This document shows, in pieces, positions 1 to 64,000 of a stretch of 64,000 bases of DNA. Position 1 is the first letter of the stretch. Each line of letters starts with the position of its first letter. Both the position numbers and the translations under genes were made by a program. Origin of the DNA: Flavobacterium sp. N502540 (GTDB taxonomy: Bacteria; Bacteroidota; Bacteroidia; Flavobacteriales; Flavobacteriaceae); NCBI RefSeq assembly GCF_025947365.1, contig NZ_CP110012.1:186001-250000 (forward strand), read 5' to 3'. The notes under the pieces are model-generated. The model was not told where the DNA came from. It worked only from the letters and a program-made list of their open reading frames with translations, and ran no database searches.

Positions 1-87
1 TACTTCTTTTTTACATGAAAATGCTAAAGCGATAAATGCAAGCAGCATTATTTTATTACTTTGAAAGTATATTGATTTATAAGTCAT
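1..87 (-). CDS. putative lipoprotein, 5' end only (runs off the left edge)
   Basis: Only the first 29 codons are inside the window. The frame has two possible starts, ATG at 87 and ATG at 48. Both lead into a hydrophobic stretch ending LAFSCKKEV, a lipoprotein signal peptide with the Cys as the lipidation site. The product is therefore probably an exported, lipid-anchored protein, but nothing of the mature part is visible, so no function can be given. It is transcribed away from tatD, with about 155 bp between its start and the 3' end of tatD. Confidence 0.55.
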   Translation of the reverse strand, partial: MTYKSIYFQSNKIMLLAFIALAFSCKKEV

Positions 88-242
88 TAATCAATCTATT
101 TTTGGGAATTGAAATGTTTAAAATTTTATTGCTTATAGGCGCGTATAGTAGTTGCAACACGGTTTCAAATTAACAAATAAAAAACCACAAACTCACAAAG
201 TAATTTTGCAAATCTGTGGTAAAAACTAATTAAATTATAATT

Positions 243-1040
243 CTAAATCCCAAAAAAGCTTTTAGAATTTCGTGTCGTTTCTTCCGCCACTTTAGCTAAA
301 GTAATTCCTTTAAACTGTGCAATGGTGCCGGCCACAAAAGGCAGAAAAGCAGGTTCGCAACGGCGTTCGTGATATTTCTTCAAAAGGCTGTTCGGTACAT
401 TTTTAGGAAGCATAAACGGCGCATCGGTTTCGATCATCAGGCGGTCGAGCGGTACGTATTGAATGACTTCTTTTAAATGAGCGAAACGTTTGGTATCAGA
501 AATCGCTCCGGTAAAACCCAGATAAAATCCGTTATCGAGATAGGTTTTGGCTTCTTGCAGCGTTCCCGTAAAACAATGGACCACGGCTTTGGGCAATTGC
601 GGTAAATAGTCTTTGGTAATATCCATAAACTTTGTAAAAGCTGCTCTTTCGTGCAAAAACAAAGGTTTCTGTACTTCAATCGCCAATTCGAGTTGGGCTT
701 TATAACAGGTTTCCTGCACATTTCTGGGCGAAAAGTCACGATCAAAATCGAGTCCGCATTCGCCAACCGAAACTACATGTTTTAGTTCTAATAGTTTTCG
801 AAGTTTCGAAATACTCTGTGCATCGAAACTCTTCGCATCATGCGGGTGTATTCCTGCTGTCGCATACAGTACGCCCGGGTACTGCCTCGCCATCTTAGCG
901 GATTCTTCACTGTTTCGTATGCTTGTGCCCGTGAGGATCATCTGCGATACGTCGGCATCGAGTGCGTCTTGTACGACATCGTCTGTGTCGTTTTGGAATT
1001 GTTTGTTGGTTAGGTTAATACCTATGTCTATATATGTCAT
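243..1040 (-). CDS. tatD: TatD family metal-dependent deoxyribonuclease
   Basis: A 265-aa TIM-barrel metallohydrolase. The N-terminus IDIGINLTNKQF (residues 4-15) closely matches the start of E. coli TatD (FDIGVNLTSSQF) rather than the DxHxH start of YcfH/YjjV. Other family landmarks are AGIHPHD (62-68), the metal-binding Glu in GECGLDF (around 94), His130, HCFTG (155-159) and ETDAPF (204-209). The length is normal. TatD enzymes are cytoplasmic, Mg-dependent 3'-5' exonucleases linked to DNA repair and oxidative-damage tolerance. The gene stands alone; the lipoprotein start downstream is on the same strand but separate. Confidence 0.9.
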   Translation of the reverse strand: MTYIDIGINLTNKQFQNDTDDVVQDALDADVSQMILTGTSIRNSEESAKMARQYPGVLYATAGIHPHDAKSFDAQSISKLRKLLELKHVVSVGECGLDFDRDFSPRNVQETCYKAQLELAIEVQKPLFLHERAAFTKFMDITKDYLPQLPKAVVHCFTGTLQEAKTYLDNGFYLGFTGAISDTKRFAHLKEVIQYVPLDRLMIETDAPFMLPKNVPNSLLKKYHERRCEPAFLPFVAGTIAQFKGITLAKVAEETTRNSKSFFGI

Positions 1041-1194
1041 TTTTTTTAAAGTTGCTAAGGTTCTGAGAGGCTAAGGTTTCTTCCTCATTGGAACCGAATT
1101 ATTTTTTTTAAGTTGCAAAGGCTCAAAGAGGCAAAGGTTCAGAGGTTTTTGCTCTTTGAGTCTTTTTTTATTATTTTTTTTTAGCGTAATATTT

Positions 1195-1294
1195 GTCATT
1201 TCGACGTAAGGAGAAATCTTAGCAAGAAACTCTACAAAGATTGGACTCACGTTGCGGAGCTCCTTGTGGAGATTTCTCCTTACGTCGAAATGAC
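1195..1294. repeat. intergenic inverted repeat with 25-bp perfect arms
   Basis: The left arm (1195-1219) begins GTCATTTCGACGTAAGGAG; the right arm (1270-1294) is its exact reverse complement, with a 50-bp spacer. As RNA or ssDNA it would form a long hairpin. From memory, palindromes of this GTCATTTCGACG type recur in many Bacteroidota genomes; that is recollection, not a search. The rest of the 1041-1479 gap holds CAAAGAGGCAAAGGTTC-like low-complexity sequence and, at 1385-1480, short repeats of CTGCGACTG and TGATCACTAAAAAC. I see no gene in the gap. Confidence 0.75.
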
Positions 1295-1479
1295 AAAAAT
1301 GGGAAGAACCTTTGCGAACCTTGCGTAAATCCTAGCCTTCTTTGCGGTTAAAATTACCACAAAGCGTTAAACACACTGCTGTACGCTCCTACTCTGAAAA
1401 CTGCGACTGCGACTGATCACTAAAAACACACCTCCACACTGAAAACTGCGACTGAACACTAAAAACTGATCACTGACCA

Positions 1480-2901
1480 CTAATCCTCCTTACTCCCATC
1501 ATCCGCCATTCTCACTAATTTAGGTGTAAATTTAGCCACTACATCCACTAAATCCTCCTGCGCTTTCATCACCTGATGGATATCTTTATAAGCCATTGGC
1601 GCTTCGTCCAGACCTGCCCCGATAAGCGTAACGCCATGATCGCTCAGGATTGATTTCATCTCTGTTGCTGTAATGTTTTTAATCGCCTGAGTTCGGCTCA
1701 TTTGTCTTCCCGCTCCGTGCGAAGCCGAATTGATCGCGTTCTCCTCCCCTTTTCCTCTCACCAAAAATCCCGGTGCGGTCATACTTCCCGGAATGATTCC
1801 CATCACGCCTTTTCCGGCCGGAGTTGCTCCTTTTCTATGCACGATCACTTCTTCGCCGTTCCAGATTTCTTTCCATGCAAAATTATGATGGTTTTCGACT
1901 TTGGCTAAAATCGTCGCTCCTAAAGCACGTTCCATTTTGTTATGGATAATCTCGTGACATGCCGAAGCATAATCTCCCGCCAAATTCATCGCCATCCAGT
2001 ATTCCTGTCCCAGTTGGGTGTTCATATCTAAATAGGCTAAGTTTTTCGCCACTTCCGGAAGTTTACAAACCTCTTTTGCAATTTTAGTATAATGTCCGGC
2101 GATTGTAGCTCCCATTCCTCTTGAACCCGAATGCGTTAACAAAGCGACATATTTTCCTTTTGGAATATTCAATACAGCATCGTCCTGAGCAAACTCCATG
2201 ATTCCGAATTCCACAAAGTGATTTCCACCACCCGAAGATCCTAATTGCGACCAGGCTTTATCTTTTAAGTTTTTCACAAACGGATTCATATTGAAAGTCT
2301 CATTCTCCAAAACCGCATGATCTGATTTGTACTGACCGTGAAATCCGTGGCCCGCTCCAAAAATAGAATTCTTAATCAATTCTTTTTTGAATTTGGCTTC
2401 GTTTTCAAAGTAAAAATCTTCCGGGATATCATAAACCGACAACGCCATTCTACACCCAATATCAACTCCAACACCATACGGAATAATGGCATTTTTTGTG
2501 GCCAGAACTCCGCCAATTGGTAATCCGTAACCCTGATGCGTGTCGGGCATTAAAGCTCCGGCAACGGTAACCGGTAATTTCATAGCTACTTCCATTTGTT
2601 TTCTGGCTCCGTCTTCGATATGATCCAGCCCGTAAGCCGAATACGCGTTTGGATTTTGATTTAAAGCAATGAAATCTTCCGGTTTTTCATTCGATTTTTC
2701 GATTAAAGCAACCGCCAGTTTGCTGAACACTTTATCGTCTATATAATTCTCCGGAGTTTCTAAGACGTTTTTGTAATGAGCAATCATTTCGTCTCTTGTA
2801 AATCCGTTTCTTTTGCTGTTTATTTTTAAGGCAATCCCGATTATTTTTCCTTCCGGAAATCCTAATTCTAATATTTCTGTACCGTTTATTTGTGTTTTCA
2901 T
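1480..2901 (-). CDS. rtcB: RtcB family RNA ligase (3'-phosphate/5'-OH)
   Basis: A 473-aa protein with all RtcB hallmarks. DIGCRM carries the metal-binding Cys150. GGGNHFVEF is at 224-232, HSGSRG at 257-262 and HHNFAWKE at 338-345. SHGAGRQMSRTQA contains His395, the residue expected to carry the GMP. RtcB joins RNA ends bearing 3'-phosphate (or 2',3'-cyclic phosphate) to 5'-OH using GTP and Mn, typically tRNA halves or damaged RNA. The length is usual for the bacterial clade. The gene lies downstream of, and on the same strand as, the RING-like protein and the tRNA-like array. A 428-bp repeat-rich gap and a hairpin at 3290-3322 separate it from the RING gene, so it may have its own promoter. 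Confidence 0.95.
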   Translation of the reverse strand: MKTQINGTEILELGFPEGKIIGIALKINSKRNGFTRDEMIAHYKNVLETPENYIDDKVFSKLAVALIEKSNEKPEDFIALNQNPNAYSAYGLDHIEDGARKQMEVAMKLPVTVAGALMPDTHQGYGLPIGGVLATKNAIIPYGVGVDIGCRMALSVYDIPEDFYFENEAKFKKELIKNSIFGAGHGFHGQYKSDHAVLENETFNMNPFVKNLKDKAWSQLGSSGGGNHFVEFGIMEFAQDDAVLNIPKGKYVALLTHSGSRGMGATIAGHYTKIAKEVCKLPEVAKNLAYLDMNTQLGQEYWMAMNLAGDYASACHEIIHNKMERALGATILAKVENHHNFAWKEIWNGEEVIVHRKGATPAGKGVMGIIPGSMTAPGFLVRGKGEENAINSASHGAGRQMSRTQAIKNITATEMKSILSDHGVTLIGAGLDEAPMAYKDIHQVMKAQEDLVDVVAKFTPKLVRMADDGSKED

Positions 2902-2968
2902 TGTTTCTTTTTTTTTTTAAAGGGGCAAAGTTGCAGAGGTTTATAGGTGCAAAGGTTCTCTACTGCTG

Positions 2969-2987
2969 CGCAGTTATTTTGCGTAGT
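2969..2987. promoter_or_regulatory. copy 1 of shared palindrome (rtcB upstream)
   Basis: CGCAGTTATTTTGCGTAGT lies about 70 bp upstream of the rtcB start. Two related copies sit upstream of the tRNA-like array at 6077 and 6165. The sequence is an imperfect inverted repeat, consensus about ACTACGCAA-N5-TTGCGTAGT, as expected for a dimeric regulator. The regulator itself is not identified. Confidence 0.5.
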
Positions 2988-3131
2988 TTTTATTTCACGC
3001 AGATTTTGCAGATTCGAGCAGATCTAAAAATGATTTGTTATAAATAATCTGCGCTTATCAGCTGAAATCTTTTTAAATCTGCGTGAAACATTAAACCTTT
3101 GAACCTTTACCTCTCTGAACCTCTGTACCTC

Positions 3132-3148
3132 CAGTTATTTTGCGTAGT
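3132..3148. promoter_or_regulatory. copy 2 of shared palindrome (partial)
   Basis: CAGTTATTTTGCGTAGT is the same element as at 2969, lacking the left-most bases of the arm. It is carried on the second of the tandem repeats upstream of rtcB. Confidence 0.4.
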
Positions 3149-3289
3149 TTTTTTTCTCGCAGATTTTGCAGATTCGAGCAGATCTAAAAATGATTTTTAT
3201 AAATAATCTGCGCTTATCAGCAGAAATCTTTTTAAATCTGCGTGAAACATTAAACCTTTGCATCTTTATACCTCCAAACATTGTCCATC

Positions 3290-3322
3290 AAACCCGACAG
3301 GCTTTTGAAACCTGTCGGGTTT
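3290..3322. terminator. hairpin after the RING-like gene
   Basis: AAACCCGACAGG pairs with CCTGTCGGGTTT around a TTTTGAAA-type loop. It lies 7 bp beyond the stop codon of the 3330-5570 gene on the minus strand. It probably ends or attenuates that transcript before rtcB. Similar CCCGACAGG hairpin sequence occurs at 26947 and half of it at 56695. Confidence 0.65.
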
Positions 3323-3329
3323 ACAAACA

Positions 3330-5570
3330 TTAATCAATTAATAATTGTGTCACAACTGCCGGATTCATCGCCCATTGGGCGGTATAAACCTCATCAGCAT
3401 TTTGATCTTCGGTGATTGTTAAACCTTGAGCTTCCGCTTTAAGTTGTAATAAACTACCTATATTCAATTTACTGTTCAATTTGGCAAGCAAAGCCTGAAC
3501 TCCTTTAAAGTCCAAACCTTGTACGACCTGACCTCCGAAAGTCATTTCCAGCCAAACGATTTCTCTTTTGGCTACATCCAAAACTCCAAAGACCAAACCT
3601 TTCGCCACATTCTGCGTCACACGAACCTGATGATCCACACAAGACGGATCGTAAGCAACTCCGGTTTTCTCCGAAATTTTCATCGGGTGTTTACTGTTCA
3701 TCCAACCTACTATCAGATTTGGCGTGATACTTCCGTTGCTGTAGGCATTGCAGGTAAAAGTCACAAACTTAGCTTTGGCTTTTGCCAATTCGTCGATGTT
3801 GATGTTGATATATTCGGCAGTTCCAATTTTATTCGGAATACTTCTCATATCACCACTATGCTGACAGCCCGTAGTCGTCAATCTACTAAACGAACAAATA
3901 TCAGAACGATCTTCGTAGGCAATATGACAGCTTAAATCCATATCCAGATGTTGAGCAGGCAAACCTGCACCCCACTGCATAAACAATCGCACTTCGTTGC
4001 CTTCAACCGGGAAACGCGTTCCCATTAAAGCTACAGGTAAATCCTGAACCGTATCACTTCGATCTCCTATTGAAACCGGAATGTTAAACAATTGCGGATC
4101 GATATAGATAGTTTTATTGGTATTTTTAACCGCTGCGAATCTTTTTTTCATTGCCAAAAGACACAAATCCTCAATCTGATTTTTCATCTCCTCTAACTGC
4201 AATTCGTCATACAAATTCAACAATGCGTTTGGGTTTACTCTTTTATTGGTTCCTCCTAAAGGCTTTACACTTCTTTGTATGTTTTTATCAAAATAATTTG
4301 ACGCATACATGTTCAGCGTAAAGATCAGTCTAGCCGGAACTTTATCGATAATTTCAGAAAAATGAGCAATCGTTTCGTCTGCTCCAAACCAAAGCATATT
4401 CGAAAATAAAGAGCGGGCAAACAAACCCGGACGTTGCTTTAACAACGCAAATGTTTTATCAGCATCAAACTTTAGCCTTGACGAATTTACTTTTCCCTGC
4501 CAAACGTCATATACCTGATTGTAAAATACATCCATTAAAAAATTCAATTTCTCAAATCCTTTTCTTTTGCTGTATTCTGCCAAACGCAAGGCACGGATAA
4601 CACGAACCCACATTCCTCTTTTTGGATGCATCGTTTCGCACATGGCTTCAACTTCCATATCCATATTATTTAACCAGTTGGCAACCATCAAACATTCTTT
4701 TCTTGAATATTTCAATTTCAAATCTTTTTGAGACGCCATTCTCGCCTGCACACTTGTATCCAAAACAGTATGAAAATGCTGTCCATTTTTAGCAGCTCTT
4801 TTAACAATAGTTTTTGGCTCGATGATCTGAAGCATTCCTGTATTCTTAAACCATAAATATCTTAAAATATCCGTTGGTGTTTTCAAAAATTGCGATGCTT
4901 CGTCTTCTTTACCGTTTTCAATCAAAAGATCGATTACAAGCATTAAAGTTTCCTTCATTGCTACCTCGGTTTTTGGTAAAGGCAAGTACTGCATAACCAT
5001 TTTTAAGGTATCTATCTGAGTGGCGTCTAAAGCGGTTTTGGATTGCAATAACGATATATAGAAATCATTTAAATCTTTTTCGGACCACAATTCCAGCATT
5101 TTTAATTTGCTTCCCTGTCCCATTTTTTCGATTTTACCAAATTCAAAAGGGGTTCCACAGAAGGGACAACCGTTGTATCTTTCTAACGGAAAAGTATTAT
5201 CGGGAATTATATGTCCGCAAGATAAAGTTGTTCCGTTTTTAGTTTTAAAAACATTTCCGAAATACGTAATAATATGATCCAAAACAGATTCTCCTGTTGG
5301 AACATTCCATTCTTTTACCAATGGTGTCCAGTTTTTATCAGTTCCTAAAACTTCTCTCAAAACTTCTAAAACCTCAACTTTATAAGTCGAACTTACATTG
5401 TTTAAAGCATGAAGTAAGGATTCTGAAAATGTAAATCCAAGTTTTGAAACATTGGCTAACAAAACTGAAGTTGTTCCTGATAAATTTTTAACGTCATTCT
5501 TAATCATTTCTGATGGAATGAAAATAGCGTTCTGACGTAAACTGATTTTTAACAATGTTGTTGTTTTCAT
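3330..5570 (-). CDS. RING-like zinc-site protein with TerD-like C-terminus (MXAN_6230/SCO0854-type)
   Basis: 746 aa, no signal peptide and no membrane segment. A zinc site is formed by C118-x-H120 and C135-P-F-C138, half of a RING-like treble clef. The middle (about 230-460) is alpha-helical and contains RPGLFARSL and DKVPARLIFTL, which I associate with the family called MXAN_6230/SCO0854 RING domain protein. The C-terminal part (about 520-720) includes VRLFMQWG, HLDMDLSCHI and a beta-rich stretch to MTFGGQVVQG, resembling the TerD fold. Function is unknown. It sits between a tRNA-like RNA array, whose last unit ends 29 bp before this ATG, and rtcB on the same strand. That supports a role in RNA damage sensing or as a scaffold, which is inference. 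Confidence 0.6.
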   Translation of the reverse strand: MKTTTLLKISLRQNAIFIPSEMIKNDVKNLSGTTSVLLANVSKLGFTFSESLLHALNNVSSTYKVEVLEVLREVLGTDKNWTPLVKEWNVPTGESVLDHIITYFGNVFKTKNGTTLSCGHIIPDNTFPLERYNGCPFCGTPFEFGKIEKMGQGSKLKMLELWSEKDLNDFYISLLQSKTALDATQIDTLKMVMQYLPLPKTEVAMKETLMLVIDLLIENGKEDEASQFLKTPTDILRYLWFKNTGMLQIIEPKTIVKRAAKNGQHFHTVLDTSVQARMASQKDLKLKYSRKECLMVANWLNNMDMEVEAMCETMHPKRGMWVRVIRALRLAEYSKRKGFEKLNFLMDVFYNQVYDVWQGKVNSSRLKFDADKTFALLKQRPGLFARSLFSNMLWFGADETIAHFSEIIDKVPARLIFTLNMYASNYFDKNIQRSVKPLGGTNKRVNPNALLNLYDELQLEEMKNQIEDLCLLAMKKRFAAVKNTNKTIYIDPQLFNIPVSIGDRSDTVQDLPVALMGTRFPVEGNEVRLFMQWGAGLPAQHLDMDLSCHIAYEDRSDICSFSRLTTTGCQHSGDMRSIPNKIGTAEYININIDELAKAKAKFVTFTCNAYSNGSITPNLIVGWMNSKHPMKISEKTGVAYDPSCVDHQVRVTQNVAKGLVFGVLDVAKREIVWLEMTFGGQVVQGLDFKGVQALLAKLNSKLNIGSLLQLKAEAQGLTITEDQNADEVYTAQWAMNPAVVTQLLID

Positions 5571-5599
5571 TTTTTTAATTTTTTAAAATTTAGATAATG

Positions 5600-5640
5600 G
5601 TGCTTCTGATTCTACCTAAAAGATCTGAAGTAAGAAGCAC
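5600..5640 (-). ncRNA. array unit E, stem-loop next to the RING-like gene start
   Basis: After GGTCAA, the strand GTGCTTCT (5640-5633) pairs perfectly with AGAAGCAC (5607-5600), enclosing ACTTCAGATC and an internal GGTAGAATC. There is no clear T-loop. The stem ends 29 bp upstream of the ATG at 5570, so it could also affect translation of that gene. Confidence 0.55.
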
Positions 5641-5664
5641 TTGACCTTAAATTGGAGTGTAATA

Positions 5665-5714
5665 GACTAACTAAGCTAAAATGGAGCGGGCGACCGCGAA
5701 GAAGTAAGTTAATC
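5665..5714 (-). ncRNA. array unit D, stem-loop
   Basis: GATTAAC (5714-5708) pairs with GTTAGTC (5671-5665) over seven pairs including one G-U. Inside are a small GC hairpin, GCGG-TCGC-CCGC, and TTTTAGCTTAGTTAG, which recalls a tRNA D-arm start (TAGCTCAGTTGG). It is the only notably GC-rich spot in the array. Confidence 0.5.
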
Positions 5715-5740
5715 TTGACCCTCGTTTATTAATGATAATT

Positions 5741-5796
5741 TTAAAACTTGTTCGGACTCGAACCGAAAGTTACCAATTGTCTGAAGTAAGTTTTAA
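5741..5796 (-). ncRNA. array unit C, mini-tRNA with T-arm and D-loop-like sequence
   Basis: A nine-pair terminal stem, TTAAAACTT (5796-5788) with AAGTTTTAA (5749-5741), closes a 56-nt element. It contains a canonical T-arm, TTCGG-TTCGAGT-CCGAA (5767-5751), and just before it AATTGGTAAC, which looks like a tRNA D-loop with its GG pair. An anticodon arm is missing. The element resembles an acceptor/T-arm minihelix. Confidence 0.65.
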
Positions 5797-5811
5797 TTGA
5801 TCATCAATAGT

Positions 5812-5928
5812 GAAGCAGATGGGATTCGAACCCACGACCCGGACATTAGAAGTGTACGAAGTAAGTTTTGATTGACCTTTTGCCGATAATCTCAAAACTA
5901 CCTGCTCTAACCGCTGAGCTACTGCCTC
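5812..5928 (-). ncRNA. tRNA-Arg(UCU)-like RNA interrupted by a 45-nt insertion
   Basis: On the minus strand: a 7-bp acceptor stem GAGGCAG/CTGCTTC with one G-U, TA, D-stem GCTC/GAGC with loop AGCGGTTA, anticodon stem GTACA/TGTCC (one T-C mismatch) with loop CTTCTAA (anticodon TCT), variable loop GGGTC, and T-arm GTGGG-TTCGAAT-CCCAT. Without the insertion the total is 72 nt, a normal tRNA length. The extra 45 nt lie between the D-stem and the anticodon stem. They contain a second hairpin (GTTTTGA/TCAAAAC) and one GGTCAA-N7-TTACTTC motif. It is not an ordinary functional tRNA gene unless the insertion is removed. Confidence 0.75.
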
Positions 5929-6076
5929 TATTATGATTGTAAAATAAAAAGGTAATGGTGTAAGTGTGTACGTTGGAAAGTTTTCTGAAGTAACTCAAAC
6001 TTGACCTGTTTTATTCTTTATTTAATTTCTATGAACGTTTGTTTTTTATTTCTGAACAAAGATTTCAAAACCAATA

Positions 6077-6095
6077 CGCAGTTATTTTGCGTAGT
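6077..6095. promoter_or_regulatory. copy 3 of shared palindrome (upstream of the array)
   Basis: CGCAGTTATTTTGCGTAGT is identical over 19 bases to copy 1 upstream of rtcB. Its presence upstream of both transcription units suggests common control. Confidence 0.5.
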
Positions 6096-6164
6096 AAAAT
6101 TTCTATTTCATTTTTTAGAAATACTATTTGTTTTATTTCTTGAGCAAAGATTTCAAAACCACTA

Positions 6165-6183
6165 CGCAATTATTTTGCGCAGT
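6165..6183. promoter_or_regulatory. copy 4 of shared palindrome
   Basis: CGCAATTATTTTGCGCAGT, preceded by ACTA. With its flanks the arms ACTACGCAA and TTGCGCAGT pair with one mismatch, making this the most symmetrical copy. Confidence 0.5.
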
Positions 6184-6234
6184 AAAAAAAGATTTTTAAA
6201 TTTGAGTAAATATTAATTTGAAAAAAGTCTATCA

Positions 6235-6352
6235 GTCCCAGAGGGACGTTATAACTATAGATTTTTCAAATGCATTTGATGAGCCCCAGCGGGGCGACAT
6301 ATTCTATCAATGAAAGGAAAATAAAGATGTCACTCCGCTGGAGCTTTTGATT
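6235..6352. repeat. dispersed REP-like element with GC hairpins
   Basis: Contains GTCCCAGAGGGAC (6235-6247), GCCCCAGCGGGGC (6283-6295) followed by GACAT, and then the related TCACTCCGCTGGAGC. Such GC-rich hairpins in AT-rich intergenic DNA resemble a repeat family I remember from many Bacteroidota genomes. It occupies most of the gap between the tRNA-like array and the HD-domain gene. Confidence 0.6.
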
Positions 6353-6424
6353 CTGTGTTATAATTTGGCTATAAATACTTAGCTCTTACAGAGCTTCTCA
6401 TAAGATTTAAATAAAAAATACCAT

Positions 6425-7039
6425 ATGAATTTAGAAAAAATCTATTCTGATTTACTCTTGAACATTGGATTTCCCCTGAATGAAATTCAGCAAAACTGGA
6501 TGTATTTAGAAAAGGCCTATTCCAAAAAATCAAGGCATTATCACAATCTCACGCATTTAAAAGAAATGATGGAAAGCTATGGGGTCTATCGGAATAAACT
6601 TGAAAATCCGAATGAAGTATTACTCTCCATTTTTTATCATGATATTGTTTACTCTTCTTCCAGAAAAGACAATGAACTTAAAAGTGCCGAATTCGCTTTG
6701 TCCATTTTACCTGAAAATATCAATCTAAACAAACAATTCATTTTTAATGCCATCTGTGCTACGCAACAGCATTTACACAATACAGTTGAAGATATTAACT
6801 GGTTAATCGATTTTGATTTGAAGATCCTTGCTAAAGATTGGGAGGATTATAAAATCTATTTCGAGCAAATTAGAAAAGAGTATCACATTTATCCTGATTT
6901 TCTCTACAAACCCGGGCGTGCTAAGGCGCTGAAACATTTTCTGGAAAACGATTTTATTTTTCAAACGGATGAGTTTAGGAATTTATATGAAAAGAAAGCA
7001 AGATTGAATATTGAAAAAGAGATTTCCTTATTAACGTAA
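6425..7039 (+). CDS. HD-superfamily metal-dependent phosphohydrolase-like protein
   Basis: 204 aa, cytoplasmic. RHYHNLTHL (37-45) followed by FYHDIVY (70-76) gives the paired His and HD metal ligands of the predicted HD hydrolases of the COG4339 type. A later region with Glu and Asp residues completes an all-helical fold. The substrate is unknown. It reads plus-strand, away from the tRNA-like array, with a 227-bp gap from the array-proximal repeats, and is followed by the WYL regulator. It could be linked to the RNA-repair locus, but it is also found alone in many bacteria, so the link is inference. Confidence 0.75.
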   Translation: MNLEKIYSDLLLNIGFPLNEIQQNWMYLEKAYSKKSRHYHNLTHLKEMMESYGVYRNKLENPNEVLLSIFYHDIVYSSSRKDNELKSAEFALSILPENINLNKQFIFNAICATQQHLHNTVEDINWLIDFDLKILAKDWEDYKIYFEQIRKEYHIYPDFLYKPGRAKALKHFLENDFIFQTDEFRNLYEKKARLNIEKEISLLT

Positions 7040-7040
7040 A

Positions 7041-7128
7041 CGCGCGTGAGGGATTGAGGCGGTATCCTTTTGTGAAGAGAAACGGAACAAAAGATATAGC
7101 CGAAAGCCCGACCCGGAGGGACACGCCC
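7041..7128 (+). repeat. dispersed structured element, copy 1
   Basis: Begins GCGCGTGAGGGATTGAGGCG, continues GTATCCTTTTGTG, a short loop, ACAAAAGATATAGCC, GAAAGCCCG and a GC-rich end. CTTTTGT and ACAAAAG pair to form a hairpin. A second copy of the core lies on the minus strand at 42251-42335. Sequence of this type is, from memory, frequent between genes in Flavobacteriaceae, possibly as a transcribed 3' element. I cannot name an RNA family with confidence. Confidence 0.6.
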
Positions 7129-7141
7129 AAAAATACAAACC

Positions 7142-8179
7142 ATGTCACAAAACAAAAATGCCTTAATTCGGTACAAAACAATAGACAAATGTCTTCAAAA
7201 CAAATACCGGCAATGGACTTTAGACGACTTAATTGAATGTTGCTCTGATGCTTTGTTTGAATACGAAGGCCGTGCCAACCCCATCAGCAAGCGAACCATT
7301 CAGATGGATATTCAGCTCATGCGAAGTGAAAAACTGGGGTACAATGCCCCCATTGTGGTATATGATAAAAAGTACTATAAATACGAAGACGACGAATTCA
7401 CCATAACCGATATACCCTTAACCGAAACGGACATGAATGTGCTCACCGAGACCGTTTCGATGTTAAAGCAGTTTAAAGATTTCTCTCTCTTTAATGATGT
7501 ATCCGATATTCTACAGCGTTTGGAGGATAAAATCTACGCCGAAAAATCGCATACTAAACCCGTTATCTATCTCGACAAAAATGAAAAACTAAAAGGACTT
7601 CATTATCTGGATGAGATTTATCAGGCCATCATCAAAAAGGTGGCTTTGGTTATTACCTATAAATCGTTTAAATCTCAGGAAGAAAGCAAATTTCATTTTC
7701 ACCCTTTTATTTTAAAGGAATTCAATAACCGTTGGTTTTTGGTAGGAAAGAAAAAAAGCTCACAACCGATTACCAATTTAGCCCTGGACAGAATTATATC
7801 CATAGATTACGATTTCAACATTCCCTATTTAGAAGAAAACTTTGATGCAGAGCTCTTTTATAAAAACGTAATTGGGGTAACCGTTAATACAGGTTTACAA
7901 CCCAAAAAAATCGAACTTTGGATAGACGCAACCAACGCTCCTTATGTGATAACCAAACCTCTGCATCATACACAGCGGCTCATTAAAGAAAATGACGACA
8001 AAAGTATTATCGTTCACTTGTTCATTTCTCCAAATTACGAAATGGAACGTATGCTTTTAGGATTTGGCGACGGGATCGAAATCATCAAACCTGAAAATCT
8101 AAGAAATAGAGTAAAAGCTATACTTCAAAAGGCAATTTCAAGGTATGAACCCGAAAACGCCATTGAATTAAAGCCATAA
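7142..8179 (+). CDS. WYL-domain transcriptional regulator with N-terminal HTH
   Basis: 345 aa. The N-terminus (about 5-75) has the winged-helix pattern of YafY-type regulators: LIRYKTIDKCL, then DLIECCSDALFEY, then SKRTIQMDIQLMRS, where the recognition helix should be. The WYL domain (about 150-230) includes VALVITYKSF and KFHFHPFILKEFNNRWFLVG. A C-terminal extension (240-345) matches the usual WCX part. WYL domains sense ligands, in some cases nucleic acid. The start at 7142 lies just after the structured repeat. Being close to the RtcB locus it is a candidate regulator of it, but that rests on position only. Confidence 0.85.
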   Translation: MSQNKNALIRYKTIDKCLQNKYRQWTLDDLIECCSDALFEYEGRANPISKRTIQMDIQLMRSEKLGYNAPIVVYDKKYYKYEDDEFTITDIPLTETDMNVLTETVSMLKQFKDFSLFNDVSDILQRLEDKIYAEKSHTKPVIYLDKNEKLKGLHYLDEIYQAIIKKVALVITYKSFKSQEESKFHFHPFILKEFNNRWFLVGKKKSSQPITNLALDRIISIDYDFNIPYLEENFDAELFYKNVIGVTVNTGLQPKKIELWIDATNAPYVITKPLHHTQRLIKENDDKSIIVHLFISPNYEMERMLLGFGDGIEIIKPENLRNRVKAILQKAISRYEPENAIELKP

Positions 8180-8350
8180 TTTTTTACAAAATGCAGAATT
8201 TTATCTTATTTTAAAACCATAAAACAATTTTTACAGCATTAATTTTGTTAAAACATCAAAAAAGAATAGTATATTTCAATTAAATTTTAACCGTAAACCC
8301 CTATAAATCAAAGGGATTTTTTAACTAACCAAAAAATTATTAAAAAATTA

Positions 8351-8362
8351 TATGCATGCATA
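8351..8362. promoter_or_regulatory. 12-bp palindrome upstream of the marR-fad operon
   Basis: TATGCATGCATA is a perfect palindrome, 13 bp upstream of the promoter box at 8375. MarR proteins bind short AT-rich palindromes as dimers, so this may be the operator of the MarR gene that follows. No second copy was noticed elsewhere in the operon. Confidence 0.4.
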
Positions 8363-8374
8363 GTATTTTTTAGT

Positions 8375-8382
8375 TATATTTG
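8375..8382 (+). promoter_or_regulatory. promoter -7 box for the beta-oxidation operon
   Basis: TATATTTG fits the Bacteroidota consensus TAnnTTTG. It lies 19 bp before the MarR ATG at 8401, giving a short leader of roughly 12 nt. Confidence 0.6.
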
Positions 8383-8400
8383 AAATCGATATAGTTACAT

Positions 8401-8859
8401 ATGAAAGAGAAAACAATAGATTATATTCTGCGTGCTACATGGCAAGCTGTATCAAGAATGTACAATGAAGAGGCTGCTAAGTACGATGCCACAATGGCTA
8501 CCGGGTTTGCCCTTTTGAGTATAGATAAGGAAGAAGGAACCCCATCGACAGCTTTGGGGCCCCGAATGGGCATGGAAGCCACAAGTCTTACCAGAACATT
8601 GAAATCTATGGAAGATAAAGGTTTGATTGTTCGCAAAAAAAACCCAACTGATGGTCGTGGTGTTTTGATTTACCTGACTGAATTTGGAAAAGAAAAAAGA
8701 GATTTATCTAAAAATACGGTTCTGAAATTTAATGAAACGGTAAGAAAACATGTTTCTGATGAGAAACTAAACCATTTTATCGAGGTTTCTGAAATCATAA
8801 ACGAATTAATTCAGGATAAGAACATATTCAATCAAACAGAAAAATCAGAAAATGAATAA
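8401..8859 (+). CDS. MarR family transcriptional regulator
   Basis: 152 aa with a winged helix-turn-helix: LLSIDKEEGTPSTALGPRMGMEATSLTRTLKSMEDKGLI covers helix, turn and recognition helix (about 38-78), and the wing is RKKNPTDGRGVLIYLTEFG with the typical DxR (Asp-Gly-Arg) of MarR proteins. Helices at both ends serve for dimerisation. It is the first gene of the fatty-acid operon and 50 bp ahead of the hydratase/dehydrogenase gene, so it most likely controls that operon in response to acyl-CoA. The role is comparable to FadR/TetR-type regulators elsewhere, which is inference from position. Confidence 0.88.
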   Translation: MKEKTIDYILRATWQAVSRMYNEEAAKYDATMATGFALLSIDKEEGTPSTALGPRMGMEATSLTRTLKSMEDKGLIVRKKNPTDGRGVLIYLTEFGKEKRDLSKNTVLKFNETVRKHVSDEKLNHFIEVSEIINELIQDKNIFNQTEKSENE

Positions 8860-8909
8860 CCTTAATTCATAAGGAACATTCAAATCAAATAAAAAACAAA
8901 ATATTAACT

Positions 8910-11300
8910 ATGAAACGCACAATTAAAAAAGTCGCTGTAATTGGATCCGGAATTATGGGTTCGGGAATAGCTTGCCATTTTGCCAATATTGGTGTTGAAG
9001 TTTTACTGCTTGACATCGTACCACGCGAGTTGACAGAAGCTGAAGCTAAAAAAGGATTAACGCTTGAAAGTAAAGCTGTTCGCAACCGAGTAGTAAATGA
9101 GCATCTGGCGAATTCATTAAAATCAAAACCATCTCCTATTTACAGTCAAAAATTCGCAAACCGAATTACCACTGGAAATACGACTGATGATATGGCAAAA
9201 ATTGCCAATGTTGATTGGATTATTGAAGTAGTTGTGGAGCGTCTGGATATTAAAAAACTGGTATTCGAACAAATCGAGCAATTCCGTAAACCGGGAACTT
9301 TGGTTACTTCTAATACTTCCGGTATTCCAATTCACTTCATGAGTGAAGGAAGAAGCGAAGATTTCCAACAACACTTCTGCGGAACTCACTTTTTTAACCC
9401 TGCGCGTTACTTAAAGTTATTTGAAATTATTCCTGGTCCAAAAACTTCAACTGAAGTATTGGATTTCTTAAACGAATACGGATCTAAATTCTTAGGAAAA
9501 ACTTCGGTTGTTGCTAAAGATACTCCGGCGTTTATTGGAAACAGAATTGGTATTTACGGAATCCAAAGTTTATTCCACTTAGTAAAAGAAATGGGATTAA
9601 CGATCGAAGAAGTGGATAAATTGACCGGACCAGTAATTGGCCGTCCAAAATCGGCTACTTTCCGTACGGTTGACGTGGTTGGATTGGATACTTTGGTACA
9701 CGTTGCTAACGGTATTTACGAAAACTGCCCAATAGACGAACAACACGAATTGTTTAAACTTCCGGATTTCATCAACAAAATGATGGAAAATAATTGGTTA
9801 GGAAGTAAAACTGGGCAAGGTTTCTACAAAAAAGTAGACAAAGATATTCTTTCTTTAGACTTAGATACCTTAGAATACCGTACTGCCAAAAAAGCAAATT
9901 TTGCTACACTTGAACTAACAAAAACTATCGATAAACCAATCAATCGTTTTAAAGTTTTAGTAAAAGGAACTGACAAAGCGGGAGAATTCTACCGTAAGAG
10001 TTTCGCCGGAATGTTTGCTTACGTTTCCAACAGAATTCCTGAAATCTCAGACGAATTATACAAAATTGACGATGCCATGAAAGCTGGTTTTGGATGGGAA
10101 AATGGTCCATTCGAAATCTGGGATGCTATTGGTGTTGCAAAAGGAATTGAAATCATGAAAGCCGAAGGTTTAGCGCCTGCTGCCTGGGTTACTGAAATGT
10201 TAGCTTCCGGAAGTGATAGTTTCTATTCTGTAAAAGAAGGAGCAACTTTCTTCTATAATATTCCAACAAAATCACAAACTAAAGTTCCTGGACAAGATTC
10301 ATTCATTATCCTGAACAACATTCGTGAAAGCAAAAAAGTTTGGAGCAATAGTGGCGCTATTATCGAAGATTTAGGAGACGGAATCTTAAACTTAGAATTC
10401 CAGTCTAAAATGAATACTATTGGTGGCGATGTACTTCAGGCTATCAATAAAGCGATCGATTTATCTGAAAAAGAATACCAAGGTTTAGTGATTGGAAATC
10501 AGGCAGCGAATTTCTCTGTTGGAGCTAATATCGGAATGATTTTCATGATGGCAGTGGAGCAAGAATACGATGAATTGAACATGGCGATCAAATTGTTCCA
10601 GGACACGATGATGCGCGTTCGTTATTCTTCGATTCCGGTTATTGTAGCGCCTCACGGAATGACTTTTGGCGGTGGATGCGAAATGAGCTTACATGCTGAT
10701 AAAGTGGTTGCTGCTGCTGAAACTTACATGGGATTAGTGGAATTTGGTGTTGGTGTACTTCCTGGTGGTGGTGGATCTAAAGAAATGGCTTTAAGAGCTT
10801 CTGATTTATTCCGTAAAAATGACGTTGAATTAAACGTTCTTCAGGAATATTTCCTGACTATCGCTATGGCTAAAGTTTCGACTTCTGGTTATGAAGCTTT
10901 TGATACCGGACTTTTGCAACACGGAAAAGATATTATCGTAGTCAACAAAGACCGTCAGATTGCAGAAGCTAAAAAACATGCTTTGTTAATGGCTGAAGCA
11001 GGTTATACGCAACCTATCAGAAGAACGGATGTAAAAGTATTAGGAAAACAGGCTCTTGGAATGTTCTTAGTAGGAACTGACCAAATGCAAGCTGGAAAAT
11101 ACATTTCTGAGCACGATAGAAAAATCGCAAACAAACTGGCTTACGTAATGGCTGGTGGTGATTTATCTGAAGCTACTTTAGTATCTGAACAATATTTATT
11201 AGATATCGAACGTGAAGCTTTCTTGAGTTTATGTACGGAAAGAAAAACTCTGGAGCGTATTCAATATATGTTAACTAAAGGAAAACCGCTTAGAAATTAG
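8910..11300 (+). CDS. fadN: 3-hydroxyacyl-CoA dehydrogenase / enoyl-CoA hydratase fusion (FadN/FadB type)
   Basis: 796 aa. An N-terminal Rossmann fold opens with VAVIGSGIMGSG (8-19), followed by the HAD C-terminal domains, including GKTSVVAKDTPAFIGNRIG and the second half-domain AFGMFAYVSN-like part at about 355-440. The enoyl-CoA hydratase domain is C-terminal (about 470-700) with GMTFGGGCEMSLHADKV and the catalytic-Glu region GLVEFGVGVLPGGGG. This order (dehydrogenase first) matches Bacillus FadN and is reversed from E. coli FadB. It performs the hydration and NAD-dependent oxidation steps of beta-oxidation. It is followed by the thiolase with a 176-bp repeat-bearing gap. Confidence 0.92.
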   Translation: MKRTIKKVAVIGSGIMGSGIACHFANIGVEVLLLDIVPRELTEAEAKKGLTLESKAVRNRVVNEHLANSLKSKPSPIYSQKFANRITTGNTTDDMAKIANVDWIIEVVVERLDIKKLVFEQIEQFRKPGTLVTSNTSGIPIHFMSEGRSEDFQQHFCGTHFFNPARYLKLFEIIPGPKTSTEVLDFLNEYGSKFLGKTSVVAKDTPAFIGNRIGIYGIQSLFHLVKEMGLTIEEVDKLTGPVIGRPKSATFRTVDVVGLDTLVHVANGIYENCPIDEQHELFKLPDFINKMMENNWLGSKTGQGFYKKVDKDILSLDLDTLEYRTAKKANFATLELTKTIDKPINRFKVLVKGTDKAGEFYRKSFAGMFAYVSNRIPEISDELYKIDDAMKAGFGWENGPFEIWDAIGVAKGIEIMKAEGLAPAAWVTEMLASGSDSFYSVKEGATFFYNIPTKSQTKVPGQDSFIILNNIRESKKVWSNSGAIIEDLGDGILNLEFQSKMNTIGGDVLQAINKAIDLSEKEYQGLVIGNQAANFSVGANIGMIFMMAVEQEYDELNMAIKLFQDTMMRVRYSSIPVIVAPHGMTFGGGCEMSLHADKVVAAAETYMGLVEFGVGVLPGGGGSKEMALRASDLFRKNDVELNVLQEYFLTIAMAKVSTSGYEAFDTGLLQHGKDIIVVNKDRQIAEAKKHALLMAEAGYTQPIRRTDVKVLGKQALGMFLVGTDQMQAGKYISEHDRKIANKLAYVMAGGDLSEATLVSEQYLLDIEREAFLSLCTERKTLERIQYMLTKGKPLRN

Positions 11301-11463
11301 AAAATAGAACAGAGAGAATAGAATATAGATTTCAGACTTGGTAAAGTCTATTTTCTATACTCTATCTTCTATAATCTTAAAAAATAGAATAAAGAAAAAA
11401 GAATAAAGATTTTGAGACAAAGTAACAGTCTATTTTCTATGATCTATTTTCTATAATCTTAAA
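11298..11463. repeat. two tandem hairpin-forming repeats between fadN and fadA
   Basis: AGAAAATAGAACAGAGAG-type purine-rich sequence pairs with pyrimidine-rich TCTATTTTCTATACTCTATC downstream. The arrangement appears twice (about 11298-11380 and 11386-11463), the right arms ending CTATAATCTTAAAAA in both. The same family flanks the four-helix-bundle gene at 12661 and 13134. No coding sequence lies in this gap. Confidence 0.7.
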
Positions 11464-11476
11464 AACACAAAAACAA

Positions 11477-12658
11477 ATGAAAACAGCATATATAGTAAAA
11501 GCATATAGAACCGCAGTTGGAAAAGCTCCAAAAGGGGTTTTCAGATTCAAAAGACCTGATGAATTAGCGGCTGAAACCATTCAGTTTATGATGGATGAAC
11601 TGCCTGATTTTGACAAAAAGCGCATCGATGACGTTATGGTAGGAAATGCCATGCCGGAAGCAGAGCAAGGTCTTAACGTTGGACGCTTGATCTCGTTAAT
11701 GGGATTAAAAGTAGAAGACGTTCCCGGAGTTACAGTAAACCGTTATTGTGCATCCGGATTAGAAACTATCGGAATGGCAACTGCTAAAATTCAATCCGGA
11801 ATGGCAGATTGTATCATCGCTGGTGGTGCAGAAAGTATGAGTTATATTCCGATGGGAGGTTACAAACCAACTCCGGACTATAAAGTGGCTGCTGCAGGTC
11901 ATGAGGATTATTACTGGGGAATGGGTTTAACTGCTGAAGCGGTTGCCAATCAATACAAAATCTCCAGAGAAGATCAGGATGAGTTTGCTTACAACTCTCA
12001 TATGAAAGCGCTGAAAGCACAAGCAGAAGGAAAATTTGACAAACAAATCGTTCCGATTACTGTTGAACAGACTTTCATCAATGAAAATGGTAAAAAAGAA
12101 ACAAAATCATACGTTGTAAATAAAGACGAAGGTCCAAGAGCAGGAACAACTAAAGAAGCTTTAGCAGGTTTAAGACCCGTTTTCGCAGCAGACGGAAGTG
12201 TAACTGCCGGTAACTCGTCTCAAATGAGTGACGGTGCTGCTTTTGTTTTAATCATGAGCGAAGAAATGGTAAAAGAATTAAATCTGGAGCCAATTGCACG
12301 TTTGGTAAACTTTGCTTCTTCTGGTGTCGAGCCAAGAATCATGGGTATCGGACCTGTAAAAGCAATTCCGAAAGCCTTGAAACAAGCAGGATTAACATTA
12401 AATGATATCGAATTAATCGAGTTGAATGAAGCTTTTGCTTCTCAGGCTTTAGCAGTTACCCGCGAATTAAACATCAACCCGGAAATCGTAAACGTAAACG
12501 GTGGAGCCATTTCATTAGGACACCCACTGGGTTGTACAGGAGCTAAACTTTCTGTTCAGTTATTCGACGAAATGAAACGCAGAGGTAATAAATACGGAAT
12601 CGTAAGTATGTGTGTAGGTACCGGACAAGGTTCTGCAGGGATTTACGAGGTGTTGTAA
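11477..12658 (+). CDS. fadA: acetyl-CoA C-acyltransferase (3-ketoacyl-CoA thiolase)
   Basis: 393 aa, the usual size. The acyl-accepting Cys91 lies in NRYCASGLETIG. NEAFASQAL is near 325, GGAISLGHPLGCTGAK gives the catalytic His near 350, and CVGTGQG gives the second Cys (379). It cleaves 3-ketoacyl-CoA with CoA to release acetyl-CoA, the last step of each beta-oxidation round, and works with the fusion protein encoded upstream. Same strand and operon as fadN. The 3' gap to fadE is interrupted by the four-helix-bundle gene. Confidence 0.93.
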   Translation: MKTAYIVKAYRTAVGKAPKGVFRFKRPDELAAETIQFMMDELPDFDKKRIDDVMVGNAMPEAEQGLNVGRLISLMGLKVEDVPGVTVNRYCASGLETIGMATAKIQSGMADCIIAGGAESMSYIPMGGYKPTPDYKVAAAGHEDYYWGMGLTAEAVANQYKISREDQDEFAYNSHMKALKAQAEGKFDKQIVPITVEQTFINENGKKETKSYVVNKDEGPRAGTTKEALAGLRPVFAADGSVTAGNSSQMSDGAAFVLIMSEEMVKELNLEPIARLVNFASSGVEPRIMGIGPVKAIPKALKQAGLTLNDIELIELNEAFASQALAVTRELNINPEIVNVNGGAISLGHPLGCTGAKLSVQLFDEMKRRGNKYGIVSMCVGTGQGSAGIYEVL

Positions 12659-12660
12659 AA

Positions 12661-12684
12661 AGAAAATAGAATAAAGAGAATAGA
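12661..12684. repeat. left flanking repeat of the four-helix-bundle gene
   Basis: Purine-rich AGAAAATAGAATAAAGAGAA is followed by a second, similar block, TAGAGTAAAGAGAAAAGAAC, at about 12697. Both are partly complementary to the pyrimidine-rich right flank at 13134-13164, so the gene between them could be held in the loop of a long hairpin. Confidence 0.6.
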
Positions 12685-12779
12685 TGTTTTTTTTAGAGTA
12701 AAGAGAAAAGAACAAAGATTATAAAAAGTAATAAAAAACTTACCTTTTACTTATGGTTTCTTATCTTGGCTCGAAAAAC

Positions 12780-13130
12780 ATGAGGCATAATTACAAGAAC
12801 TTGAAGATTTGGCAACTCGGAATTACAATCGCTAATGAAATTTCAGATATATTAATAGAGTTTCCGAAACACGAAAGATACGATTTGAGTTCTCAGATTA
12901 GCAGATGTTCAGTTTCTATGCCTAGTAATATTGCTGAAGGTTCTTCAAGAACTGATAAATCTTTCAGTCATTTTTTAGACATTTCTCTCGGTTCTTCATT
13001 TGAATTAATTACACAACTATTAATTGCAACACATAGAAAGTATATAAACGAAAAACAATTTAACCAATTAGAAATTAAAATAGAAGAATTTCAAAGAATG
13101 ACAATGAGTTTTCAAAACGGACTGAAGTAA
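12780..13130 (+). CDS. four-helix-bundle protein of the rRNA intervening-sequence (IVP) type
   Basis: About 116 aa from ATG 12780 (an in-frame ATG at 12753 also exists). MRHNYKNLKIWQLGITIANEISD is preceded in the longer form by nine unrelated residues; the family usually starts just before NYKNLxxW, hence the choice. Later landmarks are ERYDLSSQISRCSVSMPSNIAEGSSR and a final amphipathic helix. This is the S23/avd-like four-helix bundle, first known from intervening sequences in 23S rRNA genes. Its function is unsettled. It sits between fadA and fadE, is flanked by complementary repeats, and has no evident role in fatty-acid oxidation. Confidence 0.85.
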   Translation: MRHNYKNLKIWQLGITIANEISDILIEFPKHERYDLSSQISRCSVSMPSNIAEGSSRTDKSFSHFLDISLGSSFELITQLLIATHRKYINEKQFNQLEIKIEEFQRMTMSFQNGLK

Positions 13131-13133
13131 AAG

Positions 13134-13164
13134 TCTATGTTCTTTACTCTATATTCTATTTTCT
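13134..13164. repeat. right flanking repeat of the four-helix-bundle gene
   Basis: TCTATGTTCTTTACTCTATA continues into TTCTATTTTCTT. Its reverse complement resembles the left flank at 12661 and the arms of the two hairpins at 11298-11463, placing all of them in one repeat family. Confidence 0.6.
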
Positions 13165-13183
13165 TTCATAAAAAACAAAAGCA

Positions 13184-14989
13184 ATGGCAGATACTATCGA
13201 AAAAAACGTGACTCGTGGTGGTCAGTTTTTAGTTAAAGAAACAAAATGCGAAGATATCTTCACACCGGAAGATTTTTCGGAAGAGCAATTAATGATGCGT
13301 GACTCTGTAAAAGAGTTCGTAGACAAAGAATTATGGGCACATAAAGATCGTTTCGAGAAGAAAGATTACGCTTATACAGAATCTTCTATGCGCAAAGCAG
13401 GTGAGCTTGGACTTCTTGGAGTTGCTGTTCCGGAAGAATATGGTGGATTAGGAATGGGATTTGTTTCTACAATGTTGGTTTGTGACTACATTTCAGGAGC
13501 AACGGGATCTTTCTCTACAGCTTTTGGTGCACATACCGGAATTGGAACTATGCCAATTACGCTTTATGGTACTGAAGAACAAAAGAAAAAATACGTTCCT
13601 AAATTGGCTTCAGGTGAATGGTTTGGAGCTTATTGCTTAACAGAGCCGGGAGCAGGATCTGATGCTAACTCAGGAAAAACGAAAGCAGTTTTATCTGAAG
13701 ATGGGAAATACTACTCGATCACAGGACAAAAAATGTGGATTTCGAATGCAGGTTTCTGCAGCGTTTTCATCGTTTTTGCCCGTATTGGAGAGGATAAAAA
13801 CATTACTGGTTTCATCGTAGAAAATGATCCGTCAAACGGAATTTCTATGAATGAAGAAGAGCATAAATTAGGAATCCGTGCTTCTTCTACACGTCAGGTT
13901 TTCTTCAACGATACAAAAGTTCCTGTTGAAAACATGTTGTCTGAAAGAGGAAACGGTTTCAAAATTGCAATGAACGCTTTAAACGTAGGTCGTATTAAAC
14001 TAGCGGCTGCTTGTTTAGATGCTCAACGTAGAGTTACTACTGGAGCTGTAAAATATGCTAACGAAAGAATTCAGTTTAATACTCCAATTTCAAGCTTCGG
14101 TGCTATCCGTTCTAAACTGGCTGAAATGGCAACTAATGCCTACGCAGGAGAAAGTGCTTCTTACCGTGCTGCAAAAGATATCGAAGACAGAATCGCTGCC
14201 CGTGAAGCAGAAGGAACTTCTCATCAGGAAGCTGAATTGAAAGGTGTTGAAGAATACGCTATCGAATGCTCTATCCTTAAAGTAGCTGTTTCTGAAGATG
14301 TTCAAAGCTGTTCGGATGAAGGAATTCAGATTTTTGGTGGAATGGGATTCTCTGAAGACACTCCAATGGAAAGTGCCTGGAGAGATGCTCGTATCGCACG
14401 TATCTACGAAGGAACAAATGAAATTAACAGAATGCTTTCAGTGGGTATGTTGATCAAAAAGGCTATGAAAGGTCATGTTGATTTGTTAGGACCAGCTATG
14501 AAAGTTCAGGAAGAATTAATGGGAATTCCATCTTTTGATACTCCAGATTTCTCTGAATTATTTGCAGAAGAAAAAGGAATCATCGCTAACCTGAAAAAAG
14601 TTTTCTTAATGGTTGCCGGAAGCGCTGTTCAAAAATACGGCCCGGATTTAGATTCTCACCAACAGTTATTGATGGCAGCTTCTAACATCTTAATCGAGAT
14701 CTACATGGCTGAAAGTACTATTTTAAGAACTGAAAAATTAGCCAAAAAAGAAGGTGAAGCTAAAGTACAAGAGCAAATTGCAATGGCAAAATTATACTTG
14801 TACAAAGCGGTAGATATCGTTAACCTAAATGGTAAAGAAGGAATCATTTCTTTTGCAGAAGGTGACGAACAACGTATGATGTTAATGGGACTTAAACGTT
14901 TCACAAAATACACAAACAATCCAAATGTGGTAGCCCTAAGAGAGGTTATTACTTCTAAATTAGTTGCAGAAAACGAATACTGCTTCTAA
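13184..14989 (+). CDS. fadE: acyl-CoA dehydrogenase
   Basis: 601 aa, longer than the ~380-aa minimal enzyme, as in the bacterial FadE-like forms with an extra C-terminal helical domain. FAD-binding motifs are CLTEPGAGSDANSG (around 150) and KMWISNAGF; the catalytic Glu lies in IYEGTNEINR (about 410-420). It catalyses the first oxidation of acyl-CoA to trans-2-enoyl-CoA, passing electrons to ETF. It is the last gene of the operon and is followed by a strong hairpin terminator at 15022-15053. The order fadN-fadA-fadE is the same as in Bacillus. Confidence 0.9.
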   Translation: MADTIEKNVTRGGQFLVKETKCEDIFTPEDFSEEQLMMRDSVKEFVDKELWAHKDRFEKKDYAYTESSMRKAGELGLLGVAVPEEYGGLGMGFVSTMLVCDYISGATGSFSTAFGAHTGIGTMPITLYGTEEQKKKYVPKLASGEWFGAYCLTEPGAGSDANSGKTKAVLSEDGKYYSITGQKMWISNAGFCSVFIVFARIGEDKNITGFIVENDPSNGISMNEEEHKLGIRASSTRQVFFNDTKVPVENMLSERGNGFKIAMNALNVGRIKLAAACLDAQRRVTTGAVKYANERIQFNTPISSFGAIRSKLAEMATNAYAGESASYRAAKDIEDRIAAREAEGTSHQEAELKGVEEYAIECSILKVAVSEDVQSCSDEGIQIFGGMGFSEDTPMESAWRDARIARIYEGTNEINRMLSVGMLIKKAMKGHVDLLGPAMKVQEELMGIPSFDTPDFSELFAEEKGIIANLKKVFLMVAGSAVQKYGPDLDSHQQLLMAASNILIEIYMAESTILRTEKLAKKEGEAKVQEQIAMAKLYLYKAVDIVNLNGKEGIISFAEGDEQRMMLMGLKRFTKYTNNPNVVALREVITSKLVAENEYCF

Positions 14990-15021
14990 TACAAAAATAG
15001 TTTTTAGCTTTTAATTTGTTT

Positions 15022-15053
15022 AAACCCGCACTAATCCGAAACAGTGCGGGTTT
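15022..15053 (+). terminator. terminator of the beta-oxidation operon
   Basis: AAACCCGCACT (15022-15032) pairs with AGTGCGGGTTT (15043-15053), followed by a T-rich run. It lies 33 bp after the fadE stop. Confidence 0.8.
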
Positions 15054-15217
15054 ATTTATTTATTTTTTTAACTAAATCGAAGGAATGAGCTTTCGCAATA
15101 TTTTTGCAACGATTTGCAAAATATTCGTTAAAATTAACTCTTAGACACTTACAGAATAGTTAAATATCGATAGTATTACTTTATATTTAGCATTCTAAAA
15201 ACTTTAAAAAACATAAA

Positions 15218-16312
15218 ATGAAACAAATTAACCTGTTTGCCCTGATTCTATTGTGCAACTTTACCACAAGTACATTTGGGCAAAAAAGCAAAAAAATGGA
15301 CATCATAGCCTATTATACAGGTGATGACAAGCTAATTAACGAATACGAGGTAAGTAAACTAAACCAAATCATCTTTAGTTTTTGCCATTTAAAAGAGGGG
15401 AAACTAAGCGTTGATTCTGCAAAAGATTCTACCACGATTAAACATTTGGTTTCGCTAAAAGCATCCAATCCACAATTAAAAATTATTCTTTCACTTGGTG
15501 GCTGGGGAGGTTGTGAGCCTTGTTCTGCTGCATTTTCTACAGCCGAGGGAAGACTTACTTTTGCCAAATCGGTAAAAGAAGTAAGCAATTATTTTAAAGT
15601 AGACGGTTTAGATTTAGATTGGGAATATCCGGCAATTGAGGGACTGCCGGGACATTTGTTTCAACCGGCTGACAAGCCAAATTTCACCGAACTAATCAAA
15701 ATTTTACGTTCAACCCTAGGCAAAAAATACGAATTGAGCTTTGCTGCCGGAGGTTTTCAAAAATTTCTGGACGAATCCATTGACTGGAAAACGGTTATGC
15801 CTTTGGTAAATCGTGTGAACATTATGAGTTATGATTTAGTGAACGGATACTCAAAAGTTACCGGACACCATACACCTTTATACAGCACTAATCCAAAAGA
15901 AGAATCTACAGACAGAGCAGTTGAATATTTATTGAAACTAGGAATTCCTGCTGAAAAACTAGTTATAGGAGGTGCTTTCTATACCAGAACCTGGAAAAAT
16001 GTAGAAAACATCAACAATGGTTTGTATCAGGCAGGTGAGCATATTCAGGGAGTTTCTTTTAAAGATTATAGCACTTTTTACACAGAAGCCAATGGATGGA
16101 AATACTTTTGGGATGAAAAAGCCAAAGCACCACACTGGTACAATGAAAAAGAAAAGACATTTGCCACAGGAGACAATCTGGCCTCTATAAAAGCAAAAGC
16201 AGAATACGTTAAGGCTAAAAACTTAGGCGGAATCATGTTTTGGGAATTGCCTCTGGATGCAACTCGCAACGGAATGGTCAATACAATTTACGACGTTAAA
16301 ACCGCTAAATAA
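15218..16312 (+). CDS. secreted glycoside hydrolase family 18 (chitinase-like)
   Basis: 364 aa. The N-terminus (1-21) is a Sec signal peptide ending TSTFG-Q. SLGGWGG (92-98) and DGLDLDWEYP (129-138) are the two GH18 signatures; Glu136 is the catalytic acid in DxxDxDxE. MSYDL (near 210) and MFWELPLD (near 345) give the remaining beta-barrel strands of the active site. It should hydrolyse beta-1,4-GlcNAc linkages in chitin or related glycans, in the periplasm or outside the cell. No chitin-binding or T9SS sorting domain is present. It has its own terminator at 16332. Confidence 0.88.
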   Translation: MKQINLFALILLCNFTTSTFGQKSKKMDIIAYYTGDDKLINEYEVSKLNQIIFSFCHLKEGKLSVDSAKDSTTIKHLVSLKASNPQLKIILSLGGWGGCEPCSAAFSTAEGRLTFAKSVKEVSNYFKVDGLDLDWEYPAIEGLPGHLFQPADKPNFTELIKILRSTLGKKYELSFAAGGFQKFLDESIDWKTVMPLVNRVNIMSYDLVNGYSKVTGHHTPLYSTNPKEESTDRAVEYLLKLGIPAEKLVIGGAFYTRTWKNVENINNGLYQAGEHIQGVSFKDYSTFYTEANGWKYFWDEKAKAPHWYNEKEKTFATGDNLASIKAKAEYVKAKNLGGIMFWELPLDATRNGMVNTIYDVKTAK

Positions 16313-16331
16313 AAAACTTTACATCATAAAA

Positions 16332-16366
16332 AAAACGGCAGCTGTTCAAAAAATAGCTGCCGTTTT
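16332..16366. terminator. bidirectional terminator, chitinase / small secreted protein
   Basis: AAAACGGCAGCT pairs with AGCTGCCGTTTT around an 11-nt A-rich loop. It lies between convergent genes ending at 16312 and 16388 and can serve both. Confidence 0.8.
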
Positions 16367-16387
16367 GCTTATCGTAAAAATTTAAAA

Positions 16388-16876
16388 CTAAATTCTAACT
16401 TTACTCTTATCCAGTTCGCCTATAAAAGGAATTGTCTCCAGAATTTCAGCTCTGATTATCGTCTGCAAATACACTTCTAACTGAATGAACTTCGCAGCAT
16501 TGATAGCACCTATGACTTTTTTTGCCTGCGTATAGGTTTTCGAATATAATTTTTCATATCCTATATGGTTTCTTAAAGTTCCCTTTGCCAGTTCATCGGC
16601 TTTTTCATCGGTAAGTGTTGCATAATTCACCGCATAATCGTTAATCAATTGAAATTTCGTTTGTCCAAGACCTTTGCGATCCGCTTCATAACTATCATAC
16701 ACTTTTGCAAATGCAGCAGCCTGACTATCCGATAAATTCATATACTCTTTTACGAGATCACCTTTTGATTTTCCGTAAATGCTTTGTAAAACATCCACAT
16801 CTTCTTTAAATGATGATTGAGCATAAGACGAAAATGAAGCAATGCTCATGATAAGAATAAGGCTTATTTTTTTCAT
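16388..16876 (-). CDS. small secreted helical protein, unknown function
   Basis: 162 aa. A signal peptide (1-19, ending SSYA-Q) is followed by an all-helical, charged protein. It includes MNLSDSQAAAFAKVYDSYEADRKG, which resembles the repeated helix pattern of Spy/LTXXQ-type periplasmic proteins (compare the protein at 29999-30457). No catalytic motif is visible. It is followed upstream on the same strand by the DUF4251 gene, with a 78-bp gap. A periplasmic location is likely; the function is unknown. Confidence 0.6.
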   Translation of the reverse strand: MKKISLILIMSIASFSSYAQSSFKEDVDVLQSIYGKSKGDLVKEYMNLSDSQAAAFAKVYDSYEADRKGLGQTKFQLINDYAVNYATLTDEKADELAKGTLRNHIGYEKLYSKTYTQAKKVIGAINAAKFIQLEVYLQTIIRAEILETIPFIGELDKSKVRI

Positions 16877-16954
16877 AGTTCTGGTTTTAAATTAGTTTTT
16901 ATAAATTCACCCATTACAAAAAATACTTCCAAGGTTCTAAAAAAGAAAGATTAC

Positions 16955-17470
16955 TTATTCTCCGCCGCTTTTTGACGCTCTAATTACACCATCATAAGAA
17001 ATGGGCGCCCTATTGTTACTATTGACTGAAAGCGTTGTACTTCCGTTATTGAAAATAGTGAAAAGCAAATTATATACATCATCTTTTCCCCTAACGGTAG
17101 TTCTTAAAATGTAACTTTTCTTTTTCTTTTCGACTTTAATATCTTCCGGTGTTCCTTCAAACTTTATTCCGCCGTCTCCCCCATACGCAATGTTGAATGC
17201 ACGACCAAAAAAAGGCAAATCACAAATGATTTTATCGCTGCTAAATCTTAAAAAATAAGTATTATAATTCAGAATAATGAGCCTTCCTCCCTGCGGATTT
17301 AATTTCTGCGCCTCAAAATCGAACTTTTTAGAATCAATCAATGCTTCCGTTTCTTTCTGTTGCTGTAAATCTCTTTCTGCTCTTAGCTCCTTCTTCGTCT
17401 TTTCCTGCGCAAAAACGGAAACATTCAAAAAACAGCACAGCAACAATAAAATGGATAATTTAGTCTTCAT
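16955..17470 (-). CDS. DUF4251 family secreted protein
   Basis: 171 aa with a clear signal peptide (1-21, VSVFA-Q). A charged helix (KTKKELRAERDLQQQKETEAL) leads into a beta-rich domain with FDFEAQKLNPQGGRLIIL, DLPFFGRAFNIAYGG and a Ser/Asn-rich C-terminal part, ISYDGVI. This pattern is what I know as DUF4251, common in Bacteroidota and of unknown function. Neighbours on the same strand are the META-domain lipoprotein upstream (33-bp gap) and the helical secreted protein downstream, so the three may form a small envelope operon. Confidence 0.72.
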   Translation of the reverse strand: MKTKLSILLLLCCFLNVSVFAQEKTKKELRAERDLQQQKETEALIDSKKFDFEAQKLNPQGGRLIILNYNTYFLRFSSDKIICDLPFFGRAFNIAYGGDGGIKFEGTPEDIKVEKKKKSYILRTTVRGKDDVYNLLFTIFNNGSTTLSVNSNNRAPISYDGVIRASKSGGE

Positions 17471-17503
17471 AAAGTGTAAATTTTAGATTAGAAATCAAGA
17501 GTA

Positions 17504-17941
17504 CTATTTTCTGGTAAATCGCATCAATGCAATGTCTCCTGAGATAAAATTCAGCGTTTTTCCTTCATCTGTAATATCATAGGACGTAATTTTAGGCAAA
17601 GTACTCATAAAAAGACGTTCTCCTTCCTGTGCTTGTGGACACATCTTTTTGGTTACAGCCATTGGACCTGTCAGATCGATTTTATGACCCGTTACCACAA
17701 GTGCTCCGTTGAAAGAATTACATCCGTTATTTCCGGATACTCTTTTTTCAGTCAGATTAAAATTAATGGTTGGCTTATTATTGGGATACAAAGCGTCAAA
17801 ATCAACACTTGAACCGGAGATGTAATTAAGGTCCCAGCTTCTTTCAAGTTTAGAAGCACCGTCCCCTTTTGCTACTTTAGAGCAATTACAGGAAGTTAGA
17901 ACAATTCCTAAAAAAACGAAAGATAAAATACTCTTGATCAT
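17504..17941 (-). CDS. META domain-containing lipoprotein
   Basis: 145 aa. The lipobox LTSC places the lipidated Cys at 18. SWDLNYISG (about 35-43), NGCNSFNGALVV and MAVTKKMCPQAQEGERLFMSTLPKI are the signature segments of the META domain (as in HslJ), with the paired Cys of NGC and KMC. The domain is found in heat-shock and secreted virulence-linked proteins, and its biochemical role is not well defined. It is first of three same-strand secreted-protein genes. Confidence 0.82.
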   Translation of the reverse strand: MIKSILSFVFLGIVLTSCNCSKVAKGDGASKLERSWDLNYISGSSVDFDALYPNNKPTINFNLTEKRVSGNNGCNSFNGALVVTGHKIDLTGPMAVTKKMCPQAQEGERLFMSTLPKITSYDITDEGKTLNFISGDIALMRFTRK

Positions 17942-18149
17942 AATATTTAAGATTAAGTTAAAAAATAAAACCCTTGATTTTCAAGTAAATAAACTCATAA
18001 TTACACGAATTTACGTAATATTTTTTGGTTCATCAGCTAAAGTTGGCTTAAATTCCGATCAATAGTTTTAGTTTTTTTTAACGATCGGTACCAATCCATG
18101 TCAGTATTTTATGTTAATTTTACTTAAACTATAATAAAAAGCCTCTTCT

Positions 18150-18677
18150 ATGAAAAAAATAATCGTTTCCTTCGCCATAATTACAGCTTTAATCATTGGC
18201 TGTAAAACCAATACAAAATCAAATGATGCCAAAACCCTAACAGTAGCTTTAGAGCCAAAAAGCAAAAGTACAGTAGCAGGAACAGCCACTTTTACCGAGA
18301 GAAAAGGAAAAGTCACTTTTGCTGCAAAAATAACGGGTTTACAGCCGGGAGTACATGCAATTCACATTCATGAAAAGGCAGATTGTAGTGCTGCAGACGG
18401 AAGTTCGGCCGGAGGACACTGGAATCCAACTTTTAAAAAACACGGAAAATGGGGTGTTGCCGAATACCACAAAGGAGATATCGGAAACTTTACCGCTGAT
18501 GCAAATGGTAACGGGAATATAACACTAACTACTGATGAATGGTGCATTGGCTGCGGAGATGAAAGTAAAGATATTCTAGGAAAAGGATTAATTGTTCATC
18601 AGGGATCTGATGATTTCACAACACAGCCTACAGGAAATGCGGGCGGAAGAGTTGCCTGTGCCGGAATCATTAAATAA
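18150..18677 (+). CDS. sodC: Cu/Zn superoxide dismutase family lipoprotein
   Basis: 175 aa. Lipobox IIGC (Cys18) indicates an anchored periplasmic or surface protein. HAIHIHEKADCS carries two copper ligands. SAGGHWNP and HKGDIGNF give the bridging and zinc ligands and a loop Asp. GLIVHQGSDDF gives the last copper His, and GGRVACAGII closes with the disulfide Cys and the conserved Arg. All canonical residues are present, so it should dismute superoxide outside the cytoplasm. The gene is monocistronic, with a terminator hairpin at 18693. Confidence 0.9.
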   Translation: MKKIIVSFAIITALIIGCKTNTKSNDAKTLTVALEPKSKSTVAGTATFTERKGKVTFAAKITGLQPGVHAIHIHEKADCSAADGSSAGGHWNPTFKKHGKWGVAEYHKGDIGNFTADANGNGNITLTTDEWCIGCGDESKDILGKGLIVHQGSDDFTTQPTGNAGGRVACAGIIK

Positions 18678-18692
18678 AAAACATAAAACAGT

Positions 18693-18729
18693 AATAACCA
18701 CTACATTTTCACAAAATCTAGTGGTTATT
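18693..18729 (+). terminator. sodC terminator
   Basis: AATAACCACTA pairs with TAGTGGTTATT, followed by TTTCATTTT. Confidence 0.7.
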
Positions 18730-18764
18730 TCATTTTAAATTTACACTAAAACAAGAAAAAGATA

Positions 18765-18772
18765 TAGCTTTG
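18765..18772 (+). promoter_or_regulatory. promoter -7 box for the LETM1-like gene
   Basis: TAGCTTTG fits TAnnTTTG and lies 21 bp before the ATG at 18794. Confidence 0.5.
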
Positions 18773-18793
18773 CAGCTATAAATTATAAAGTTA

Positions 18794-19996
18794 ATGATTA
18801 ACCCATCGGCACCAGGCTGGATAGATAAGTTTTTTAGCGAACAAAAGTTTTCAGAAGCTATTCCTTTTGAGACTGCTGAGTCGTTTTACCATAAAGTCAG
18901 AGAAACCGGTTTTATTTACGGTCACATCATCGCTATAGATTCTCAGATTCCTATTCCTATAAAAGGCTGGTTCAAAACCGAAATCTCCAAAGTAGCTTTA
19001 TTGAATACTTTGTATGGTGTTTTTTGTTTGGAAAAAAGAAGCTCAGAGCCTAATAATTTTATTTCTGAAGTTTTAAAATTCTATAAGGAAATGAGCCCGG
19101 AAGGTTTTAATATATTTAAAATTCTGCTTCCAAAGGACACTCCTTCTCTTTCTTTAGAAAACATTATAGATCAGCGCGTTCAGACAAATGATAGTATTAT
19201 CAGTAAGAACTTTTCGCATTTAGTAACCAATGCGCTTTTATTTATTGATGTTCTGGCTTTCAGACAATATTTAGAGCATGGGACTATTCCTGAAAAATAC
19301 TTAAAACGAATCGAAGAAACCGTTATGGGCATTGTGGCTCTGGCTTTAAAAACCAAAACCATAAAATCTCAGCACGACGATTTACTGATAAAACTTTTCG
19401 AAGCCTCTATCCGTTATTCTAAATTTTCGAAAGTTACCGTTGACACTTTAGAAACTTTACAACTGGACTATTACAACCATAAACTGGAACATTATTATTT
19501 GATTGATATGGCCGGAATGGCTTTGTGGAGCGATGGTGTTGTCGAAAATGAAGAAGCCTACTTTTTATACTCTTTAGGATCGATGATGGGAATTTCTGAT
19601 GATTTCGTAACCAAAAGCATCGAAACGACCAACACGTTTATCACTACTCACAAAAAGAAGATTCCTTATTTCAACTATTCCAATCCTGTAAAACATTTTT
19701 ACGACCAAATGACCCACAGTGTGGTAAAACTGATTGTAAGAAACAAAAACCGATTAGTTAAGGAAATCATTCAAAGCAAAGAGTTAATGGTTCTGCTGGC
19801 TTATTCAACCACCAGAGATCTGGATGCTAAAGAAAAGAAAAAGGTAAAAAAACAACTTTTAGACATCTGTAAAACGATTCCCTCGCTCACCATATTTTTA
19901 CTGCCCGGAGGAAGTTTATTACTACCGATTCTTATCAAATTTATTCCAACTTTACTCCCGTCTGCCTTTAATGAAAACCTGGACGAAAACGAATAA
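18794..19996 (+). CDS. LETM1-related protein, unknown role
   Basis: 400 aa, no signal peptide. The N-terminal two thirds are helical with no known motif: MINPSAPGWIDKFF at the start and a TerB-like acidic helix, YYLIDMAGMALWSDGVVENEEAYFLYSLG, near 230. The C-terminus (about 340-395) has KKKVKKQLLDICKTIPSLTIFLLPGGSLLLPILIKFIP, close to the conserved core of LETM1 proteins with a hydrophobic segment. NCBI-type annotation of similar flavobacterial proteins is, from memory, LETM1-related biofilm-associated protein. It may act at the membrane in ion homeostasis, but that is inference. Confidence 0.65.
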   Translation: MINPSAPGWIDKFFSEQKFSEAIPFETAESFYHKVRETGFIYGHIIAIDSQIPIPIKGWFKTEISKVALLNTLYGVFCLEKRSSEPNNFISEVLKFYKEMSPEGFNIFKILLPKDTPSLSLENIIDQRVQTNDSIISKNFSHLVTNALLFIDVLAFRQYLEHGTIPEKYLKRIEETVMGIVALALKTKTIKSQHDDLLIKLFEASIRYSKFSKVTVDTLETLQLDYYNHKLEHYYLIDMAGMALWSDGVVENEEAYFLYSLGSMMGISDDFVTKSIETTNTFITTHKKKIPYFNYSNPVKHFYDQMTHSVVKLIVRNKNRLVKEIIQSKELMVLLAYSTTRDLDAKEKKKVKKQLLDICKTIPSLTIFLLPGGSLLLPILIKFIPTLLPSAFNENLDENE

Positions 19997-20000
19997 AAAA

Positions 20001-20021
20001 AATCGCCCCTTTGAGGCGATT
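20001..20021. terminator. terminator between the LETM1-like gene and carbonic anhydrase
   Basis: AATCGCC pairs with GGCGATT and is flanked by A and T runs on both sides. It serves the convergent genes ending at 19996 and 20034. Confidence 0.75.
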
Positions 20022-20033
20022 TTCTTTTTTATA

Positions 20034-20669
20034 TTATAGATCTAACTGATAAACTTCATCAAGCTCCTCATTTGAAGCAATATTCACATTTAAATCGGTT
20101 ACAAAACCGGAATTTAAACCGTAAACCCATCCGTGAAGCATCAAGTCCTGTCCGTTTTTCCAGGCTCCCTGAACGATAGATGTTTTAGCTAAATTGTAAA
20201 CCTGCTCTTTTGCATTGATTTCAACAAAAGTATTGAAACGTTCTGTTTCATCTTCAATTGAATTTAGATACTTATCGTGTAGACGGTATTCATCTTTAAT
20301 GTGACGAATCCAGTTGTCGATAATTCCAACAGACTGATTACCCATAGCAGCTTTAACACCACCACAGCCGTAATGTCCGCAAACAATAACGTGTTTTACT
20401 TTCAAAACATTTACTGCATAATCTAAAACACTCAACATATTCATATCAGAGTGTACTACCATATTAGCAATATTACGGTGTACAAAAACCTCACCCGGTT
20501 TAGCTCCAATAATTTCATTTGCCGGAACACGGCTATCTGAACATCCAATCCACAACAACGGCGGTGTCTGCCCTTTTGCAAGATCCGCAAAATAATTAGG
20601 ATCTAATGCTAATGACTTTTCAACCCACTGTCTGTTGTTTTCAAGTAACTGCTTATAAAACTCTCTCAT
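20034..20669 (-). CDS. can: beta-class carbonic anhydrase
   Basis: 211 aa. Zinc ligands Cys43, Asp45 (in CSDSRV), His99 and Cys102 (in CGHYGCGG) are all present with Arg47, the Asp-Arg dyad of beta carbonic anhydrases. The length is standard. It interconverts CO2 and bicarbonate in the cytoplasm. The gene immediately upstream on the same strand (119-bp gap) encodes a SulP anion transporter, an arrangement that suggests bicarbonate uptake coupled to CO2 hydration. Confidence 0.93.
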   Translation of the reverse strand: MREFYKQLLENNRQWVEKSLALDPNYFADLAKGQTPPLLWIGCSDSRVPANEIIGAKPGEVFVHRNIANMVVHSDMNMLSVLDYAVNVLKVKHVIVCGHYGCGGVKAAMGNQSVGIIDNWIRHIKDEYRLHDKYLNSIEDETERFNTFVEINAKEQVYNLAKTSIVQGAWKNGQDLMLHGWVYGLNSGFVTDLNVNIASNEELDEVYQLDL

Positions 20670-20788
20670 TTTTTTGTTTTTTGTATGGTAATTCCGTTTG
20701 CTTAAATCTACTAAAAAAACTTCTCGTAAAGTTATCTAATTTTTAGTACTTCTCACCCTCCGGAAATACCTTAATTAATATAATTTAT

Positions 20789-22438
20789 TTATAAATTTTC
20801 TTTTACGTTTTCTTTTTGAACTAAAGTTCTTTTGGCAACATCATAATAATGCTCTATCGTAACATGATTATTAATCTCCGGTGAATTCTCAAGTTCATAT
20901 GCTTTCTTGAATCCTTTAAGTTTTACTTTAATATTTTCATCAATTGCTCTTGTTTCTTTAAACTCGCGAATCAAATCTAAAACATCATGGGCAATATACT
21001 CCGTATCTGCAGCATTGATAATTACTTTAGAGTTTTCCGGAATTTCACTTAAAGTCGACTTAATCGCAGCCTTATTCAAAAATGAAACTTCCTGTGCTAA
21101 ATCGATATGGATGACATCACCATCTTCATATTCTTCTTTTTTGAAACTGTAAGCTCTTTTCAGATTTCCTCTCAATACAAAAATAATACTGATCACAATT
21201 CCTAAAGCAACTCCTTTAAGTAAATCTGTTGCTACAACAAATACTAAAGTGGCAATAAACGGTATAAACTGATATTTCCCTTTTTCCCAGAAATGTTTAA
21301 AAGTGGCAGGTTTCGCCAATTTATACCCTACTAAAATTAAAACCGTTGCCAAAGTTGCCAATGGTATTTTGTTCAATAATGCCGGAATTGACAAAACACT
21401 AATTAGCAAAAGTACACCATGAATGATGGCTGACATTTTTGATTTTGCTCCTGCATTATTATTTGCAGATGACCTTACCACAACGGATGTCATCGGCAAA
21501 CCTCCCAAAAGCGAACTTACTACATTACCAATTCCCTGCGCTCTAAGCTCAACATTGGTATCGGTATAACGTTTTTGAACATCCATTCTGTCAGATGCCT
21601 CTATACACAACAGCGTCTCAATAGAAGCAACTATTGCAATTGTAATTGCTACCACCCAAACTTGTGGGTTTGTAACCGCAGCAAAATTTGGCAGAATTAT
21701 GATTGATTTAAACTCATCAAAAGATTTTGGAACCGGCAAAGAAACTAAATGCTCATTTGCAATTGCCAGTGAACTTCCTGTTGAAGTAAAAAACTCGTTT
21801 AAAATTATTCCGGTAATAACTGCAACAAGTGCTCCCGGAATTAATTTCAATCTTTTTAAGAAGGGTACTTTCTCCCACGAAATTAAAATCACCAAAGAAA
21901 CAAGTGAAACCACCACCGCTCCTAAATGTATGTGATTTAAAACATCGAATAGAAAAGAAAAAGAGTTGCTTCCGTCATTTTGAATAAATGCCTGATCTCC
22001 TTCAAAATCGGCATCGTAACCAAAAGCATGGGGTAATTGTTTCAGAATAATAATAATTCCGATACCGGCCAACATCCCTTCAATAACGTTGGTAGGAAAA
22101 TAATTGGAGATACTTCCGGCCTTTAAAAATCCTAATGCTAATTGAATTAATCCAGCAATAAAAACAGACATCAAAAACACATCGAAAGCACCTAAATCTG
22201 TAATAGCGGTTAAAATGATAGCGGTCAGTCCGGCCGCTGGTCCGGAGACACTAATATGAGACTGGCTTAAGTAACCTACCACAATACCTCCAACAACACC
22301 TGCGATAATTCCCGAAAACAAAGGTGCTCCCGAAGCCATTGCAATACCTAAACACAATGGAAGAGCCACCAAGAAAACCACTAAACCTGAAGCAAAATCA
22401 GATTTAAGGTTGGCAAAAAGATTGATTTTTTTTGTCAT
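20789..22438 (-). CDS. SulP family anion transporter with STAS domain
   Basis: 549 aa. At least ten hydrophobic segments occur between residues 10 and 430, including the SulP signature region SGPAAGLTAIILTAI (about 65-80) and the conserved LVALPLCLGIAMASGAPLFSGI near the start. A cytoplasmic STAS domain follows (about 440-540) with DVIHIDLAQEVSFLNKAAIKSTL and VIINAADTEYIAHDVL. SulP proteins carry sulfate, bicarbonate or C4 acids; the carbonic anhydrase next to it argues for bicarbonate, though sulfate cannot be excluded. Confidence 0.87.
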   Translation of the reverse strand: MTKKINLFANLKSDFASGLVVFLVALPLCLGIAMASGAPLFSGIIAGVVGGIVVGYLSQSHISVSGPAAGLTAIILTAITDLGAFDVFLMSVFIAGLIQLALGFLKAGSISNYFPTNVIEGMLAGIGIIIILKQLPHAFGYDADFEGDQAFIQNDGSNSFSFLFDVLNHIHLGAVVVSLVSLVILISWEKVPFLKRLKLIPGALVAVITGIILNEFFTSTGSSLAIANEHLVSLPVPKSFDEFKSIIILPNFAAVTNPQVWVVAITIAIVASIETLLCIEASDRMDVQKRYTDTNVELRAQGIGNVVSSLLGGLPMTSVVVRSSANNNAGAKSKMSAIIHGVLLLISVLSIPALLNKIPLATLATVLILVGYKLAKPATFKHFWEKGKYQFIPFIATLVFVVATDLLKGVALGIVISIIFVLRGNLKRAYSFKKEEYEDGDVIHIDLAQEVSFLNKAAIKSTLSEIPENSKVIINAADTEYIAHDVLDLIREFKETRAIDENIKVKLKGFKKAYELENSPEINNHVTIEHYYDVAKRTLVQKENVKENL

Positions 22439-22518
22439 AGCACAATACTAAAAAAATTATTCATTAAAGACTTACTGCAATTATCAAAATGCAGTTCAAT
22501 TCAAAATAATCGGAAGTA

Positions 22519-22803
22519 TTATGCCAAATTAGGAGGTGGAGCAAAAATGCTCGGAGAAATATTGTCTAATTTTACAATATTTTCAGACACAATGGTCTTT
22601 TTTTCAATATAAACTGGCATAACAACTTCATGTTGAAGTATTGCCGGATAAACAGCAGCCTTAAGTTCTTTATGTGAATGTTCCTCTTCAGAAAAACTGA
22701 AAAATATCGACGTATCGTTGCTTTTCTTCATTACCGTCACAATAGTTGGAGTAGATAAGAAAGCAATAAAGATGAATAATAATATACGAGCGACTAATTT
22801 CAT
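22519..22803 (-). CDS. small protein with N-terminal membrane segment, unknown
   Basis: 94 aa. Residues 4-22 (ARILLFIFIAFLSTPTIVTV) form a hydrophobic segment that may be a signal anchor. The rest is short and polar, with FFSFSEEEHSHKE (a His/Glu patch that could bind metal) and a Pro-rich end, PSIFAPPPNLA. The same-strand position 81 bp upstream of the SulP gene fits co-transcription. The family is not recognised. Confidence 0.55.
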   Translation of the reverse strand: MKLVARILLFIFIAFLSTPTIVTVMKKSNDTSIFFSFSEEEHSHKELKAAVYPAILQHEVVMPVYIEKKTIVSENIVKLDNISPSIFAPPPNLA

Positions 22804-22883
22804 TGGAACAAAAATAGTGTTAAACAGCTAAAATCAAAGCGAGAGGCCAAAAAATTTAAACAAATTTAACAATCATAAAAAAC

Positions 22884-22907
22884 AGAATGGTCAAACCCGA
22901 CCATTCT
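22884..22907. terminator. dps terminator
   Basis: AGAATGGTC pairs with GACCATTCT around AAACCC, 30 bp past the dps stop on the minus strand. Confidence 0.75.
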
Positions 22908-22936
22908 GCTATAGTAATCACTTTAGAAACAACAAA

Positions 22937-23425
22937 TTACAGCTCTTCTTCAAGCCATGCATTCATCATCCAAATTGTTTTTTCCTGCTCTGCAATGAAG
23001 TCACTCATCATCGAATTTGTCCCTTCATCGTTAATTTCATCCGATTGTTTTAAAATTCCTCTTTCGATTTTCAATAAATCCGTTAAAGAGCTCACAATTA
23101 AGTGAACAGCTTTTTCATCATTTGAAATATTTTTTCCGACAGTTAATTTGTTATTTTTAATATAATCTTCAAAAGTATGTAAAGGAGTTCCGCCGATAGT
23201 TAAAACCCTTTCTGCAATCAAATCAATTTTCAACTGGGAATCTGTGTACAATTCTTCAAACTTTACATGCAAATCAAAAAAACGTTTCCCACGAATATTC
23301 CAATGCAACCCCCTTAAATTCTGGTAATATACCTGGAAATTTGACAACAGAACATTTAATTCTTTTACTAACAATTCTGACTCCTTTACCGGTAAACCTA
23401 AAATATTTGTTTTCATAGTTCTCAT
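22937..23425 (-). CDS. dps: Dps family DNA-protection/ferritin-like protein
   Basis: 162 aa. Ferroxidase-site signature: YQNLRGLHWNIRGKRFFDLHVKFEELYTD, with His, Asp and Glu ligands (about 35-65), and a second helix pair around DLLKIERGILKQ and MMSDFIAEQEKTIWMMNAWLEE. Dps dodecamers oxidise Fe(II) with H2O2, store iron and shield DNA. It is transcribed divergently from oxyR with a 98-bp shared region, and promoter box TAAATTTG is visible on its strand (plus-strand 23444-23451). Peroxide control by OxyR is therefore likely. Confidence 0.9.
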   Translation of the reverse strand: MRTMKTNILGLPVKESELLVKELNVLLSNFQVYYQNLRGLHWNIRGKRFFDLHVKFEELYTDSQLKIDLIAERVLTIGGTPLHTFEDYIKNNKLTVGKNISNDEKAVHLIVSSLTDLLKIERGILKQSDEINDEGTNSMMSDFIAEQEKTIWMMNAWLEEEL

Positions 23426-23443
23426 TTTATAATGTGATTACTA

Positions 23444-23503
23444 CAAATTTAAAATAAGTTCTCCGAAAATAATATAAAAAAAAATTATATTTCCTTATTT
23501 TTG
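23444..23503. promoter_or_regulatory. divergent dps / oxyR promoter region
   Basis: TAAATTTG on the minus strand (plus-strand 23444-23451) faces dps, and TATTTTTG on the plus strand (23496-23503) faces oxyR. Both match TAnnTTTG. The AT-rich DNA between them is the natural place for an OxyR site; no clear operator can be fixed by eye. Confidence 0.6.
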
Positions 23504-23523
23504 CATCAAAAATTACTATCAAG

Positions 23524-24468
23524 ATGACTATAACTCAATTGCAATATGTATTAGCCGTTGCCGAGCATAAAAATTTCACCCTTGCTGCCGAAAAATGTTT
23601 CGTTACCCAGCCTACACTGAGTATGCAGATTCAAAAGATCGAGGAAGAACTTAGCATTCAAATTTTTGACAGAAGCAAAAAACCCATTCAACTTACAGAT
23701 ATTGGTCAGAAAATCGTAAACCAGGCCAAGAATATTGTAAATGAAGCTGATCGTATTAAGGATATTGTAGAGCAGCAGAAAGGTTTTATTGGAGGAGAAT
23801 TCCGTCTGGGAATTATCCCAACCATTATGCCAACGCTTTTACCAATGTTTCTAAACAATTTCATCAAAAAATACCCAAAAGTAAAACTCCTAATCGAAGA
23901 GCTTAATACAGACGAAATAATCCTGAAGTTAAAAAATGGTCATTTGGATGCTGCTATTGCTGCAACTCCGCTTGAAGACGAAAAAATAAAAGAAATCGTA
24001 TTGTATTTTGAACCTTTTGTGGCTTACATACCGGAACATCATGCCAGTTTTCAAAAAGAAGAAATTGAAGTTGCGGACTTAAACATTAACGAGATTCTGC
24101 TTCTTCAGGACGGGCACTGTTTTAGAGACGGAATTTTAAATTTGTGTAAAAATGCCAGCGACCTGGATCAGAATAATTTTCAGATACAAAGCGGAAGCTT
24201 CGAGACCCTGATAAAATTAGCCGACGAAGGTTTGGGTACAACGCTACTTCCGTACTTGCACACCTTAGACTTAAAAGATTCCGACAAACAAAAACTGCGT
24301 AACTTTAAGGAACCTAAACCTGCTCGTGAGGTAAGTTTGATTTACCCGAAGAGCGAATTAAAAATGCAGATCATTGATGCCCTAAGATCCACAATTGCAG
24401 GAGTTGTTAAAGGAGCAATTGTTTTTCAGAACGTTCAGATCATCAGTCCGCTACAACAAAAGAAGTAA
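23524..24468 (+). CDS. oxyR: LysR-type hydrogen-peroxide regulator OxyR
   Basis: 314 aa. The HTH (about 1-60) reads MTITQLQYVLAVAEHKNFTLAAEKCFVTQPTLSMQIQKIEEEL. The regulatory domain has Cys199 and Cys208 in GHCFRDGILNLC, exactly the positions and spacing of the redox-active pair of E. coli OxyR. This makes peroxide sensing through disulfide formation very likely, beyond a generic LysR label. It is divergent from dps and followed by a terminator at 24475. Confidence 0.92.
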   Translation: MTITQLQYVLAVAEHKNFTLAAEKCFVTQPTLSMQIQKIEEELSIQIFDRSKKPIQLTDIGQKIVNQAKNIVNEADRIKDIVEQQKGFIGGEFRLGIIPTIMPTLLPMFLNNFIKKYPKVKLLIEELNTDEIILKLKNGHLDAAIAATPLEDEKIKEIVLYFEPFVAYIPEHHASFQKEEIEVADLNINEILLLQDGHCFRDGILNLCKNASDLDQNNFQIQSGSFETLIKLADEGLGTTLLPYLHTLDLKDSDKQKLRNFKEPKPAREVSLIYPKSELKMQIIDALRSTIAGVVKGAIVFQNVQIISPLQQKK

Positions 24469-24474
24469 AAATAA

Positions 24475-24499
24475 AAAAGGAGCCAATTTGGCTCCTTTT
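24475..24499. terminator. oxyR terminator
   Basis: AAAAGGAGCCAA pairs with TTGGCTCCTTTT around a single T and ends in T residues. It lies between convergent genes. Confidence 0.75.
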
Positions 24500-24502
24500 C
24501 TT

Positions 24503-24700
24503 TTATACTTTAATTAGTAGTAGACTTTGCTTTAACTCTGGTTTTTCAATAATGAAATTTAATAACCATTCTTGTAATTGTTCCATTTCGTACGGTAACA
24601 GTGTTTTGATAGCTTTTTCTAATTCTTTGCAGAAAAGTATCGGGTCGAAACTCACTCTCTCAAGTATTGATTTCGTGTAATCAAACATCATTTTTGACAT
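24503..24700 (-). CDS. small conserved-looking hypothetical protein
   Basis: 65 aa, mostly helical and acidic: FDYTKSILERVSFDPILFCKELEKAIKTLLPYEMEQLQEW. No signal peptide and no known motif. It looks like a real gene from its amphipathic pattern and isolated position between oxyR and mnmD. From memory, similar short proteins occur widely in Flavobacterium. Function unknown. Confidence 0.55.
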   Translation of the reverse strand: MSKMMFDYTKSILERVSFDPILFCKELEKAIKTLLPYEMEQLQEWLLNFIIEKPELKQSLLLIKV

Positions 24701-24866
24701 AATAAAATAAGATTTTTTGGGGTTATCTATATTTTTAAACTCGCAACAAATTTAAACAAATATCATTCATAAGTACTGATTTTAACTTATTTTTTTAAAA
24801 ACTTTAGCAACGAATACGATTTCTTAATAAACATAAATCAATATAGAATCATTCTAAACAACTCAT

Positions 24867-25532
24867 TTAAACCTTTTTAAAGGCTCTAAACATTTCTCTT
24901 TTTCCGGGAGGTCCTGCCAATTTTTCAACCGTAAAACCAACCTCTATCATACTTCTTTTAACAACTCCGCGAGCGGCATACGTTACTAAAACTCCATTTG
25001 GCTTTAAACTTTGGTACATTTTTCGAAAAATTTCAGTACTCCACAGCTCCGGCTGCACCCGATATCCAAAGGCATCAAAGTAAATCAAATCAAAAATTTC
25101 AAAATCATCAATTTCATCAAAAAATTGTTTCCTTTTGGTTAACATGAAATCGGCACTGATAACCTCTTTCTGATTCCACTCACATTCGTGCATTTTTTCG
25201 AAAACAGCCTTATAATTGTCAGCCTCCAATTCAGCAACATAATTCATTTCAAGTACCTCTTTCGCATCCACCGGATAAGCTTCTACTCCAACATAATCAA
25301 TCTGCTGCTGTTTTTGGCCGGATTCCAGAAAAGTAATAAACGCATTCAAACCTGTTCCGAAACCTATTTCAAGAATACTTACCGGAGCAGCATCAAACAG
25401 CGAAAGACCGTTTTTGATAAATACATGTTTAGCTTCCTGAATCGCTCCGTGTTTGGAATGGTAAGACTCATTCCATTCCTGCAAATGAATTGTTGTTGAA
25501 CCATCTAGCGTTTTAATTATTTCTCTTTTCAC
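24867..25532 (-). CDS. mnmD: tRNA 5-methylaminomethyl-2-thiouridine methyltransferase, MnmD-type
   Basis: 221 aa. Class I SAM fold: SILEIGFGTGLNAFITFLES (about 55-75) is motif I, VEAYPVDAKEVLEMNY follows, and the family-specific FDLIYFDAFGYRVQPELWSTEIFRKMYQSLKPNGVLVTYAARG carries the DAF.P catalytic region. This corresponds to the methyltransferase half of the MnmC fusion of E. coli. The FAD oxidase half is absent, as in many bacteria with stand-alone MnmD. It completes mnm5s2U34 in the wobble position of several tRNAs. Confidence 0.88.
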   Translation of the reverse strand: MKREIIKTLDGSTTIHLQEWNESYHSKHGAIQEAKHVFIKNGLSLFDAAPVSILEIGFGTGLNAFITFLESGQKQQQIDYVGVEAYPVDAKEVLEMNYVAELEADNYKAVFEKMHECEWNQKEVISADFMLTKRKQFFDEIDDFEIFDLIYFDAFGYRVQPELWSTEIFRKMYQSLKPNGVLVTYAARGVVKRSMIEVGFTVEKLAGPPGKREMFRAFKKV

Positions 25533-25749
25533 CTTATTTCGGAATTAGCAATCTTTTTCTATTGTTATATGAGGTATTTTAAGTGCCAAATTTAGTCAAA
25601 ACAAATGCGTAAAGCCTTAAAAAACGGTTCGTTTTTCATAAATTCTTTATAAAAATGTCTTAATTTTTTCACTTTATTATAAGATATATAAATCTCAATT
25701 AAAGGGCGCAAATAATGCAGTTTTACTAAGCAAATTATATATTTTTACT

Positions 25750-25757
25750 TAATTTTG
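25750..25757 (+). promoter_or_regulatory. promoter -7 box for ilvE
   Basis: TAATTTTG fits TAnnTTTG, 95 bp upstream of the ATG at 25852, implying a leader of about 90 nt. The 25533-25851 gap contains nothing else I can identify. Confidence 0.5.
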
Positions 25758-25851
25758 CATTAAGAAAAATCTATCAATCACCAAATCATAGCTTTAGATT
25801 TTCTTTATTATTAATGCTAATTACATAAAAAAAAAACTTTACATATTAATT

Positions 25852-26922
25852 ATGAGTACAACTCAAACCAACAAAATTGAAATCAGAAAAGCAACTTCGT
25901 CAAAAATAAGCGGAGTAGACTTTCAAAATTTAAGCTTTGGTTCTGTTTTTACAGACCATTTATTCGAGTGTGATTTTAAAAATGGAGAATGGCAAAACCC
26001 TGTCATTAAGCCTTATGCTCCAATTTTAATGGATCCTTCTTCAAAAGTCTTCCACTACGGACAAGCTATTTTTGAAGGGATGAAAGCTTATAAAGATGAC
26101 AATAATGATGTTTGGTTGTTCAGACCGGATGAAAACTTCAAACGTTTTAACAATTCAGCAGTTCGTATGGCTATGCCGGAAGTTCCTGAAGCTGTTTTTA
26201 TGGACGGTTTGAATGAATTATTAAAAATTGATCAGGAATGGATTCAAAAAGGAAACGGAAGCAGTATGTACATCCGTCCTTTTATGATTGCAACCGGTGC
26301 CGGTGTTGTAGCAAATCCTTCTGACGAATATAAATTCATGATTCTACTTTCTCCTGCACAGTCTTATTACGGAGGTGAAGTGAAAGTAATTATCGCTGAA
26401 CATTACAGTAGAGCGGCAAACGGAGGAATTGGAGCTGCCAAAGCTGCCGGAAACTACGCTGCACAATTTTACCCAACCAATCTGGCCAACAAAGATGGTT
26501 TCCAACAGGTAATCTGGACAGATGATGCCACACACACTAAACTGGAAGAAGCGGGAACTATGAACGTTTTCTTCAGAATCAATGATACTTTATTAACAGC
26601 TCCAACAAGTGAGAGAATCTTAGACGGTATTACCAGAAAAAGTTTGATCGCTATCGCAGAAAAAGAAGGACTTAAAGTTGAAGTTCGTCCTGTTATTGTA
26701 TCAGAATTGGTAGAAGCGGCTAAAAACGGATCTTTGAAAGAAATCTTCGGAGCAGGAACTGCTGCTGTAGTAAGTGTAATTAAAGGCTTCTCTTATCAGG
26801 ATGTATATTACGAAATGGCACCTCTTGAGAATTCTTACGCTTCTTTATTAAAAGAAAAACTAACAAGTCTTCAAAACAAACTTTCTGAAGACACTTTTGG
26901 CTGGACTGTAAAAGTACAGTAA
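25852..26922 (+). CDS. ilvE: branched-chain amino-acid aminotransferase
   Basis: 356 aa, fold-type IV PLP enzyme of the longer eukaryote-like BCAT class. The PLP Lys is Lys197 in GGIGAAKAAGNYAAQ. HYGQAIFEGMKAY (68-80), MYIRPFMIAT (139-148) and EEAGTMNVFF are family landmarks. It transfers the amino group between glutamate and the keto acids of Leu, Ile and Val in both directions. Monocistronic, ending before a CCCGACAGG-type hairpin at 26947. Confidence 0.93.
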   Translation: MSTTQTNKIEIRKATSSKISGVDFQNLSFGSVFTDHLFECDFKNGEWQNPVIKPYAPILMDPSSKVFHYGQAIFEGMKAYKDDNNDVWLFRPDENFKRFNNSAVRMAMPEVPEAVFMDGLNELLKIDQEWIQKGNGSSMYIRPFMIATGAGVVANPSDEYKFMILLSPAQSYYGGEVKVIIAEHYSRAANGGIGAAKAAGNYAAQFYPTNLANKDGFQQVIWTDDATHTKLEEAGTMNVFFRINDTLLTAPTSERILDGITRKSLIAIAEKEGLKVEVRPVIVSELVEAAKNGSLKEIFGAGTAAVVSVIKGFSYQDVYYEMAPLENSYASLLKEKLTSLQNKLSEDTFGWTVKVQ

Positions 26923-26946
26923 GCAAAAGACACCTCTATACAAAAC

Positions 26947-26982
26947 AAGCCCGACAGGTTTTAAAAAACTGTTGGGCTTGTT
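26947..26982. terminator. terminator between ilvE and the NTP pyrophosphohydrolase gene
   Basis: AAGCCCGACAGTT-like arms: CAAGCCCGACAG upstream pairs with CTGTTGGGCTTG downstream (G-U tolerated). It serves convergent genes. The sequence is related to the hairpin at 3290. Confidence 0.65.
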
Positions 26983-26985
26983 ATT

Positions 26986-27366
26986 TTAAAGCAATTTTGA
27001 AAAATCCGGCTTAAAATAATTTGGTCCTTTCATTACTTTTCCGTCTTCTCTGTAAATTGGCTTACCGTCTTCTCCTAATTTACTCATATTACTGCGTTGA
27101 ATCTCATCAAAAACTGCTTCGATTTTGTCCTGCAAACCGTGCTCAATAATAGTTCCGCATAAAATATACATCATATCTCCCAAAGCATCAGCAATTTCAA
27201 CTAAATCGTTATTCTGAACCGCCTCCAGATATTCTTCGTTTTCCTCTTTCATTAAATTATAACGAAGCAGCTTCTTTGTCTCTCCCAAATCAGCAATCGG
27301 TTCAAGGCTATGTCCTATTTTAAAAGCAGTATGAAACTCAGTCACCGCATCAAGTTGTTTCTTCAT
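26986..27366 (-). CDS. MazG-like all-alpha nucleoside triphosphate pyrophosphohydrolase
   Basis: 126 aa. Metal-binding helices are KEENEEYLEAV (ExxE) and VEIADALGDMMYILCG (ExxD), the standard pair of the MazG/dUTPase-like superfamily. The C-terminal SKLGEDGKPIYREDGKVMKGPNYFKPDF is typical of the small stand-alone pyrophosphohydrolases that resemble phosphoribosyl-ATP pyrophosphatase. It likely removes non-canonical or surplus NTPs; the substrate is not determinable here. Divergent from the 62-aa membrane protein at 27450. Confidence 0.82.
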   Translation of the reverse strand: MKKQLDAVTEFHTAFKIGHSLEPIADLGETKKLLRYNLMKEENEEYLEAVQNNDLVEIADALGDMMYILCGTIIEHGLQDKIEAVFDEIQRSNMSKLGEDGKPIYREDGKVMKGPNYFKPDFSKLL

Positions 27367-27449
27367 GATATTATTTTGATTAAATGAAATGGCAAATTAG
27401 CAACAATTCGTGTACAATTCTCTAAATTTGCCAAAAATTATTTTCAACT

Positions 27450-27638
27450 ATGTTTAGTCAAGGACAATTAATATTCGGACTCTGTTTTTTTATTGCATTC
27501 GTAATCGTAATGATATTCGCTTATCGAAAAGATCTTGCCTTACACAAGGTTTTTTACAAAGGCAATTATAAAGTACTACTCGTATTTTTACTTTTTATTG
27601 CCATTTTATTTGTAATTAAATTTTTCTTCAAACGATAA
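27450..27638 (+). CDS. small two-TM membrane protein, unknown
   Basis: 62 aa. Hydrophobic segments at 6-25 (QLIFGLCFFIAFVIVMIFAY) and 42-60 (KVLLVFLLFIAILFVIKFFF) are joined by a basic loop, RKDLALHKVFYKGNYK. Promoter box TAAATTTG at 27423-27430 is 20 bp before the ATG, supporting a real gene. Both ends are probably on the same side of the inner membrane. Family not recognised. Confidence 0.65.
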   Translation: MFSQGQLIFGLCFFIAFVIVMIFAYRKDLALHKVFYKGNYKVLLVFLLFIAILFVIKFFFKR

Positions 27639-27796
27639 GACCGAAAAGAAAGTTTTCGATTTCAAATAAAACCTTTTTCAGTACATTTTATTTGATTTTC
27701 TCTTCCGATAATGGTATAAAATGTACTTTTACCAAAGTGTTATTAGTGCGACTAGTAATAAATTTATAACTTTACGACTCCAAATAAACCACTACA

Positions 27797-28930
27797 ATGA
27801 AGATTCTTAAATATTTATTCCTACTACTATTATTAAGCCTTGTTGCCCTTACCGTTTTTGTTGCCACACAAAAAGGAATCTTTTCTGTGGAAAGAAGCAA
27901 AGTGATCAATTCACCAAAAGCTACGGTATACAATTACCTTAATGATTTTAGAAATTATGAAGATTTTGAATCCTGGTCTGTTGAAGATCCTACGATGAAG
28001 ATGACCTTTCCTAACAAAACAGTCGGAAATGGAGCTTCTTTTTATTGGACTGGATCTGAAGGAAATGGAAACGCAATCACTCTAAAAACAAAAGACGGAG
28101 AAAGCATACAGCAAAAAATGAAGTATGACGGAACCGAAGCCGATGTAAACTGGACTTTTAAAGATACGTTGGCCGGAAAAACAAAAGTAACCTGGAAAGC
28201 ATCCGGAACGATGAGTTTTTTGTTTAAAGTTTACGCCGCTCTAAACGGAGGCTCGGACAAAGTAATTGGAACTATCTACGAAAAAAGTCTTGCCAATATT
28301 GACAAAAACTTAGATTACGAAACAAAAACATACGCTATAAAAGTTAACGGATTAGTAAGAAAGACTGAAACTCCTTATATCAGACAAACCTTTACGAGTG
28401 AAATTGGAAAAGTTGGCAAAAATGCCAAAATCGTTATTCCAAAACTGATCGAATTCAGTAAAAACAATGGGTTAGCCACGAATGGAAAACCATTTATTAT
28501 TTACCATACTTACGACATTACAACAGGACTGGCAAAAATCTCAATCTGTTTGCCTACGAGCCGAGAAATCGTAACTACTTCCGGAAGCGATATTTCAGGA
28601 GGAAAACTAAACGGATTTGAAGCGGTAAAAACCACTTTAAAAGGTGATTATTCGCATCTTAACGAAGCATTTAAAAAAACAACTGCTTTTATCAACAACG
28701 AAAAAATCACTCCTGATTTAAGCTGGTCACATCTTGAAATCCTAACCATGAGCAAACTGGATGTAAAAAGTCCGTCTAAGTTAATGACTGAAATTTACTA
28801 CCCAATAAAACCAAAAGTAGTTCCGGTAGCTAAAGTTCCTGTTTACAGACCAGCCACTACCGATCCGGCAGTAGCAAAACCTGTAGAAACACCTAAAAAG
28901 CCGGCAGAAGAAGAGCAGTCAGAATTCTAA
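27797..28930 (+). CDS. SRPBCC / GyrI-like domain membrane-anchored protein
   Basis: 377 aa. An N-terminal hydrophobic segment (1-24) is followed by an SRPBCC (polyketide cyclase) domain (about 30-175: VERSKVINSPKATVYNYLNDFRNYEDFESWS) and then a GyrI/AraC-effector-binding-like domain (about 185-335: YIRQTFTSEIGKVGKNAKIVIPKLIEF, WSHLEILTMSKLDVKSPSKLMTEIYYPI). A Pro/Ala/Lys-rich tail ends the protein. Both domains bind small hydrophobic ligands. It likely sits at the membrane facing the periplasm. A sigma-factor gene follows 61 bp later, so it may be co-transcribed. Confidence 0.75.
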   Translation: MKILKYLFLLLLLSLVALTVFVATQKGIFSVERSKVINSPKATVYNYLNDFRNYEDFESWSVEDPTMKMTFPNKTVGNGASFYWTGSEGNGNAITLKTKDGESIQQKMKYDGTEADVNWTFKDTLAGKTKVTWKASGTMSFLFKVYAALNGGSDKVIGTIYEKSLANIDKNLDYETKTYAIKVNGLVRKTETPYIRQTFTSEIGKVGKNAKIVIPKLIEFSKNNGLATNGKPFIIYHTYDITTGLAKISICLPTSREIVTTSGSDISGGKLNGFEAVKTTLKGDYSHLNEAFKKTTAFINNEKITPDLSWSHLEILTMSKLDVKSPSKLMTEIYYPIKPKVVPVAKVPVYRPATTDPAVAKPVETPKKPAEEEQSEF

Positions 28931-28991
28931 AATAATTTGGTTCATTAAACCTTTTGTTCAAAATTCATTCTAACACCATAAATAACAGAAT

Positions 28992-29534
28992 TTGGCAGAC
29001 GAGAAGGAATTTATTCAACAATTATTAAATCCTGCAACGCAAAATACCGCGTTTCAAAAGCTCGTATCTGATTATCAAAAACCGCTGTATTCTCATATTC
29101 GAAACATTGTACTGAATCACGACGATACAGATGATGTTTTACAGAATACTTTTGTAAAAGTCTTTCAGTATTTAAAAAATTTTAAGGGAGAAAGCAAGCT
29201 TTTTTCCTGGATGTATCGAATTGCAACCAACGAAGCTTTGACCTTTTTAAGTCAAAAAGCAAAACTGAACGGAATAACTTCTGAAGCACTACAAAATAAA
29301 GCCATCGACAATTTAAAAGCCGATGTTTATTTTGAAGGAGACGAAATTCAGATCAAACTTCAAAAAGCGATTGTAACCTTACCGGAAAAACAGCAATTGG
29401 TTTTTAAAATGAAATATTTTGAAGAATTAAAATACGAAGAAATCGCTGAAATTCTGGGAACCTCAGTCGGGGCTTTGAAAGCATCCTATCATCACGCAGT
29501 AAAAAAAATTGAAATATATGTTACCTCAAATTAA
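28992..29534 (+). CDS. RNA polymerase sigma-70 family (ECF) factor
   Basis: 180 aa from a TTG start; an in-frame TAA lies 9 bp upstream, so no ATG alternative exists upstream. Region 2: DDTDDVLQNTFVKVFQYLKNFKGESKLFSWMYRIATNEALTFL (about 36-80). Region 4: LQKAIVTLPEKQQLVFKMKYFEELKYEEIAEILGTSVGALKASYHHAVKKI. It should direct RNA polymerase to its own operon and other stress genes. The next two genes (a membrane protein and a Spy-like secreted protein) are within 34 and 18 bp and probably form a signalling cassette. Confidence 0.9.
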   Translation: MADEKEFIQQLLNPATQNTAFQKLVSDYQKPLYSHIRNIVLNHDDTDDVLQNTFVKVFQYLKNFKGESKLFSWMYRIATNEALTFLSQKAKLNGITSEALQNKAIDNLKADVYFEGDEIQIKLQKAIVTLPEKQQLVFKMKYFEELKYEEIAEILGTSVGALKASYHHAVKKIEIYVTSN

Positions 29535-29567
29535 ACCTTTTGTAACAACAACTGTCTTATAGCTACT

Positions 29568-29981
29568 ATGAAAACATTTAATTTAGAAAACGAACCGAAA
29601 ATAAAAACCGGATTTAAAACTCCGGAGAATTATTTTGATGCTTTTTCAACAAAGGTTTTACAGCAAATAAACGAAGAAAAAGAAGTAAAAGTAATACCGC
29701 TTTACAAGCGTAAAAAAACACTTTCGCTTGTGGCAGCCGCAGTTGTTTTTGCAGCTTTACTGATTCCTGTGATCAACCATTACAACACATCCAAAGATCT
29801 TGACGAAGACACTCTGGAAACGTATTTATCCTATCAATCCAACTTAAATCAATACGATTTGATTCGTGAACTGGACGCAAAAGACATTGATAAACTTGGT
29901 AAAAATGTTGCTCTTGAACAGGAAACTCTTGAAGACATCTTAGCTACCAACCCTAATATTGAAAATTTAATTTCAGAATAA
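29568..29981 (+). CDS. single-TM protein, likely anti-sigma partner
   Basis: 137 aa. An N-terminal cytoplasmic part with TPENYFDAFSTKVLQQI, one membrane helix (about 50-68, LSLVAAAVVFAALLIPVI) and a periplasmic acidic tail. Its position between the sigma gene and the secreted protein, and its one-pass topology, fit an anti-sigma factor. There is no recognisable zinc-binding anti-sigma motif, so this is inference from context. Confidence 0.6.
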   Translation: MKTFNLENEPKIKTGFKTPENYFDAFSTKVLQQINEEKEVKVIPLYKRKKTLSLVAAAVVFAALLIPVINHYNTSKDLDEDTLETYLSYQSNLNQYDLIRELDAKDIDKLGKNVALEQETLEDILATNPNIENLISE

Positions 29982-29998
29982 AACTAAAATTTCAAAAG

Positions 29999-30457
29999 AT
30001 GAAAATTAAAAATATACTTCCGATACTTCTATTCTTTATTACATTCTCCTTTTATGCACAGAATGACAAAACAGACGAAAAGCGGGAAAAGATCAAAGCT
30101 TATAAAGTTTCTTTTTTAACAACAGAATTGGAACTCACCTCCACAGAAGCCGAGAAATTCTGGCCCATTTACAATACATACGATGACAAACAATATGAAT
30201 TGCGTCACGAAAAAATGAAAATGTATTTGCGTAAACTGGATGACGACAACATTAGTACCATGTCTGAAAAAGAAGCAGCTTCACTCCTGTCACAAATGGA
30301 AAGCGCAGACAAAGAATTATATACACTAAGAGACAAATACAATAGCAATTTAAAAAAGATCCTTTCTGCAAAGAAAATCTTAAAGCTTAAAAAATCAGAA
30401 GACGACTTTAACCGCAAACTATTAAAACAATATCGCGATAAAGCCGGAAAAAACTAG
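29999..30457 (+). CDS. secreted Spy-like helical protein
   Basis: 152 aa. A signal peptide (1-20, SFYA-Q) precedes a charged coiled-coil: KREKIKAYKVSFLTTELELTSTEAEKFWPIYNTYDDKQYELRHEKMKMYLRKL. The LTSTEAEKFWPIY element is typical of Bacteroidota proteins in such sigma/anti-sigma cassettes and loosely resembles Spy/CpxP. It may monitor envelope stress and feed back on the anti-sigma. Its terminator is the hairpin at 30482. Confidence 0.65.
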   Translation: MKIKNILPILLFFITFSFYAQNDKTDEKREKIKAYKVSFLTTELELTSTEAEKFWPIYNTYDDKQYELRHEKMKMYLRKLDDDNISTMSEKEAASLLSQMESADKELYTLRDKYNSNLKKILSAKKILKLKKSEDDFNRKLLKQYRDKAGKN

Positions 30458-30481
30458 AATAGTTAAAAGCAACAACAGCGA

Positions 30482-30519
30482 AAACCCCATATAATCACTT
30501 GCTTTATTATTTGGGGTTT
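30482..30519. terminator. terminator of the sigma cassette and of the Ycf48-like gene
   Basis: AAAACCCCA pairs with TGGGGTTTT. It lies between convergent genes ending at 30457 and 30523. Confidence 0.65.
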
Positions 30520-30522
30520 TTA

Positions 30523-31584
30523 TTATTTAAACCTAATTCTGATTACTTTATTATGGCCTGCTGCAATTGCAGTATTTCTATTCAAAAAACGAATGGTAAA
30601 CAATTTTGTATCCGTTGATAATTGCGTCCAGTTCTCTCCTCCATTTTGCGAATACTGGATTCCTTCAGAACCTACACAAATAATTTCTTTACCATTTCCT
30701 CCCGGAACGTATTGCACACATGAAGCATATCCAAATCCCATCCCCTGACCAATTAGCTGCCAGGTTTTTCCTCCGTCAGTAGTAAAGGCTTTATTATCCT
30801 TTTTTTGTTCCGGAAATTCGTAATCACCACCAGCGATAAATCCGTGTTTTGAATCGTAAAAATCGGCTGTAAAAATACCAGTCATTGTTTTTCCCTGCAC
30901 AATTGGTGTTTCAACTGCCTTCCAGGTTCTTCCTTTGTCCGGTGAATAAAAAACACGCGCCTTTTTTCCTCCTGAAACCAGCCAGGTATCATTTCCTTTT
31001 ATTACTATATTCGAATTACTGGCTGCAAAAGCTGCCTCACCCTCTGCATTGGTTGGTAATTTATCCGACAAAATTTTGGTCCAGGTTTCACCGCCGTCAC
31101 GTGTCACGATAATAGAAAAAGTATCTTCTGTAGGATCACCAATCGCAATTCCTTCTTTATCATTCCAAAACTGCATACTATCGTAAAACACCTTCGAATT
31201 TACTTCTTTGTAAACTAATTTTACTTTCTGAGTTTTTTTAGACACCTGATAAAGCAATGCAGGATTTCCCACACTCAACAAAAAAATATTGTTTGAATTC
31301 TGAGCAATACTTCTAAATTCTAAATTCAATGTATCACGATAAATATGATCTTCAAACTTTTCTTTTTTATCCAAATCATAAAACCCAAAACGGGAGTTAT
31401 CAGCTCCATACCAAATTTTATTTTTATCGATTGAGATGGCTCTGATACTAATTTTATCCTGAAATAAAGTATCTATCTGAATTGATGTAAAACCCGTGTT
31501 AAAAATCCCTTTACCATTATTATTCAAGGTTTTAAAAGACATTAACAAAATTAAAGCACCAAAAAAGAATATTACTTTTCTCAT
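30523..31584 (-). CDS. secreted Ycf48/BNR-repeat beta-propeller protein
   Basis: 353 aa. An N-terminal hydrophobic signal (1-20) is followed by repeated blades with Asp-box-like sequences: VTRDGGETWTKI, YSPDKGRTWKAV, TTDGGKTWQLIG and YSQNGGENWTQL. Four S/TxDxGxTW boxes mark a six- or seven-bladed propeller like Ycf48 or sialidase-type proteins. No active-site Tyr/Glu motif of sialidases is obvious, so a binding or assembly role is more likely than an enzyme. Genomes often label this oxidoreductase, which I would not support. Confidence 0.72.
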   Translation of the reverse strand: MRKVIFFFGALILLMSFKTLNNNGKGIFNTGFTSIQIDTLFQDKISIRAISIDKNKIWYGADNSRFGFYDLDKKEKFEDHIYRDTLNLEFRSIAQNSNNIFLLSVGNPALLYQVSKKTQKVKLVYKEVNSKVFYDSMQFWNDKEGIAIGDPTEDTFSIIVTRDGGETWTKILSDKLPTNAEGEAAFAASNSNIVIKGNDTWLVSGGKKARVFYSPDKGRTWKAVETPIVQGKTMTGIFTADFYDSKHGFIAGGDYEFPEQKKDNKAFTTDGGKTWQLIGQGMGFGYASCVQYVPGGNGKEIICVGSEGIQYSQNGGENWTQLSTDTKLFTIRFLNRNTAIAAGHNKVIRIRFK

Positions 31585-31701
31585 AAAACTATTTTTTTTG
31601 CGCTAAAATACAATTATTTATAACACTTGAAATAAGTTTCGCTTTTTTTTCTGGCACAGTAATTGAATACCTCAAAATATTAATCATAATACGATTTAAA
31701 A

Positions 31702-32913
31702 ATGAAAACGAAACTACTTTTTATAGCCCTCCTGGCAATAGGTTTGAGTTCTGTACCCGTACAAAGCCAAACTACTGTTTACGCAAAAAATTCAGATATA
31801 AGCGATAACTTAGATTTAAGAGCTGTTGCCTCTATTTTTGGAGAATCAGCTAATCTGCAAGATTTTGAGAGACGCTTGAACGACTCTAAATATCAAATTT
31901 CCAATCTTGATTTAAACGATGATAATCAGGTCGATTATTTACGCGTAATCGAATCTGTAGAAAACAGAACTCACGTTGTAATTATTCAGGCGGTTTTAGA
32001 TCGTGATGTTTATCAGGACATTGCTACAATTGATGTAGAAAGAGACAACTACAACAGGGTGAATGTACAGATCGTAGGGAACAGCTACCTGTATGGTGCC
32101 AACTACATTTACGAGCCTGTTTACAATGTAGTTCCGGTAATTTACACTTCGTTTTGGGTAACCAATTACAGACCTTATTACTCTAGCTGGAGTTGGAATT
32201 ACTATCCAAGATATTACTATGCCTGGAGACCTTACCCAATTTACAGATACAGAAACAACATCAACCTATGTATTAATGTGAACAATAGTTACAACTATGT
32301 AAATACAAGAAGAAGTTACAGAGCTCCCGTTATCTATGAAACAAGACGTACGTACGGTTACGAAACCAGACGTCCTGATTATAGTTTTGCGCAAAGAAAT
32401 TCGAATGTTACTAACAGATATGATTTAGATCAAAGACGTGTTACCACCAGAGATTACGGAAGAAATCAAAATACATACACGACAAACAGATCCAATTCGG
32501 ATAGAGTATCTACTACAGACAACAGAACCTCAACCAGAAATTATGGAGAGAACAGAACAACATCTGACAGAAACTATACTACAAACAGAACCTCTTCTAA
32601 CAACAGAGACAATTCAGGTATAAGCACAAATCCTGTAAGAGTTGAAAATACCGGCAGAAGAGACTACGGTCAAAACAATTCGAATGTTTCCAGAGGAAAT
32701 TCGCAAAGCTATGGAAATACAGAAAGGGTCGCGACTCCTCAAAGAAATGAGTCTTCCAGAAGTTATTCAGAAAACAGAGGAAATTCAGAGAGACAGAGTT
32801 CGCAAAACACACAACGTTACGAATCTCCAAGAGCAAGTCAGGAATCCAGAGGCAGTGAACCACAAAGAGAGAGCGGTTCTAACGGAAGAAGTTACGGTGG
32901 TAGACGAATTTAA
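31702..32913 (+). CDS. secreted Tyr/Arg/Asn-rich low-complexity protein
   Basis: 403 aa. A signal peptide (1-22, PVQSQ) is followed by a folded domain (about 25-140) with VASIFGESANLQDFERRLNDSKYQISNLDLNDDNQVDYLRVIE and a beta-rich part, then a Tyr-rich stretch (YRPYYSSWSWNYYPRYYYAWRPY) and a long Asn/Arg/Ser/Thr-rich tail. The folded part resembles a small Bacteroidota domain that I cannot name. The low-complexity tail suggests a surface or matrix protein. Short ORFs on other frames here are shadows of this biased composition. Confidence 0.6.
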   Translation: MKTKLLFIALLAIGLSSVPVQSQTTVYAKNSDISDNLDLRAVASIFGESANLQDFERRLNDSKYQISNLDLNDDNQVDYLRVIESVENRTHVVIIQAVLDRDVYQDIATIDVERDNYNRVNVQIVGNSYLYGANYIYEPVYNVVPVIYTSFWVTNYRPYYSSWSWNYYPRYYYAWRPYPIYRYRNNINLCINVNNSYNYVNTRRSYRAPVIYETRRTYGYETRRPDYSFAQRNSNVTNRYDLDQRRVTTRDYGRNQNTYTTNRSNSDRVSTTDNRTSTRNYGENRTTSDRNYTTNRTSSNNRDNSGISTNPVRVENTGRRDYGQNNSNVSRGNSQSYGNTERVATPQRNESSRSYSENRGNSERQSSQNTQRYESPRASQESRGSEPQRESGSNGRSYGGRRI

Positions 32914-32942
32914 TACCAAATTTCCAATCTCATATAAAATGA

Positions 32943-32975
32943 AAGGCACAATTTAACGATTGTGCTTTTTTTTAT
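32943..32975 (+). terminator. terminator after the low-complexity protein
   Basis: AGGCACAAT pairs with ATTGTGCTTT and is followed by a T run. Confidence 0.65.
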
Positions 32976-33014
32976 CTTTTTAATTATAAGTGAGGTTAGT
33001 TTATTATAAAACGT

Positions 33015-33022
33015 TAAATTTG
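33015..33022 (+). promoter_or_regulatory. promoter -7 box for kup
   Basis: TAAATTTG lies 24 bp before the ATG at 33047 and inside the longer GTG-started frame (from 32990), so it decides for ATG 33047 as the kup start. Confidence 0.6.
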
Positions 33023-33046
33023 CAACCGTCTTTTATAAAAATATAC

Positions 33047-35020
33047 ATGAGCGCATCGCATAAAAACTTACATAGTAAGTTGTCTATAGGGGGTTTACTG
33101 ATAACATTGGGAATTATTTATGGAGATATTGGTACTTCTCCATTGTATGTAATGAAAGCCATTCTTGGTGATTACGCCATTAATTCTGATATCGTTCTTG
33201 GTGGAATTTCATGCGTTTTCTGGACTTTGACGCTTCAGACTACAATAAAATATGTACTGATCACGTTAAGTGCCGACAATCATGGTGAGGGTGGAATTTT
33301 TGCCTTATATGCCCTGGTCAAAAAAACCAAAATTCAATGGCTTATTGTCCCCGCGATTATTGGAGGAAGTGCCTTATTAGCTGACGGAATTATTACCCCT
33401 CCAATTTCTATTTCTTCCGCTGTAGAGGGAATCCGGGCGTTTTATCCGACTATGCAAACGGAAACTATTGTTTATATTGTTATTGCAATTTTATTCATTC
33501 TTTTCACCATACAACAATTTGGAACCAAACTAGTTGGAAAGTTTTTTGCTCCAATGATGCTGATTTGGTTTGCTATGTTGGGAACTCTGGGAACAATTCA
33601 AATTCTAAAATTTCCTGAAGTAATTAAAGCGGTAAATCCGTATTATGCTTATCATTTATTATCCATTCATCCTGACGGTTTCTTCGTACTTGGTTTCGTC
33701 TTTTTATGTACAACTGGTGCCGAAGCTTTGTACTCTGACATGGGACATTGCGGAAGAAAAAACATCAGAATTAGCTGGGTATTCGTAAAAACTACTTTGG
33801 TTTTAAACTATTTCGGACAGGCTGCTTACTTAATCCATCATGAAGGAAGTACACTGCAACAACTAGGTGGAGAAAATGGAAATCCTTTTTATTTGATTAT
33901 GCCACACTGGTTCCTTCCGTTCGGAATTGTGGTAGCTACTTTGGCAGCGGTAATCGCTTCTCAGGCACTTATCAGCGGATCATTTACTTTGATCAACGAG
34001 GCTATGCGATTGAATTTCTGGCCAAAAGTTAAAATTAAATACCCTACTGAAGTAAAAGGGCAATTGTATATTCCATCGATCAACTGGTTATTGTTTTTTG
34101 GTTGTGTTGGAATTGTTTTACACTTTGAGAAATCAGGAAATATGGAGCACGCCTATGGTCTTGCCATTATTCTGTGTATGATCATGACGACCATTTTACT
34201 GAATTACTATCTCATCATGAAACGTGTAAAATTGTACCTGATGGTGCCGTTAATCACTATCTATTTACTGATTGAGTTTAGTTTCCTGATTGCTAACATT
34301 ACTAAATTTGCCGAAGGCGGTTACGTAACTTTAATTATTGCTATTGCTTTAATCTCTATCATGACGATATGGTACCTGGCTAAAAAAATCAACAAAAGCT
34401 ACACCAAAATCATCAAAATTGATGACTATAAAAAGGTACTGATGGAGCTAAGCGAAGACTTATCTATCCCAAAATACGCTACTCACCTGGTTTATATGAC
34501 TAATGCTAATCGCGTTGATGAATTAGAGGAAAAAGTAATCTATTCTATTTTACAAAAGCGTCCAAAAAGAGCTGATATATACTGGTTTGTGCACGTAAAC
34601 ATTTTGACGGAACCTTACAAAACACAATACAAAGTTACCGAAATAGCTAAGGACGATATTTACAGAATCGATTTTAATTTAGGATTCAGAGAGCCTACAA
34701 AAATCAATTTAATGTTTAGAGAAGTAATTCGTGATATGGTAAAACGTGGCGAAGTAGACATCACCAGCCGTTACGAGTCTTTGAACAAAAACAATATTAT
34801 CGGAGACTTTAAATTTGTTTTATCAGAGAAATTCTTATCGAACGACAATGATCTAAGATGGCATGAAAACATTATCATGAGTTCTTATTTCTTCATTAAA
34901 AAACTGAGTTTATCTGAAGAAAGAGCTTTTGGTTTAGACAGTAGTTCCGTAAAAATTGAAAAATTCCCAATGGTGCTTCACGCTCCTGAAAATATTGGAC
35001 TGACACGTATTACGAAATAA
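33047..35020 (+). CDS. kup: Kup-type potassium uptake transporter
   Basis: 657 aa from ATG 33047 (MSASHKNLHSKLSIGGLL). GIIYGDIGTSPLYVMKAI (about 20-40) is the Kup signature at the first membrane segment. Twelve or so hydrophobic helices follow up to residue 460, including GALYSDMGHCGRKNIRISW, then a cytoplasmic C-terminal domain. It imports K+ with protons. The longer frame starting at 32990 adds 19 residues across the promoter box and is rejected. Monocistronic, with a terminator hairpin near 35043. Confidence 0.92.
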   Translation: MSASHKNLHSKLSIGGLLITLGIIYGDIGTSPLYVMKAILGDYAINSDIVLGGISCVFWTLTLQTTIKYVLITLSADNHGEGGIFALYALVKKTKIQWLIVPAIIGGSALLADGIITPPISISSAVEGIRAFYPTMQTETIVYIVIAILFILFTIQQFGTKLVGKFFAPMMLIWFAMLGTLGTIQILKFPEVIKAVNPYYAYHLLSIHPDGFFVLGFVFLCTTGAEALYSDMGHCGRKNIRISWVFVKTTLVLNYFGQAAYLIHHEGSTLQQLGGENGNPFYLIMPHWFLPFGIVVATLAAVIASQALISGSFTLINEAMRLNFWPKVKIKYPTEVKGQLYIPSINWLLFFGCVGIVLHFEKSGNMEHAYGLAIILCMIMTTILLNYYLIMKRVKLYLMVPLITIYLLIEFSFLIANITKFAEGGYVTLIIAIALISIMTIWYLAKKINKSYTKIIKIDDYKKVLMELSEDLSIPKYATHLVYMTNANRVDELEEKVIYSILQKRPKRADIYWFVHVNILTEPYKTQYKVTEIAKDDIYRIDFNLGFREPTKINLMFREVIRDMVKRGEVDITSRYESLNKNNIIGDFKFVLSEKFLSNDNDLRWHENIIMSSYFFIKKLSLSEERAFGLDSSSVKIEKFPMVLHAPENIGLTRITK

Positions 35021-35042
35021 ATCATTCCAAAACATCATTAAG

Positions 35043-35073
35043 AAACACTCTTTTAAACTTTATTAGAGTGTTT
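35043..35073 (+). terminator. kup terminator
   Basis: AAACACTCT pairs with AGAGTGTTT, followed by TTTCTTTT. Confidence 0.7.
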
Positions 35074-35138
35074 TTTCTTTTAAAAAGAAGTTAAATGAAC
35101 AATCAAAATTAAAAATTTAACTTTCAATCAATTAATAG

Positions 35139-35146
35139 TACCTTTG
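35139..35146 (+). promoter_or_regulatory. promoter -7 box for the RsmB-like gene
   Basis: TACCTTTG fits TAnnTTTG, 17 bp before the ATG at 35164. Confidence 0.55.
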
Positions 35147-35163
35147 CAACTCAAATAATTAAA

Positions 35164-36384
35164 ATGAGATTACACAGAAATTTAGTTTATACTACCATCG
35201 ATTCTTTAAATGCTATTTTCAATGAAGGAGAATATGCAGACAAAGTGGTAGCCAGAGCCTTAAAAAAAGACAAACGTTGGGGAAGTTCCGACAGGAAGTT
35301 TGTTGCTGAAACGATATACGAAATTGTTCGCTGGAAGCGACTATATGCAGAAATTGCAGAAGTAAAAGAGCCATACGACAGAGATAACTTATGGAGAATG
35401 TTTGCGGTTTGGGCAGTTTTGAGAGGATATCCTATTCCGGATTGGAGACAATTGGAAGGAACTCCTGAGAGAAAAATAAAAGGCCGTTTTGATGAGCTTT
35501 CTAAAGTTAGAGCTTTAAAAGAATCTATTCCGGACTGGATGGATGAATTAGGAGTAAAAGAATTAGGAGAGAAAGTTTGGGCTAAAGAAATTGCTGCTCA
35601 AAATCAGCCGGCTAAAGTTATCTTAAGAACCAATACGCTTAAAGGTACCAAGGAAAACTTGAGAAACACGTTGATGGATTTAAATATCGAAACGGAATAT
35701 TTAAAAGATCAGCCTGAAGCTTTAGTTTTGAAAGAAAGAGCCAACGTATTCTTAACGGACGCTTTTAAACAAGGACTTTTTGAAGTTCAGGATGCCAACT
35801 CACAATTAGTAGCTGGTTTTCTGGATGTAAAACCTGGAATGCGCGTGGTAGATACCTGTGCAGGAGCGGGAGGAAAAACATTGCACATTGCTTCTTTAAT
35901 GGAAAACAAAGGGCAGTTAATTGCAATGGATTTGTACGAAAGCAAACTGAAACAATTGAAATTAAGAGCCAAAAGAAATGGTGCTTTTAATATCGAGTAT
36001 CGCATAATTGACACTACAAAAGTGATCAAAAAATTACATGAAAAAGCTGACCGTGTTTTAATTGATGCGCCTTGTAGTGGTTTGGGAGTTTTAAAAAGAA
36101 ATCCTGACTCTAAATGGAAACTGCAACCTGAATTTATTGATAACATTCGAAAAGTACAGGCTGAAGTTCTGGAAAGCTATTCGAAAATTGTAAAACCGGG
36201 TGGAAAATTGGTTTATGCCACTTGCTCCGTTTTGCCATCGGAAAATCAGGAACAGGTAGAGAAATTCTTAAAGACCGAAATCGGAAAGCAATTTACATTT
36301 ATTAAAGATCGTAAAATACTAGCCTCAGAATCTGGATTTGACGGATTCTATATGGCTTTATTGGAACGAAAAGCAACTAGCTAA
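35164..36384 (+). CDS. RsmB/NOL1-type RNA cytosine-C5 methyltransferase
   Basis: 406 aa. SAM site: VVDTCAGAGGKTLHIASLM (about 228-246) and LIAMDLYESKLKQLKLRAKRNG. The two catalytic cysteines lie in DAPCSGLGVLKRNPDSKWKL and VYATCSVLPSENQEQVEKFL. The N-terminal part (1-150) is helical, as in RsmB (which begins with a NusB-like domain). It should methylate C5 of a cytosine in rRNA; which site cannot be told. No PUA domain is apparent, so RsmF is less likely than an RsmB-like enzyme. Confidence 0.85.
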   Translation: MRLHRNLVYTTIDSLNAIFNEGEYADKVVARALKKDKRWGSSDRKFVAETIYEIVRWKRLYAEIAEVKEPYDRDNLWRMFAVWAVLRGYPIPDWRQLEGTPERKIKGRFDELSKVRALKESIPDWMDELGVKELGEKVWAKEIAAQNQPAKVILRTNTLKGTKENLRNTLMDLNIETEYLKDQPEALVLKERANVFLTDAFKQGLFEVQDANSQLVAGFLDVKPGMRVVDTCAGAGGKTLHIASLMENKGQLIAMDLYESKLKQLKLRAKRNGAFNIEYRIIDTTKVIKKLHEKADRVLIDAPCSGLGVLKRNPDSKWKLQPEFIDNIRKVQAEVLESYSKIVKPGGKLVYATCSVLPSENQEQVEKFLKTEIGKQFTFIKDRKILASESGFDGFYMALLERKATS

Positions 36385-36406
36385 TTTTTTCTAAATTCCA
36401 AAAAAA

Positions 36407-36445
36407 AAATCCAAATTCCAAACGATGTTGTTGGAATTTGGATTT
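36407..36445. repeat. hairpin repeat / terminator, copy 1
   Basis: AAATCCAAATTCCAA pairs with TTGGAATTTGGATTT and is followed by a T run. A near-identical hairpin lies at 41768-41812 after the TonB-type gene, so this is a repeated terminator-like element. Confidence 0.75.
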
Positions 36446-36458
36446 TTTTTTCTATTAT

Positions 36459-36659
36459 TTAAGACAGGTCAATTGGACACATATCTGGTGAAATCAAACA
36501 AAATGATGGAATATTGCCACATGTTGGAGGTTGCGTTAACTGCTTGGCACATCGCAATTGATAGCCATTTAAATAATAAATAAAATCACCGCCTTTAATT
36601 TGCTTTAATTCGTTTTTACTTAACTGCTCAACATTTGTTAGATTCAAGATAAATTTCAT
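36459..36659 (-). CDS. double-glycine-leader peptide, Cys-rich
   Basis: 66 aa. The leader NVEQLSKNELKQIKGG ends in Gly23-Gly24, the processing signal of peptidase-containing ABC exporters. The core (about 42 residues) has four Cys at 37, 47, 54 and 61 and Pro-rich stretches, suggesting disulfides or other crosslinks. This is a RiPP or bacteriocin-like precursor pattern. No exporter, modification enzyme or immunity gene is visible within the window, so it is orphan here and would need trans-acting export. It lies between convergent RsmB-like and upstream MenE-like genes. Confidence 0.7.
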   Translation of the reverse strand: MKFILNLTNVEQLSKNELKQIKGGDFIYYLNGYQLRCAKQLTQPPTCGNIPSFCLISPDMCPIDLS

Positions 36660-36729
36660 AATTATAAGGTTTTAAAGTTAATATCTTATAAATATAGCCA
36701 ATTTTTCTTACTTCTAACAAAATGTTTTT

Positions 36730-37770
36730 TTACACTAAACTAGGCTTACGCAACAGCTTCCCATTCTCATTTTCTTTGAATTTCGGAACAAAAACAATTT
36801 CCTTTGGTTTCTCGTATTTGCCCAATACATCAAAAAAATCAGGAGCAAACTCTTGTTTTTCTCCTTCTATTACCAAAATTAATTTTTCTCCTAAAGTAGT
36901 ATCCGGGACTCCGGTTACAAAAAACCTGCTGTTTATCTTCCCTATCAGTTTACTTTCGATTTGTTCCGGAATTAACTTTACTCCTCCACTATTCACTACA
37001 TTGTCAATTCTTCCTAAAAATACAAACTGATTTTCATTAACCAGCTCCACCAGATCATTTGTAACAATAGGCTCCTTAGAAACCGAAGCCAGATGAATTA
37101 CCAAACAGTCACGATCATCCTTGTCGATTTTCACATTCGGAAGAATCGAGAATGCCTTTTCCCCTACTCTTTTAGCAGCGATATGTGTAATAGTTTCTGT
37201 CATCCCGTAGGTCTCATAAATCTGAGTCTTTAGCGGAAGCAATTGCTCTTCAAGCGCACTATCGATCTTAGCACCGCCAATAATAAGTTTCTTCACATTT
37301 CTCAATTCTTCAACAGAATTTTGAACCTGCAAAGGAACCATGGCAACAAAATCATATTTAGTTTTATTTAAAGCCAACGGTGCCGTGCTTGGCGAAACAA
37401 CATCAATATCCAATCCCAAAATCAGGCTTCGAACCAACATCATTTTTCCGGCTATAAATTGCACAGGCAAACAAAGCAAGGCTTTATCACCGGGTTTTAA
37501 TCCGAAAAAGTCACCTGTAGCTAAAGCGGACTGAATCATCGCTTGTTTTTCGAGACGTACTAATTTTGGAAGTCCGGTCGTACCGGAAGTTGTCATTTCA
37601 ATAAATTCTTTCTTATCGAACCAATCCAGCAAAAACTCACCAATGGCTTTTTCATATACATCTCCTTCTTTGATGTAACTGTAACCTATGCGGCATAAAT
37701 CTTTCCCATTTAAATGATAACCATTTAACTTAAAGTAATTATGGACATTTTTATGTGTTAATTTTGACAT
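36730..37770 (-). CDS. menE: AMP-binding acyl-CoA ligase, MenE-like
   Basis: 346 aa, shorter than typical acyl-CoA synthetases (about 450-500) but in the range seen for compact MenE in Bacteroidota. ATP motif MTTSGTTGLPKLV (about 58-70); YETYGMTETITHIA (about 190-203); LGRIDNVVNSGGVKLIPEQIE is the adenylate-forming hinge; and the C-terminal Lys is in NGKLLRKPSL. The likely reaction is activation of o-succinylbenzoate with CoA in menaquinone synthesis. No other men gene is beside it. It overlaps no gene and lies 11 bp downstream of the CPBP protease, same strand. Confidence 0.72.
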   Translation of the reverse strand: MSKLTHKNVHNYFKLNGYHLNGKDLCRIGYSYIKEGDVYEKAIGEFLLDWFDKKEFIEMTTSGTTGLPKLVRLEKQAMIQSALATGDFFGLKPGDKALLCLPVQFIAGKMMLVRSLILGLDIDVVSPSTAPLALNKTKYDFVAMVPLQVQNSVEELRNVKKLIIGGAKIDSALEEQLLPLKTQIYETYGMTETITHIAAKRVGEKAFSILPNVKIDKDDRDCLVIHLASVSKEPIVTNDLVELVNENQFVFLGRIDNVVNSGGVKLIPEQIESKLIGKINSRFFVTGVPDTTLGEKLILVIEGEKQEFAPDFFDVLGKYEKPKEIVFVPKFKENENGKLLRKPSLV

Positions 37771-37781
37771 GACTGTGTGTT

Positions 37782-38714
37782 TTAATTTAAAGATTCTACA
37801 ACATTTATTTTTCCCGTTAATTTTTCTTTCCAGTTACTCCAATTGTACTTCTTACTAAAAATAAAAAGCAGCACAGGATAAACTACAACCACCGGTAATA
37901 GCACATCTACACCGGCCGAAGGCTCTGATATATCAATAAAAAGTGAATGCGTTTGAAAAACTGACCAATCAGAAGTCACCAACAAAGCTCCGACTAAATT
38001 ATTAGCAGCATGAAAACCCAATGCCAGTTCCATTCCCTCATCCATTAAGGTAATCACTCCTAAAAACAAACCGGTTCCGATATAATACACCATCACGATA
38101 TACCCCATCTTTACGACTTCAGGATTAAAGACGTGCATCGAACCAAATATAACCGAAGTCATCAGTAAAGGAAACCACCTGTTTCGCGCTAAATTGGCAA
38201 ATCCTTGCATGAGATACCCCCTAAAGACATATTCTTCGGTAGAGGTTTGTATGGGTATTAACACCGTTCCGATTACCACTAAAATTAAAAAAGGTCCCCA
38301 TTTAAAATTCCAAACGAAACTCTCGGGAGAACTAAAATACAATACCACAAAACTCAAAACAGAGAACAAAGACCATAATAAAAAAGAAAAACCAACTCGT
38401 TTCCAATCTACTTCCGCTCTTGAAGTAGTGACGGATAAAAGAGTCTGACGGTGCATATATTTTACCACATAATAGATCCCTACAAAGGCAAAAGCAAAGG
38501 AAATCATCACCAGAAACAAGGTCAAATTGGGTTCAAACATTTTCATAACTGCTGCATCATTAGAAGGAAACCCTTTGCCGGAAATCCAACTCTTATAAAA
38601 CACTGCAAGAGAAAAAGGAATCTGACCGATAAAAGATGCTATAATAATTAAAACGGATCCTAAAAGATACAACCAGAACTTATTATGAGGTTTAATTCCT
38701 TGTTCTAAAAACAT
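37782..38714 (-). CDS. CPBP family intramembrane protease
   Basis: 310 aa with about eight membrane segments. EEYVFRGYLMQGF (about 165-177) carries the paired Glu and Arg of the CPBP/Abi motif 1; FGSMHVFNP and GFHAANNL supply the His of motifs 2 and 3. These proteins are glutamic-type intramembrane proteases or relatives. Substrate unknown. It is 11 bp upstream of the menE-like gene on the same strand, so co-transcription is likely. Confidence 0.82.
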   Translation of the reverse strand: MFLEQGIKPHNKFWLYLLGSVLIIIASFIGQIPFSLAVFYKSWISGKGFPSNDAAVMKMFEPNLTLFLVMISFAFAFVGIYYVVKYMHRQTLLSVTTSRAEVDWKRVGFSFLLWSLFSVLSFVVLYFSSPESFVWNFKWGPFLILVVIGTVLIPIQTSTEEYVFRGYLMQGFANLARNRWFPLLMTSVIFGSMHVFNPEVVKMGYIVMVYYIGTGLFLGVITLMDEGMELALGFHAANNLVGALLVTSDWSVFQTHSLFIDISEPSAGVDVLLPVVVVYPVLLFIFSKKYNWSNWKEKLTGKINVVESLN

Positions 38715-38828
38715 ATTGATAATAATTTAAAAAATGAGAATTCGATTTAATAACTAAATCTTATTTTTGGCACTGCTAAAATACCTATTTTCGGTTTAAT
38801 TATCTTACAACATTTTAAATATAACAAA

Positions 38829-39179
38829 ATGATACAAATTTATCACAACCCACGTTGCGGAAAATCAAGAAATTGCCTGGCATTTATTGAAAACACAAAA
38901 CAGGAATATCAAATTATCCCTTATCTGACCGAAACGCCGAACTTTAATGACTTAAAAAAACTACTTGAGAAATTAAACCTTAAGCCGCTGCAATTGGTTA
39001 GAATTAAGGAAAAAATCTGGATTGAAAATTACAAAGGAAAAGAACTGACCGATGACCAGATCATTGAAGCTATGGCCGAAAATCCTATTTTGATCGAGCG
39101 CCCGATTGTTGTAAAAGATGGCAAGGCAATCATTGGCAGAGACCCGGATTTAGTAGCTTCTTTTTTAGATCAATTATAA
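38829..39179 (+). CDS. ArsC/Spx-fold arsenate reductase-like protein
   Basis: 116 aa, the normal family size. IYHNPRCGKSRNCLAFIEN (4-22) contains the active-site Cys and following Ser-Arg. LRRPI-like motif appears as ILIERPIVVKDGKAIIGR (near 95), which has the conserved Arg of ArsC. It belongs to the glutaredoxin-dependent arsenate reductase family, though such proteins without an ars operon may act elsewhere. No arsenic regulator or efflux gene is nearby, so the physiological role is open. Confidence 0.8.
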   Translation: MIQIYHNPRCGKSRNCLAFIENTKQEYQIIPYLTETPNFNDLKKLLEKLNLKPLQLVRIKEKIWIENYKGKELTDDQIIEAMAENPILIERPIVVKDGKAIIGRDPDLVASFLDQL

Positions 39180-39227
39180 AGAACCATATTAACAAATTTT
39201 TGTGATTTTTCTCTTTAAACCAAAAGT

Positions 39228-39235
39228 TACATTTG
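39228..39235 (+). promoter_or_regulatory. promoter -7 box for the TonB-type gene
   Basis: TACATTTG lies 33 bp before ATG 39269. A longer frame beginning at 39233 overlaps this box, so the ATG at 39269 is the probable start. Confidence 0.6.
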
Positions 39236-39268
39236 CCGTCTAAAGAACAAAAGAAACCAAAAATCACA

Positions 39269-41740
39269 ATGAAGAAAATCAAATTTGCTGTATTACTTGT
39301 ATGCCTGCTTACAAGTTTGTACAACTATGCACAACAGGCACCTCCTGCCAGAAACAAGGTAAAGGTTACCGGTAAAGTTCTCGAAAAAGTAAGCAAGCAA
39401 CCTCTTGAGTATGCTACCATTTCGATCACCGCTCCAAATGACACCAAAGTTATAGCTGGTGGAATCACCAATCCAAAAGGAGAGTTTGATGTGGCTATTG
39501 CCCCGGGTACTTACGATATAAAAGTTGAATTTATTTCGTTTAAACCTACTTTTATCAAAGGAAAAACAATTTCAGGAGACACTGCTTTAGGTGTTGTAAA
39601 TTTATCCGAAGACGCTGCGCAATTAAGTGAAGTTGTCGTTCGTGCCGAAAAATCAAGTGTCGAAATAAAACTGGACAAAAAGGTTTACAATGTTGGACAG
39701 GATATGATGGTTAAAGGTGGAACAGTAAGTGATGTTTTAGACAATGTTCCTTCTGTTTCTGTTGATTCTGAAGGAAACGTAAGCTTACGAGGCAGTGACA
39801 ATATCCGAATTTTAATTGACGGACGTCCTTCAAATGCGATCAATGTGGCTGAAGCTTTACGTCAGCTTCCTGCAGATGCTATTGACAAAGTAGAAGTAAT
39901 TACTAACCCATCAGCACGTTATGATGCAGAGGGAGGGTCAGGAATCATCAATATCATTCTTAAAAAAGGAAAAAATCAGGGGTTCAACGGAACTTTTATT
40001 GCTTCTACAGGACTTCCTGAAACTTATGGTTTGAGTGCCAACTTAAATTATAAAACCGAAAAACTAAACTATTTTACTACTGCGGGCTACAACTACAGAA
40101 CCAATGAAGGTATGGGTTTAACCAATACTTCTTATTATAATGCTGATGGATCCCCAAAAGGTTATTTAGATGAAGATCGTGATACCAAAAGAATCCGAAA
40201 CGGTTTTAATGCAAGAGCAGGTATGGAATGGACAGTTGCTCCTAATACTTTCTGGACAAATGCCATTAATTATCAAAAAAACTCGGGTGAGGATAAAGAT
40301 TATATTAACTACAATAATTTTGACGCCGCTCACGCTTTTACAGGAACAACTAATCGTTTTAATAATGCCGATACCGGAAGCGAAAACGTAGAATTCACTT
40401 CGAACTTAATCAAAAATTTCAACGATAAAGGACACAAACTTACTGCCGATTTATCGGTTTCCAGAAATACAGACGATAGTGATGGTCTTATTACTGCACT
40501 ACCTACTTCTAATACGACTCTAAACGATCAGGTACAAAAACAAATATTACTTCAGGCAGATTATGTTCTTCCATTAGGAAAAGGAAGCCAGTTTGAGGCG
40601 GGATACAAAGGTAGTTTTGGAGATTTAAACAACGAGTACAACGTTACAAATCTTATAAATGGAAACTATGTTATCGATCCAAAAAAATCAAATACTTTAG
40701 AATACAAAGAGAACATCAATGCACTTTATGCACAGTATGGACTAAAAGTCAATAAATTCTCTTATTTATTTGGTTTACGTTGGGAAGACACTAATATTCA
40801 AGTAAACTTATTAGACAATAGTGTTTTTAACACCAAAAAATACAACAACTTATTCCCAAGTGCTTTTGTTAGTTATGAAATTTCAGATCAGAGTAACTTC
40901 ACTGCCAGCTACAGCAAACGTTTATCAAGACCGAGAGGACGTTTCATGAATCCGGCTCTTAATTATGCCAGTAACATCAATATTTTTCAAGGTAATCCTG
41001 ACTTAGATCCATCACTAACGGATAAATTTGATGTAGGATATATTAAAAGATGGGAAAAAGTAACCTTCAGTTCTTCTGCTTATTTCGAAAATACAAAAGA
41101 TGTTTTCAGCTTTGTCAGAACTCCAAATGGGGATAAAGTAGACGGAATTCCTGTTATTCTAAGCCGTCCTATTAACTTAGGAAAAGAACAAAAATATGGT
41201 TTCGAATTTACCTTCAATTACAGTCCGTATAAATGGTGGAAAATAAACAGTAACTTCAATCTTTACAATGTAAAAACAACCGGAGAAAACACTTATGTAG
41301 ATACGGAAGGCAAAACCATTGTGCAAAACCTTAACAATCAGGCCAACACCTGGTTCGCGAGAGTCAGCTCAAAAGTTACGTTACCATACAAAATTGACTG
41401 GCAGTTAAGCGGTACCTTCAATGGTGCACAAAAAACAGCACAGGGTAAAATTTTAGACCAATTTGGAATGAATACCGCTTTCAGTAAAGATGTATTGAAA
41501 GACAAAGCAACAATTGCGTTTAATATCAGTGACATTTTTAACTCAAGAATCATGAGATCGTATACTTACCTTCAAAATGATACCACTCTTGAAAGTCAAA
41601 CATCTTACGGCGAAATGCAATTCCGTAAACGTCAATTCAATCTATCATTTACGTATCGATTCAACAAACCGAAAAGCGACAGAGAAAAACCGGGCGCACC
41701 TAAAAATGACGGTGATGGCGGTGGAGAATTCCCTGGATAA
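39269..41740 (+). CDS. outer-membrane beta-barrel (TonB-dependent receptor type) protein
   Basis: 823 aa from ATG 39269. A signal peptide (KKIKFAVLLVCLLTSLYNYAQ) is followed by a carboxypeptidase-like regulatory domain (about 25-100: VKVTGKVLEKVSKQPLEYATISI), a plug domain (GGTVSDVLDNVPSVSVDSEGNVSLRGSDNIRILIDGRPS) and a long beta-barrel ending TYRFN, with a short Asp/Gly-rich tail after it. No TonB box is evident. It belongs to the outer-membrane beta-barrel family typical of Flavobacteria; the ligand is unknown. It has no SusD partner. Confidence 0.85.
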   Translation: MKKIKFAVLLVCLLTSLYNYAQQAPPARNKVKVTGKVLEKVSKQPLEYATISITAPNDTKVIAGGITNPKGEFDVAIAPGTYDIKVEFISFKPTFIKGKTISGDTALGVVNLSEDAAQLSEVVVRAEKSSVEIKLDKKVYNVGQDMMVKGGTVSDVLDNVPSVSVDSEGNVSLRGSDNIRILIDGRPSNAINVAEALRQLPADAIDKVEVITNPSARYDAEGGSGIINIILKKGKNQGFNGTFIASTGLPETYGLSANLNYKTEKLNYFTTAGYNYRTNEGMGLTNTSYYNADGSPKGYLDEDRDTKRIRNGFNARAGMEWTVAPNTFWTNAINYQKNSGEDKDYINYNNFDAAHAFTGTTNRFNNADTGSENVEFTSNLIKNFNDKGHKLTADLSVSRNTDDSDGLITALPTSNTTLNDQVQKQILLQADYVLPLGKGSQFEAGYKGSFGDLNNEYNVTNLINGNYVIDPKKSNTLEYKENINALYAQYGLKVNKFSYLFGLRWEDTNIQVNLLDNSVFNTKKYNNLFPSAFVSYEISDQSNFTASYSKRLSRPRGRFMNPALNYASNINIFQGNPDLDPSLTDKFDVGYIKRWEKVTFSSSAYFENTKDVFSFVRTPNGDKVDGIPVILSRPINLGKEQKYGFEFTFNYSPYKWWKINSNFNLYNVKTTGENTYVDTEGKTIVQNLNNQANTWFARVSSKVTLPYKIDWQLSGTFNGAQKTAQGKILDQFGMNTAFSKDVLKDKATIAFNISDIFNSRIMRSYTYLQNDTTLESQTSYGEMQFRKRQFNLSFTYRFNKPKSDREKPGAPKNDGDGGGEFPG

Positions 41741-41767
41741 CACCAGGTTAAAATTCCAAAATAAAAA

Positions 41768-41812
41768 AAATCCAAATTCCAATTTTGTAAAGCTTAATTG
41801 GAATTTGGATTT
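41768..41812. repeat. hairpin repeat / terminator, copy 2
   Basis: AAATCCAAATTCCAATT pairs with AATTGGAATTTGGATTT, then a T run. Same family as 36407-36445. It is followed by a second independent terminator hairpin at 41845-41873. Confidence 0.75.
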
Positions 41813-41844
41813 TTTTTTTTGGACTTTTTTATTTTTCAGCATAA

Positions 41845-41873
41845 AAAAAGGACTCGCAAAACGAGTCCTTTTT
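41845..41873. terminator. terminator, convergent to the 66-aa gene
   Basis: AAAAAGGACTCG pairs with CGAGTCCTTTTT around CAAAA. Confidence 0.75.
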
Positions 41874-41891
41874 ATTGAAATCAACTAAAAT

Positions 41892-42092
41892 TTAAGCTGA
41901 TTGTTCTTGCTTTTTCTTTGCTCTTTTCTCTTTGAACATTTCCCAGCTAGCACCCGTAACCCAATAAGATACGAAACCTACTAAGAAAAACATCAACCAA
42001 AACCCTATAGTTAGTATGGTCAAGAAAAGTAAAAAACCTAAGTACTGTGAAAATTCAAACATGTTTTCCGGAATTTTTGAATGTAAGGACAA
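41892..42092 (-). CDS. small membrane protein, unknown
   Basis: 66 aa. One or two hydrophobic segments at 14-46 (YLGFLLFLTILTIGFWLMFFLVGFVSYWVTGA) and a strongly basic C-terminus (FKEKRAKKKQEQSA), implying a cytoplasmic tail. No motif. The terminator on its 3' side and its good composition support a real gene. Confidence 0.6.
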   Translation of the reverse strand: MSLHSKIPENMFEFSQYLGFLLFLTILTIGFWLMFFLVGFVSYWVTGASWEMFKEKRAKKKQEQSA

Positions 42093-42250
42093 ATGTAAGC
42101 CTTATATTTTTCGTTACCAATAAAATCCAAATCAATTTTCTGGAAATAACATTTATGCTTATATTTATACTCATTTTAAATAAGCTTTTTTTCTTATGGA
42201 TAACCGCCATTTTACTGAACAATCTCACGCACAAGAACATGAGAATCTTC

Positions 42251-42335
42251 AGAAGCTAATTCCTGCTGTTCGCTATATCTTTTATGCCGAACCCCGGCAC
42301 AAAAGGATACCGCTGCCATCAGGGCTAGCGCATTC
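42251..42335 (-). repeat. dispersed structured element, copy 2
   Basis: On the minus strand: GCGCTAGCCCTGATGG, then GCGGTATCCTTTTGTG, a GC loop, ATAAAAGATATAGCGAA and CAGCAGGAATTAGC. The core GCGGTATCCTTTTGTG and AAAAGATATAGC match copy 1 at 7041-7128. A 43-codon frame runs through it (42212-42343) but is better explained by the repeat. The rest of the 42093-42426 gap is AT-rich with no visible gene. Confidence 0.65.
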
Positions 42336-42426
42336 ATTTTCATAAGAAATTTCAGTTTTCAGGAAACATTTCACATTTTACAAACAACATTTTACACTTT
42401 ACAAATAACTTTTTACATACAACATA

Positions 42427-43812
42427 ATGAAATACAGAATAGAAAAAGACACGATGGGTGAAGTTCAGGTTCCTGCAGATAAATATTGGGGAGCACAAAC
42501 GGAACGTTCCAGAAACAACTTCAAAATTGGTGCAGCGGGATCTATGCCACCGGAAATTATTGAAGGCTTTGCTTATCTTAAAAAAGCAGCAGCTTATGCC
42601 AATTACGATCTGGGCGTTTTACCAATCGAAAAAAGAGATGCTATTGCAGCAGTTTGCGACGAAATTCTTGAAGGAAAACTAGACGATCAGTTTCCTCTTG
42701 TCATCTGGCAAACCGGTTCAGGAACTCAAAGCAATATGAATGTGAATGAAGTAATTGCCAATCGCGCTCAAGTACTAAAAGGATTTAACATTGGAGAAGG
42801 CGAACAATTTATAAAAGCAAACGACGATGTAAATAAATCACAGTCTTCTAACGATACTTTTCCAACCGGAATGCATATTGCTGCATACAAGATGATTGTT
42901 GAAACCACCATTCCGGGAGTTGAAAAACTACACGCTACTTTGGTAAAAAAAGCAACCGAATTTAAGGATGTGGTAAAAATTGGCCGTACACATCTTATGG
43001 ATGCTACCCCTCTAACTCTTGGACAGGAAATTTCAGGTTACGCCGCTCAATTGTCTTTTGGATTAAAAGCCCTGAAAAACACCTTGGCACATTTATCTGA
43101 AATCGCTTTAGGCGGCACAGCAGTTGGTACCGGATTAAACACTCCAAAAGGATACGATGTAAAAGTAGCCGAATATATTGCAAAATTCACGAATCATCCT
43201 TTTGTTACTGCCGAAAACAAATTTGAAGCTTTGGCTGCACACGATGCGATTGTGGAGACCCACGGGGCTTTAAAACAATTGGCAGTTGCCCTGAACAAAA
43301 TTGCCAACGATGTGAGAATGTTAGCGTCAGGACCACGTTCAGGAATTGGCGAAATTCATATTCCCGAAAACGAACCGGGATCGTCTATCATGCCTGGAAA
43401 AGTAAATCCAACCCAATGTGAAGCTTTAACCATGGTTTGCGCTCAAGTGATTGGAAACGACATGGCAATCGCTGTTGGCGGAATGCAAGGACACTATGAA
43501 CTAAATGTTTTCAAACCGGTTATGGCAGCCAACTTTCTGCAATCGGCAAGATTATTAGGAGATGCCTGCGTTTCGTTTAATGAACATTGTGCACAGGGAA
43601 TCGAACCCAACTACAAACGTATTAAAGAATTGGTAGACAATTCACTGATGCTGGTTACAGCTTTAAATACTAAAATAGGCTACTACAAAGCTGCCGAAAT
43701 TGCTCAGACTGCTCACAAAAACGGAACGACACTTAAAGAGGAAGCCGTTCGTTTAGGATACGTTAGCCCGGAAGATTTTGATGCCTGGGTAAAACCGGAG
43801 GAGATGGTCTAG
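42427..43812 (+). CDS. fumC: class II fumarate hydratase
   Basis: 461 aa. [16 protein letters not shown] (about 315-330) is the fumarase/aspartase signature with the catalytic Ser loop. [20 protein letters not shown] (about 97-116) and [15 protein letters not shown] match fumarase rather than aspartase (which has other residues at QTGAGVS). Iron-independent hydration of fumarate to malate in the TCA cycle. Monocistronic. Confidence 0.94.
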
Positions 43813-43965
43813 TTAATTATGAATTGTGAATTATTAATTATGAATTGTTTCAATCTTTGAATCACAATGTTACATACAATAAAAAAGAGCTTTCTAAATT
43901 TAGGCAGCTCTTTTTTTATGATGAATGGTTACGGTAATTTATAATTAATAATTCACAATTAATAA
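43812..43965. repeat. AT-rich inverted repeat between fumC and the dehydrogenase gene
   Basis: AATTATGAATTGTGAATTAT on the left is complementary to ATAATTCACAATTAATAATT on the right. Within it lies a terminator hairpin, AAAAAGAGCT with AGCTCTTTTT, around 43882-43916. Confidence 0.6.
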
Positions 43966-45168
43966 TTATTTTCCGTCTACATAATCCTGCAGGTAGCTAA
44001 ATCGCTCCGTTAGTTTTCCTTTTTCAGTTATTTTAGCACGTTTTAAGATTCCGTCTTTATCACCATTGAAGAAAGCCGGAATTACATGTTCCATAAATTG
44101 CTCTCCGAAACCTTCACTTGCATCTTTCGGAATTTCGCACGGTAAATTATCAACCGCCATCACTGCTACTGCCGCAGGATGAAAAAGATCCACTTCTTTG
44201 TCTTCTAAAGGAAAATAACCGTACAAAGGATCCGCAATTGTCGAAGATCTTAACGTGCAGGCAATTGGTCCGTTAACATCACAAGAAATATCGGCAACTA
44301 CTTTTAACTTGCAGTCGTTCGCATTCAGCATTTCACGTGTTAAAATCATCGGTGCTCCCGTCGCATAAAAATGACCTGCGAAATAAATATCCGTTACTTT
44401 TGTAAATTTTTCAAAATCAGAAACATATTCTTCCGGATGTGCTACAAAATCTTTAAAATCAACCACCTGACCATCAATACGTTTGTTGTACTCTAAAACA
44501 TCTAACTGTACATAAACAGCCTGTGCATAATTTTTAGTCAGATAATTATCAACTGTAACCTCTTTTATTTTTATAGCATCCAAAATCTCTTTGGCACCAC
44601 TCCCTACTTTACCCGTTCCGGTAATCACAAATTTCAAAGCGGGCATGGTAATGCGCTTCAAATGTTTAATTAAAGCCTCTTTTCCATCAAGTGTTTCTGC
44701 TTTTGGCAGCTTAAACAACTCAAACTTAATCCCGAAAGCACGAATTCCGTTGTAAACACCAACCATTCCGGCATACCTTCCAAAACCAATTAAACGGCGG
44801 TTGTGAGCATCTACTATGGTTTCATGATCGTATAAATCAATATTTTTTTCCAAAATAGCCTGTAACAGTTTTCGGTTATAAGGCTGTTTCTTAATAGTAT
44901 GCGAAAAGAAGAAGTAAGCCTTATTCGGAATCAAATTCTCAACCGGAACTTCTTTTACTCCAAATAATACATCACAATTAGAAACATCTTCCGCAACTGT
45001 GATTCCCATACTCTTATATTGTATATCCGAAAAAATCCTGATATCAGAACTTTCTACCTCAACTACTGCTTCGTGATAAAGCTGCTTGAGTTTTGTAAGT
45101 TCATTAGGAGCAAAAACAACTCTGCGGTCCGGCGGGGTTTTTCTTTCTTTTATGATTCCAAATTTCAT
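43966..45168 (-). CDS. NAD(P)-dependent dehydrogenase of the alanine dehydrogenase/PNT-saccharopine type
   Basis: 400 aa. The N-terminal FGIIKERKTPPDRRVVFAPNEL (3-24) is the AlaDH/PNT N-domain pattern (Lys, Arg and Pro of KERKxPxDRRV). A Rossmann fold with FVITGTGKVGSGAKEIL (about 178-194) binds NAD(P). The remainder includes VADISCDVNGPIACTLRSSTIADPLYGY. This matches enzymes of the saccharopine dehydrogenase (lysine-forming)-like or alanine dehydrogenase branch; the substrate cannot be decided by eye. Two boxes, TATATTTG and TAAATTTG, are visible upstream on its strand (plus-strand 45221-45237). Confidence 0.75.
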   Translation of the reverse strand: MKFGIIKERKTPPDRRVVFAPNELTKLKQLYHEAVVEVESSDIRIFSDIQYKSMGITVAEDVSNCDVLFGVKEVPVENLIPNKAYFFFSHTIKKQPYNRKLLQAILEKNIDLYDHETIVDAHNRRLIGFGRYAGMVGVYNGIRAFGIKFELFKLPKAETLDGKEALIKHLKRITMPALKFVITGTGKVGSGAKEILDAIKIKEVTVDNYLTKNYAQAVYVQLDVLEYNKRIDGQVVDFKDFVAHPEEYVSDFEKFTKVTDIYFAGHFYATGAPMILTREMLNANDCKLKVVADISCDVNGPIACTLRSSTIADPLYGYFPLEDKEVDLFHPAAVAVMAVDNLPCEIPKDASEGFGEQFMEHVIPAFFNGDKDGILKRAKITEKGKLTERFSYLQDYVDGK

Positions 45169-45387
45169 TTAAACGGGTTTAAAATAATTATTAATATAAC
45201 TTTTTACATCTTATTTGTTTCAAATATAACAAATTTAGTTAAAATTTTGTTGAAAAAATACAATTTAGAATGTTTAAAAACCGTTAAAAGCTGACAAACA
45301 ACCAAATAAATAAACAAAATCTTAATTTTTTGTTAAATCATGCTTTTGAAGCATCTCAAAACAGCCAAACATAAATATTGAATTCTA

Positions 45388-45395
45388 TATATTTG
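45388..45395 (+). promoter_or_regulatory. promoter -7 box for the serine hydrolase
   Basis: TATATTTG lies 10 bp before the ATG at 45406, suggesting a very short leader. Further upstream starts are excluded by this box. Confidence 0.5.
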
Positions 45396-45405
45396 TTTTT
45401 AAAGA

Positions 45406-46611
45406 ATGATGAAAATGAGCCTCCTTAAAAAAACAAATATACCACAAATACTTTTCCTGTTATTAGTTTTAAGTTCTTGTGGTAATGATAAAAAAACAAC
45501 CGCCGATACTACCACTACAACAGAAGATACATTACCGAAAATGAAACCGTTAGGTCCTGAAAAAAGAATTTCGCAGGCCTATATCAATTCAGTTGCAGGA
45601 AGAATAAATCACTTTTACAATAAAAACTGGCCCAACAATACGATGAACGGAAGTTTTTTGGTCGCCCGAAACGGTCAGATTATTTTCGAACGCTATAATG
45701 GTTTTGCCAATAAAAACGAAGGCACCAAAATAACCGCAGAAACTCCTGTTCAGATTGCTTCTGTGAGTAAGGTTCTGACTGCTACTGCTGTTTTAAAACT
45801 GGTTAATGCCGGGAAGATCGATTTAGATCAAAAGGTAAATACGATTCTAAAAACCTTTCCGTACGAAGACTGCACGATCCGAATGCTGCTCGACCATCGT
45901 ACCGGAATGCGTAATTATGCCTATTTTACAGACAGAGACAAATCTGTTTGGGACAGGCACAATCAGCTTACCAATAAAGATATCCTGGACATTTTAGCCA
46001 CCAAGAACATTGGTTTGGAATCCAGAACCGGAACACGATTTAGTTATTGCAATACCAACTATGCGATGCTGGCTCTAATTATTGAAAAAATTACGGGCTT
46101 AACGTATAAAGAAGCCATGCACCAAATGATTTTCAAACCTTTGGGAATGAAACACACCTACGTTTTTGACGATGATAAAGACAGAAAGAAAATTGTTCCT
46201 TCTTATAAAGGTAATGGCGTAGAAATTGGTTTTGATTATTTGGACAATGTTTACGGGGACAAAAATATTTTTTCAACAGTGCGGGACCTTTTAAAATTTG
46301 ACCGCGCCAGAAATTCACCTGATTTTTTAAAACCCGCCTTACTGAAACAAGTTTATACCGGATACAGTAATGAGCGTAAAGGAACCAAAAATTACGGATT
46401 AGGAATCAGAATGATCAATTGGGAAACCGGACAGAATTTTTATTTCCACAATGGCTGGTGGCACGGCAATACTTCTTCTTATATTACTTTAATGAAAGAA
46501 CATGTGACCATTATCGCCTTGTCGAATAAAATGACCCGAAATACCTATGCGGTTCGCAAACTGGCACCGATTTTTGGCGATTATCCGTTCAACTTCAAGG
46601 ATGAAGAGTAA
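45406..46611 (+). CDS. beta-lactamase-family serine hydrolase lipoprotein
   Basis: 401 aa. Lipobox LSSC (Cys25). Catalytic SxxK at Ser119-Val-Ser-Lys122, the Tyr-x-Asn motif as YCN (about 200-210), and a third motif HNGWWHG near 345 in place of KTG. This is the class C beta-lactamase / D-alanyl-D-alanine carboxypeptidase-like (COG1680) family. It is likely anchored in the envelope. The substrate is not predictable; true beta-lactamase activity is uncertain. Confidence 0.85.
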   Translation: MMKMSLLKKTNIPQILFLLLVLSSCGNDKKTTADTTTTTEDTLPKMKPLGPEKRISQAYINSVAGRINHFYNKNWPNNTMNGSFLVARNGQIIFERYNGFANKNEGTKITAETPVQIASVSKVLTATAVLKLVNAGKIDLDQKVNTILKTFPYEDCTIRMLLDHRTGMRNYAYFTDRDKSVWDRHNQLTNKDILDILATKNIGLESRTGTRFSYCNTNYAMLALIIEKITGLTYKEAMHQMIFKPLGMKHTYVFDDDKDRKKIVPSYKGNGVEIGFDYLDNVYGDKNIFSTVRDLLKFDRARNSPDFLKPALLKQVYTGYSNERKGTKNYGLGIRMINWETGQNFYFHNGWWHGNTSSYITLMKEHVTIIALSNKMTRNTYAVRKLAPIFGDYPFNFKDEE

Positions 46612-46631
46612 TACAATAGTCGTAAAGTCAA

Positions 46632-46766
46632 AAGTCAAAAGTCGAAAGTCCTAAAGTCCTAAAGCTGTTGTCAATATTGACTTTGATCTTTTAAACACCA
46701 TTAATTGTGAGAAAACAAGAAGTAAGCGTTTGACTTTAAAAACTTTACAACTTTCGACTTTCGACT
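46632..46766. repeat. AAAGTC-rich inverted repeat before ssrA
   Basis: AGTCGAAAGTC (46640-46650) pairs with GACTTTCGACT (46756-46766). The arms are surrounded by further AAAGTC and GACTTT units. It lies between the serine hydrolase and the tmRNA gene and may act as a terminator or be a dispersed repeat. Confidence 0.65.
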
Positions 46767-46823
46767 AATACTGAATAATACAATTTTCTGAAAAATTTAT
46801 TACAAAACTAACTGCAAATAGTA

Positions 46824-46831
46824 TAAATTTG
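46824..46831 (+). promoter_or_regulatory. promoter -7 box for ssrA
   Basis: TAAATTTG lies 13 bp upstream of the mature tmRNA 5' end at 46845. Confidence 0.55.
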
Positions 46832-46844
46832 CAAACTCATTTTT

Positions 46845-47238
46845 GGGGTCGACTGGTTTTGACAGCAAGTCGAATTGAAAAGTAAGCACGTCGAGCATTG
46901 AGACCTTGCTCGTAAATATAAGATCTTACAATTTTACACGGCGAAAATAACTACGCTTTAGCTGCATAATCCGAATTATAGTAAGATTGCGCCACGTTCC
47001 TACAAGGTAGGAAAGCTGGATTCTCCTTGAAAGCCTTGGTTTGTGGCGGTCAGTACAGGGGAACCGTAAAAATAAACCTAGATTTCCATGAGCTTCGGGT
47101 GGATATCGAAATTAAGAAGATAAGTGTTGAGTGGTTGTTCCTGACCTAGCTTAACATCGAAAATCCAATCAGGAAATAAACGTGTAGAAAGCTCTTTAGT
47201 TGCTTGTTTGGACCCGGGTTCGATTCCCGGCGACTCCA
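46845..47238 (+). ncRNA. ssrA: transfer-messenger RNA (tmRNA)
   Basis: The 5' end GGGGTCGACTGG and the 3' end CGACTCCA form the tRNA-like acceptor: GGGGTCG pairs with CGACTCC (one G-U). GGTTCGATTCCCGG supplies the T-arm. The tag reading frame runs 46940-46966, with stop TAA at 46967: Gly-Glu-Asn-Asn-Tyr-Ala-Leu-Ala-Ala, a Bacteroidota-type tag ending in the usual ALAA degron. tmRNA with SmpB rescues stalled ribosomes and marks the unfinished peptide for proteolysis. The 3' CCA is not encoded (ACAA follows the acceptor). A terminator hairpin with ATCGCAATAATC/GATCATTGCGAT arms follows at 47246-47281. Confidence 0.95.
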
Positions 47239-47245
47239 CAAAAAA

Positions 47246-47281
47246 ATCGCAATAATCTAAACTTAGATCATTGCGATTTTT
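47246..47281 (+). terminator. ssrA terminator
   Basis: ATCGCAAT pairs with ATTGCGAT within a longer imperfect stem, then T residues. Confidence 0.7.
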
Positions 47282-47357
47282 TGTTTATAAGAACTTTTCG
47301 AAGAGCGGGGACATTTGCACAGCTTTTCATGAGAACACTTGAGAGAATGAGGATATC

Positions 47358-47936
47358 TTATTTCAACAACATCCTTTCGGTAATTGTTTTATTGGAGAGC
47401 GCATCAATTCCGGTAACTTCCGCATACTTTACATTGGGTAGCCAAAAAGAACCTCCTTCAATGCGCACAAATATTTTTTCTACCTGTATTTTTTTCTGGT
47501 TTACATTTGCAAAAACATGGTATTTTTGATCCGCCTCTATCTTCTTTAAGGTTAAGGCCAACTTTTTATACGACACAAATTTAAACTCAAACTCTTCATT
47601 TTCCAGCGTTTTAGTTTCTATTCCGTACGCAAATTTGCGTTGTAAATAATTGAAATCTTTTTTTTCTCCTTTCTCAGCATATCGAATCCAATAGGCCTTT
47701 ATAGGATTGCTTTTGTTTATTTTTCCATTTTCCTGGTAGTTTATGGCATAAATAGCCGTGTTTATATTGGGATCACGCTGAATATAGAATAGCATATTAT
47801 CTACATTCTTAGGCGTTGGGAAATTTAATGGCGATGGATTTTTGGATTGTGCCAATAGATTTCCTGAAATTATAGGTACTAAGATCGTTATAACGATCAG
47901 TGATTTTGTAAAATCTTTAAAGGATAATTTGTTCAT
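47358..47936 (-). CDS. DUF4833 domain secreted protein
   Basis: 192 aa. An N-terminal hydrophobic segment (10-28) acts as signal. NMLFYIQRDPNINTAIYAINYQENGKINKSNPIKAYWIRYAEKGEKKDFNYLQRKFAYGI is the conserved block known as DUF4833, with unknown function. Last gene of the minus-strand operon starting with the dioxygenase; 17 bp after gtrA. Within lipid or glycolipid clusters of Flavobacteria such proteins recur, but the role is not known. Confidence 0.75.
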   Translation of the reverse strand: MNKLSFKDFTKSLIVITILVPIISGNLLAQSKNPSPLNFPTPKNVDNMLFYIQRDPNINTAIYAINYQENGKINKSNPIKAYWIRYAEKGEKKDFNYLQRKFAYGIETKTLENEEFEFKFVSYKKLALTLKKIEADQKYHVFANVNQKKIQVEKIFVRIEGGSFWLPNVKYAEVTGIDALSNKTITERMLLK

Positions 47937-47953
47937 AAAAAAACATTTATATA

Positions 47954-48385
47954 CTAATTTGATTCGACTACGTTCTGTTTTTTGTTTGCTCTAAAAACCC
48001 AATATTTGATCAGTGGATAATTAAATCCGTAAGAAACAAAACTATCTGTGATTAATCTTCCAATTCTATAATCGATTTGAAATACTTTCTGAAAAATAAG
48101 GGTACCAAATGATTTTAAGGAAATACTGCCTAATACCACCAACGCAAACTTAAAAAGCTGACTGTTGATGCGACTGCTATAACCCGACTGATTTTTAAAC
48201 ACCCAAAATCTATTGATGCTGAAATTGATAACTGCGCCAACGGTTCCGGAGATTAGAATAGAAAAGGCAAAATGCAATTGAAATACTTCTGTCAATAAAA
48301 TCATCAGGCCATAATCGGTAATGCCCCCTAAAAATGCCGCGACTTGTGCTTGCAGAAAAGTAAAAATAGATTTTTTACTGAACAT
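47954..48385 (-). CDS. GtrA family membrane protein
   Basis: 143 aa with four hydrophobic segments and the GtrA signature GTVGAVINFSINRFWVFKNQ (about 50-70), repeated in part near the end as YPLIKYWVFRANKK. GtrA-like proteins are thought to flip or transfer polyprenyl-linked sugars, or to assist glycosylation of surface polymers. It starts 1 bp after the CDP-alcohol phosphotransferase stop, so translation is probably coupled. Confidence 0.85.
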   Translation of the reverse strand: MFSKKSIFTFLQAQVAAFLGGITDYGLMILLTEVFQLHFAFSILISGTVGAVINFSINRFWVFKNQSGYSSRINSQLFKFALVVLGSISLKSFGTLIFQKVFQIDYRIGRLITDSFVSYGFNYPLIKYWVFRANKKQNVVESN

Positions 48386-48386
48386 A

Positions 48387-49073
48387 TCAGTCCTGATTTT
48401 TATCTCTTAAATCACCCAGTTTTAAAAGCCTTACACTATCTATCGTATTAATTACGAACAATATAATAGTAATTAAGCCTGCCAAATAGGTGATTGATCC
48501 ATGAAATAAAACTTCTATAATTAAAATTAAAGCAATAATAAATCGAAGCTCGGTTGGACCAACAAAACCGGAATCGATACTGTATTCATTTGTAATTTTG
48601 TAACGTAACTGAATGATGATGATAGACCAACCGTACAAGGCGACAAAAGCAAAGGCTACTATTTGTGTACCATTTTTAGCATAAATGTAGTAGCCAAAAC
48701 CTATAAATACAATACCAATCCAATCGGCAATGATATCGAGTGCAAAACCGTACCAACGGCGTGGAATATTTCTATAATAAGCCAATCTTCCATCTAAAGA
48801 ATCGCCTAACCAATTTATAATCAATCCCAAAATAGCCAAAAGCAAATACCAATCGGTTAGGTAAGCCCCTAAAACAAAAGCTAAAAAAATCAATCCTGAA
48901 CCAAGTGTACCAATTAAAGTAAGTACGTTTGGCGAAATGAATTCAGGTACCTTTGGAAGTAAAAATACAATCGTTAACTGTTCTGTTTTTTTTAAAATAT
49001 TAGTTCGCTTACGGTCTGAAAATGCTCTTTGTACAATTGCAGTGTACTCTTCAAGTTGTGTTTCTTTTCCCAT
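48387..49073 (-). CDS. CDP-alcohol phosphatidyltransferase family protein
   Basis: 228 aa with several membrane helices. The family motif D-x2-DG-x2-AR-x8-G-x3-D-x3-D is recognisable in LGDSLDGRLAYYRNIPRRWYGFALDIIAD (about 88-116). It joins a CDP-activated diacylglycerol or alcohol to an alcohol acceptor such as glycerol phosphate, inositol or ethanolamine; the acceptor cannot be told. The C-terminal helices are intact. Its ATG overlaps the stop of the preceding 50-codon gene (TAATG). Confidence 0.85.
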   Translation of the reverse strand: MGKETQLEEYTAIVQRAFSDRKRTNILKKTEQLTIVFLLPKVPEFISPNVLTLIGTLGSGLIFLAFVLGAYLTDWYLLLAILGLIINWLGDSLDGRLAYYRNIPRRWYGFALDIIADWIGIVFIGFGYYIYAKNGTQIVAFAFVALYGWSIIIIQLRYKITNEYSIDSGFVGPTELRFIIALILIIEVLFHGSITYLAGLITIILFVINTIDSVRLLKLGDLRDKNQD

Positions 49074-49225
49074 TAATAACGCAATATTTGTAAGCCTGAG
49101 AGTATCGCTAATTCCAGTTTAACCATTTTTACTTTTACTTTTCTTGGCGTATTTTTAAAAAAATCGGCAGTTCTTTTTAGCTTACCTGATCTAACCAGAT
49201 AACTAAATGCGATGACAAACAGCAT
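49073..49225 (-). CDS. 50-aa membrane-associated small protein
   Basis: ATG at 49225 lies one base after the dioxygenase stop (plus-strand 49227-49229). The frame has 50 codons and its TAA shares one base with the next ATG (TAATG). The product begins MLFVIAFSYLVRSGKLKRTA: a short hydrophobic segment followed by a very basic middle (KNTPRKVKVKMVK) and an amphipathic end. Such tight junctions on both sides argue that it is translated. No family is recognised. It could be a small subunit or regulator of the lipid-modifying enzymes beside it. Confidence 0.6.
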   Translation of the reverse strand: MLFVIAFSYLVRSGKLKRTADFFKNTPRKVKVKMVKLELAILSGLQILRY

Positions 49226-49226
49226 A

Positions 49227-50033
49227 TTACTTAACAATTCCAGCAAAACGTTGATAAAAAACCGTTGGGCTATTCTCGTTTTTAGGAGCGTATTTTCCTG
49301 CTATTATTGGAACATAAATAACTCTCCTTCTACTCTCTTCGCCACGGATAGTTGATTCTGCCACTCTGTGCCACAAGCGGCCATCGTGAATGGTTAAATC
49401 TCCTGCTTCGGGATTGATGGAAACTTCCTCTGAATCGGCGTTATGATCTAAAAAGTATTTTTTACGAAAAAGCATTTGATAAATACTTTGCTTATGAGTA
49501 CCCGGAATAATTTTAAGACCTCCATTTTCGGGTTTCAAAGTGCTTAAGTGAATGCCCACATTTAACATCGGGTTTAATTTTGCACCATAAAAAATATCTC
49601 TCAAACCATCTGTGTGCCAGCCCATTTTAGTAAACTTACTTTCCGGCCCATTGATATAATGATTGAAAACCATTCCGTCTTTTTCTTCAGTGCCTAATCT
49701 TGCGTCATCGCCTGCTAATTGCAATAAACTATTAAATCTTGGATCCAATAAAAGACCGCTTAAGGTTTGGTGATGCTGATTGATAAAAGCAAAACGCTGC
49801 ACAATAGGAGAACCATCTAAATCTTTTCCGTATTTAATTGGAACACCATTTACCTTTTTAAGGTCATTGTCAATCCATTTTTGCTGTACTTGTTTTGAGG
49901 CATCGATAATTGATGAAACCGTTTCCGGATTTATAAATTTTTTGAAATGAATAAAGCCATATTCGTTAAAAAAGTCAATTTGCTCAGCAGTTAATTGTTC
50001 TGTAAGGGTAAAGGTTTTATAAGAAGGTACCAT
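49227..50033 (-). CDS. phytanoyl-CoA dioxygenase (PhyH) family protein
   Basis: 268 aa. The Fe(II)/2-oxoglutarate site is visible as GWHTDGLRDIF (about 138-148, His and Asp of HxD) and HDGRLWHRVAES (about 222-233, distal His). GTHKQS and NPEAGDLTIHDG complete the double-stranded beta-helix. PhyH-family enzymes hydroxylate lipids or small molecules. The operon context of CDP-alcohol phosphotransferase and GtrA favours a lipid or lipid-linked substrate. First gene of the tight operon. Confidence 0.85.
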   Translation of the reverse strand: MVPSYKTFTLTEQLTAEQIDFFNEYGFIHFKKFINPETVSSIIDASKQVQQKWIDNDLKKVNGVPIKYGKDLDGSPIVQRFAFINQHHQTLSGLLLDPRFNSLLQLAGDDARLGTEEKDGMVFNHYINGPESKFTKMGWHTDGLRDIFYGAKLNPMLNVGIHLSTLKPENGGLKIIPGTHKQSIYQMLFRKKYFLDHNADSEEVSINPEAGDLTIHDGRLWHRVAESTIRGEESRRRVIYVPIIAGKYAPKNENSPTVFYQRFAGIVK

Positions 50034-50264
50034 GATAAATATATTTAATAAATGAAATAATAGTGTTTGTAATTTTATCTAAAAGATTAGCGACAGCAAC
50101 AACAGCGACACATTCGCATGTTGTTTACTTGCATTCGTTCTTTCGGAAAACTAAACATATTTCTTTTACTAGACATACTCTATAGAATTAATAGATATTA
50201 AAACGAAGGTAATAATAATTTATCTTTTGCAAAGCATATTTTCTTACTTTTTTTTGAAAAAAAA

Positions 50265-51062
50265 TTAAACTTTATAAATTCCGGCGGCCATTTTTTCGAT
50301 AAATCCCTTTGGCAGCAAGCGGTTGGCGTAAACCGAAATGATATTTGTAAAACCCGGAATAACTTCTGATTTTTTGCTGAACATGGCTTTTACGGCCATT
50401 TTTGCAACTTCACTAGGCTGCATATTGAACTTTTCTGCCATTTTGTTAAAAGGATTTAGACCAGCTCTTGCTGCAAAACCGGTATCAACCGGGCCCGGAC
50501 TGAAACAAGTTACTGAAATTGAAGTTTTGGCAAGTTCGAAACGCAAGGCACGGGTAAACGATAAAACAAAAGCCTTTGTAGCAGAATAAACCGCCAGCGT
50601 AGGTACAGCCTGGTAGGCAGCGGTACTCGATATATTTAAAATGTAGGCTTGTCTTTCCTGTGAAAGTATGGGCACTAATAAATGCGAAAGTTCTACAATC
50701 ACATTCATGTTAAGCTGCATCATGCCAAGCTGATCGGTCAGCGAAGACTCACTAAAATCGCCCCACACGCCATAACCGGCATTGTTAACTAAAATGCCAA
50801 CCGGATAATTATTCATTTTTACCCAATTGGTAACTGCTAGCGATGCACCAGCTATTGAAAGATCAATTGCCAAAATTGGAGCGTTGATGCCGTATGCAAC
50901 CTGAAGATCATCAGAAAGTGCTTTTAATTCGTCTTCTCCTCTTGCCACTAGCAATAGCGGATAACCTTGTTTAGCCAATTCATAAACAATCGATTTTCCA
51001 ATGCCTTTGCTGGCACCGGTTACTAAGGCATACGGTTTACTATTTTCGCTCATTTTATTCAT
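50265..51062 (-). CDS. short-chain dehydrogenase/reductase (SDR)
   Basis: 265 aa. Cofactor motif TGASKGIGKSI (about 14-24), NNAGYGVWG (about 92-100) and active-site SSTAAYQAVPTLAVYSATKAF with the Tyr-x3-Lys. The C-terminus extends to a substrate loop with GPVDTGFAARAGL. NAD(P)H-dependent reduction or oxidation of an unknown substrate. It sits 232 bp upstream of the dioxygenase on the same strand; the gap makes a shared transcript uncertain. Confidence 0.88.
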   Translation of the reverse strand: MNKMSENSKPYALVTGASKGIGKSIVYELAKQGYPLLLVARGEDELKALSDDLQVAYGINAPILAIDLSIAGASLAVTNWVKMNNYPVGILVNNAGYGVWGDFSESSLTDQLGMMQLNMNVIVELSHLLVPILSQERQAYILNISSTAAYQAVPTLAVYSATKAFVLSFTRALRFELAKTSISVTCFSPGPVDTGFAARAGLNPFNKMAEKFNMQPSEVAKMAVKAMFSKKSEVIPGFTNIISVYANRLLPKGFIEKMAAGIYKV

Positions 51063-51251
51063 TTAATTCTCAAATATAAAAATTAATTATTCCCAACGGA
51101 TTAATTCTTACCTATTAACTCATAAGATAAAGAATATAATCCCCGCTTTCTCAACAACTATTCTTTTGATATTCTGCCAACTTTTAAGGAACCATTTGCA
51201 TTTTAAAAATAGGTATAGGTTATTCAATTGTAACTCCAACGGCTCCACAAA

Positions 51252-51289
51252 AAAAAGGAAGATATTGAATACCTTCCTTTTTTATATGT
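51252..51289. terminator. hairpin between the SDR and the 327-aa gene
   Basis: AAAAAAAAGGAAG pairs with CTTCCTTTTTT around ATATTGAATAC. It follows the 3' end of the 51306-52289 gene on the minus strand. Confidence 0.65.
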
Positions 51290-51305
51290 CATTTTTTTCA
51301 ATACC

Positions 51306-52289
51306 CTAAAGATGTTTTCTAACATAATTGATAATTTCCTTAATTATCTCCTCTACTGCATTGGCTTCAGGGCTAAATTTACTTCCGTCAAAATATCGGG
51401 CATCAGTACCATTTCCGGTTGGAGAGCAATGATGTACGTCAATAGAGTTTCTCCAAAATTCAGCATGATTTTTCCACTCTTCCTTATTGACCAAAGCGGG
51501 TTCTGTAAACCAAAGATTCCATGACAAGGTATTTCCGGGCTGAAGCATATTTCCTGAACCAATATTAAAAGCTTTCATGATTAAATGATTAAAATCATCA
51601 ACTACTTTATCTTTTGTCAGCTTAATATCTCCAATTTCAACAGCAAGATAAGCAGTAGCAAATGCTTTACCCTCATGTAATGCAAACGGAGGATTTTCAA
51701 ATTCAGGATTTAATCCGTGTATTACTTCAAAGATGGGCTGATCAGGATCATTCTGCTTGTGTGTAGTAACTCTTATGGCATTATCTTTATTCAATGGAAA
51801 TTTTGGAAAACTATATTCCAATAGCGGCCAAATCTCTTTTATCTTATCGCCTTGTTGTTCATTGGGTGTCAGCCAAATTTTACCTTCAACAGTCATGTCT
51901 ATGGCGATCTCTTTTGTTACTTCGTTCACCCAGCCTCTTTGTCCGGTAACCGTAACCTCAACATTGATACAAATTTCATCTTTAAGCCAGACTCCCTGCT
52001 GAGGGCAGATAACAGAATATACCCGACCTTCATCAGTATAACCGGCTCTGGAAATATAAGGCGCAAATTGTTGGTAACATCTTCTCTTGTTAGGACTGTC
52101 TTTTTGGGTTTCCCAACTAAACTCAGGCCACCTTACACCAAGTTGACGTTGTAAAAAACTAATATTATCCATATTACTCAACATCGGTAATGAGGAAAGA
52201 TCCCGCGTTGGATACAACATAGGGGAACCTGCCGGCGGAAATCCGCCAACCCATCCTATTGGAATGGGTGAATTTTCATTGTTTTGCAT
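51306..52289 (-). CDS. unknown 327-aa cytoplasmic protein
   Basis: No signal peptide. The start is Pro/Gly-rich (IPIGWVGGFPPAGSPMLYPTRDLSS). Several Trp-rich beta-type stretches follow (RWPEFSWETQ, GQRGWVNEVTKEIAIDMTVEGKIWL, TLSWNLWFTEPALVNKEEW) and a His/Cys pair in DVHHCSPTGNGTDARYF near the end. Composition is normal for the organism. No known domain is recognised by eye. It has its own downstream hairpin and is divergent from nothing nearby. Function unknown. Confidence 0.5.
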   Translation of the reverse strand: MQNNENSPIPIGWVGGFPPAGSPMLYPTRDLSSLPMLSNMDNISFLQRQLGVRWPEFSWETQKDSPNKRRCYQQFAPYISRAGYTDEGRVYSVICPQQGVWLKDEICINVEVTVTGQRGWVNEVTKEIAIDMTVEGKIWLTPNEQQGDKIKEIWPLLEYSFPKFPLNKDNAIRVTTHKQNDPDQPIFEVIHGLNPEFENPPFALHEGKAFATAYLAVEIGDIKLTKDKVVDDFNHLIMKAFNIGSGNMLQPGNTLSWNLWFTEPALVNKEEWKNHAEFWRNSIDVHHCSPTGNGTDARYFDGSKFSPEANAVEEIIKEIINYVRKHL

Positions 52290-52472
52290 GATTTGTCGAT
52301 TATTAGGGTTTAAGTAATAAATCTAGTACAAAATATAATCTTACAGCTACGTAGAATTACCCGTTTTATTTTTAATGTACTATTTAAATTATCCAAAAAA
52401 GTCAGCATGGATACAAGGTATTTAATCCTCCCATCCATCATAAAAAGTCTAAGCAGTTACTAAAAACAAAGT

Positions 52473-52500
52473 GAGGCTGCTCCAATTACGGAACAGCCTC
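52473..52500. terminator. terminator of the M57-type protease
   Basis: GAGGCTG pairs with CAGCCTC, 35 bp past the protease stop on the minus strand. Confidence 0.65.
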
Positions 52501-52534
52501 GAATATTTTGCAAAGGACGCCTCTAATTCAACTT

Positions 52535-53365
52535 CTAATATAGATAATTCAGAGCTGTAACGTCGTTAGCATTGAAAGCTCCTGTTTCATTTGAGCTGAA
52601 ACATGCTCTCATGTATGAAGTTGAATCGTATCCTGTAGGAGTTCCCGGAATATGAATTGCTCCAACACCAGCAGCTCCTTCGTTTGAATTTTGTCCACAG
52701 CTTTGACGGCTAAAATAGTCTGTATGACGTAAACCAATACAGTGACCAATTTCGTGCGCTGCTACGTGTGCGTTTACATTCACAGAATAAGTATCTAATC
52801 CAGAATACAATGTAACTGAGTTAAAAGGATTTCCTCCAGTAGGGAATCCGGCTACTCCACCGGCACCTCCGGATTGTCTTCTTACTACTATGTTTGCACC
52901 TGTAGTACTTGAACCGAAAGTTAGTGTAAAGTTAATAGTCAATCCTAAACTATTATATCTGTTCACTGCTGCACGTAATCCGGCTTGCATGTTAGCAGAA
53001 AGAGCTGTTGTACCTGTTCCGGTTAATCCAACAATTTTAATAGTTTTTGGAGCAGCTACTAAATTAGTAGTGCGGTATTGCTCCGTTGTGATACCTCCGT
53101 GAAGATCCATTTTTTTCAATTGCTCTTCAGTGATGATGATGTCACCTTCCACCAGGTAAGCATCTTCAGTGGTACCGTCTAATTTGGTATTTTTAATTAC
53201 CTGAACATCATTATTGTTCAATGCAAGTGAGCTAATTTTATCTAACACATCTTGTGATACTGTTAGAGCTTCTTTGTTTGGTTGAGTTACCTCATCCTCT
53301 TTATTACAAGACAATAGCGATAGCGCTATACACGACAAAAGTAAGGTTGTTTTAATTGTTTTCAT
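52535..53365 (-). CDS. zinc metalloprotease of the HEIGH (M57-like) type, lipoprotein
   Basis: 276 aa. Lipobox LLSC (Cys20). The catalytic site HEIGHCIGLRHTD follows HExxHxxGxxH with a third His ligand and Asp, near residues 205-220. A prodomain-like N-terminal half precedes a stretch of short Gly-rich repeats. MEROPS-type M57 or dual-action HEIGH metallopeptidases are typical of Bacteroidota. It is anchored in the envelope and divergently transcribed from the S8 protease gene, with a 568-bp gap holding a 23-bp palindrome. Confidence 0.85.
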   Translation of the reverse strand: MKTIKTTLLLSCIALSLLSCNKEDEVTQPNKEALTVSQDVLDKISSLALNNNDVQVIKNTKLDGTTEDAYLVEGDIIITEEQLKKMDLHGGITTEQYRTTNLVAAPKTIKIVGLTGTGTTALSANMQAGLRAAVNRYNSLGLTINFTLTFGSSTTGANIVVRRQSGGAGGVAGFPTGGNPFNSVTLYSGLDTYSVNVNAHVAAHEIGHCIGLRHTDYFSRQSCGQNSNEGAAGVGAIHIPGTPTGYDSTSYMRACFSSNETGAFNANDVTALNYLY

Positions 53366-53522
53366 TTAAAAGTGTTTTGGTTAGTTAAATAAGTTGATAT
53401 TTTTAGGGTCTTTACAAAATATTACTACTTTATTGTCAAAACTACATAGATTTAGTATTAAAATACTTATAAAAACAATAATTTAACAAATTAAATGTAT
53501 TTTGTTAAATTATTTCCTAATT

Positions 53523-53545
53523 TTTTATGCGATAATCGCATAAAA
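53523..53545. promoter_or_regulatory. 23-bp perfect palindrome between the two protease genes
   Basis: TTTTATGCGAT, one A, then ATCGCATAAAA: eleven perfectly matched bases on each side. It lies 158 bp upstream of the M57-type start and 389 bp upstream of the S8 start. It is operator-like, though it could also be a terminator-like hairpin. The rest of 53366-53933 shows no gene; 53636-53700 translates to a short open stretch without recognisable similarity. Confidence 0.5.
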
Positions 53546-53933
53546 TTCACTATGAACCCAATAAAAACAAGCAATCGATTACAAATCAACATCTTACCCC
53601 AAAACAAAACCTACAAAATTATTAATTTTAGATTTCGTATACTTCGCGGGTGAAAACGAATCTGATAAACTTATGACGGCTTTGAAATACAACTGAAAGC
53701 TCTTAAAAGTGGACTTAACCTTCCAAAATCAGGAATTTCGAACGAAAGAAAAACGAATAAAATTTTTACAAATATTTTGATAACTTTGATTTTTTAGCGA
53801 CGATATTCAATTCAATTAGAAGGATTTAAAAAAGGTTTTTATCTTAAACAAAAAAACAATACACCGCTAAAAAAGCCTGCTTTCGTTAAAATATTGACCA
53901 AAATGATTACAATTGCCCTAACACCTACAGTAA

Positions 53934-56648
53934 ATGAAGATAAAAATTACGTTTTTCCTTTTTATAGTAACGACAATCTGTCTGTCGCAAAACGCAAAAA
54001 AATGGGAACAATACTTAAAGAAAGAAAGTGATGAAACATTTGAAAAATACTCTCTTACCGCTATAGAAAATGCACATCGCAATCAGTATACTATTGTAAA
54101 AAAATTAGACGCTACCTATTGTATTGTTGAAAATAAAAGTTCAAAATACAATCGATCGTTGAAAGAGATACTTCCCGTTAATAATCTGTGGAAATTGCCA
54201 TCCCATTTTTCAAATCATCAAGAACACCAAAAATACATCATAGCCACTAATGCTATTGAATCCTTGCTTGCTGATTTGAAGCTGGCGAACATTTCTGTTA
54301 TTAAAATACTTGATGATCATCTTGTAATCCTGGAAAGTGATTCCAAAACGATTCTTGACAAGATTATTTCCTTGAGCAGCGTCACTGCAGTTTCACAAGA
54401 GGCGCTGCAACCTGAAAGCGAATCAAAAATAACGGATCAAAATTTCACTATTAATGCCGTAAATAAAGCAATTACTAATTTCCCTCTTCTTACAGGCGAA
54501 AATCAAATTGCCTCTATCAAGGATGATCTTTTTGATCTAAAAGATGTTGATCTCTTCCATAAACATATTCCTTCGTCAACACAATCTTCTACCGTATCCA
54601 GCCATGCAACTGCTATGGCCACTATAGTTTCCGGATTGGGAAATAGTTCTGTTTTAGGAAAAGGGATCGCCCTAAAAGCGAAGCTGCAATCGTCTGACTT
54701 TTTGAATCTCTATCCTGATGAAATAGCAACTTTACAAGGTGCCACCACTCAAAATCATTCTTATGGTACCGTGATTGAGAATTTTTATGGGTCACTCGCA
54801 AATGCTTACGACAATCAATTGGCATTAAATCCCAATTTGACTCATTGTTTTTCCTCCGGTAATAAAGGACTGGAAGGCTATAAATCTATTACTGGTAATT
54901 TCAAACAATCTAAAAATAGTATTGCCTTTGGTTGTGTAGATCAGAATGAGGTCATCCTGTCTTTTTCGTCGAAGGGTCCTACTTATGATGGCAGAATAAA
55001 ACCGGAATTAGTCGCTTACAGCTCACAAGGGACATCCAATTCTACTGCATTGGCCACAGGGATTATCACTCTTATGAAGCAACAATATAAAACGACAACC
55101 AATACTGCTTTGTCTAATGCCTTAACGAAAGCCATTCTAATTAATAGTGCAAAAGATTTGGGTAACCCCGGTCCTGATTTCACCTATGGTTATGGCAACA
55201 TCAATGCTGATAAATGTCTGAAAACGATTAGTGAAAACAGATTTATAACCGATAAATTGGCTTCCGGTCAAACGAACTCACATACTATTACAGTTCCTTC
55301 TAATGCGAAAAACTTAAAAATAACATTAGTATGGAACGACTTACCCGCAGCGATCAATAGTAATATAAGTCTGGTAAACGATTTAGATCTCGAAGTTATT
55401 TCAGCCGATCCTACTACTTTTTTACCCTGGGTTCTAAATCCTGAAATTCCGCAACAACCTGCCACTAAAGGAAAAGACAAACTGAATACCATCGAACAGG
55501 TATCGATTGACAATCCTACATCCGGCACCTATACTATTGTTGTTAATGGCGTATACGTCTCAAATGCTTCTCAGGATTACAGTATCGCCTATGAATATGA
55601 GCTGGAAAATCGTTTTGAATGGAATTACCCTGTAACTAATGATAATTTCCCTTATGATGGTAAAATAATTTCTCCTTTCAAATGGAGCTCTTCCTTCTCT
55701 GGTTCTTCCGGTCAATTATCAATCAGTTACAATAATGGACAAACCTGGGAAATTATAGCAAATAGCATCAATTTAGATAGTGAGCAGTTTAATTATACTC
55801 CTGCAGAGAAAAAATTCTCGAAAGCAAAACTGAAAATGACCATTGGCAATACGGATTATGTTTCGGATCCCTTTACGGTTTCTTATGATTTAAACATTAG
55901 AACCAGTTTAGTATGCGATGGCACAACAGAAATTAATTGGGACAAACCTGCGGATGTTGCTTCCTTTAAAATTTACCAACTGACAAATGACCGTTTAGAG
56001 TTTAAAGAACAAATAACGAACAACAATTATGCCTATACTGACGCGAAAATTTATACGGTTACTCCTGTGATAAATGATAGCGAAGGAATAAAAAGTGAGT
56101 CGACCTTACAGTATGATCAAAACTCAAATTGCTACTTCGAATTGGCTTCAGCAGAAGTTTTCGAAGAAGATCAAATAAAGATCAGTGCCAGTGTTTTTAG
56201 CTTGTACAACATCAAAAGAATAGATTTAGTGAAGATTAATAATTCAGTCGAAAGTGTGATTACTACTCTAAACGACATCCAATCAAAAACATTTTCTTTT
56301 CTGGATAAAACGCCAATAAAAGGCAGTAATAAATATAAAATCAATATACTATTAGGGAGCAATACTACCGTAAGTTCCCAAATTATTGATGCTAACTATT
56401 TAGGTGATGATTTGTTTTTGATTTACCCAACATTATTAAGTAAAAATGAAGAATTAAATATTGAAGCCAAAAAAGAGGAAGCTGCTACTTTTTATCTCTA
56501 CAATGTTAGCGGACAAAATATTATTACTTCTTCATTTCTTTCTAAAATCAATAGTATCAATTTAAAAAATACACCTTCGGGAATTTATCTCTATAAAATA
56601 GTAACAAGTTCCGGTGGGATACAAACCGGAAAAATTGCCGTTTTTTAA
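53934..56648 (+). CDS. S8 family serine protease with T9SS sorting domain
   Basis: 904 aa. A signal peptide (1-20) is followed by a propeptide and a subtilase domain. The His region reads SSHATAMATIVSGLGNSSVLGKGIA and the catalytic Ser lies in SQGTSNSTALATGIITLM. The Asp region is weaker (QIASIKDDLFDLKDVDLF), lacking the usual DTG. Beta-sandwich domains follow, and the C-terminal 80 residues (LFLIYPTLLSKNEELNIEAK ... GIYLYKIVTSSGGIQTGKIAVF) are a type A T9SS sorting signal, so the protein is secreted or surface-anchored by the type IX system. The peptidase part is divergent; activity is probable rather than certain. Confidence 0.78.
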   Translation: MKIKITFFLFIVTTICLSQNAKKWEQYLKKESDETFEKYSLTAIENAHRNQYTIVKKLDATYCIVENKSSKYNRSLKEILPVNNLWKLPSHFSNHQEHQKYIIATNAIESLLADLKLANISVIKILDDHLVILESDSKTILDKIISLSSVTAVSQEALQPESESKITDQNFTINAVNKAITNFPLLTGENQIASIKDDLFDLKDVDLFHKHIPSSTQSSTVSSHATAMATIVSGLGNSSVLGKGIALKAKLQSSDFLNLYPDEIATLQGATTQNHSYGTVIENFYGSLANAYDNQLALNPNLTHCFSSGNKGLEGYKSITGNFKQSKNSIAFGCVDQNEVILSFSSKGPTYDGRIKPELVAYSSQGTSNSTALATGIITLMKQQYKTTTNTALSNALTKAILINSAKDLGNPGPDFTYGYGNINADKCLKTISENRFITDKLASGQTNSHTITVPSNAKNLKITLVWNDLPAAINSNISLVNDLDLEVISADPTTFLPWVLNPEIPQQPATKGKDKLNTIEQVSIDNPTSGTYTIVVNGVYVSNASQDYSIAYEYELENRFEWNYPVTNDNFPYDGKIISPFKWSSSFSGSSGQLSISYNNGQTWEIIANSINLDSEQFNYTPAEKKFSKAKLKMTIGNTDYVSDPFTVSYDLNIRTSLVCDGTTEINWDKPADVASFKIYQLTNDRLEFKEQITNNNYAYTDAKIYTVTPVINDSEGIKSESTLQYDQNSNCYFELASAEVFEEDQIKISASVFSLYNIKRIDLVKINNSVESVITTLNDIQSKTFSFLDKTPIKGSNKYKINILLGSNTTVSSQIIDANYLGDDLFLIYPTLLSKNEELNIEAKKEEAATFYLYNVSGQNIITSSFLSKINSINLKNTPSGIYLYKIVTSSGGIQTGKIAVF

Positions 56649-56692
56649 ACTGCTTCCTTATAATCTATGATGCTTTTTTACATTTGATATTT

Positions 56693-56830
56693 AAACCCGA
56701 CAGGTTTTAAATGTTTCTATGTCTAAGATTTTTTTTCACACGCAGATCTTGCAGATTGCTTCGCCTGTTCGCTATCGCTCGAGTCTGCAGATTTTCGAAT
56801 CTTTTTAATCCGCTAATCTGTGGCTATTAC
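56693..56830. repeat. half CCCGACAGG element and CGCAGATCTTGCAG repeat in the 318-bp gap
   Basis: AAACCCGACAGGTTTTAAA at 56693 is a half copy of the hairpin at 3290. Downstream, CACACGCAGATCTTGCAG and GAGTCTGCAGATTTTCGAAT are related to the repeats upstream of rtcB (2993, 3160). No gene is visible in 56649-56966. Confidence 0.55.
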
Positions 56831-56900
56831 TTTTCAAAACACCAAACTGGTAATAATTATCATTTGAAGCTATTTCCTTTCTGCTTCACTATTAAAATAA

Positions 56901-56942
56901 AAAAGCCCTTCGAAATGGAGATTTTCCCATCGAAAGGCTTTT
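56901..56942. terminator. terminator between the S8 protease and alpha-galactosidase
   Basis: AAAAGCCCTTCGAAATGG pairs imperfectly with CCATCGAAAGGCTTTT. It serves convergent genes. Confidence 0.7.
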
Positions 56943-56966
56943 CGTCTATACAAAAAACTAATTTAA

Positions 56967-59165
56967 CTACAATTCAGTAATTTCGAGAACAACGCTGGTT
57001 TCGGCCTTAGACGAAGAAACCCGTAAACCAACATTCATTAAATAATCTCCCGTAAAAGATTCTCCGGATTCTTCGACTGATTTCTTTGCTTCGGGCATTA
57101 GGTTTATTTCTTCCACTTTATAGGTTTTATTTGGATCTAAACCTTGAAAACGAACCGGATTATATTGGGGATCATAAAGCGGATGAAGCGTGTAGGAGAA
57201 CAAAACCGCTTTGCTTTTTGACTCGTTCACATACATTAATACGGCACGGCTTTCCTCATAAGGAGAAATCATTCGGTACAGGTCGCCATGCCAAATTACC
57301 GGACTCAATCGTTTGTAATTGGCTACGGCTTCCTGGCAATATTTCAATTCTTTTTCTTTCAGTTCTTTTACATTAATATCAAAACCTAATTTACCCATCA
57401 TCGCTACATCAGTTTTGAATTTGATGGATTGATTTCCCCAAGAGGTCACATGGTTACAAATTGAGAAGGCGGGAAAAAACTGCGAATATCCCCATTGTAT
57501 GAATACTCTGTTGAAAGGATCGGTATTGTCGCTTGCCCAAAACTCTGTAAAATATTGAAGTAATCCGTAATCGGTTCTGCCTCCTCCTCCGGCACAAAGC
57601 ATCATGGGTAAATTTGGATATTTCGTTTTAATACGGTCCAAAACTTTATACAAACCTCTGGTGTATTCAATGAACAAATGTGATTGCTGATTTTTCAGAT
57701 AGGCAGAATAAGCATTAGTCATCATTCTGTTGCAATCCCATTTAAAGAAAGCTACCCCTTGTTTTGTCTGCATAATATCGTCTACTGTTTTGAATACGAA
57801 ATCCTGCACCTGCGGATTACATAAATCTAAAACCAATTGGGTACGGTAATAACTTTCCGGTCGATTGGGCAATTTCAATACCCAATCCAGATGTTTCTCA
57901 TACAATTCACTTTTCGGATTCACCATTTCGGGTTCGATCCAAATTCCGAACTTTATTCCTGTTTTTTCAGCCTCCTGCATCAGGAAACCAATACCATTTG
58001 GCAGCTTTGTTTTAGTAGCCTGCCAATCTCCAAGTCCTGATTTATCGCCGCTTCTTGGATATTTATTTCCAAACCAGCCATCATCCAGCAAGAACATGTC
58101 AACGCCCAACGTTTTGGAATCAGCAAACATATCGGTCAATTTTTTTTCATCAAAATTGAAGAAGGTTGTTTCCCAATTGTTCAATAAGGTCAGACGGGAT
58201 TTTTCTCCATCTTTCACTCCGTACTTTTTGGCCCATGAATGCAGGTTTCTACTCGCCTGCCCCTTCCCTTTATTCGAAAAAGTATAAATAAAAGAAGGTG
58301 TTGTAAATACTTTTCCGGGCTGAAGATTATACTCAGAAGCAAACGGATTGATTCCGGAACTGATTCGAAGCGAATTTTTATTATCCAATTCAAAAGCAAA
58401 CTTAAAATTTCCGGACCAGGCAATCGTTCCTGCTACAAGCTCACCCGAATTCTCATTGGCTTTAGCATTTAAAGACAGAAAGAAAACCGGTGTTTGATAC
58501 ATATCGGTACGAACCCCTAATTTCGAGTCAATTACCTTCGTACCACTCGTTAATTCACTTTCCTGCATGCGAGCTTCTTTAGCCCAGTCTCCGTGAAATT
58601 GAGTCAGCCAATAATGATCGGCATCAAAATGCAGCATTGATGACGCATAATTGTATAACATAACCGGTTTCTTTTCATGGTGTACAATTTCAGTCCATTG
58701 TTCTATTGTATTCTCGTTATAAAAAGCCTTATAATGCAGTGTAACTTCTACCGGATATACAGGATCTTTAAGTTTGATAATAGTTTCAGTCGTATTAACA
58801 TCTAGTTTTTGTGTACTATGGCTTACATACTTTAATTCCAGAGAGGGATTACCGTCATTATGAGTCATTCGAATTGCGGGTTCAAACAAATTCTCTGTTC
58901 CAAAAGTCGGGTAAGCCTGATGCCTTAAATTGACCAGCGGATTTCCGTCGTTAACGACAAATGTTTTTGTACTCTCTTTCGAAACCACATTGTATCCTGA
59001 ATTATCTCTTAGTTTTGTCCCTAAATAAGATTGATAAAGCAAACCGTTCTTTCCTACCTTTAAAATCAAAGCCGTATTTTGAGTTTCGATCTGAATTTGT
59101 TCTTCCTGCGCATTAACTTTGCAAAACAGAAATGTAAGGACTAGTAGAAATAGTATTTTTTTCAT
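56967..59165 (-). CDS. secreted alpha-galactosidase, GH36
   Basis: 732 aa. A signal peptide (1-19, KVNA-Q) is followed by the N-terminal beta-sandwich (about 30-330) and the TIM barrel (340-650). The catalytic nucleophile lies in FFKWDCNR (KWD, about 475) and the acid/base in WASDNTDPFNR (about 540). LLDDGWFGNKYPRSGD is the family signature near 355. A C-terminal beta-domain closes the protein. It removes terminal alpha-galactose from oligosaccharides such as raffinose-type sugars or galactomannan. Divergent from the neighbouring six-hairpin glycosidase, so they may serve the same glycan. Confidence 0.88.
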   Translation of the reverse strand: MKKILFLLVLTFLFCKVNAQEEQIQIETQNTALILKVGKNGLLYQSYLGTKLRDNSGYNVVSKESTKTFVVNDGNPLVNLRHQAYPTFGTENLFEPAIRMTHNDGNPSLELKYVSHSTQKLDVNTTETIIKLKDPVYPVEVTLHYKAFYNENTIEQWTEIVHHEKKPVMLYNYASSMLHFDADHYWLTQFHGDWAKEARMQESELTSGTKVIDSKLGVRTDMYQTPVFFLSLNAKANENSGELVAGTIAWSGNFKFAFELDNKNSLRISSGINPFASEYNLQPGKVFTTPSFIYTFSNKGKGQASRNLHSWAKKYGVKDGEKSRLTLLNNWETTFFNFDEKKLTDMFADSKTLGVDMFLLDDGWFGNKYPRSGDKSGLGDWQATKTKLPNGIGFLMQEAEKTGIKFGIWIEPEMVNPKSELYEKHLDWVLKLPNRPESYYRTQLVLDLCNPQVQDFVFKTVDDIMQTKQGVAFFKWDCNRMMTNAYSAYLKNQQSHLFIEYTRGLYKVLDRIKTKYPNLPMMLCAGGGGRTDYGLLQYFTEFWASDNTDPFNRVFIQWGYSQFFPAFSICNHVTSWGNQSIKFKTDVAMMGKLGFDINVKELKEKELKYCQEAVANYKRLSPVIWHGDLYRMISPYEESRAVLMYVNESKSKAVLFSYTLHPLYDPQYNPVRFQGLDPNKTYKVEEINLMPEAKKSVEESGESFTGDYLMNVGLRVSSSKAETSVVLEITEL

Positions 59166-60009
59166 AAAAAGGGTTCGATAATAGTAAGTGGTTGTTTCTT
59201 ATGGTTGGTTTGTGGTATTCTTTATTTTATTCCTTTAATCTAAAATGAGTTTCAAAAGTATAACAATCAAGCATCCGTACACACCGGTACCTACCAGTTT
59301 GTTCTGACTTATTATAAAAAGCATTTTTCTTAAACAACATCCATCTTCAATTCTGATAGTATATTACCCTCTTTTCATCCTTTAAAAGATCATTACTACT
59401 AATAAAGTAAAAAATCTAATGAAATATCATTTTATATTCTTCGGAGCAAAACCTATATTTCTTCTATCTCGAAAAGCGGATTTTTCAAACCCGGAAAAGA
59501 ACCTCACAACAACAGTATTTTTAATCTTTTAACTTTACTATTTCCGGTCCTTTTTGTACTGTAGGCAACCTCAACTTTTTCCTCACTGTTGAACAATCCG
59601 ATTGGTTTTTATTTTCGCAAAACGTAAAAAATCCTTCATCGTAAACCAATCTTAACTTTCTACTACCTAATCCTATATTACCCACTTTACTTTTCCTGTT
59701 TATCGGTGCTTTCTAAGTATCCTCAAAAAAACCGGTAGGAACTGCTCCCTTAAAGAAAAGAACATTTATACTTTTGGACTAAACAATAGCTATAAAACTA
59801 TACTCCTAAATAATGAAAATTACCGTCAGTAGAAAAAAGATGACATCGAAAATTCACGAACAGTTGTTAATTCAGGACAAAAAGCAACTACGTCTTTAAA
59901 ACAAAACCAATAAAAAATTTATCTAAAAACAACACAAACAAATACTACTAATACGATAAATAACAAGCTGCTGGCGGTAATTATTCAATATCTATAAAAA
60001 ACAATTCTA
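59166..60009. other. 844-bp non-coding gap between two divergent glycosidase genes
   Basis: No convincing ORF was found. A 28-codon frame beginning at 59813 (MKITVSRKKM...) is too short and has no family likeness. The region is AT-rich with some T-rich tracts. It presumably carries both divergent promoters and may be long because of regulatory sites; no TAnnTTTG box could be assigned with confidence. Confidence 0.5.
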
Positions 60010-62025
60010 ATGAAGAGATTCTTTGAGAAAAAACAAAAACACATTCTATTCGTCCTTGTCGCTTTTTGCTCCATAATAGGTAAAACATTTTCGCAGGAAG
60101 ACCGTCGCTGGCAAATCAATCCGGACGGAACTATTTCCTGGCAGATCAGTAACAACATTCCGCATGACGATCATATTGAAATGAGTGGTAAAAAAATCTC
60201 CTGTGTTCTAAGGTATGGCGTTGCGGCGGATGGTTCGTTCCATGCTACCCGCAGTTTGGTCTGGCCCATGCTCAGAACCATCCCTAATAATACTCATGCC
60301 AGTTTAACACGAAGGTTTGTACAGGACGGATTTAATTTGGTCACCGTAAACTACAAACCGATTGTGGCAGAAAAGGTGACTTCACTAACTCTGGACGGAA
60401 CATTGCATGTTAAGAGTAAAGTCGGTAATACACTGGAATTGACCCGACAATTTTTCCCGTCGACAACTTTAGCCGGTTATTGTGAAATTTATACCCTTAA
60501 AAACATATCCGAAAAAACCTGTGTTGTAGAAATTCCAAAATCGAATACCGTTTATACCACAGATTCGGCAAAAGGAACGGAAGGCAGTTATGCTTTGCAT
60601 GTTGACCTCGCTAATTCCGGGAGTTTTAATCTTAAGACCAATGAAGTCGTTCGTTTTTCTGTTTTCTACTCGGGTGTCAAAACAAACGAGCAGGTTCCTG
60701 TTGTAAATGCCGAAGAAGAAAAAGAAAAACGTACCCAATTCATTAATCAAATATGGAGTAAACTGATCTTAGAAACGCCGGATCCCGTTTTAAATACTGA
60801 ATTTGCCTTTGCTAAAATCAGAGCTTCCGAAAGTATTTTTGAAACCAAAGGCGGTCCTATGCATGGTCCGGGAGGAGAATCTTACTATGCTGCTATCTGG
60901 GCCAATGATCAGGCTGAATATATAGGTCCGTTTTTTCCTTTTTTAGGATATGAATATGGTAATCGGGCCTCCTTAAATGCTTATTTGCAATTTGCAAAAT
61001 TTATGAACAAAGAATACCAACCTATTCCGAGTTCGATTGTAGCCGAAGGAACTGATATTTGGGCCGGGGCCGGTGATCGTGGCGATGGTGCTATGATTGC
61101 TTATGGAGCTTCGCGTTATGCGCTTTCGAGAGGAAATGCAGATGAAGCCAAACAATTATGGCCCTTGATCGAATGGTGCCTGGAATATTGCCATAGAAAA
61201 TTAAATTCTGATGGTATTGTAACATCCGATTCTGATGAACTTGAAGGCCGTCTTCCTGCCGGAAAGGCCAATTTAAACACCTCTTCTTTATATTATGATG
61301 CTTTGAATTCTGCTGTTTATTTGGGTAAAGCTTTAGGAAAAAACGAAGCACAGCTTAAAACCTATAAAGCAGAAGCTGAAAAATTAAAGGCAGCTATTGA
61401 GAAGTATTTCGGGACTAAAGTCGAAGGTTTTGAAACCTACAAATACTACAAAGAAAATGATATTCTAAGAGCCTGGATCTGTACCCCGCTCGCGATGGGT
61501 ATTTACGACCGAAAAGAAGGAACTATAAACGCCTTATTCTCGCCAAGGTTATGGACAAAAGATGGTCTTGCCAGTATTGCGGGTGACAAAATTTTCTGGG
61601 ATCGTTCGACTTTGTATGCTCTAAGAGGCGTTCTCGCCGCTGGTGAAACAGACAAAGCACTGGATTTTCTGCATTACTATTCCAACCGTCGTTTGTTAGG
61701 GGATCATGTTCCCTACCCTGTAGAAGCCTATCCCGAAGGTGATCAGCGTCATCTTTCAGCAGAAAGCGGATTGTATTGCCGAATTTTCACCGAAGGATTG
61801 TTTGGTATCCGACCTACAGCTCTGAACTCGTTTCACTTCACTCCACGTCTTCCTAAATCCTGGCCCATGATGAAATTGCGCCACATCAATGCATTTGAAC
61901 ATGATTTTGATATTACAGTGGAAAGAGTCGATAAAAAACTAAAAATAACAATCTCTGAAGGCAAAAAAACAATCGTTAAGAAAGTTATCAAAGACGGAAG
62001 TACAGTCAATATCAATCTTCAATAA
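60010..62025 (+). CDS. secreted six-hairpin (alpha/alpha)6 glycosidase-like protein
   Basis: 671 aa. A signal peptide (about 1-29, TFSQ) precedes a beta-sandwich N-domain (30-245) and an alpha-helical barrel domain (about 260-600) with GPMHGPGGESYYAAIWANDQAEYIGPF, VAEGTDIWAGAGDRGDGAMIAYGASRYAL and FWDRSTLYALRGVLAAG. Asp and Glu in the WANDQAEY and SDSDELEGRL segments are candidate catalytic acids. It resembles GH116/GH15-like or rhamnosidase-type enzymes, but the family is not settled by eye. It lies next to the GH36 gene. Confidence 0.6.
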   Translation: MKRFFEKKQKHILFVLVAFCSIIGKTFSQEDRRWQINPDGTISWQISNNIPHDDHIEMSGKKISCVLRYGVAADGSFHATRSLVWPMLRTIPNNTHASLTRRFVQDGFNLVTVNYKPIVAEKVTSLTLDGTLHVKSKVGNTLELTRQFFPSTTLAGYCEIYTLKNISEKTCVVEIPKSNTVYTTDSAKGTEGSYALHVDLANSGSFNLKTNEVVRFSVFYSGVKTNEQVPVVNAEEEKEKRTQFINQIWSKLILETPDPVLNTEFAFAKIRASESIFETKGGPMHGPGGESYYAAIWANDQAEYIGPFFPFLGYEYGNRASLNAYLQFAKFMNKEYQPIPSSIVAEGTDIWAGAGDRGDGAMIAYGASRYALSRGNADEAKQLWPLIEWCLEYCHRKLNSDGIVTSDSDELEGRLPAGKANLNTSSLYYDALNSAVYLGKALGKNEAQLKTYKAEAEKLKAAIEKYFGTKVEGFETYKYYKENDILRAWICTPLAMGIYDRKEGTINALFSPRLWTKDGLASIAGDKIFWDRSTLYALRGVLAAGETDKALDFLHYYSNRRLLGDHVPYPVEAYPEGDQRHLSAESGLYCRIFTEGLFGIRPTALNSFHFTPRLPKSWPMMKLRHINAFEHDFDITVERVDKKLKITISEGKKTIVKKVIKDGSTVNINLQ

Positions 62026-62279
62026 AGCAAGCTCCAAATTACAAACGACTTCTTATTTCACAAAAACTTTGATGTACCGATCAGATTTCAACTGCTGGTT
62101 TTTAGTTCTACTTAATGTTTTGTTATTAAACGTCAGGTATTCATTCTCTCTGAATTGCAAAACATTAATTAGAATTGGTGTATCAAAGTATATGAACGTC
62201 AAAAGAGAAAACCCTACCATCTTGTGTTTTTTCTAAAATATTTACAAAAAAATTAACAAGCGAACCCGGCAAATAAAAA

Positions 62280-62287
62280 TATCTTTG
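62280..62287 (+). promoter_or_regulatory. promoter -7 box for the Cys-rich protein gene
   Basis: TATCTTTG lies only 9 bp before ATG 62297, so transcription would start within a few bases of the ATG. The upstream part of the longer frame (62285) overlaps the box and is rejected. Confidence 0.45.
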
Positions 62288-62296
62288 CCTTCAACT

Positions 62297-62650
62297 ATGA
62301 CAAAAAAGTTTTACATACTGCTATTCGTTACGATTGGTTTCCTGATGGGACCAACGTTTACGTATGCGCATGGAACAAAAAAAGAAATGTCATGTTGCAA
62401 AAAAGAATCCGCTGCAAAAGATTGTTGCAGCAAAAAAGATTCGAAAGACAAAAAACATGGCTGTGATAAGAGCTGCATGGGGAATTCCTGTACGCCAACC
62501 AGTAGCTGTGCTTTTTCGCCAATGGCAATCTTTCAGGTAGAAAACCATTCTCTTTTTGGTTTTTCTGAAAAAAAACAAACTTACTTTTATTCCGAAATCT
62601 TTATTTCTTCAGATTTCCGTTCGATCTGGCTTCCACCTAAAATAAGCTAG
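62297..62650 (+). CDS. secreted Cys/Lys-rich protein, probable metal binding
   Basis: 117 aa. A signal peptide (1-22, TYA-H) is followed by a compact Cys-rich part: EMSCCKKESAAKDCCSKKDSKDKKHGCDKSCMGNSCTPTSSC. Eleven or so Cys in 45 residues, with CC and CxxxC pairs, suggest binding of soft metals such as copper. The C-terminal part, about 40 residues, is hydrophobic with FSPMAIFQVENHSLFGF. The next two genes (HMA protein and thioredoxin) fit a metal-handling theme. Exact function unknown. Confidence 0.65.
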   Translation: MTKKFYILLFVTIGFLMGPTFTYAHGTKKEMSCCKKESAAKDCCSKKDSKDKKHGCDKSCMGNSCTPTSSCAFSPMAIFQVENHSLFGFSEKKQTYFYSEIFISSDFRSIWLPPKIS

Positions 62651-62811
62651 ATTTCTTTTGTGACAGCCAAAGGTCTGTCTTATCCAAAAGTCTTTTTTAA
62701 GGCTTAAATTCAAAACTATTTTTTAATCTTAATCTATTGCCAGAGATAGCTGTATTTGCTATAGTTTCTGCTATGCTTTAGGATTAATTCATCCAAAAAA
62801 AATTACATACA

Positions 62812-63192
62812 ATGAACTCAATAACAAAATTATTGATGGCAATGTCTCTATTACTATCAGTTACTTTCGCCAGCGCTCAAATTAAAAATAAAACCACTGA
62901 AAAAGTAAAAGTAAACGGTAACTGCAGCATGTGCAAAAAAGTGATCGAAACTGCCGCAAACGTTAATAAAGAAGCCAAAGTAATCTGGAACGAAGACACC
63001 AAAATCGCTACTATTACTTACGATGCTCAAAAAACGAATCTTGATTCCATTCTAAAACGCATAGCTGATGCAGGATACGATAATGAAAAATTTACGGCTC
63101 CAAATGCGGTTTATGACGAACTACATGGATGTTGTCAATACGACAGAGAACCAGGCGATAAAAAACAAAGTACTTCATCGTCACATCATTAA
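62812..63192 (+). CDS. secreted heavy-metal-associated (HMA) domain protein
   Basis: 126 aa. A signal peptide (1-21, SASA-Q) is followed by a single HMA domain: VKVNGNCSMCKKVIETAANVNKEAKVIWNEDTKIATITYDAQKTNLDSILKRIADAGYDNEKF. The metal site is CSMC (family GMxCxxC). A His-rich tail, STSSSHH, and Cys pair DELHGCCQYD may add ligands. Copper is the usual metal for such a domain. It likely passes metal in the periplasm. Confidence 0.8.
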   Translation: MNSITKLLMAMSLLLSVTFASAQIKNKTTEKVKVNGNCSMCKKVIETAANVNKEAKVIWNEDTKIATITYDAQKTNLDSILKRIADAGYDNEKFTAPNAVYDELHGCCQYDREPGDKKQSTSSSHH

Positions 63193-63256
63193 AAACCATT
63201 TTGTTCGTAACCTTTTTATTTAAAATCAATTGCGAGCAAACATAAAAAAAGAAATC

Positions 63257-63745
63257 ATGTTCAAAATAAAAAATATAATCACACTATTCACCCTTTTAGC
63301 TGTCGTTTCTATAACGAATGCACAAATAAAAGTAGGAGACAGTTTTCCGGATGTTCAACTGCAAAACAATAAGAATACTGCAACCAAACTAAATTCTTTC
63401 AAAGGAAAAACGGTTTTAGTAGACTTCTGGGCATCCTGGTGTGCTCCTTGTCGACTGGCCAACAAAAAGCTGGTTAAAATGTACGACCAATACAAAGATC
63501 AGAATTTTGAAATCGTTGGAATATCAATCGATAACGACAAAACAAAATGGTTGAAAGCCATTGAAAAAGACAAAATGAAACACCAGCAATTAATTGATCC
63601 AAAAGGTTTTGAAGCCAAAACAGCTCTGACTTTCGGAGTTGAAGCGCTGCCTTCTGCTTTTCTTTTTGATGCGTCAGGAAAACTAGTTGCCATCAATCCA
63701 ACAGAAGCTCAAATAATTGCTCAAATTAAAAAAAACAAAAAATAA
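63257..63745 (+). CDS. TlpA/ResA-like thioredoxin-fold protein
   Basis: 162 aa from ATG 63257; the longer frame (TTG 63230) adds nine residues before it. A signal peptide (1-23, TNA-Q) is followed by a thioredoxin fold with active site WASWCAPCR (about 61-69), then VGISIDNDKTKW and cis-Pro EALPSAFLFD (near 135). TlpA-like proteins reduce or isomerise cysteines in the periplasm, consistent with the Cys- and metal-rich proteins on both sides. Confidence 0.85.
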   Translation: MFKIKNIITLFTLLAVVSITNAQIKVGDSFPDVQLQNNKNTATKLNSFKGKTVLVDFWASWCAPCRLANKKLVKMYDQYKDQNFEIVGISIDNDKTKWLKAIEKDKMKHQQLIDPKGFEAKTALTFGVEALPSAFLFDASGKLVAINPTEAQIIAQIKKNKK

Positions 63746-63746
63746 G

Positions 63747-64000
63747 ATGAAAACTCTAAATATAAAATTCATAGCTCTTACACTTATCCTATTATTAACT
63801 GGTGTAAACTCGTACTCTCAAATTACAAAAGCCGAAATAATCGCAACGGGATTAACTTGTTCGATGTGTTCGAATGCCATAAACAAACAGTTAAAAGCTT
63901 TTACAGAAGTAGACAGTATCAGTACAGATTTAAATACCAATACGTTTACAGTCTATTTTAAAAAAGACAATTCATTGGAGCCTAAAGTCCTGAAAAAAGC
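63747..64000 (+). CDS. second HMA-domain protein, cut by the right edge
   Basis: The ATG at 63747 is one base beyond the thioredoxin stop. 84 codons are inside the window. A signal peptide (about 1-25, NSYS-Q) precedes an HMA domain with TGLTCSMCSNAINKQLKAF (CSMC), the same metal motif as the protein at 62812. It is probably co-transcribed with the thioredoxin gene. The C-terminus is outside the window. Confidence 0.75.
   Translation, partial: MKTLNIKFIALTLILLLTGVNSYSQITKAEIIATGLTCSMCSNAINKQLKAFTEVDSISTDLNTNTFTVYFKKDNSLEPKVLKK

Follow-up and report, generated by a model that had tools for sequence, protein, structure and literature searches.

What system do the tRNA-like RNA structures beside an RNA ligase gene in Flavobacterium sp. 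N502540 belong to, and which protein is their partner? In the stretch analysed here (64,000 nucleotides of contig NZ_CP110012.1, hereafter the window), a preliminary description had placed a set of structured RNAs, a zinc-site protein with a TerD-like end and an RtcB ligase on one strand, and this observation was confirmed. Read along the minus strand, a five-unit RNA array is followed by the gene of a 746-aa protein (5570-3330) and then by rtcB (2901-1480); neither RtcA nor RtcR was named by Pfam among the five window proteins scanned. The genes and RNAs are listed below with their scores against covariance models of direct (R1) and permuted (R2) units.

1480..2901, minus strand: rtcB, RNA ligase (PF01139, E 1.1e-82)
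3330..5570, minus strand: 746-aa protein with an N-terminal zinc site, a Ro60-like helical domain (residues ~155-500) and a C-terminal TerD-like region (~520-690)
5593..5646, minus strand: unit 5, direct stem (R1 54.7 bits; fold z -2.81)
5658..5720, minus strand: unit 4, direct stem (R1 41.6 bits; 7/7 pairs; fold z -1.53)
5734..5802, minus strand: unit 3, direct stem (R1 51.3 bits; fold z -4.45)
5811..5928, minus strand: tRNA-Arg(UCU)-like RNA with unit 2 in its anticodon arm (RF00005, 45.7 bits)
5858..5898, minus strand: unit 2, circularly permuted stem (59.9 bits, E 2.3e-8 in the window, against R2, a model that includes this unit itself; 7/7 pairs)
5951..6006, minus strand: unit 1, direct Y-type stem (R1 54.6 bits, E 8.8e-11 in the window; 6/7 pairs)

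Known Rfam elements other than tRNA scored at chance level at the array and were rejected, as was a plain tRNA array, since only one tRNA is there. The window further contains a Flavo-1 RNA (42255-42330) and a tmRNA with the tag GENNYALAA (46845-47239). The intergenic stretch that separates the 746-aa gene from rtcB (~2990-3250) has two almost identical copies around cgcagattttgcagattcgagcagatc. The same genome has a second RtcB gene at 4.07 Mb (L163:2849-4237) with an RF-1-domain protein nearby, which resembles the known RtcB/PrfH pairing.

The five repeated units of the preliminary description were found on the minus strand with the pattern G(G/A)TCAA-N7-TTACTTC. TCAA-N7-TTACTTC occurs exactly eight times in the 5.41-Mb genome, five of them at the locus, while the count of the one-mismatch form in the genome was not above the reversed control. 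The heptamer N7 pairs with a second heptamer that is followed by xATTAYC, and the A preceding this second heptamer pairs with the first T of TTACTTC. In units 1, 3, 4 and 5 the partner lies downstream and the stem is open at its GGTCAA/ATTAYC end (unit 1: GGTCAA-GTTTGAG-TTACTTC ... CTTACAC-CATTACC); the loop of unit 3 additionally carries a T-arm-like hairpin, TTCGG-TTCGAGT-CCGAA. In unit 2 (GTTTTGA-GATTATC-loop-GGTCAA-TCAAAAC-TTACTTC) the partner lies upstream, a 7-nt loop closes the stem, and the TTACTTC end opens into the tRNA. What had been called tRNA-like structures are Y-RNA-type stems, one of which sits in a tRNA as its host.

This structure is established by covariation. Of 373 loci of the 746-aa gene the best 80, all from Bacteroidota, were kept, and units were present in the 1.3 kb scanned upstream at all 80, with three or more at 78 and a range of 1 to 7 per locus. 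Units were selected by a pairing threshold, which 374 of 378 pattern matches passed by having the partner heptamer; with strict ends the spacer was 7 in 353 cases and 8 in 5, and 286 of the 374 were direct, free-stem units. Nested units also occur, with a second unit of core ATACTTC inside the loop of the first (L106, L108 and L117). The alignment of direct units held 51 of 69 diverse units and four from the window, for two of which the ends used were wrong by one to four bases; the other 18 had been dropped by eye before counting, many for long loops or doubtful partners. Across these 55 units, 95.0% of the cells are paired and 8 of 11 pairs vary in both of their bases; covariation scores 0.685, compared with 0.184 for shuffled and at most 0.174 for slid partners. 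The alignment of permuted units took all 18 in the diverse list and the window unit. Furthermore, the outer stem extends by about four pairs (paired fractions 0.81, 0.62, 0.72 and 0.67 in 132 distinct flanks, against 0.44-0.47 shuffled). The folding-energy signal is modest (z -1.87 for the whole array, -1.32 to -4.45 for single units), and the fold of unit 1 alone is not unusual (z -1.32). A functionless tRNA pseudogene with repeats, left by chance or decay, would agree with the redundancy of the tRNA in this genome; nevertheless, it is in effect refuted by the covariation and conflicts with conservation across the phylum and with the co-occurrence of the array with one gene, so that we give it practically no weight.

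In the tRNA-like RNA, the only tRNA-like domain of the array, the acceptor, D and T arms are normal, and joining the flanks of the insert at 5901|5855 yields the anticodon arm GGACA-CTTCTAA-TGTCC with a UCU anticodon. Of 67 distinct flank pairs, the 42 in which a D and a T arm could be recognised were joined in the same way. Five of five anticodon-stem pairs were regained in 34 of the 42, and 28 also regained U33 (shuffled flanks: 5.5% for the stem, 2.1% for stem and U33). Since the restored hosts have 15 different stem pairs, the two halves of the tRNA covary although the insert separates them. In most hosts the break follows position 28 or 29, in others it lies in or after the loop. Oversized inserts are found in several tRNAs of some relatives, from two (L114, L124) to four (L120). 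The array tRNA is spare, since the stretches read elsewhere in the genome hold at least two ordinary tRNA-Arg(UCU) genes, beside four for tRNA-Lys(UUU). Upstream on the same strand, 7 of the 80 loci have 6 to 15 ordinary tRNA genes and 68 have none; such clusters suggest a supply of spare tRNAs. At L108, L111, L117, L126 and L127 the cluster before the array has 7 to 15 genes and covers many specificities. Weak tRNA-Gly(TCC)-like genes (~30-33 bits) are also repeated beside ordinary tRNAs at 31.8-32.5 kb and 39.5-40.1 kb of the window's own genome (L131).

The restored anticodon stems and the neighbouring RtcB gene raise the possibility that unit 2 is a tRNA intron, in which case the 45-nt insert (5900-5856) would be cut by a nuclease or by the RNA itself, RtcB would join the halves into a working tRNA-Arg(UCU), and the other units would be further processing sites. 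RtcB-spliced tRNA introns occur in archaea and animals, where RtcB joins such ends, and splicing explains the kept anticodon stems more directly than a ribonucleoprotein does. Nevertheless, we consider an intron unlikely. The same module is a free, unpermuted stem in the 286 direct units, and Ro60-linked YrlA-type RNAs carry it, by eye, in the same arm as a non-intron stem. Moreover, hosts differ in how many spare nucleotides stand at the two joints, U33 is missing in 6 of 34 loops, RtcB is often not in view, and the product would be needed by nothing, given the ordinary tRNA-Arg(UCU) genes. Splicing leaves the free-standing units, the YrlA parallel and the loci without RtcB unexplained. A combined reading, in which the Y-type stem is both docking handle and removable intron, so that excision and RtcB resealing turn a docked, silent tRNA into a working one, seems decidedly unlikely to us; if true, it would provide a bacterial protein-ligated tRNA intron with a functional tRNA reporting ligase activity, and would reveal how tRNAs gave rise to the circularly permuted YrlA RNAs.

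The anticodon hairpins, kept despite the redundancy of the tRNA, also bear on whether the tRNA-like parts are decoys rather than tethers, the ribonucleoprotein offering cleavable or uncleavable anticodon loops, often UUU or UCU, to toxins. The loop is CTTTTAA in 12 of 34 hosts and CTTCTAA in 4, and a similar idea has been raised for YrlA in Salmonella (PMC7790460). Four of the five window units have no anticodon loop, however, and loops vary in other lineages; we regard the decoy role as rather unlikely in its own right, though it is compatible with the explanation preferred below as its effector step.

The constant partner of the units is the 746-aa protein and not, as the preliminary description implied, RtcB. 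In a census of the best 80 of 373 loci (tblastn with one or two Pfam-named representatives each, hence lower bounds), at least one ligase was in view in at least 60: RtcB in at least 38, and Rnl1 (at least 19) or Rnl2 (at least 3) in 22 others. Other partners in view were PNKP (at least 10), RlaP (at least 13), RNase T-like (at least 9), bpMoxR (at least 6) and Band 7 (at least 3) proteins. R1 found only this locus in the window's genome (150 of 7031 first-look candidates scored). The proposal of an RNA-repair locus was borne out, and its conserved structured RNA goes with the 746-aa family. With 44 first-look candidates scored per genome, R1 was positive in 20 of 121 genus genomes, and all 20 carry the gene. 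By protein search, 35 of 249 genus genomes carry the gene; the 15 carriers beyond those 20 apparently lie, by their numbering, outside the 121-genome draw. The gene was also found in 4 of 199 family-sample and 4 of 198 phylum-sample genomes, and at 373 places in GTDB contigs. Among the best 80 of these, 60 are titled Flavobacterium and the rest Aquimarina, Tenacibaculum, Emticicia, Taibaiella, Cytophaga, Microscilla, Saprospiraceae and other Bacteroidota.

The protein family itself is far larger: among 7997 candidates scored, no fewer than 4351 database members reached E 0.001. Within Bacteroidota, Hymenobacter and Segatella plasmid homologues have units; one Deinococcus and one Streptomyces homologue had none in the stretches read. 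Cores of the form TTCCTTC lie near Variovorax, Niallia and gut-phage homologues. Their pairing control favoured Niallia (2/2 against 0.56 with shuffled heptamers), not Variovorax (1/2 against 1.41), and was weak for the gut phage (4/4 against 3.20). The Variovorax homologue adjoins rtcR, and in the gut-phage record (L205:1300-2096) four such cores, tRNA genes and a tmRNA call precede a 22%-identical homologue. In viral_contigs the scan turned up 13 stretches with the pattern and none with a relative, but three records of the 'phages' collection have distant homologues. One of these, Rhodococcus phage Weasels2 (24% identity over 55% of the query), is an independent case of a homologue with units: four copies of GG(A/C)T(C/T)AA-N7-TTACTTC lie within 388 nt downstream of it, in a neighbourhood with RtcB and five tRNA genes. 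One of them has a T arm, closed acceptor and D arm, with a sub-threshold YrlA match (E 0.097). The evidence here is the exact pattern T(C/T)AA-N7-TTACTTC, a looser form of which is expected 0.04 times per locus strand in mononucleotide shuffles; the best R1 match has E 0.0026, and the pairing control is weak (4/4 against 2.67 with shuffled heptamers). These positions weigh on another reading, in which the array is a cis-acting leader of the 746-aa mRNA and the protein or the tRNA state controls translation. In the only stretch scanned, 1.3 kb upstream, units lie on the same strand at all 80 Bacteroidota loci, and unit 5 ends 22 nt before the 746-aa start codon. Yet the Weasels2 units lie downstream of the gene, as do the RNAs beside TROVE genes, a leader does not require a complete tRNA with normal arms, and loci differ in how many units they have (1 to 7). 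We judge a leader very unlikely.

What kind of protein is the partner? It matched NF041916, the MXAN_6230/SCO0854 RING family, over residues 11-682 (E 1.3e-35), with a score of 122.9 bits under a 600-bit cut-off; no paper naming SCO0854 or MXAN_6230 was found in the literature search. The preliminary description set a RING-like partner against a TROVE one. At the level of sequence this stands: the TROVE profile PF05731 was absent among the families matched at E 1 by 27 family members, and hhalign of the family against TROVE gave 0.1-0.15% only. In fold it may not, for a structure comparison of the modelled central helical domain ranked Ro60/Rsr first among solved structures. This ranking suggests that the protein may be a Ro60 analogue with a predicted ring shape, in which the C-terminal vWA domain of TROVE/Ro60 was not found. 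Full-length Foldseek rows were rejected as low-probability chance matches, a sequence search of solved structures gave three weak rows, none relevant, and a padloc scan of the protein and RtcB named no family. In a Flavobacteriaceae MAG, a 977-aa protein gene lies downstream of the Ro60-like gene (L046:7401-10334).

The window's genome has no TROVE gene (best match E 0.171, under the cut-off), and the 13 of 198 Bacteroidota genomes with one include none of the four with the 746-aa gene. Downstream of 10 of the 13 TROVE genes lie 3 to 6 TACTTC cores, and 25 of 42 TROVE-linked [A/T]TACTTC sites have a matching heptamer (21% with shuffled heptamers). Rfam YrlA or Deinococcus_Y_RNA matched 11 of 12 TROVE loci, always below gathering. 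The arrays with 3 to 6 cores downstream of TROVE, at L174 and L176-L184, are Ro60-linked arrays of Y-RNA type in Bacteroidota, below Rfam thresholds where scanned. The array units share with Ro60-linked Y RNAs a 7-bp helix next to UACUUC, and the Deinococcus_Y_RNA consensus reads GGuCaCGG-UUaCuuC. It speaks against identity that R1 had no match among the TROVE-linked RNAs, which it misses because the far stem side differs in sequence; one relative (L120) gave a sub-threshold YrlA match (E 8.9e-4). YrlA-type TROVE RNAs run in the order stem, TTACTTC, T arm, loop-closed acceptor stem, D arm, stem, which, started elsewhere in the circle, is the order of unit 2 and its tRNA. By eye, an anticodon-stem remnant (ATG/CAT, ACA/TGT or ACG/CGT) is present in L178, L180, L182 and L183, and is not clean in L174 or L176. 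In the vertebrate Ro60 site, as described in PMC4726728, seven pairs form a helix that has one bulged C and, on the opposite side, a bulge of three nucleotides. The units allow a bulged reading, GGU-C-AA/xA-UU-AYC, at positions that hardly vary; minimum-free-energy folds show an open internal loop.

The array and rtcB also share a palindrome, and a regulator gene lies nearby.

2966..2986, no strand: the same palindrome motif upstream of rtcB
6075..6094, no strand: palindrome CTACGCAAAATAACTGCGTA, putative operator nearest the array
6162..6182, no strand: palindrome CTGCGCAAAATAATTGCGTA, putative operator upstream of the array
7142..8179, plus strand: WYL/WCX-domain regulator (PF13280, PF25583), candidate reader of the palindrome

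CTRCGCA-N7-TGCGYA has five sites in the genome, these three and two before uncharacterised genes (L194 ~3842 and L195 ~4044), which are possible further regulon members; its reversed form has none. One of the L194/L195 stretches has a PDC-S39 candidate defence match. A looser palindrome occurs within 1.5 kb upstream at 73 of the best 80 of 373 loci; of 36 downstream rtcB genes, 32 are preceded by it. It lies no more than 300 nt from 9 of 13 TROVE genes and is absent from 176 kb of gene bodies. A WYL homologue is in view at no fewer than 55 of the 80 loci and at least 7 of the 13 TROVE loci.

Taken together, the locus resembles a branch of the Ro60/Y-RNA system that has gone unrecognised, and we consider it probable that it encodes a divergent ribonucleoprotein of this kind within an RNA-repair regulon; the system may help the cell to deal with tRNA damage. 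All five units would serve the 746-aa RING/Ro60-like/TerD protein as docking stems of the Y-RNA type, and the protein would hold several of them with the tRNA bodies as effector side. Unit 2 and its tRNA are YrlA in circular permutation: YrlA has open stem ends and loop-joined tRNA ends, unit 2 has open tRNA ends and a loop-closed stem, in the same arm. We infer that tRNA cleavage makes a regulator, perhaps the neighbouring WYL protein, change the palindromic promoters of the array with the 746-aa gene and of rtcB; the ribonucleoprotein would then collect or guard damaged tRNA, and RtcB (elsewhere Rnl1/PNKP or Rnl2) would reseal it. If this is right, the Ro60/Y-RNA principle reaches well beyond TROVE genes, to this large family, and a small regulon whose RNA targets are defined links the ribonucleoprotein to repair by RtcB, Rnl1/PNKP and Rnl2. 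Hybrids of tRNA and Y RNA would then occur naturally in both circular permutations, which would make a tRNA origin of Y RNAs testable. The literature searched, mostly without subscription papers, held no description of this combination, though earlier RNA-repair comparisons may cover part of it.

The proposed system can be set against several known ones. Ro60/Rsr with Y RNAs is described in rsr-yrlBA-rtcBA operons (PMC7790460); the present locus likewise joins a ring-type protein (predicted here) to more than one small structured RNA with tRNA-like parts, with RtcB nearby. Unlike Ro60, the 746-aa protein has no TROVE sequence match, TerD replaces vWA, and there is an extra zinc site; its RNAs lie upstream of its gene, and the Bacteroidota loci have a WYL neighbour and palindrome instead of RtcR, although the Variovorax homologue does adjoin rtcR. 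With the MXAN_6230/SCO0854 RING family it shares the profile match, albeit far under the family cut-off. In archaeal and animal tRNA introns spliced by RtcB, too, the insert sits in the anticodon arm with RtcB near, whereas here the insert is elsewhere a free-standing module and no nuclease is known. As in the Ro60-linked RNAs of the YrlA (RF02553) and Deinococcus_Y_RNA (RF01053) kinds, a helix is followed by UACUUC, with tRNA-like D, T and acceptor arms and, in unit 2, the stem in the anticodon arm; no match to Rfam Y RNA or YrlA models reached gathering score in the window, and the units differ by their GGUCAA/AUUAYC side. Unit 2 differs from YrlA in being circularly permuted, with open tRNA ends, a closed stem and the anticodon hairpin kept.
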